Assembly (NCBI GenBank): GCA_012963775.1
Contig: DTVC01000019.1
Span: 8,397-30,731, forward strand
From: Candidatus Pelagibacter sp.
GTDB lineage: Bacteria; Pseudomonadota; Alphaproteobacteria; Pelagibacterales; Pelagibacteraceae
DNA: 22,335 nucleotides
Direction of reading: 5' to 3'
Positions 1 to 22,335 of this stretch are shown one piece after another (within the stretch, counting starts at the first letter, position 1; each line of letters starts with the position of its first letter). A program made the position numbers and the translations under genes. The notes beneath the pieces were generated by a model. That model was not told where the DNA came from. It saw only the letters and a list, made by a program, of their open reading frames with translations, and ran no database searches.

Positions 1-202
1 ATCTCCTAGTTCTGATTGACATCATTCTAGCTGTCGTGTCAGTACCACCACCGTACGAAGCGTGAATTACAACTTGTACAGGATTACAAGCTTTTGTTGC
101 AAATGTGTCCTCAGCTGCAAATGATGCGTTCACCATTGAAGCAAGAGTAAGAGCAAATACAGATAAAAAGCTTAGTAACTTTTTATAATTTAATTTGAAC
201 AT
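1..202 (-). CDS. TctC/Bug-family tricarboxylate-type substrate-binding protein, N-terminal part (cut by window edge)
   Basis: First 67 codons of a periplasmic solute-binding protein that continues beyond position 1. Residues 1-30 form a clear signal peptide: a basic start (KLNYKK), a hydrophobic core (FLSVFALTLASMV) and a cleavage site after ASFAA. The mature N-terminus carries the family hallmark: VVIHASYGGGTDTTARMM matches the first beta strand and glycine-rich ligand loop of tripartite tricarboxylate transporter (TTT) receptors. Such receptors pass di- and tricarboxylates to TctAB membrane subunits, which are not visible here. The ATG at 200-202 is preceded by a strong Shine-Dalgarno (AAAGGGGG at 207-214). 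It lies downstream of the MmgE/PrpD gene on the same strand, with 370 bp between them. The family call is confident; the substrate is unknown. Confidence 0.85.
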   Translation of the reverse strand, partial: MFKLNYKKLLSFLSVFALTLASMVNASFAAEDTFATKACNPVQVVIHASYGGGTDTTARMMSIRTRR

Positions 203-266
203 TTTTCCCCCTTTGTGTTAATTGATAAATTAAATTTGACAAAGCTTAACACAGTAATAGAGTTAA

Positions 267-308
267 GTTCAATATGAAAAATGTTATTTCATATTATGAA
301 ACTTGAAC
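267..308. promoter_or_regulatory. Nested inverted repeats upstream of tctC (possible operator)
   Basis: The arrangement is GTTCAA-TATGAAA, a 7-nt spacer, TTTCATA, T, TATGAAA, C, TTGAAC. The outer GTTCAA/TTGAAC pair is symmetric and TTTCATATTATGAAA (287-301) is a perfect 15-nt palindrome about one central base. It lies 65-106 bp upstream of the tctC start codon. This could bind a dimeric repressor or form RNA structure; function is inferred only from symmetry and position, and AT-rich DNA gives palindromes readily. Confidence 0.35.
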
Positions 309-504
309 TATTTTTAGTGAGTTAATTTATGGGGTCTTTCCCTGTTAAAATTCAAAAACTGATGATTCAATTGATTTAATTTAAATAAAAATTTTACTAT
401 TCAAGAACTAGTCAATTTATCTAATTTAAATATTAAATGATTAAAGATTTTTTCGTTGCAGTTATATCTGAATAAAAACTTTTATGTCACGACTATTATT
501 TAAA

Positions 505-551
505 CTTGACTAATAAGAGGGTTGCTCAACAACTCCCTGGTAGTCGTCAAG
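505..551 (-). terminator. Imperfect stem-loop after mmgE-like gene (terminator or leader structure)
   Basis: CTTGAC (505-510) pairs with GTCAAG (546-551). Inside, GGG-TTG pairs with CAA-CCC around a short loop, with a small bulge. On the minus strand it lies about 20 nt after the mmgE stop and about 300 nt before tctC. It is more G+C rich than its surroundings. No long U run follows, so a classical intrinsic terminator is not clear; an RNA element in the tctC leader is the alternative. Confidence 0.35.
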
Positions 552-572
552 TATTGCAACTTTCATTAAGTT

Positions 573-1997
573 TTATTTTGATAAAAGTTTACTTAATTTA
601 GAAATGTCTTTTAATTTCTCTAAATGTCTAACTGTTTCAATAATTGCTTTTGATTTCTTTGTTGGCCATCTAGCAAACTCACAACAACCCAAAAACTTAT
701 CTGCAACTTCATCATAAGTCATAGGTATCAGCGGACTTCCTTTGCCAAAGTCTCCTCGACCTGATATCTTCTTTCCATTTTTAAGATAAATATCAATAAT
801 TGTTGTCATTTTGTTATAACCAGCTGCTTCAGCAATTTTATTTTTGTAAAAATTAACTTTTCGAAGCATTTTTTGAACATCCGTTTTATTAATTCTTTTA
901 TCTTGATATTCAGGAATATAAGCTCTTCTTTGAACTAATAAAATTGCCATAGAATATTCCATACTGAATTTAGCCTGAAATTCATTTGTTGGTCTGTGGT
1001 AAATTAAAGCATTTTGCATGTTGTGATTTGTTCCAACGTCTACCTTAACTACATCCTCTGGTTTGATGTCATATTTTAAAATCAATTCTAAAATTTTAGT
1101 CATACCAGGATGGGTTAATGATCCGCATGGATGAGGTTTTATTGAAATCCCTGGTTTAGAAAATGTCCAAGGTCTCCCTAATTGACCTTTGATTGAATTT
1201 AAATTGTAACCACCGCCATGAGCTTGAAAAAAACCTCTAGGAGACTCTAAAATTTTATCAGTTGCTGAAAAACCTAATCCAACTAAATCACAAGCAACTA
1301 CTCCACTTTCAGCAGCTCTACCAGCGTGTAAAGGTTTTGTCATTGTTCCAAAATTTTCTCTTAATCCTGCGCTTAATGATGCAGCGATTGCTAATGATTG
1401 TTGAATTTTACGTACACTGTAACCTCTTATCTTTGCTGCAGCTGCCGCAGAAGCTAATGTTCCACAAGTTGCTGTAGAATGAAAACCATGCTGATAATGT
1501 CTAGGTGACATTGCCTCAGAAACTTTACACTCAACATCAACACCAATTAAATATGCATTTAAAAAATCTTTTCCGTTGATTTTTTTTAATTCACCTTCAG
1601 CAAAAGCACTTGGCAAACATGGGGCTGTTGGGTGAGTTAACAGTCCATAGACTCTATCTTTTTGAACTGCAAGCTGAGTATCATCATAATCGTCTGAATG
1701 AATTCCTGTACCGTTTGCTAAAGCTGCAAATCTAGAAGTCACTTTCATTTTAGATCCAATAACAGTGGCTCTTCCCTTAGCAGAGTTTTGTTTAATATGT
1801 TTAAAAAGATAATCACCAGTTCTTGCTACTGAACCAGAAAGAGCTAGACCAAAACCATCTAGAATGTGTTTTTTTGCGAGCTCAACTACATTTTTTGGAA
1901 TACTTGAATATTTATTTTTTTTTACAAATTCGGCTACGTATTTTGTTAAATTTTTTCCTTTATCAGATTTTATATTTGGTGTGTAAGCTTTTCCCAT
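573..1997 (-). CDS. MmgE/PrpD family protein (2-methylcitrate dehydratase-like)
   Basis: Full-length 474-residue member of the MmgE/PrpD family, whose characterised members dehydrate 2-methylcitrate (PrpD) or act on related tricarboxylates such as cis-aconitate. Visible family blocks are GTGIHSDDYDDT near residue 100, HPTAPCLPSAFA near 122, YQHGFHSTATCGTLASAAAA near 170, KPHPCGSLTHP near 290, and NEFQAKFSMEYSMAI near 340. The ATG is the first in frame after an in-frame TGA (2004-2006); its ribosome site is weak. It is divergent from an isocitrate-lyase family gene, as expected for a methylcitrate-like or dimethylmalate-like route, but no methylcitrate synthase is present. The true substrate is therefore unclear: MmgE/PrpD proteins are often found with TctC receptors and CoA transferases in clusters of unknown substrate. 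Confidence 0.88.
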   Translation of the reverse strand: MGKAYTPNIKSDKGKNLTKYVAEFVKKNKYSSIPKNVVELAKKHILDGFGLALSGSVARTGDYLFKHIKQNSAKGRATVIGSKMKVTSRFAALANGTGIHSDDYDDTQLAVQKDRVYGLLTHPTAPCLPSAFAEGELKKINGKDFLNAYLIGVDVECKVSEAMSPRHYQHGFHSTATCGTLASAAAAAKIRGYSVRKIQQSLAIAASLSAGLRENFGTMTKPLHAGRAAESGVVACDLVGLGFSATDKILESPRGFFQAHGGGYNLNSIKGQLGRPWTFSKPGISIKPHPCGSLTHPGMTKILELILKYDIKPEDVVKVDVGTNHNMQNALIYHRPTNEFQAKFSMEYSMAILLVQRRAYIPEYQDKRINKTDVQKMLRKVNFYKNKIAEAAGYNKMTTIIDIYLKNGKKISGRGDFGKGSPLIPMTYDEVADKFLGCCEFARWPTKKSKAIIETVRHLEKLKDISKLSKLLSK

Positions 1998-2022
1998 TTC
2001 ATTTCATCTGTAAATTTAGAAA

Positions 2023-2036
2023 TTGTAGTTCTACAA
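2023..2036. promoter_or_regulatory. Palindrome TTGTAGTTCTACAA in divergent promoter region (possible GntR-type operator)
   Basis: Perfect 6-bp arms around a 2-nt centre, in the 94-bp gap between the divergent mmgE-like gene (start 1997) and the lyase gene (start 2092). Short TnGTnn/nnACnA palindromes in such a position are typical of GntR-family regulators of carboxylate catabolism. No regulator gene is in the window, so this is inference from symmetry and location. Confidence 0.4.
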
Positions 2037-2091
2037 AAATTTTATAGAAAGTCAACAATAAACAAATTATACTCGAGCAGCTATTATCCGA

Positions 2092-2943
2092 ATGAACGAA
2101 AAATTACAGATATTTAAAAAATATTCTAAAGATAAAAAGTTTTATAATCTGCCAACATGTCATGACCCACTGACAGCTAAATTAATTGAAAAAAAAGGTT
2201 TTAAAATTTCTTTTATTGGTGGTTTTGCATTATCTTCTTCAAGCATTGGTTATCCTGACGCTAGCTTAATAACGCTTTCAGAATTAGTTAACTCAACTCG
2301 TATAATATGTAACCAAACTAAATTACCTGTTGTTGTAGATGCTGATACGGGTTTTGGTGGAATGGTAAATGTTTATAGAACTGTAAAAGACTTGGCTAAC
2401 GCAGGAGCATCAGCATTAATAATTGAAGATCAAAAATTCCCAAAAAAATGTGCTCTCACTGACCATGTAAAACTTCTAGATTTAAAAGAATCTATTAAAC
2501 GATTTAAAACTGCAATCGATGCTTCAAAAGAAAAAAATAAAAAAATAATAAATATTTTTACTAGAACTGACGCTTTACCTGTTGAAGGTTTAAAAGAAAC
2601 AAAATTAAGGATAAAAAAATATATAAATTTAGGAGCAGATGGTATTTTTGTGACAGGTATCCAAAGCAAAAAAGATTTATTTGAATTAGGAAAAATAACC
2701 AAAAAAGTTCCATTAATGCTTAATATTACTCAAAATATCTCTTTTAATATGAGAGATGTAAAAAAAAGTGGTTTTAAATTTGCTTTATTTTCACAACAAA
2801 TATTGAATTCATACATAGACTCAACTAACAGTACTCTTGATTTGATAAAAAATAATAAAATTCCAAAATTTAAAAATAAAGCTTCAGATACATTATCGCT
2901 TCTAGATTTTAAAAAATATTTAAAAATAGAAAAAAGTAAATAA
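2092..2943 (+). CDS. Isocitrate lyase/PEP mutase family lyase (methylisocitrate/dimethylmalate lyase-like)
   Basis: A 283-residue single-domain TIM barrel of the ICL/PEP-mutase superfamily, which make or break C-C or C-P bonds of 2-oxo and 2-hydroxy diacids with Mg2+. Visible: the substrate-loop start CHDPLTAKLIE (23-33), the metal-binding segment VVVDADTGFGG (80-90), and IEDQKFPKKC (111-120), with Glu112 and the putative catalytic Cys120. The superfamily signature is usually KKCGH or KRCGH; here it reads KKCAL, so the Gly-His is lost while the cysteine stays. That argues against a standard PrpB and for a different substrate or for oxaloacetate-decarboxylase-like chemistry. No clear Shine-Dalgarno precedes the ATG. 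The gene is translationally coupled to the next one through a TAATG overlap. It may form a pathway with the divergent MmgE/PrpD gene. Confidence 0.82.
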   Translation: MNEKLQIFKKYSKDKKFYNLPTCHDPLTAKLIEKKGFKISFIGGFALSSSSIGYPDASLITLSELVNSTRIICNQTKLPVVVDADTGFGGMVNVYRTVKDLANAGASALIIEDQKFPKKCALTDHVKLLDLKESIKRFKTAIDASKEKNKKIINIFTRTDALPVEGLKETKLRIKKYINLGADGIFVTGIQSKKDLFELGKITKKVPLMLNITQNISFNMRDVKKSGFKFALFSQQILNSYIDSTNSTLDLIKNNKIPKFKNKASDTLSLLDFKKYLKIEKSK

Positions 2944-3998
2944 TGTTAACATATTACAATGCTCTTAAAAAAAGTTATAAAAGTATAATCATTGGAGTTA
3001 TTGGTGGTTATATTGGCACCTTAGTTCACTTACCATTGCCATGGTTATTAGGAGCTTTGCTACTTAATCTTGTAGTATCTTTCACAAGTTACAAAATTAC
3101 TTTTGATAAAAAAATCTTCTTACCAGTATTATTAATAATTGGGGTAATATTAGCCGGTAATTTCAACATAACCTTATTACATAAAATTCATCTTTGGATT
3201 TATTCATCTATTGCTATGATTATTTGTACAGTCATTGGAACTGTAGTTGTCTCTATATATTTCAATAAAATTTGTAAGTTTGATAAGCTAATTTCTACCT
3301 TAGCTGCATTACCTGGAGCTTTTGTAGTAATTGCTGGAGCAATGAATGATATTGCTAAAAATAAAGAGGAGAGCGGTCAAGTTGTTATTCCTCAGGCTAC
3401 AAGAGTATTGTTTATTGTATTATTCTTACCTTTTATTTTCGCTACTCAAGTTGGTTACCAAGAAATAGATTCATATGGAAACACACCAACTTTCACTTTG
3501 CGATACTTCGGTGAACTTATATTCTTAATTTGTATATCTTGGGTTGGTACAATAATTTTAGAAAAATTAAAAATTCCGTCAGCTCCAATTTTAGCTGCAA
3601 TGATTGTTGGTGGTTTCTTCTATACTTTAGAAATTACTACTGCAAGATTTCCTGATATCTTTATAAATATTGCTTTCGTATTATTAGGCTCTGCAATTGG
3701 TTGTAGATTAAGCGGTCTGGCTCCAAAAGAAATAATGTTTTATTCAATGCATGGAGTTGTTGTATCTGCAATCTTGTTGAGTATAGCCGGTTTGTTTGCA
3801 TACTTGTTAAAAGTTTTTTTAGGTTTTGATTTTATGACTGTTTTTTTGAGTTTTGCTCCAGGAGGTATTCATGAAATGGTGGTGATAAGCGTTGCATACA
3901 ATATTGACCCGATTTTTGTTAGTTACCATCATTTTTTAAGAATATTTTTTATTATTTTTTTAATTCCTTTTATTTTAAAAATTATTAAAAGAGATTAA
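2943..3998 (+). CDS. AbrB-family integral membrane protein (putative transporter)
   Basis: A 351-residue polytopic inner-membrane protein of about ten hydrophobic segments, matching the AbrB family (long annotated as putative ammonia monooxygenase, but a membrane protein, probably a transporter). Family blocks are visible: LPLPWLLGALLLN near 30, the TLAALPGAFVVIAG segment near 120, and the C-terminal FAPGGIHEMVVISVAYNIDP followed by HHFLR, which mirrors the first half and suggests the known two-fold repeat. The start ATG shares its A with the preceding TAA stop, so the two genes are co-translated. The context of TctC receptor, MmgE and ICL-type enzymes suggests transport of an organic acid or of its breakdown product. 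Substrate unknown. Confidence 0.82.
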   Translation: MLTYYNALKKSYKSIIIGVIGGYIGTLVHLPLPWLLGALLLNLVVSFTSYKITFDKKIFLPVLLIIGVILAGNFNITLLHKIHLWIYSSIAMIICTVIGTVVVSIYFNKICKFDKLISTLAALPGAFVVIAGAMNDIAKNKEESGQVVIPQATRVLFIVLFLPFIFATQVGYQEIDSYGNTPTFTLRYFGELIFLICISWVGTIILEKLKIPSAPILAAMIVGGFFYTLEITTARFPDIFINIAFVLLGSAIGCRLSGLAPKEIMFYSMHGVVVSAILLSIAGLFAYLLKVFLGFDFMTVFLSFAPGGIHEMVVISVAYNIDPIFVSYHHFLRIFFIIFLIPFILKIIKRD

Positions 3999-4003
3999 CC
4001 CCC

Positions 4004-4036
4004 GGGAATTCCATGAACAAAAATTTTTGTACCAAC
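4004..4036 (+). pseudogene. Possible second scrap of the enolase-superfamily N-terminus
   Basis: Just after the abrB stop, the reading NKNFCTN (4016-4036), preceded in another frame by GIP, parallels VPPKKNFCTN in the remnant at 5464-5562. The DNA match is an exact 18-bp repeat, AAAAATTTTTGTACCAAC, at 4019-4036 and 5530-5547, with TTCCA upstream in both. Similarity ends right after CTN. It is best read as a frameshifted relic of a duplicated gene start; a chance match in A/T-rich sequence remains possible because ten of the eighteen bases are an A5T5 run. Confidence 0.35.
4019..4036 (+). repeat. 18-bp direct repeat, copy 1 (copy 2 at 5530-5547)
   Basis: AAAAATTTTTGTACCAAC occurs exactly twice in the region, 1,511 bp apart and in the same orientation, flanking the small orphan frame and pdxA. 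Recombination between such copies could delete or duplicate the interval. Confidence 0.7.
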
Positions 4037-4059
4037 CAAAGCAATACTCCTTTTATTAG

Positions 4060-4092
4060 GTGTATCAGATAGGATATCCCTATTAAGTACAC
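4060..4092. other. Stem-loop downstream of abrB
   Basis: GTGTA (4060-4064) pairs with TACAC (4088-4092), and ATAGG (4069-4073) pairs with CCTAT (4079-4083) around the loop ATATC. The 4-nt segments between the two stems are equal in length and can add two G-U wobbles, leaving two mismatches. There is no T run on either side, so it does not look like a standard terminator. It precedes the extended -10 element at 4124-4132. Confidence 0.4.
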
Positions 4093-4123
4093 GTTTGGGG
4101 GTATCAGTTATGAGTGTGAAATA

Positions 4124-4132
4124 TGGTATAAT
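4124..4132 (+). promoter_or_regulatory. Extended -10 promoter (TGGTATAAT)
   Basis: A perfect TATAAT preceded by TGn, the extended -10 form that tolerates a poor -35. The expected transcription start is near 4139, giving a short leader with the ribosome site AAGGAAG at 4149-4155 in front of the small open frame at 4161. The -35 region (TCAGTT at a 17-nt spacing) is weak. Confidence 0.45.
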
Positions 4133-4160
4133 AAGAATATAAACAATAAAGGAAGAAGTA

Positions 4161-4394
4161 ATAAAAACGAGTAATATAAAAGTAGATAAAAATGTTTCAA
4201 TTAAAGCAATTGATAAACATAAGAAAAAACAATCAAAACTAAACAAGCAGATCAGAAACAAAAAATATGTTTATGATGTAATGAAGAGAGATTTAATTGA
4301 ATTGAGAGATACAGAATCTTTATCTTTAACATTTAAAAGTTCAATTAGTTCAATAGCAAAAAAACTTAGATTAAAAGCAATGTATTTAAATTAA
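4161..4394 (+). CDS. Possible small basic protein lacking a standard start codon (ATA start or decayed gene)
   Basis: Unrecognised. A frame of 77 codons runs from just after an in-frame TAA (4143-4145) to TAA at 4392-4394. It has no ATG, GTG or TTG in its first half. The well-placed ribosome site AAGGAAG ends 5 nt before an ATA codon at 4161 (ATA-AAA-ACG-AGT), and a perfect extended -10 lies about 30 bp upstream. The product would be highly basic: a lysine-rich helix-prone half (KHKKKQSKLNKQIRNKK), then KRDLIELRDTESLSLTF and a C-terminal SSISSIAKKLRLKAMYLN. No signal peptide or membrane span. The alternatives are a gene whose ATG mutated to ATA (a young pseudogene), or translation from the internal ATG at 4284 (about 37 codons). 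A chance frame is less likely given the aligned promoter and ribosome site. Confidence 0.42.
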   Translation: MKTSNIKVDKNVSIKAIDKHKKKQSKLNKQIRNKKYVYDVMKRDLIELRDTESLSLTFKSSISSIAKKLRLKAMYLN

Positions 4395-4429
4395 AAAATA
4401 CAATAGACTTTCAATAATAAACAAAAGTA

Positions 4430-4435
4430 TATAAT
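4430..4435 (+). promoter_or_regulatory. Candidate -10 (TATAAT) for pdxA-like gene
   Basis: TATAAT lies 40 bp upstream of the ATG at 4476 in the gap after the small frame. No convincing -35 is seen at 16-18 nt spacing, and the surroundings are A/T-rich, so this is weak support for a separate promoter for the pdxA-esterase-CoA transferase set. Confidence 0.3.
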
Positions 4436-4475
4436 AATATTTTAGGATTAAAAAAATAGAAATGGATATTTTGTA

Positions 4476-5477
4476 ATGAGTAACAAGCCCGTAGTGGGAA
4501 TTATATTGGGGGATCCTTCTGGTATTGGGCCAGAACTAGTAACAAAGTTGCTTGTTAACCAAATAACAGACAAGGCAAATTGTATTTTAATTGGAGAAAG
4601 AAGCATTCTTGAAGATGGAGAAAAAATATCAGGGGTAAAAACAAACTTAACTACTGTAAAAGATTTTGAAGAAATAGACTTCAGCAAAGGGTCTAAGTTT
4701 TTTATTGATATTACTAACGGTAAAAATAGAACTTATAAAAAAAAAATAGCCAACGCAGAGTCTGGAGCAAGTGTTTTGGAAGCTTTAGAATATGCTCTTG
4801 ATCTAGCTAAAGAAAAGAAAATTCACGCCATTAATTTTGGTCCTATGAACAAAACCAGCTTGATACTGGGTGGTTGTAAATACAATGATGAACACGAGTT
4901 TATGCAAGAAAAATTAGGCATGAAAGAATTTTGTTGTGAATTTAACGTAGTTGATAATTTTTGGACTGCCAGAGTCACATCGCACATCCCATTAAAAGAT
5001 GTTGCGCAAAATATTACAAAAGAAAATATTCTAAAGCCTATTAAACTTATAGATAAAACTTTACGAATGAGTGGAATGGAAAATCCTAGAGTTGCAGTTC
5101 AGGCTTTAAATCCACATGGAGAGTTTGGAACCGAAGAGAAAGATGAAATTATTCCAGCTATAGAAGAGGCTAAAAAAATAGGAATTAATGCTGGCGGCCC
5201 TTTACCATGCGACACCTCTTTTATCACCGCTTTTAAAAACAAAGAGTATAATTGTATTATTGGAATGTATCACGATGCTTTACAGTGTGGTCTCAAAGCT
5301 TTTGGTTTTGATAGGGGTGTGACGGTATCCGGAGGATTATCCATTCCGGTAACTACACCGGCACATGGAACTGCTTTTGATATTACGGAAAAAAATATTG
5401 CCAATATGGAACCTACTATAAATTCTTTTCAAATTGCGCTTAATATGAGTCAGAGCTTAATTAATGGCAAAAATTAA
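4476..5477 (+). CDS. PdxA-family NAD-dependent dehydrogenase (catabolic, TphB-like subgroup)
   Basis: A 333-residue member of the PdxA family, metal-dependent NAD(P) dehydrogenases acting on 2-hydroxy acids or dihydrodiols. The N-terminal block IILGDPSGIGPEL (9-21) is canonical. The three metal-binding histidines of E. coli PdxA align with His170 (TSHIPL), His214 (LNPHGEFG) and His266 (GMYHDAL). The C-terminal block reads RGVTVSGGLSIPVTTPAHGT rather than the biosynthetic form (…LGLPxxRTSxDHGT). This resembles PdxA paralogues in degradation clusters, such as the terephthalate dihydrodiol dehydrogenase TphB. With an enolase-family remnant, an esterase and a CoA transferase beside it, a catabolic role is more likely than pyridoxal-phosphate synthesis. 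There is no obvious Shine-Dalgarno. Its last 14 bp overlap the enolase-superfamily stump at 5464. Confidence 0.85.
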   Translation: MSNKPVVGIILGDPSGIGPELVTKLLVNQITDKANCILIGERSILEDGEKISGVKTNLTTVKDFEEIDFSKGSKFFIDITNGKNRTYKKKIANAESGASVLEALEYALDLAKEKKIHAINFGPMNKTSLILGGCKYNDEHEFMQEKLGMKEFCCEFNVVDNFWTARVTSHIPLKDVAQNITKENILKPIKLIDKTLRMSGMENPRVAVQALNPHGEFGTEEKDEIIPAIEEAKKIGINAGGPLPCDTSFITAFKNKEYNCIIGMYHDALQCGLKAFGFDRGVTVSGGLSIPVTTPAHGTAFDITEKNIANMEPTINSFQIALNMSQSLINGKN

Positions 5478-5562
5478 GGATATAAAGACAGCTGTTTATC
5501 AATGGAAAGGTAAAACCGTTCCACCCAAAAAAAATTTTTGTACCAACGCTTCCGAGTTATAG
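5464..5562 (+). pseudogene. Truncated N-terminus of an enolase-superfamily (mandelate racemase/MLE-type) dehydratase
   Basis: A 32-codon frame that starts with ATG inside the end of pdxA and stops at TAG 5560-5562, four bases before the next gene. It begins MAKIKDIKTAVYQWKGKTVP and continues PPKKNFCTNASEL. I recognise this as the start of MR/MLE-type sugar-acid dehydratases, whose N-terminus typically reads like KITDVRTxVVxWxGKTVP…FCTNxMDLL. The capping-domain remainder and the whole catalytic barrel are gone, so it cannot be an active enzyme. Most likely an internal deletion fused the first exon-like stretch to the promoter-proximal edge of the esterase gene. The stump may still serve as a translational bridge between pdxA and the esterase. 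The family call rests on memory of the motif, without a search. Confidence 0.6.
5530..5547 (+). repeat. 18-bp direct repeat, copy 2
   Basis: Exact copy of AAAAATTTTTGTACCAAC at 4019-4036. Here it encodes the KNFCTN segment of the enolase-superfamily stump. Confidence 0.7.
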
Positions 5563-5566
5563 GATT

Positions 5567-6697
5567 ATGTCTGATAACTTAGAAATAAATTTAAAAGAAC
5601 ATAAAATCTTCTTTGTTGGTGGAGAAGATTATTTGGTAAATAATAAAACAGTTGTTAGAGGTCAAATGTATGTTGAATGCTTTAAGCCCACCAAGTCAAA
5701 TAACAAAAATATTATTTTAATTCACGGAGGTGGTCAGAGCGGAGCAGGTTTTATTACAACTGCAGATGGCAGAAGAGGATGGTTACATGATTTTCTATCC
5801 TTTGGTTTCTCAGTTTACGTTGTAGACCAGCCTGGCAGAGCAAGATCGGGATACTCAGAAAGTTTATATGGAAAATTTATAGACAGAGAAACAAATATTT
5901 ATGATGTTGAAAGACGTTTTACTGCGATGGCAAAAAAGGGAAACTGGCCTCAAGCTAAAACACATAAGCAGTGGCCAGGTTCAGGTTTGAGAGGTGATAA
6001 AATTTTTGAACAGTATATGGCTTCACAGGTAAATACGATGTCAGACAGAATTTATATAGAAGAAATGTCTAAAAAAGCTTTAGCTGAACTCATTGATCTA
6101 ATAGGAAACACAGCAGTTTTAGGCCACAGTCAAGGAGGTCCCTTTTGTTGGCTAGCTGCTGATCTAAAACCAGATAAAGTAAAATCGTGTATTGCAGTTG
6201 AACCTAATGGTCCACCATTTTTTAATGTTTCATATGGAGGAGTACAACATAGTCATCTTAACAAACAAACTTTCAAAAAAAATGAATTTGATAAAGACTG
6301 GTATCAGACAAGCTCAGAACCTGATCGACCTAATGGAATTACATATTCTCCTTTAACCTATGATCCGCCTTTAAAAAATGGTGAAAAATTAGAACCTGAA
6401 TTAGATAAAAATTATACATCTGAAAATTTAGCACAGTGCTTTTTGCAAAAAGAGCCAGCAAGAAAATTAGTTAATTTATCAAAGGTTAATATCTTAATAT
6501 TAACTGCAGAATCTTCTTATCATGCACCTTATGATCATGGAACAAGTAATTTCCTTAAACAAGCAGGCGTAGACCATGATTTTATACGTTTAGAAGATCA
6601 TGGCATAAAAGGTAATGGACACATGATGATGCACGAAAAAAATAGTAGAGAAGTATCAAACTTTATAAATAATTGGATAGAAAAAAATTATGTTTGA
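5567..6697 (+). CDS. Alpha/beta hydrolase, Esterase 713 type
   Basis: A 376-residue esterase-like protein resembling the Alcaligenes Esterase 713 fold. The diagnostic block is the oxyanion loop IHGGGQSGAGF (52-62) followed by TTADGRRGWLHDFLSFGF and VYVVDQPGRARSGYS (83-97). The nucleophile is Ser188 in GHSQGG. The acid is probably Glu212 in AVEPNGPPF, since this family uses Glu after strand 6, and the base is His352 in GNGHMMM. No signal peptide is visible, so it is cytoplasmic as annotated, whereas some relatives are exported. The start ATG follows AGGATT, a Shine-Dalgarno placed rather close. It probably hydrolyses an ester or lactone within the carboxylic-acid pathway of this island; a lactonase role next to a sugar-acid dehydratase remnant is plausible but unproven. 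Confidence 0.83.
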   Translation: MSDNLEINLKEHKIFFVGGEDYLVNNKTVVRGQMYVECFKPTKSNNKNIILIHGGGQSGAGFITTADGRRGWLHDFLSFGFSVYVVDQPGRARSGYSESLYGKFIDRETNIYDVERRFTAMAKKGNWPQAKTHKQWPGSGLRGDKIFEQYMASQVNTMSDRIYIEEMSKKALAELIDLIGNTAVLGHSQGGPFCWLAADLKPDKVKSCIAVEPNGPPFFNVSYGGVQHSHLNKQTFKKNEFDKDWYQTSSEPDRPNGITYSPLTYDPPLKNGEKLEPELDKNYTSENLAQCFLQKEPARKLVNLSKVNILILTAESSYHAPYDHGTSNFLKQAGVDHDFIRLEDHGIKGNGHMMMHEKNSREVSNFINNWIEKNYV

Positions 6698-6789
6698 AGC
6701 ATTAGTGTTTGATCATTATTTTTATAGATGAATTAAATTGAAGTTATTGATAAGAGTCAAGACAACTAAAGGTTAAAAATATAATAATT

Positions 6790-7932
6790 ATGGATGGTCC
6801 TCTAAAAAATTTATTGGTTGTGGATCTAACTAGAGTTTTAGTTGGTCCTTATTGTACAATGATACTTTCCGATCTTGGAGCAAGAGTTATTAAAGTAGAG
6901 GCTCCTGAAATAGGTGATGATTCAAGAAAATTTGGTCCTTTTGTAGAAAATTATTCTGCTTATTTTATGTCTCTTAATAGAGGTAAAGAAAGTATCGCTT
7001 TAAATTTAAAAAATGAAGATGATAAAAAAATTTTTGATAAGATTTTATCTAAAGCAGATGTATTAGTAGAAAACTTTAAACCAGGAACATTAGAAAAATG
7101 GGGTTATGGATGGAATGAAGTTAGTAAAAAACATCCTAAATTAATTTATGCTTCTGCTTCAGGTTTTGGTCAAACTGGTCCTCTAAAAGAACTTCCTGCA
7201 TACGATATGGTTGTGCAAGGAATGGGGGGACTTATGAGTCTGACTGGTCAACCAAATTCAGAACCAACAAGAGTTGGAACCTCTATAGGAGATATAACTG
7301 CTGGATTATTTACAACTATAGGAATTAATGCTGCACTATATGATAGACAAAAAACAGGTAAAGGAATGTTTGTAGATGTTGCAATGTTAGATTGTCAAAT
7401 TGCAATTTTAGAAAATGCAATAGCAAGATATTTTTCAAAAAATGAAATACCTAAACCTATGGGCTCACGTCATCCTTCGATTGCACCCTTCGAAGCTTTT
7501 AAAACAAAAGATAGTTATATCATAATTGCTGCTGGTAATGATAAATTGTTTGAAAAACTTTGTAACGTTTTAAAAATATCAGAAATAATTAATGATCCAA
7601 AATTTAATGATAATTCATCTAGATGTAAAAATATGGATGAACTTAAAAAAATTTTTGAAGATAAACTATCTGCTAAAAAAACATCTGAATGGATAAATGA
7701 AATGGAAAAAGACAAAATTCCTTGTGGACGAATATTTAATATCAAAGAAGCTGTAGAGAATCCTCAAATTGAGTCGAGAAATATGATTGTAAAATCTTAT
7801 CACAAAGTTATTGGTGATTTTAAACTAGCTGGTAATCCTATTAAAATGTCTTCCTATAAAGATCAAAAAACTCGCGGAGACATTCCTGATCTTGACGAGC
7901 ATAGAGAAAAAATATTAAAAGAATTTAACTAA
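6790..7932 (+). CDS. Family III CoA transferase (CaiB/BaiF/Frc type)
   Basis: A complete 380-residue family III CoA transferase, which moves CoA from an acyl-CoA donor to a free carboxylic acid through an aspartyl intermediate. Motifs: the N-terminal Rossmann half LVVDLTRVLVGPYCTMILSD (9-28), VIKVEAPEIGDDSR (33-46), NRGKESIALNLK (63-74), the ASASGFGQTGP block (121-131), and the catalytic aspartate Asp168 in RVGTSIGDITAG. The C-terminal DEHREKILKEFN is typical. The 92-bp gap upstream has no clear Shine-Dalgarno, and a TATAAT at 6780-6785 ends only 4 bp before the ATG, which would imply a leaderless message if used. It probably activates the acid processed by the neighbouring dehydratase, lyase and dehydrogenase. 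Convergent with the hydrolase at 7986. Confidence 0.9.
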   Translation: MDGPLKNLLVVDLTRVLVGPYCTMILSDLGARVIKVEAPEIGDDSRKFGPFVENYSAYFMSLNRGKESIALNLKNEDDKKIFDKILSKADVLVENFKPGTLEKWGYGWNEVSKKHPKLIYASASGFGQTGPLKELPAYDMVVQGMGGLMSLTGQPNSEPTRVGTSIGDITAGLFTTIGINAALYDRQKTGKGMFVDVAMLDCQIAILENAIARYFSKNEIPKPMGSRHPSIAPFEAFKTKDSYIIIAAGNDKLFEKLCNVLKISEIINDPKFNDNSSRCKNMDELKKIFEDKLSAKKTSEWINEMEKDKIPCGRIFNIKEAVENPQIESRNMIVKSYHKVIGDFKLAGNPIKMSSYKDQKTRGDIPDLDEHREKILKEFN

Positions 7933-7985
7933 TTTATTGCATAACTTTAAATCAAATAATATATGATAATAATTTTTGTACTGTC

Positions 7986-8765
7986 CTATTTTTTTATTAT
8001 GAATTGTTTAACTAATTGTCTCATTTCAAAAGCTTTTTCAAATACAATCATATGTCCACAATTAGATATGATTTTAGTTTCTGAATTTTTAATTGCATCT
8101 GACATTTTAGTTCCTACTTTTAGTGGTACCATTTTGTCTAATTCACCAAATATACATAACGTTGAACAATTAATTTTATTTAAAGCTTTTTCGCCATCCT
8201 TGTAATTGTTACATGCATTTAAGTCCACAGCTAAAACTTCTCTAATTTCTCTCGATGAATTAATAATTTTTTTTACTGGATTACCACCAATAAAAGCTTT
8301 TGAGCCTTCATAACCCCATTTCATCATAAGCAAAATTGCTTTATCATCACCAGCTTCTGCTAAATCGATTAAGTCTTGGTTTACAGGCATTTTATATGAT
8401 CCCGCGACAAGCACTAAACTAGATATTAAGTCTGGGTATCTAGATGCAAAATCAATGCCCACAAGACACCCTTGGGAATGACCAACTATAATAATTTTTG
8501 AAATATTAACTTTTTTCATTAATAATTTTACCCAGTCAGAAATTTCTTGGATTGATTTTAGAGCTGGACCATCAGAATTGCCATGTCCTGGAAGATCAAT
8601 TGATAAAACATTAAATCCTTGGGAAACATAAAATTGCTCATGAAGTGACCAAACGATATGAGTTAGTCCACTTCCATGCATCAACAATATTGATGGTTTT
8701 TTTTTATCAAACTCCATACCGCTTGTTGAGACGAACACGCTTTTCTCGTTAACGTCTAAAATCAG
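7986..8765 (-). CDS. Alpha/beta hydrolase with apparent CTG start codon
   Basis: A 259-residue alpha/beta hydrolase. Ser nucleophile in VGHSQGCLVG, oxyanion segment LLMHGSGLTHIVW, acid Asp in FGELDKMVPLKVG, base His in NCGHMIVFE. Start choice: the first standard start is a GTG at 8736-8738, but the frame stays open upstream and encodes ILDVNEKS, which matches the usual MIL-x-VN-x-K-x-VF N-terminus of the family. No ATG, GTG or TTG exists there. A CTG at 8763-8765 sits 5 nt after a perfect AAGGAG (8771-8776), and CTGA overlaps the TGA stop of the acyl-CoA synthetase gene exactly as an ATGA junction would. I therefore start at CTG. Last gene of the long minus-strand cluster. Substrate unknown; the context suggests an ester or thioester linked to acyl-CoA catabolism. 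Confidence 0.82.
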   Translation of the reverse strand: MILDVNEKSVFVSTSGMEFDKKKPSILLMHGSGLTHIVWSLHEQFYVSQGFNVLSIDLPGHGNSDGPALKSIQEISDWVKLLMKKVNISKIIIVGHSQGCLVGIDFASRYPDLISSLVLVAGSYKMPVNQDLIDLAEAGDDKAILLMMKWGYEGSKAFIGGNPVKKIINSSREIREVLAVDLNACNNYKDGEKALNKINCSTLCIFGELDKMVPLKVGTKMSDAIKNSETKIISNCGHMIVFEKAFEMRQLVKQFIIKK

Positions 8766-10390
8766 TTTAGCTCCTTGGCCTTTTTTCTTAATTCAAATTT
8801 TTGGATTTTTCCTGTTGAAGTTTTGGGTAATGCAGAAAAAACCACTTTTTTAGGTAATTTAAACCCTGCTAAAGTTTCTCTACAAAATTTTATAATTTCT
8901 TCTTCTGTTGCTTTTTTTCCCTCAATAAGCTCTATAAATGCACAAGGTGTTTCTCCCCATTTTTCATCTGGTTTAGCAACAACAGCAGCTAATGATACTG
9001 AAGGATGTTTGGCTATAGTATTTTCAATTTCAATTGATGAAATATTTTCTCCTCCAGAAATGATAATATCTTTGGATCTGTCCTGAATTTTTATGTATCC
9101 ATTTGGATGTGTCACAGCTAAATCACCCGAGTGAAACCATCCACCTTTCATTGCTTTTTCTGTTGCTTCTTTATCTTTATAATAACCTTTCATCACAATA
9201 TTTCCTCTTATCATTATTTCACCCATGGTTTTGCCATCATGTGGCACTGGTTTCATCGTTTCTGGATCCATTACAACAGCTCCCTCTGTATTTGGATACC
9301 TTACCCCTTGTCGTGCTTTAATCTCATTTTTTTTATCTTGTTCTAAATCGTTCCATTCATCATTCCAAGCACACTGCAACATATGTCCATAAGTTTCTGT
9401 CAATCCATAGACATGCATTACATCAAAACCTAAATTTTGCATTTTCTCAAATATAATACTAGGCGGAGGAGCTCCCGCAGTTAATACATGAATTTTTCTT
9501 TTTAATTTTTTTTGATGCTCTTTAGGTGCATTAGCTATCATGTTTAATACAATTGGTGCACCACCAAAATGAGTAACATCATACTTGTCTATTAACTCAA
9601 AGATTTTTTTAACATCAATATTTCTTAAACAAATTACTCGCGCATGCAACATTGACATTGTCCATGGATAGCACCATCCATTGCAATGAAACATTGGAAC
9701 TGTGTATAAAAAATTTAATTTATTGGGCATGTTCCAAGCAACAGCACTTCCTGTTGCCATTAAATAAGATCCTCGATGATGATAAACAACGCCTTTGGGA
9801 TTTCCCGTAGTGCCAGATGTATAACCTAAAGAAATAGCTTGCCATTCATCTTTTGGTTTTTTCCACTCATAATTTTCATCACCTGTATTTAAGAATTGTT
9901 CATACTCATGTTCTCCAATTTTTTTTGAATCTGAAAGATTTACATCTTTATCATCTATATCAATTATAGTTATTTTTGATTTAAAATTTGCTAGAGCTTT
10001 AGAAATAACTTCATGAAATTGTCTATCAACTATTAAAACTTTTGCATCGCTGTGTTCTAAAATATAACTAATAGTTTTTGCGTCTAATCTTGTATTAATT
10101 GCATTAATAACTGCACCTACCATGGGTATTGAATAATGCGCCTCAAATATTTCAGGTGTATTAAATGCCATAATAGAAACTGTATCTCCAGTTTTTATTC
10201 CAATCTTCTCAAGTGCGCTTGCAAATTTTACACATCTTTTATAAACCTCAGCCCAAGTATATGATCTGCTCTCATAAACTATAGCCTCATAATTTGGGTA
10301 AATATCTTTTGTTCTTTCTAAAAAAGATAATGGAGACAGTGGCACATAATTAGCGTTATTTTTATCTAAGTTCGTATCGTAATGGCTCAT
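8762..10390 (-). CDS. Acyl-CoA synthetase, AMP-forming (DmdB-like, 3-methylmercaptopropionate-CoA ligase family)
   Basis: A 542-residue adenylate-forming enzyme that activates a fatty or short carboxylic acid to its CoA thioester with ATP. Motifs in order: the P-loop-like YTSGTTGNPKGV (190-201), YGLTETYG for ATP/adenylate binding, GWFHSGDLAV with the ribose-binding Asp, the hinge DRSKDIISGG region, and the C-terminal catalytic lysine Lys528 in KTSTGKIQKFELRK. The N-terminal block ending PEIFEAHYSIPMVGAVINAI (79-98) followed by NTRLDA fits the medium-chain/DmdB group. With a DmdC-like dehydrogenase just upstream (1-bp gap), the pair matches the second and third steps of DMSP demethylation catabolism known from SAR11 and roseobacters. 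Substrate range in this family is broad, so medium-chain fatty acids are an alternative. Confidence 0.85.
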   Translation of the reverse strand: MSHYDTNLDKNNANYVPLSPLSFLERTKDIYPNYEAIVYESRSYTWAEVYKRCVKFASALEKIGIKTGDTVSIMAFNTPEIFEAHYSIPMVGAVINAINTRLDAKTISYILEHSDAKVLIVDRQFHEVISKALANFKSKITIIDIDDKDVNLSDSKKIGEHEYEQFLNTGDENYEWKKPKDEWQAISLGYTSGTTGNPKGVVYHHRGSYLMATGSAVAWNMPNKLNFLYTVPMFHCNGWCYPWTMSMLHARVICLRNIDVKKIFELIDKYDVTHFGGAPIVLNMIANAPKEHQKKLKRKIHVLTAGAPPPSIIFEKMQNLGFDVMHVYGLTETYGHMLQCAWNDEWNDLEQDKKNEIKARQGVRYPNTEGAVVMDPETMKPVPHDGKTMGEIMIRGNIVMKGYYKDKEATEKAMKGGWFHSGDLAVTHPNGYIKIQDRSKDIIISGGENISSIEIENTIAKHPSVSLAAVVAKPDEKWGETPCAFIELIEGKKATEEEIIKFCRETLAGFKLPKKVVFSALPKTSTGKIQKFELRKKAKELN

Positions 10391-10391
10391 A

Positions 10392-12155
10392 TTAGTTAAA
10401 TTTAAAATCCATAATATACTTACTTCCAGTAGTTGCAGTTAAATAATAACTTTCTATCCTTGGAAGAACTCTATTAAAGAAAAAATTTGCTGTTTGAATT
10501 TTTTCTTCATAAAATTGTTTATTTTTTTCATAATCATTAAAGCTAGCCTCTAAAACCTTAACCCATGCATGAGCGGTAGCTACTAAACCAAGTACTTTTA
10601 AATAATCATTACAAGCAGCACTTACATCATCTTTTGAATTTTGCATTTTTTCTTTAATCCAGTTAGTAAATTTTAATAAAATTTCTATATTTTTATTTAG
10701 TTTTTCAATAAATGGTTTAATTTTTTCTTCTTTTATAAGAATGTCTTCTTTAATTAAGGAAATATATTTATCAATTATGTTTCCATTTTTGTTTACTAAC
10801 TTTCTAAAAACTAAATCAATTGCTTGAACAGAATTCGTGCCTTCGTAAATTGGTGTAATTCTATTATCTCTATATAATTGTTCAATTCCTTGATCTTTAG
10901 TATATCCATACCCTCCATAAATTTGTATAGCATCGCTAGTAATTTCCATGCCCATGTCGGTGAACAAAGATTTAACAACTGGTGTCATTAAGGAAACAAG
11001 ATCAGATGCTTCTTGTCTAATTTTTTCATCTTTGTGATAAAGACTTACTTCTGTTTGTTGAGACAACCAAAAATTTAACGCTCTTTCTCCTTCTATAATT
11101 GATTTCATGTTTAATAACGATTTTCTTATATCAGCATGTTTTATAATAAAATCAGCACCATCACTTGATTGACTCTGATGACTTTTTCCTTGTTTTCTCT
11201 CTTTTGCATAATTTAAAGAATTTTGATATGCAATTTCAGAAATTCCTAATCCTTGAATTCCAACTACAATTCTTTCTAGATTCATCATGGTAAACATTGA
11301 GTTTAATCCTTTATTTTTTGGACCAATCATATATCCAACTGAATTATCAAAATTTAGTACACAGGTCGCTGATCCTTTAATTCCCATCTTGCTTTCAATA
11401 GAACCAGTTGAAACTTTGTTTCGTTGCCCGATAGACCCATCATCGTTAACTATAAATTTTGGTACAAGAAATAAACTTATTCCTTTAGTGCCGGCAGGTG
11501 AGTCAGAAGCTCTTGCAATAACCAGATGAATAATATTTTCAGTAAGATCATGATCTCCAGAAGTAATAAATATTTTTTGTCCACTTATTTTAAAAGTTCC
11601 ATTTGATTGTTCTACTGCTTTTGTTTTTAATAAACCTAAATCTGTTCCACACACAGATTCGGTCAAACACATTGTGCCACTCCATTTTCCTTCTACCATC
11701 TTTGGTAAAAATTTATTTTTTATAGAATCTGATGCATGACGATTAATGCAGTTATATGCACCAATGCTTAGTTCGCTATAAAGTTTAAAAGCGAGACTTG
11801 CTGAAGACAACATTTCATCAAAAAAAGCGCTAACCGTCTTTGGCATTCCCTGTCCACCATACTTTGGATCGCAAGATAAAGATTGCCAGCCATCTTCTAT
11901 AAATTTATTGTAGGCTTCTTTGTAACCTGGTGGAGTTCTTACAATTCCATTTTCTAAAACAGTTGGATTTTCATCTCCAGATTTAGCTAAAGGTAATATT
12001 ATATTTTGGTTAAGTTTTGCTGCTTCTTCTAAAATATCTTTTACAAGTTCAGGTGTAATTTCTTTATATTTCTCAAGCTCATTATAATTTTTATTATTTC
12101 TTAACTTCTCAAAAAGAAACATCATATCTTCAACTGGAGCTGAATAAGTTGTCAT
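10392..12155 (-). CDS. Acyl-CoA dehydrogenase (DmdC-like, 3-methylmercaptopropionyl-CoA dehydrogenase family)
   Basis: A 587-residue FAD-dependent acyl-CoA dehydrogenase of the long subgroup with an extra C-terminal helical domain, compared with about 380-400 residues for classical members. The opening TYSAPVEDMMFLFE and the block DPKYGGQGMP (96-105) are typical of the DmdC/AcdA-like subgroup. FAD- and substrate-binding segments: MCLTESVCGTDLGLLKTKA (162-180) and FITSGDHDL. The catalytic base is Glu438 in ITPIYEGTNSVQA, and YGGYGYTKD precedes it. It oxidises an acyl-CoA to the 2-enoyl-CoA; in DMSP breakdown this makes methylthioacryloyl-CoA. It lies 31 bp after leuB and 1 bp before the acyl-CoA synthetase. 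No dmdA or DmdD-type hydratase is in the window. No clear Shine-Dalgarno. A general fatty-acyl-CoA role cannot be excluded. Confidence 0.85.
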   Translation of the reverse strand: MTTYSAPVEDMMFLFEKLRNNKNYNELEKYKEITPELVKDILEEAAKLNQNIILPLAKSGDENPTVLENGIVRTPPGYKEAYNKFIEDGWQSLSCDPKYGGQGMPKTVSAFFDEMLSSASLAFKLYSELSIGAYNCINRHASDSIKNKFLPKMVEGKWSGTMCLTESVCGTDLGLLKTKAVEQSNGTFKISGQKIFITSGDHDLTENIIHLVIARASDSPAGTKGISLFLVPKFIVNDDGSIGQRNKVSTGSIESKMGIKGSATCVLNFDNSVGYMIGPKNKGLNSMFTMMNLERIVVGIQGLGISEIAYQNSLNYAKERKQGKSHQSQSSDGADFIIKHADIRKSLLNMKSIIEGERALNFWLSQQTEVSLYHKDEKIRQEASDLVSLMTPVVKSLFTDMGMEITSDAIQIYGGYGYTKDQGIEQLYRDNRITPIYEGTNSVQAIDLVFRKLVNKNGNIIDKYISLIKEDILIKEEKIKPFIEKLNKNIEILLKFTNWIKEKMQNSKDDVSAACNDYLKVLGLVATAHAWVKVLEASFNDYEKNKQFYEEKIQTANFFFNRVLPRIESYYLTATTGSKYIMDFKFN

Positions 12156-12186
12156 AAATATTAGAAAGTAAAATAAGTTAAATTAT

Positions 12187-13296
12187 TTATTTTTGCAAAC
12201 ACGCAATAATAGCGTTTCCCATAGTTTCTGTTGAAACTTCTTTATTTCCTTTGGACATAATATCTTTAGTTCTTAATCCATCATCTAATACTTTTTGAAC
12301 TGCATCATCAAGATGATCTGCTTCTTTATCTAGGTTTAACGAATATTTCAAAGCCATTGAAAAACTTAAAATAGTTGCAATTGGATTTGCAATTCCTTTA
12401 CCTGCTATATCAGGAGCCGATCCATGAACCGGTTCATACATTGATCTCATATTTCCATTTTTATCTTTTGCACCAAGTGAAGCTGAAGGTAAAAGACCTA
12501 GGGAGCCAGTTAACATAGCAGCTTCATCTGAAAGCATATCTCCAAAAAGGTTATCAGTAACTATTACATCAAATTGTTTAGGATTTCTTAACAATTGCAT
12601 AGCACAATTATCCGCAAGCATATGTTTTAATTCTACTTCTTTGTATTCTTTCTCATGAAGAGTCTGAACTTCCTCTTTCCACAATTGACCGGCCTCCATA
12701 ACATTAGATTTTTCACAAGATGTAACTTTATTTTTTCTTTTTTTAGCTAAATCAAAAGCAACTCTTGCAACTCTTTCAATTTCGCTTGTTGTGTAAGTAT
12801 GAGTATTAATTCCTTTACGCCCACCATTATCTATTGGCTTAATTCCTCTTGGTTCTCCATAATAAATACCACCAGTTAATTCTCTTACTATCATTATATC
12901 AAGCCCTGAAACTATTTCTGGTTTTAAGCTAGAGGCATCTACTAATTGTTTAAAACAAATTGCAGGTCTTAAATTAGCAAATAATTTTAGCTCTTTTCTT
13001 AATTTTAACAGAGCTCTTTCAGGTTTTTTTGAAAACTCTAAATTATCCCATTTAGGTCCGCCAACTGCTCCTAAAATTACAGCTTCACTTTCTAATGCTT
13101 TATAGAAAACTTCATCAGTCAGTGGTGTTCCATGTTTATCATAAGCAGAACCACCAATTAAATCTTCATCAATTTCAAAATCTAACGATTTATTTTTATT
13201 AAACCAAACTATTATTTTTTTTACTTCAGCGATTACCTCGGGTCCAATACCATCGCCTGGCAAAAGTAAAATTTTTCTTTTTTTTACCTTAATCAT
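12187..13296 (-). CDS. leuB: 3-isopropylmalate dehydrogenase
   Basis: A 369-residue NAD-dependent decarboxylating dehydrogenase, third step of leucine synthesis, converting 3-isopropylmalate to 2-ketoisocaproate. The N-terminal [11 protein letters not shown] (11-21) is the family signature. Substrate arginines are visible as Arg100 (LLKLRKEL), Arg110 (FANLRPA) and Arg138 ([12 protein letters not shown]), with the catalytic tyrosine in GIYYGEPRG, Lys196 (CEKSNVMEA) and the Mg-binding aspartates 248, 253 and 257 ([13 protein letters not shown]). NAD adenine-binding block: [18 protein letters not shown]. Its start overlaps the end of leuD by 8 bp, indicating translational coupling. Normal length and no broken motif. 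Confidence 0.97.
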
Positions 13297-13894
13297 TAAA
13301 GATCCATGGTTTACTCGATTTTAATTTATTTTCATATGCAACAATTTTATCTGATTTTTCTAGAGATAGATCAATATCATCTAATCCTTCGAGTAAGCAT
13401 TTTTTCTTGAATTCATCTATCTCAAATTTGATTTCTTTATTACCAAAAATGATTTTTTGATCAGGTAAATTAATTGCTATTTCCTCTTTTCTATTTGCAT
13501 ACTCAGATATTTCTTTTATTTTTTCATCTGAAATTGTTATTGGCAAAATTCCATTTTTAAAACAATTGTTATAAAAAATATCTGCATAGCTCGAACTTAT
13601 AACACATGTAATTCCAAAATCTAAAAGTGCCCAAGGAGCATGTTCTCTTGAAGAACCACAACCAAAATTTTTATCTACAATTAAGATTTTAGACTGGTTA
13701 AATGGACTTTTATTTAAAATAAAATCATTTATTAAATTTCCACTTTCATCGTATCTCATTGCAAAAAATAAATGTTTTCCTAAACCTGTTCTTTTAATTG
13801 TTTTTAAAAATTGTGCTGGAATTATCGTATCCGTATCAATGTTAGCTATTGGAAGATAGACCGGTATGCTTTTAAGTGTTGTAAATTTTTTCAT
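13289..13894 (-). CDS. leuD: 3-isopropylmalate dehydratase small subunit
   Basis: A 201-residue swivel-domain subunit of isopropylmalate isomerase, which pairs with LeuC to move the hydroxyl of 2-isopropylmalate. Signature blocks are [20 protein letters not shown] (17-36) and [19 protein letters not shown], followed by [19 protein letters not shown]. Length fits the bacterial family. The start codon abuts the leuC stop (TAA-ATG with no gap), so the subunits are made in step. The last 8 bp are shared with leuB. Confidence 0.96.
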
Positions 13895-15298
13895 TTAATA
13901 TCGATACTTTCTAACATCATCTAAATTGCCTGAAATTGCAGCAGCAGCTGCCATTGCAGGGCTAACTAGATGTGTTCTTCCACCCCTACCTTGACGACCT
14001 TCAAAATTTCTATTTGAAGTAGATGCACATCTTTCCCCTGACTTTAATTTATCTGCATTCATTGCGAGACACATTGAACATCCTGGTTCTCTCCATTCAA
14101 ATCCAGAGTTTTTGAATATTTTGTCTAGTCCTTCTTGTTCTGCTTGTTCTTTAACTAAACCTGATCCTGGAACAACAATCGCATCCACATGGCTAGCAAT
14201 TTTCCTATCTTTTAAAATTTTTGCAGCTTCTCTTAGATCTTCAATTCTTCCATTGGTACAACTACCTATAAAAACTTTATCAATTTTTATATCTTTAACA
14301 AAGGTATCGGGTTCTAATCCCATATATTTTAATGATCTTTCAATTGAATTTTTTTTGTCCGGATCAACTTCTTGATCTGGATTAGGAACTTTTCCATCAA
14401 TTGTAACAACGTCTTGTGGTGAAGTTCCCCAGGTTACCATTGGTTTTATTTCTTTGGCTTCCAAACTAATTTCTTTATCAAAACTAACATCATCGTCAGA
14501 CTTAAGTTGGCTCCAGTATTCTAAAGCTTTATCCCAGTTTTCATTTTTTGGGGACATCGGTTTATTTTTTAAATAATCAAATATTTTCTGATCTGGTTGA
14601 ATTAATCCTGCTCGTGCACCACCTTCAATTGTCATATTACAAATTGTCATCCTTTGTTCAACGCTAAGTGATGAAATTAAATTTCCAGCATATTCAATCA
14701 CATATCCAGTTCCACCCGCAGTTCCTATTTTTCCAATTATTTGTAAAATTACGTCTTTTGAAGTTACACCCGCTGATAACTGTCCATTAACATTTATTCT
14801 GAAATTTTTTGATTTTTTTTGAACTAAAGTTTGAGTAGCCAAAACATGTTCAACTTCAGATGTTCCAATACCAAAAGCTAAAGCTCCGAATGCTCCGTGG
14901 GTTGCTGCATGGCTATCTCCACATACCATTATCGTTCCAGGTTGTGTAAAACCTTGCTCAGGCCCAATTATATGAACTATACCTTGCCTCTTATCATTCA
15001 TTCCAAATAATTGAACTCCAAACTCTTTACAATTTGCATCTAAAGTATCTACCTGAATTTTTGACTCCTCATCAGAAATACCTTTGGATCTGTCAGTCGT
15101 TGGAACATTATGATCTGCAACTGCCAAAGTTAGTTTTGGTTGTCTTACTCTTCTTTTAGTATTTCTTAATCCTTCAAAAGCCTGAGGGCTTGTAACTTCA
15201 TGAATTAAGTGTCTATCAACAAAAAGAAGTGAAGTACCATCTTCTTGCACATGAACAAGATGTTCATTCCAAATTTTATCGTAAATTGTTTGAGACAT
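13895..15298 (-). CDS. leuC: 3-isopropylmalate dehydratase large subunit
   Basis: A 467-residue aconitase-family subunit carrying the 4Fe-4S cluster. The three cluster cysteines are Cys347 (FIGSCTNGR), Cys407 and Cys410 ([10 protein letters not shown]). Other family blocks: [19 protein letters not shown] (27-45), ADHNVPT (61-67), [20 protein letters not shown] (124-143) and [10 protein letters not shown] (223-232). The N-terminus aligns with standard LeuC, so the ATG at 15298 is secure despite no Shine-Dalgarno. It sits 11 bp after rplS: the leucine genes are appended to the ribosomal-protein operon, an arrangement known in alphaproteobacteria. Confidence 0.97.
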
Positions 15299-15309
15299 TT
15301 AGAAAAAAA

Positions 15310-15843
15310 CTATTTTTTCTTTTTAATGCTTTCTTTTTTCGGTTCTTCTTTTTTAGTTTCTGCTTTTTGAACTTCTTGTACTTTATTTTCAGTTACTGAA
15401 GTCTCTGCTGATTTTTCTTCGATTGTTTGAGCAACACTTTCTGTAACTTGTTCTGGTTTAACTTCAACATCAATACCAATTTTCTTCTTAATTTTTTCAG
15501 AAATTCTTGCAGATTTTCCAGTTCTATCTCTTAAATAGTATAATTTTGCTCTTCTTACTTTACCTGATCTAATCACTTTTATTGAATCCACTATTGGACT
15601 GTATAGAGCAAATGTTCTTTCAACGCCTTCACCGAATGATATTTTTCTTACAGTAAAAGATGAATTTAAATCTCTATTTTTTTTTGCGATACAGACTCCT
15701 TCAAAATATTGAATTCTATCTCTTTTTCCTTCTGTAATTTTAACTCCAACCTTAATAATATCTCCTGGAAAAAATTCAGGTAATTTCTTCTCGGCAGCTA
15801 TTTTCTTAACATTGGACTGATTAATTTCTTCGATTGTTTTCAT
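15310..15843 (-). CDS. rplS: 50S ribosomal protein L19 with long charged C-terminal tail
   Basis: L19 bridges the subunits at the 30S-50S interface. The core reads [20 protein letters not shown], then [10 protein letters not shown] and [17 protein letters not shown], ending in [21 protein letters not shown] start at the ATG at 15841-15843 ([11 protein letters not shown]), which matches the usual L19 start. An upstream in-frame TTG at 15856-15858 would add only MINLN and lies almost on the trmD stop. This gives 177 residues against roughly 115-130 in most bacteria. The extra C-terminal 60 or so residues are rich in Glu, Lys, Thr and Val (…[12 protein letters not shown]), look disordered, and resemble the tail on S16 in the same operon. 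Confidence 0.95.
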
Positions 15844-15859
15844 GTTTAAGTTTATCAAT

Positions 15860-16546
15860 TTAATTCTTCTTATATTTTTGCCATAAATCTGGTCTTCGGT
15901 CGCGTGTTATAGCCTCAGATTTGGATAAACGCCAGTCTTTAATTTTAGCATGATCTCCAGATAAAAGTACCTCTGGTACACTTTTTTTCTCCCAAATTTG
16001 GGGTTTTGTATACTGAGGATATTCTAATAATCCATTTTCAAAACTTTCCTCAGAAATCGACTGATCATTTCCAAGGACTCCTGGAATTAATCTTAAAATA
16101 CTATCTAATACTATTAATGCAGCTGTTTCTCCTCCTGATAAAACATAATCGCCAATACTCAATTCTTCTATATTTCTTGTATCAATTACTCTTTGATCAA
16201 CTCCCTCAAAATGTCCACAAATTAGATTTATAGTTTTTTCTTTTGATAACTTTTTTGCAAGCTTTTGACTAAACAATTTACCTTTTGGAGTTAAATAATA
16301 TATTTTTTCGTTTGTTTTAACATTTTGATCTAAAGAATTTGCTAAAACATCCGGCTTGATTAGCATACCTGATCCTCCTCCAAATGGAGTATCATCTACA
16401 GTTTTGTGCTTATCTGATGAATAATCCCTTATATTTACAACTTTTAAGTTCCAGATATTGTTTGATAAAGCTTTACCATATAAACCTTTGTTCAAAGGCC
16501 CAGGAAACAATTCTGGATAAAGTGTAAATATTTGAGCCTGCAGCAT
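15860..16546 (-). CDS. trmD: tRNA (guanine-37-N1)-methyltransferase
   Basis: A 228-residue SPOUT methyltransferase that makes m1G37 in tRNAs reading CNN and some GNN codons, preventing +1 frameshifting. Trefoil-knot AdoMet-binding segments are present: [12 protein letters not shown] (83-94), [13 protein letters not shown] (108-120) and the knot loop [19 protein letters not shown] (126-144). The active-site region [13 protein letters not shown] (173-185) and [17 protein letters not shown] (190-206) are intact. The start lies 2 bp after the rpsP stop, whereas in most proteobacteria rimM stands between them. No separate ribosome site beyond purines inside the end of rpsP. Confidence 0.97.
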
Positions 16547-16548
16547 GA

Positions 16549-16986
16549 TTATTTTTTCTCTTTTCCTTGATTAGTTTCTGCTTTTTTCTCTTCTACTTTT
16601 GGTGTTTTAGCTTCTTTTGCTTTTGTAGCTTCTGCTTTTTTCTCCTCTGCTTTTGGTTCCTTAGATTTATCTGCTTCATTTTTTTTTCTATCTTTTTTAG
16701 GAATAGCTTTCTGAGGATTATTTCCACTCGCTGGCATAGGAATTAATTGGTTTTCACCCAAAATTCTAGCTACTCTTATGGTGGGTCTAGCGCCTTGGCT
16801 CAGCCAATATTTTATCCGATCTGACTCGAGCCCAACTCTTTCCTTTTTTTCTTTTGGTAGTAGAGGATTAAAAAATCCTAGTTTCTCAATAAATCTTCCA
16901 TCTCTTGCAAACCTACTGTCTGCCACTACAATTTTATACACAGGTCTTTTTTTTGTTCCACCCCTAGATAATCTTAGTTTTAACAT
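16549..16986 (-). CDS. rpsP: 30S ribosomal protein S16 with Lys/Ala/Glu-rich C-terminal extension
   Basis: S16 is an early-binding 30S assembly protein. Residues 1-80 are canonical: [38 protein letters not shown] and [15 protein letters not shown]. The product is 145 residues against about 80-90 in the minimal form; the last 60 or so are a low-complexity Lys/Glu/Ala tail with an internal repeat (EEKKAE twice). Start ATG has the best ribosome site of the operon, AGGAGA at 16991-16996, in the 13-bp gap after ffh, consistent with high expression. Extended S16 tails are known in alphaproteobacteria; this one is lysine-rich and probably disordered. Confidence 0.96.
16576..16656. repeat. Imperfect 27-bp tandem duplication inside the rpsP tail
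   Basis: The stretches at 16576-16602 and 16630-16656 are identical except for two substitutions and lie 54 bp (18 codons) apart, in frame. They encode the repeated KVEEKKAE / KAEEKKAE units of the S16 tail. The tail therefore appears to have grown by in-frame duplication. Confidence 0.75.
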
Positions 16987-16990
16987 TTTG

Positions 16991-16996
16991 TCTCCT
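16991..16996 (-). promoter_or_regulatory. Strong Shine-Dalgarno of rpsP (AGGAGA)
   Basis: The site lies 4 nt before the rpsP ATG, within the 13-bp ffh-rpsP gap. It stands out because most genes in this window have no recognisable ribosome site. Confidence 0.7.
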
Positions 16997-16999
16997 TTT

Positions 17000-18358
17000 T
17001 TATTTTAATTGATTAAAAAGCTCTGGAGGTATTCCTTTGTCAGTCATACCTTTCACGTTGCCTTTTGACATCTTCTTCATCATTTCAGACATCATTTTAA
17101 ATTGCTTTAACAATTTATTGATAGTGGCTACATCTGTACCAGAGCCATTAGCAATTCTTTTTCTTCTGGAACCATCAATTATTTTTGGGTTCTCTCTTTC
17201 TTTTTTTGTCATAGATAAAATTATAGATTCATTTTGCGTTATTATTTTTTCATCCACTCCAGCTTGATCCATTTGTGATTTTATTTTCGAAACTCCAGGC
17301 AAGAAAGACATAACTCCTTCTACACCACCCATTTTTTTCATTTGTCTCAATTGAGTTAAATAATCCTCCATTGAAAAGTTTCCTTTTTTTAAATTTTCTT
17401 CTGTTTTTTTTATATTTTCTTCACTAATGTTTTGAGCTGCTTTTTCTACTAAAGAAACAATATCTCCCATACCAAGAATTCTGTTTGCAATTCTATCGGG
17501 GTGAAAAACTTCTAAATTATCTATTTTTTCTCCAATTCCTAAGAATTTAATTGGAACCTTTGAAACATATTTCATGCTTACTGCAGCTCCACCTCTGGCA
17601 TCACCATCTGCCCTAGTTAAAATTATTCCTGTAAGATTAATTGTGTTTTTAAACTCTTTTGCAACCTCCGCTGCTACTTGACCTGTTAAAGAATCTGCAA
17701 CTAAAAAATTTTCAGTAGGATTAATAATGCTTTCAATTTGTTTGATTTCGCTCATCATTTGAAGATCGATTTGAGTTCGGCCAGCAGTATCGAATAAAAT
17801 AATATCTGCTCCATTAAGATTAGCTGCACTTATTGCTCTTTTACAGATGTCGGATGGAAGTTGTCCATCAATTACTGGTAATGTGAGAATATTGTTTTGT
17901 TCACCTAAAAACTTTAATTGTTCTTGTGCAGCTGGCCTATAAACGTCTAGGCTAACCATCATTATTTTCTTTTTTTTATTTTTTTCTAAATATTTTGCTA
18001 TTTTTGCAGTCGTAGTAGTTTTTCCTGATCCCTGTAAACCAACTAACATCATTGAGACAGGAGGAACTGCATTTAAATTGACATCATAACTAGTATCTCC
18101 AAGAAGATTTACAAGCTCATCATAAACAATTTTAACCATCATCTGGCCTGGTGATGTTGATCTAATTATTTCTTCACCTAAAGCTTTAGGTTTTAGTTTT
18201 TCAATAAATTCTTTTACAACAGGCAAAGATACATCAGCCTCTAATAGAGCCTGCCTTATATTTCTTAAACCCTTATCTACCTGTTTTTCATCAAGAGATG
18301 GTGCTTTTTTTAAAGAAGAAAAAATTTCTTCAAATTTATTTGTCAAATTTTCAAACAT
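17000..18358 (-). CDS. ffh: Signal recognition particle protein Ffh (SRP54)
   Basis: A 452-residue GTPase that, with SRP RNA, targets signal sequences of membrane proteins to FtsY. N domain about 1-90 ([18 protein letters not shown] start), G domain with G1 [13 protein letters not shown] (107-119), [11 protein letters not shown] (138-148), G3 DTAGR (190-194) and [10 protein letters not shown] (248-257), then the methionine-rich M domain ending in the RNA-binding stretch [13 protein letters not shown] and [12 protein letters not shown] start at the ATG at 18356-18358; an upstream in-frame start would add only eight residues (MRLLLDEI) and lies within the structured leader. First gene of the long minus-strand cluster. 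The SRP RNA gene itself is not in the window. Confidence 0.97.
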
Positions 18359-18434
18359 AATTTCGTCCAGCAGCAACCGCACTAGTGGGCGAACCCTCGC
18401 TGACTAGTGTCGATCTCTTTGTTTCCAAAGACAT
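18351..18434 (-). CDS. Possible 27-codon leader ORF overlapping the ffh start
   Basis: Within the ffh leader, ATG at 18432-18434 opens a 27-codon frame: MSLETKRSTLVSEGSPTSAV followed by AAGRNYV. Its TGA at 18351-18353 lies 5 bp inside ffh, so the two frames overlap by 8 bp. Such an overlap permits termination-reinitiation coupling. The frame reads through hairpin 2, so its translation would open that hairpin. There is no Shine-Dalgarno, and short frames arise by chance, so I treat it as a candidate only. Confidence 0.25.
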   Translation of the reverse strand: MSLETKRSTLVSEGSPTSAVAAGRNYV

Positions 18435-18464
18435 CGCAAATTGCTGATTTTGCGGAAACGAGAA
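18359..18464 (-). ncRNA. Structured 5' leader of ffh (two hairpins)
   Basis: The DNA between the shared promoter and the ffh ATG is far richer in G+C than its surroundings and folds into two hairpins. Hairpin 1 (18421-18459): an outer stem pairs GTTTC with GAAAC, an inner stem pairs CGCAAA with TTTGCG, and the loop has 8 nt. Hairpin 2 (18380-18409): CACTAGT pairs with ACTAGTG, continues as GGG with CCC, and closes with UUCG on the minus strand, with a 6-nt bulge on one side. The leader would begin just 5' of hairpin 1. It does not look like 4.5S/SRP RNA or tmRNA. It may be a cis-regulatory element for ffh or a small RNA processed from the leader. Confidence 0.55.
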
Positions 18465-18467
18465 CAA

Positions 18468-18493
18468 ATTATAATAGAGGTTCAAAAAGTCAA
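18468..18493. promoter_or_regulatory. Divergent promoter region for ffh and dapF
   Basis: ATTATAAT (18468-18475) is self-complementary, so it offers a TATAAT -10 on both strands: plus 18470-18475 toward dapF and minus 18473-18468 toward ffh. On the minus strand TTGACT (18493-18488) is a good -35, though spaced only 14 bp from TATAAT; TAATTT at 16 bp is an alternative -10. The plus-strand -35 is poor. Confidence 0.45.
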
Positions 18494-18516
18494 TAAATAA
18501 GTTAAGTATTAATTAT

Positions 18517-19341
18517 ATGGAATTCAAAGCTTATAAAATGGACGGTCTTGGTAATGATTTTGTAATCATTGATCAAAGAATAGAAAATATTCAATTATCA
18601 AAAGATCAAATAGTCAAAATATGTGATCGAAATTTCATTGGATGTGATCAACTAATATTTATTAAAAAGAATGATAAACTTGATGCAAACTTAGAGTTTT
18701 ACAATTCTGATGGTAGTTTTTCTGGAGCTTGTGGAAATGGAACAAGATGTGTGGCCTATTTACTTTCAAAAGAAAAAAATAAAAGTTCGATCGATGTTCA
18801 AACATCATCTGGAATACTAAATTCTAAAATATTAAAAGATAAATTAGTTGAAACAGAAATTGGTATGCCAAAAACAAAATGGAATGAAATACCTTTGAAT
18901 AAAGAATTGAATACTAAAAACCTTAATTTTAAAATTTTAGATAAAAAAAATAATGAATTTATTGGTGGTATAGCAATTAATGTTGGTAATCCTCATATAA
19001 TTTTCTTTGTAAAAAATATTGATGATTTTGATTTAAAGAAAATTGGACCTGAAATAGAAAATAATAATCTTTTTCCTGAAAAATGTAACGTAACTCTTGC
19101 CAACGTAATTAATGAAAATTTAATTAGAATAAAAGTTTGGGAAAGGGGGGCTGGACTAACTAAAGCTTGCGGAACTGCTGCATGTGCAGCTGCGTATGCG
19201 GGTAAAATAAATGGACTAGTAAAATCTAAAACCGATATAGAATTTGAATTAGGCAAGCTTTCAATTTTTATTGATGATAAAGATAGTATCCATATGAAAG
19301 GACTAGTTTCGGATATAAAAAATTTAGAAATAAAAATTTAA
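18517..19341 (+). CDS. dapF: Diaminopimelate epimerase
   Basis: A 274-residue PLP-independent epimerase converting LL- to meso-diaminopimelate for lysine and peptidoglycan. N-terminal KMDGLGNDFVIID (7-19). The two catalytic cysteines are Cys72 (SGACGNGTRC) and Cys218 (TKACGTAACAA), in the two pseudosymmetric domains. NVGNPHIIFFV (155-165) and VWERGAGLT (207-215) are standard substrate-binding blocks. Length is normal. The stop overlaps the ftsY start (TAATG). In many alphaproteobacteria a MiaB-like methylthiotransferase gene lies between dapF and ftsY; here it is absent. No Shine-Dalgarno is visible before the ATG. Confidence 0.97.
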   Translation: MEFKAYKMDGLGNDFVIIDQRIENIQLSKDQIVKICDRNFIGCDQLIFIKKNDKLDANLEFYNSDGSFSGACGNGTRCVAYLLSKEKNKSSIDVQTSSGILNSKILKDKLVETEIGMPKTKWNEIPLNKELNTKNLNFKILDKKNNEFIGGIAINVGNPHIIFFVKNIDDFDLKKIGPEIENNNLFPEKCNVTLANVINENLIRIKVWERGAGLTKACGTAACAAAYAGKINGLVKSKTDIEFELGKLSIFIDDKDSIHMKGLVSDIKNLEIKI

Positions 19342-20258
19342 TGGGAATATTTGAAAAATTTAAATTAGGTTTCAAGAAAAGTGCATCTACGTTTGCTTCT
19401 GGTCTAAAGGACATCATTGTTAAAAAAGAAATTGATGATGAAACTTTAAATAAAATTGAAGATTATCTAATTCAGTCTGATGTTGGTACTGGTGCTGCAT
19501 CAGAAATTAAAGATGTTATTGCACAGGAGAAAATTGATCCTAAAAAAAATATTATGGATGAAGTAAATACAATTCTTAAAAATTATATTATTACTGTAAT
19601 GAAACCTTTGGAAAATGAAAATTTTTTTAAAAATAGGAATGAATTGAGCGCAATACTTATTTCTGGAGTTAATGGTGTTGGTAAAACAACAACCATCGGT
19701 AAATTAGGTAAAATTCTAAAATCTAATGGAAGTAAAGTTGTGTTTTCCGCATGTGATACCTTTAGAGCGGCCGCTATCGAACAATTAGAAAATTGGGCTA
19801 AAAAAATAGATGTTATGATAATTAAATCTAATCAGAAATCTGATCCGGCTTCAGTTGCTTATAAAGCTATAGAGTATGCTATAACAAATAAATTTAACTA
19901 TGTATTAATTGATACGGCCGGCAGGTTACAAAATAAGAAAAACTTAATGGACGAATATAGAAAGATTGCAAATGTAACAAAAAAAATTGACCCAAACGCA
20001 CCTCATGAAGTTATATTGGTTCTAGATGCAACATCAGGTCAAAATATAATTAACCAAGTAGAAGAGTTTAATAAAATTATTCCTATTACAGGTTTAATAA
20101 TGACAAAGTTAGATGGAACAGCTAAAGGCGGAATCCTTATTGCTTTAGCTAAAAAATATAAATTACCAATAATTGCGTTAGGACTTGGTGAAAAAGAAGA
20201 CGATTTACAAATATTTAATGCAGAAAAATTTGCTAATGCATTTATCCAATCTAATTAA
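19341..20258 (+). CDS. ftsY: Signal recognition particle receptor FtsY
   Basis: A 305-residue SRP receptor GTPase that docks Ffh-ribosome complexes at the SecYEG membrane site. It has only the NG domains: N domain about 1-95 (MGIFEKFKLGFKKSASTFAS, an amphipathic membrane-binding start), G1 ISGVNGVGKTTTIGKLG (107-123), CDTFRAAAIEQL (138-149), G3 DTAGRL (191-196), G4 TKLDGTAKGG (255-264) and GLGEKEDDLQIF near the C-terminus. The long acidic A domain of enterobacterial FtsY is missing, as in other compact FtsY proteins. Translationally coupled to dapF. Its last 8 bp overlap the convergent gene that follows. Confidence 0.97.
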   Translation: MGIFEKFKLGFKKSASTFASGLKDIIVKKEIDDETLNKIEDYLIQSDVGTGAASEIKDVIAQEKIDPKKNIMDEVNTILKNYIITVMKPLENENFFKNRNELSAILISGVNGVGKTTTIGKLGKILKSNGSKVVFSACDTFRAAAIEQLENWAKKIDVMIIKSNQKSDPASVAYKAIEYAITNKFNYVLIDTAGRLQNKKNLMDEYRKIANVTKKIDPNAPHEVILVLDATSGQNIINQVEEFNKIIPITGLIMTKLDGTAKGGILIALAKKYKLPIIALGLGEKEDDLQIFNAEKFANAFIQSN

Positions 20259-20265
20259 TTAGATT
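20248..20265. terminator. Perfect 18-bp palindrome spanning the convergent ftsY / hypothetical stop codons
   Basis: AATCTAATTAATTAGATT is fully self-complementary and contains both stop codons: the ftsY TAA (20256-20258) and the minus-strand TAG (20251-20253). As RNA it would form an AT-only hairpin with a minimal loop on either transcript. A weak bidirectional terminator is plausible; no U run follows on either side. Confidence 0.3.
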
Positions 20266-20799
20266 ATTCGAAATCAATGGCTTAATATAAGAACAATTAT
20301 AATTTTCATTCAAATCAAAATATCCACACTTTTTTGCTATCGAAGAAATTATAAAATCTAATTTTCCGTTATTGTCATAAAGTTGAAGATTTTTTTTTGA
20401 GATATTAAATTTTAGATTTTTGTTTACGTTTTTAATAGCACTTATCATTATCAGAGTATTATTGTCTTTTAACAAATAATAAGCAAAATCCTCTGGAAAA
20501 ACAGGAAAGTCATAATGTTTTAATATTCTTTTTGCTTTTGAGGGAAACCAATCATAAGAAATCAAAGGTGAATCAACCTTTGTTTTGTGGTCATAAATAT
20601 AAAGATCTTGAGGATAGTCATTTATATAATTAAAATCTTCTCCTCTTGCTAAAATAGCCTTTTTTCTTGTTTTAAAATATAAAGTAAAACTTTTATTATA
20701 AGACTCCATTTTTCCTATAAAAAATATATCATCAATATCTTTTGAAAAGCTTGTTTTTGTCAAAAATAATAACAAGGCTATAGCAAAGAATAATCTCAT
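20251..20799 (-). CDS. Exported protein of unknown function
   Basis: I do not recognise this 182-residue protein. Residues 1-19 (MRLFFAIALLLFLTKTSFS) form a compact signal peptide with likely cleavage before KD, so the product is probably periplasmic. The mature part alternates beta-prone segments (DDIFFIGKMESYNKSFTLYF, QDLYIYD, NTLIMISAIKN, DFIISSIAKK) with many aromatic residues and suggests a small beta-rich domain. Two cysteines, Cys158 and Cys169 in KKCGYFDLNENYNCSY, could form a disulphide. There is no lipobox and no membrane span after the signal. It is convergent with ftsY, overlapping by 8 bp, and divergent from the MFS gene across a 71-bp A/T-rich gap. Likely a lineage-specific SAR11 gene. 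Confidence 0.72.
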   Translation of the reverse strand: MRLFFAIALLLFLTKTSFSKDIDDIFFIGKMESYNKSFTLYFKTRKKAILARGEDFNYINDYPQDLYIYDHKTKVDSPLISYDWFPSKAKRILKHYDFPVFPEDFAYYLLKDNNTLIMISAIKNVNKNLKFNISKKNLQLYDNNGKLDFIISSIAKKCGYFDLNENYNCSYIKPLISNNLIN

Positions 20800-20870
20800 A
20801 AAGCTATAATTTAAAAAAATTTTGTAAATAATTTGTTTAAATTATGTATAAAATATGATTATAAAATTTA

Positions 20871-22097
20871 ATGAAAAAAGTTTTTAATTTTGCTCTTTAT
20901 GATTTTGCAAATTCTGCTTTTACAACAATTATAATTACTTTTATTTTTGCAACATATTTTGCAAAACAAATAGCTCCTAATCCTATTTTAGGACAATCTT
21001 ACTGGGGGTGGGCTATTGGAATTACAGGAATATTAGTTGCTTTAATTGGGCCACTATTAGGGAGTTTTGCTGACAAAAAAAATTGTACAGGATTATTTAT
21101 TAAATTATTTACAATAATTTGTATTATTTTAACGTCATTTTTATGGTTTTCAAAACCATCAGAAAAATACCTGTTTTATACATTAATAATCGTTGGTCTG
21201 GCGAATTTTTTTTATGAATTAAGCATAATTTTTTATAATTCAATTTTAAAAAAAATTTCAAGTTCCAAAAATTTAGGAAAATCTTCAGGTTTTGGATTCG
21301 CTTTAGGATATATAGGTGGGATATTAATTTTAATTGTTTGTATAAAAATTTTTATAGATAACGATACTTTACCATTTGGACTTACAAAAGAAAATTCTGA
21401 AAATATAAGAGCAACATCAATAGTAGTTGCTTTGTGGTACCTAATTTTTTCAATACCTTTTTTATTTTCTTTAAAAAAAGAAATTAAAAATAAAATAGAC
21501 AGATCGTCAAATAGTATAAAAAAAATCAAAAATTTAATTTGGAATAAAGGATTAAATAACCTTGGAAAATTTTTAATAGCAAGAATGCTTTATGCGGATG
21601 GATTAAATGCAATAATAATTATGGGTGGAATATTTGCTGTAGGAGTATTTAATCTAGAAATTAAAGATTTATTAATATTGTCAGTATTGATGAATATCAC
21701 AGCTTTTATAGGAGCAATAGTAGGTGGTTATGCAAATGACAAGTTTACTTCAAAATCTGTAATTATTTTATCTTTAGTAGGTTTGATTGTTTCTTCGGCA
21801 ATAATTCTTTTTATTAAAGCAAAAATATTTTTTTTAATTTTTGCATCAATAAATGGTCTTTTTATTGGACCAATTCAATCTGCGAGTAGAGTATTTATTA
21901 CAAAATCAATAGACAAAAACAACCAAGCGTCCGGTTTTGGATTATTTGCCTTATCGGGAAAATTAACTTCTTTTATTGGTCCACTACTAGTTAGTACGGT
22001 TACTTTTATTTCAAATAGTCAAAGAATTGGTTTTTCTTCTGCAATATTTCTTCTTTTGTTAGGATTAATAATTCTAATTAATGTTAGAAAAATTTAA
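20871..22097 (+). CDS. MFS transporter, UMF1/Atg22-like family
   Basis: A 408-residue, 12-span inner-membrane protein. The N-terminal signature FALYDFANSAFTTIIITFIF corresponds to the YDWANSAF motif of the UMF1 family, related to the yeast vacuolar amino-acid effluxer Atg22. GPLLGSFADKK (60-70) matches the MFS loop 2-3 motif, with its counterpart GGYANDKFTSKS in the second half. GPIQSASRVFITK and the closing GLFALSGKLTSFIGPLL are also typical. Function in bacteria is largely unproven; export of amino acids or other small solutes is the usual guess. The start is preceded by TATAAAA-rich sequence without a Shine-Dalgarno. Its end overlaps the convergent hydrolase by 4 bp. Confidence 0.85.
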   Translation: MKKVFNFALYDFANSAFTTIIITFIFATYFAKQIAPNPILGQSYWGWAIGITGILVALIGPLLGSFADKKNCTGLFIKLFTIICIILTSFLWFSKPSEKYLFYTLIIVGLANFFYELSIIFYNSILKKISSSKNLGKSSGFGFALGYIGGILILIVCIKIFIDNDTLPFGLTKENSENIRATSIVVALWYLIFSIPFLFSLKKEIKNKIDRSSNSIKKIKNLIWNKGLNNLGKFLIARMLYADGLNAIIIMGGIFAVGVFNLEIKDLLILSVLMNITAFIGAIVGGYANDKFTSKSVIILSLVGLIVSSAIILFIKAKIFFLIFASINGLFIGPIQSASRVFITKSIDKNNQASGFGLFALSGKLTSFIGPLLVSTVTFISNSQRIGFSSAIFLLLLGLIILINVRKI

Positions 22098-22109
22098 TTT
22101 AAATTTTTT
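22088..22109. terminator. AT inverted repeat at the MFS/hydrolase convergence
   Basis: AAAAATTTAA and TTAAATTTTT form perfect 10-bp arms with a 1-nt spacer, ending in a T6 run on the plus strand and flanked by A/T on the minus strand. It overlaps the MFS stop codon. It could terminate transcription from both sides, but the stem is all A-T, so confidence is low. Confidence 0.3.
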
Positions 22110-22335
22110 AGAAATAAATGTATTTCATTAACCAAATTTTCGTCAAAATTCATCATATGATCATCATGATTAGTAAAATATTTAAATTTTGGTTCATTAG
22201 CTAAATCATAAATTTTTTTTCCCATATAAAAAGGTACAATCTTATCTTCTTTACCGTGCATAACTAACACTGGCGATTTAATATTTTTAATTTTATTTTT
22301 GCTTACATATTTGTCTTTCAAAAGTAATTTAACTG
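22094..22335 (-). CDS. Alpha/beta hydrolase (Bem46/ABHD17-like), C-terminal part cut by window edge
   Basis: The open frame continues through the right edge of the window, so only the last 79 or so residues are seen. IKSPVLVMHGKEDKIVPFYM holds the catalytic Asp of GKEDKIVP after strand 7. KKIYDLANEPKFKYFTNHDD, ending in HMM, carries the base His, as in Bem46/ABHD13/ABHD17-type serine hydrolases (typical form GTxDxVVPxxxGxxLxxxAxEPK). The nucleophile and lid lie outside the window. It is convergent with the MFS gene. The substrate cannot be inferred. Confidence 0.75.
   Translation of the reverse strand, partial: VKLLLKDKYVSKNKIKNIKSPVLVMHGKEDKIVPFYMGKKIYDLANEPKFKYFTNHDDHMMNFDENLVNEIHLFLKNLN

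Follow-up and report, generated by a model that had tools for sequence, protein, structure and literature searches.

The closest described relative of the RNA considered here is the ffh RNA motif (Rfam RF01793), which was reported in 2009 (PMC2704228) as a single bulged hairpin in the 159-nt gap between dapF and ffh of Pelagibacter, and which was also detected in Rhodobacterales, Sphingomonadales, and Rhizobiales. The available part of that report leaves the function of the ffh RNA open. Our literature search by name and accession, including rpsP leaders, covered few subscription journals and sources represented in part, and among these no experimental test of the ffh RNA was evident. Two other systems are also relevant: 4.5S SRP RNA (RF00169), a functional neighbour that is the RNA partner of Ffh, and a leader for S16 that has been proposed in Flavobacteria (PMC7247131, accessible part). 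In addition, a table from the accessible portion of PMC5596092 places an RF01793 RNA in a Mesorhizobium huakuii intergenic region coded Pb-19, possibly on a plasmid.

The ffh RNA and its surroundings in the window

An earlier sequence-only reading of the window (the whole 22,335-nt stretch of DNA analysed here) had proposed a conserved RNA of regulatory type upstream of ffh and had suggested, with some uncertainty, that a motif at this place was already catalogued. The suggestion was correct, and the proposal is supported by a match to RF01793 and by the covariation described below, although the regulatory role itself is presumed. The suggested Rfam scan of the region yielded RF01793 at 18372..18424 on the minus strand, with 53.8 bits against a gathering score of 35. 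The score lies 18.8 bits above the cut-off, and no other Rfam family reaches its gathering score in the window. The element is the ffh RNA that was catalogued in 2009, with the same hairpin at the same place before ffh and in the same group of organisms. SRP RNA was also considered as a candidate identity and rejected, as the window contains no RF00169 hit at the gathering score.

The RNA lies upstream of ffh (17000..18358, minus strand; ATG at 18358-18356), the first gene of the operon, whose product, the SRP protein Ffh, was recognised by its SRP54, SRP_SPB, and SRP54_N domains. Three genes assigned by Pfam matches follow on the same strand, namely rpsP (S16; 16549-16986), trmD (15860-16546), and rplS (L19; 15310-15858). 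The divergent neighbours of the leader, both on the plus strand, are dapF (18517-19341), identified by similarity to relatives and by the gene order published in the available part of PMC2704228, and, directly after it, ftsY (19341-20258), which was assigned to FtsY because the SRP54 GTPase and N domains are present without SRP_SPB. Within the window's operon (15310-16986), rpsP is followed by trmD without rimM; at another locus (L163, described below), rimM lies between these two genes.

As the sequence-only reading had noticed, a G+C-rich island separates a promoter-like sequence from the ffh ATG. The G+C content is 48.1% in 18359-18464, compared with 30.2% in the whole window and 17.3% in 18465-18516, and fewer than 0.1% of 106-nt windows match this richness. 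The promoter-like sequence (18466..18493, minus strand) is present exactly as TTGACT (18493-18488), a 16-nt spacer, and TAATTT (18471-18466), but when one mismatch is allowed the pattern is no rarer in the window than chance (2 occurrences versus 2.56 expected), and a generic promoter scan called no promoter in the window. Conservation of the -35 box is better promoter evidence than the pattern match. Our SAR11 set comprised 80 SAR11-type ffh loci (the best 80 of 578 relatives), with 47 distinct leaders; the catalogued hairpin (P4) was located in 79 of the loci and in the window. Upstream of P4, at -84 or -85, TTGAC was found in 80 of 80 leaders of this set (again drawn from the best 80 of 578 relatives). 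It was also found near -78 in 14 of 14 leaders from an order without detectable SRP (see below) and at varied offsets in 109 of 119 other alphaproteobacterial leaders, whereas a control position gave it in 22 of 118. This conservation would place the transcript start beside the 5'-terminal hairpin (P2), at a predicted position near 18459. The presumed transcript (18459-18380, minus strand) has three hairpins in a row, P2, P3, and P4, with a z-score of -4.69, and none of 200 shuffles was as stable.

Three hairpins in the leader

Where two hairpins had been read from the letters, three are thus present. P4 (18380..18409, minus strand) is the catalogued hairpin, identified by the RF01793 match and by pair covariation. 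It had been described as 7+3 bp closed by UUCG, which proved wrong: the stem consists of 7 bp, C.C and A.C mismatches, and 4 bp of GCGA/UCGC. Eleven of the 12 modelled pairs are changed on both sides (64 distinct rows), and sequence is conserved inside the stem at GCGA/UCGC and its neighbours. The window has a bulge with two conserved C, as do 153 of the 155 leaders examined; as the pattern required C.C, only the two failures (L074 and L150) are informative. These two leaders, which have no C.C register, were excluded from the P4 counts, and L153 and L155 are weak. A diverse set of 126 leaders, in which L233 and L265 were kept despite doubtful P4 registers, was used to examine the position beside the C.C. 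It can pair in 81 leaders (C-G 64, G-U 7, G-C 6, U-A 4), and the unpaired cases are A-C (35), A-A (8), and U-U (2); the published internal loop is therefore often a single C.C mismatch. Alignment A2 contains 75 of 79 prepared rows, the near-duplicates L001, L036, L079, and L175 having been excluded. In the window, P4 lies 20-odd nt from the start codon and does not cover it.

Both RF01793 and the published structure have one hairpin, whereas the ffh RNA is larger than catalogued: a covarying hairpin, P3, belongs to the element, and in SAR11 P2 does as well. P3 (18411..18436, minus strand) lies directly 5' of P4 and carries a GAAA loop of the GNRA type; RF01793 models only its 3' part, as unpaired. 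Three kinds of evidence identify it, namely GNRA conservation, swap tests, and covariation in a short-P3 subset. Among the 47 distinct SAR11 leaders (from the best 80 of 578 relatives), the loop is GNRA in 46 (GAAA 38, GUAA 4, GCAA 2, GGGA 1, GGAA 1) and AAAA in the remaining one, and at least 10 of the 11 P3 pair positions are kept in 46. The letters of P3 are very different in other alphaproteobacteria, with the pairing kept. When arms of P3 were swapped between species, with P4 as positive control, cognate arms paired better (n = 66, p = 7.9e-9; leaders thinned from 74 to below 75% identity with at least 70 nt upstream). The same result was obtained in a second set (cognate better in 50 of 69, p = 2.1e-7) and in the diverse set (n = 126, p = 5.0e-16).

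The short-P3 subset (alignment A1) comprises 24 leaders selected for the fit of a 14-nt P3; 25 leaders had been fitted with at least four of five pairs, and L148 was excluded as its register looked wrong. In this subset, changes on both sides were observed for each of the five P3 pairs. Pairing was found in 95.8% of the P3 cells, a percentage that leans to P3 because the leaders were selected for such a hairpin. When P3 and P4 were evaluated jointly, four of five measures were reached by none of 500 shuffles, and the fifth (further pair types) was attained by 175 of 500. Evidence for P3 that is free of this selection comes from the swap tests. The comparison across relatives that the sequence-only reading had suggested thus revealed covariation in P3 and in P4, whereas an absence of covariation would have refuted that reading by its own terms.

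P2 (18435..18454, minus strand), a CGCAAA/UUUGCG hairpin at the 5' terminus, was recognised from fold z-scores and the predicted fold of the transcript. It is supported in SAR11 (mean z -2.28, 12 SAR11-type leaders), suggestive in the group without detectable SRP (z -1.60, nine leaders, p = 0.055), and weak elsewhere (z -0.86, 61 leaders). As 2 nt are common to P2 and P3 in the window, the outermost pairs of the two hairpins compete. Of the nested 5' hairpin proposed previously, the inner part corresponds to P2 and stands, but its outer helix, GUUUCC/GGAAAC, was dropped in favour of the overlooked P3, whose GNRA loop it would use. This outer helix might still form as an alternative fold; among the 47 distinct SAR11 leaders (from the best 80 of 578 relatives) it could pair in full in 37 and has lost at least one pair in 10.

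Two other folds were considered. A closing stem between the 5' end and the tail (P1), favoured by single-sequence folds, was no different from the control in the first swap test. When 126 leaders were subjected to a contiguous-helix test, two of the four placements showed a weak excess (p = 3.6e-4 and 3.7e-5), with p values of 0.08 and 0.47 for the remaining placements and of 0.22 and 0.44 for the controls. We do not claim P1, because its 5' strand would coincide with the predicted transcript start or precede it, both in the window and in the other leaders inspected. A fold of 18448-18372 is likewise not claimed, as it relies on a loop sequence that is variable among SAR11.

Distribution of the RNA and an order without detectable SRP

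The enlarged structure provides a better search model. When a model of P3, P4, and the tail (R1) was searched against 289 alphaproteobacterial genomes, 176 matched at E ≤ 0.01 and 170 at E ≤ 0.001. RF01793 matched 75 of the 289 at E ≤ 0.001, with 59 above its cut-off. The following comparison is based on class runs at unequal limits (0.001 for RF01793 and 0.01 for R1, six R1 genomes lying above 0.001): R1 recovered 72 of the 75 RF01793 genomes, missed G146, G195, and G245, and added 104 genomes. Among the additional places, the 60 with the best rank (from 59 genomes, together with a second one in G013) were retrieved, and all of them precede an Ffh homologue on the same strand. In the first-search loci, the gene after the RNA is ffh in 68 of 74 cases and rpsP in three, and the contig ends in the other three; rpsP comes after ffh in nine of the ten motif-bearing loci that were read. 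The leaders of ten genomes without an R1 match were also inspected, and no convincing match to R1 was found in them (best 11.7 bits, L272). Seven of these ten genomes keep ffh followed by rpsP, and therefore the operon can do without the RNA; at L279, however, the match to Ffh has a mere 28% identity and could instead be FtsY. Three R1-negative loci (L271, L274, and L277), from small genomes of 0.8-1.0 Mb, share the window's dapF / ffh-rpsP order but have an A+T-rich leader; there the RNA was either lost or never gained. G013 (contigs C63 and C595; L149 and L213) contains two R1 matches, the second also before an Ffh homologue, which reflects either a duplication or a mixed assembly.

RF01793 as published lies before ffh, whereas in one order it lies before rpsP. 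At L110, L125, and L131, the gene downstream of the RNA is rpsP and not ffh, and the three genomes concerned contain neither the Ffh M domain (0/3) nor the SRP54 GTPase domain that is common to Ffh and FtsY (0/3). The order is represented by 18 genomes of one family (G180 and its kin; L110, L125, L131, L161-L163, and L165-L177), in none of which the SRP54 GTPase domain was found over the cut-off, with a single sub-threshold match of 41 residues. The SRP54 domain was over the cut-off in 276 of 289 class genomes and in 14 of 14 controls, and three of the 13 class genomes without a match are from this SRP-less order. RF01793 was over the cut-off in 14 of the 18 genomes; rpsP is the next gene in all 14 loci, 34-41 nt after P4, although these are not 14 independent cases because some leaders are identical.

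At L163, rpsP, rimM, trmD, and rplS lie on one side of the leader and dapF on the other, which is the order of the window minus ffh; leuC- and leuD-like frames past rplS were recognised by eye only. At L161, L162, and L163, the gene after dapF (which was identified by Pfam in L163 and by eye in L161 and L162) is a radical-SAM gene, assigned by Pfam in L161 and L163 and by eye in L162. A thioredoxin-like gene comes next, with no ftsY there. The genomes may be incomplete, but true loss is favoured because both proteins are repeatedly missing from a locus that is otherwise intact, and the order may have lost SRP altogether. SRP RNA was found in none of the 18 genomes of the family and in 83 of 96 class genomes; its absence counts little because it was also missed in a SAR11 genome (G003). 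The available part of PMC2704228 lists 4.5S RNA for Pelagibacter. SRP is described as conserved in all living organisms in the accessible part of PMC7844537, and no bacterial order without SRP was evident in the titles and abstract openings covered by our search, which included few subscription journals. Should the loss of Ffh and FtsY be borne out, an entire order of bacteria with small genomes can do without SRP.

Candidate functions of the leader

Ribosomal proteins commonly repress their own operons via leader structures. In both arrangements, that of the window and that of L163, rpsP, trmD, and rplS remain downstream of the RNA. Together with the S16 leader of Flavobacteria, these points favour an S16- or L19-responsive leader. 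On balance, we consider it somewhat likely that the RNA is a cis-regulatory leader of the ffh-rpsP-trmD-rplS operon, under feedback by an operon-encoded RNA-binding protein, S16 in the first place and L19 in the second. Transcription would start at the 5' edge of the leader, and P2, P3, and P4 would fold in succession before ffh is reached. S16, as first candidate, or L19 would then bind a platform formed by P3 and P4, and the bound protein would lower read-through or translation of the operon. What the analysis shows is the membership of the family, P3 with its covariation, the position, the conserved -35 box, and the retention of the RNA before rpsP where ffh was not found; that the RNA regulates at all, which ligand it has, how it is switched, and precisely where transcription starts are inferred. 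The Flavobacteria leader (PMC7247131, accessible part) lies directly before rpsP, as in the SRP-less order, and the same kind of control has been proposed for it. It was described independently in another bacterial group and is likened here by position and proposed control, whereas most alphaproteobacteria have ffh first. Some ribosomal-protein leaders, though not all, resemble the rRNA site of their ligand. When the P4 model was compared with one SAR11 rRNA operon, seven matches at E ≤ 10 were obtained (best 0.61) and no resemblance was seen, a result that neither supports nor excludes S16 or L19.

The RNA probably serves ribosome production and not protein export. Of the two purposes offered by the sequence-only reading, control of SRP protein output is weakened by the RNA standing before rpsP in an order without detectable Ffh or FtsY, and control of the long downstream operon would fit better. 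More tentatively, and with a chance that we put a little below even, the name ffh RNA may be a misnomer for a widespread alphaproteobacterial S16 or L19 leader whose P3-P4 core is half-modelled by Rfam. The order that lost SRP would then be a natural deletion experiment in which the RNA stays on rpsP.

An attenuator or a source of short RNA, in which P4 and a U-rich tail end some transcripts and the small RNA may act in trans, appears unlikely. The tail of P4 is T-enriched in the diverse set (3.78 per 9 nt in 126 leaders, against 2.44 at a control position), which allows partial termination in many species, but the SAR11 tails, including that of the window, are not U-rich (best 80 of 578 relatives), and a terminator scan of the window called P2 and not P4. 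As for a short product, the accessible part of PMC2704228 reports the ffh RNA transcript among small RNAs in metatranscriptomes, a partly available RNA-seq study of Bartonella bacilliformis reports an expressed "ffH leader RNA", and Rfam gives sRNA as the type of RF01793. The fixed place before the operon speaks for a role in cis. Attenuation might also be the way in which the operon feedback control favoured above takes effect.

The idea of 2009 that Ffh (or SRP) autoregulates by binding its own leader seems more doubtful still. It draws on the point made in the available part of PMC2704228 that RNA-binding proteins often control their own mRNA, and on the position of the RNA before ffh in 68 of 74 first-search loci and 60 of 60 additional places. 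The SRP-less lineage makes this guess a sharp alternative, S16 or L19 versus Ffh. As the RNA stays with rpsP where ffh was not found (14 of the 18 genomes in the order without detectable Ffh or FtsY have it there), Ffh feedback is unlikely to be the conserved purpose. Moreover, the same part of PMC2704228 saw no likeness between the RNA and the Ffh-binding part of 4.5S RNA, and the window has no RF00169 match. Very unlikely, finally, is a passive role, in which a 5'-terminal array of hairpins would make the operon mRNA more stable or insulate its translation and no ligand would be involved: P2 does lie at the predicted 5' end in SAR11, and the letters of P3 are free to vary with the pairing kept, but the sequence conservation of P4 (GCGA/UCGC and its neighbours) exceeds the needs of stability.
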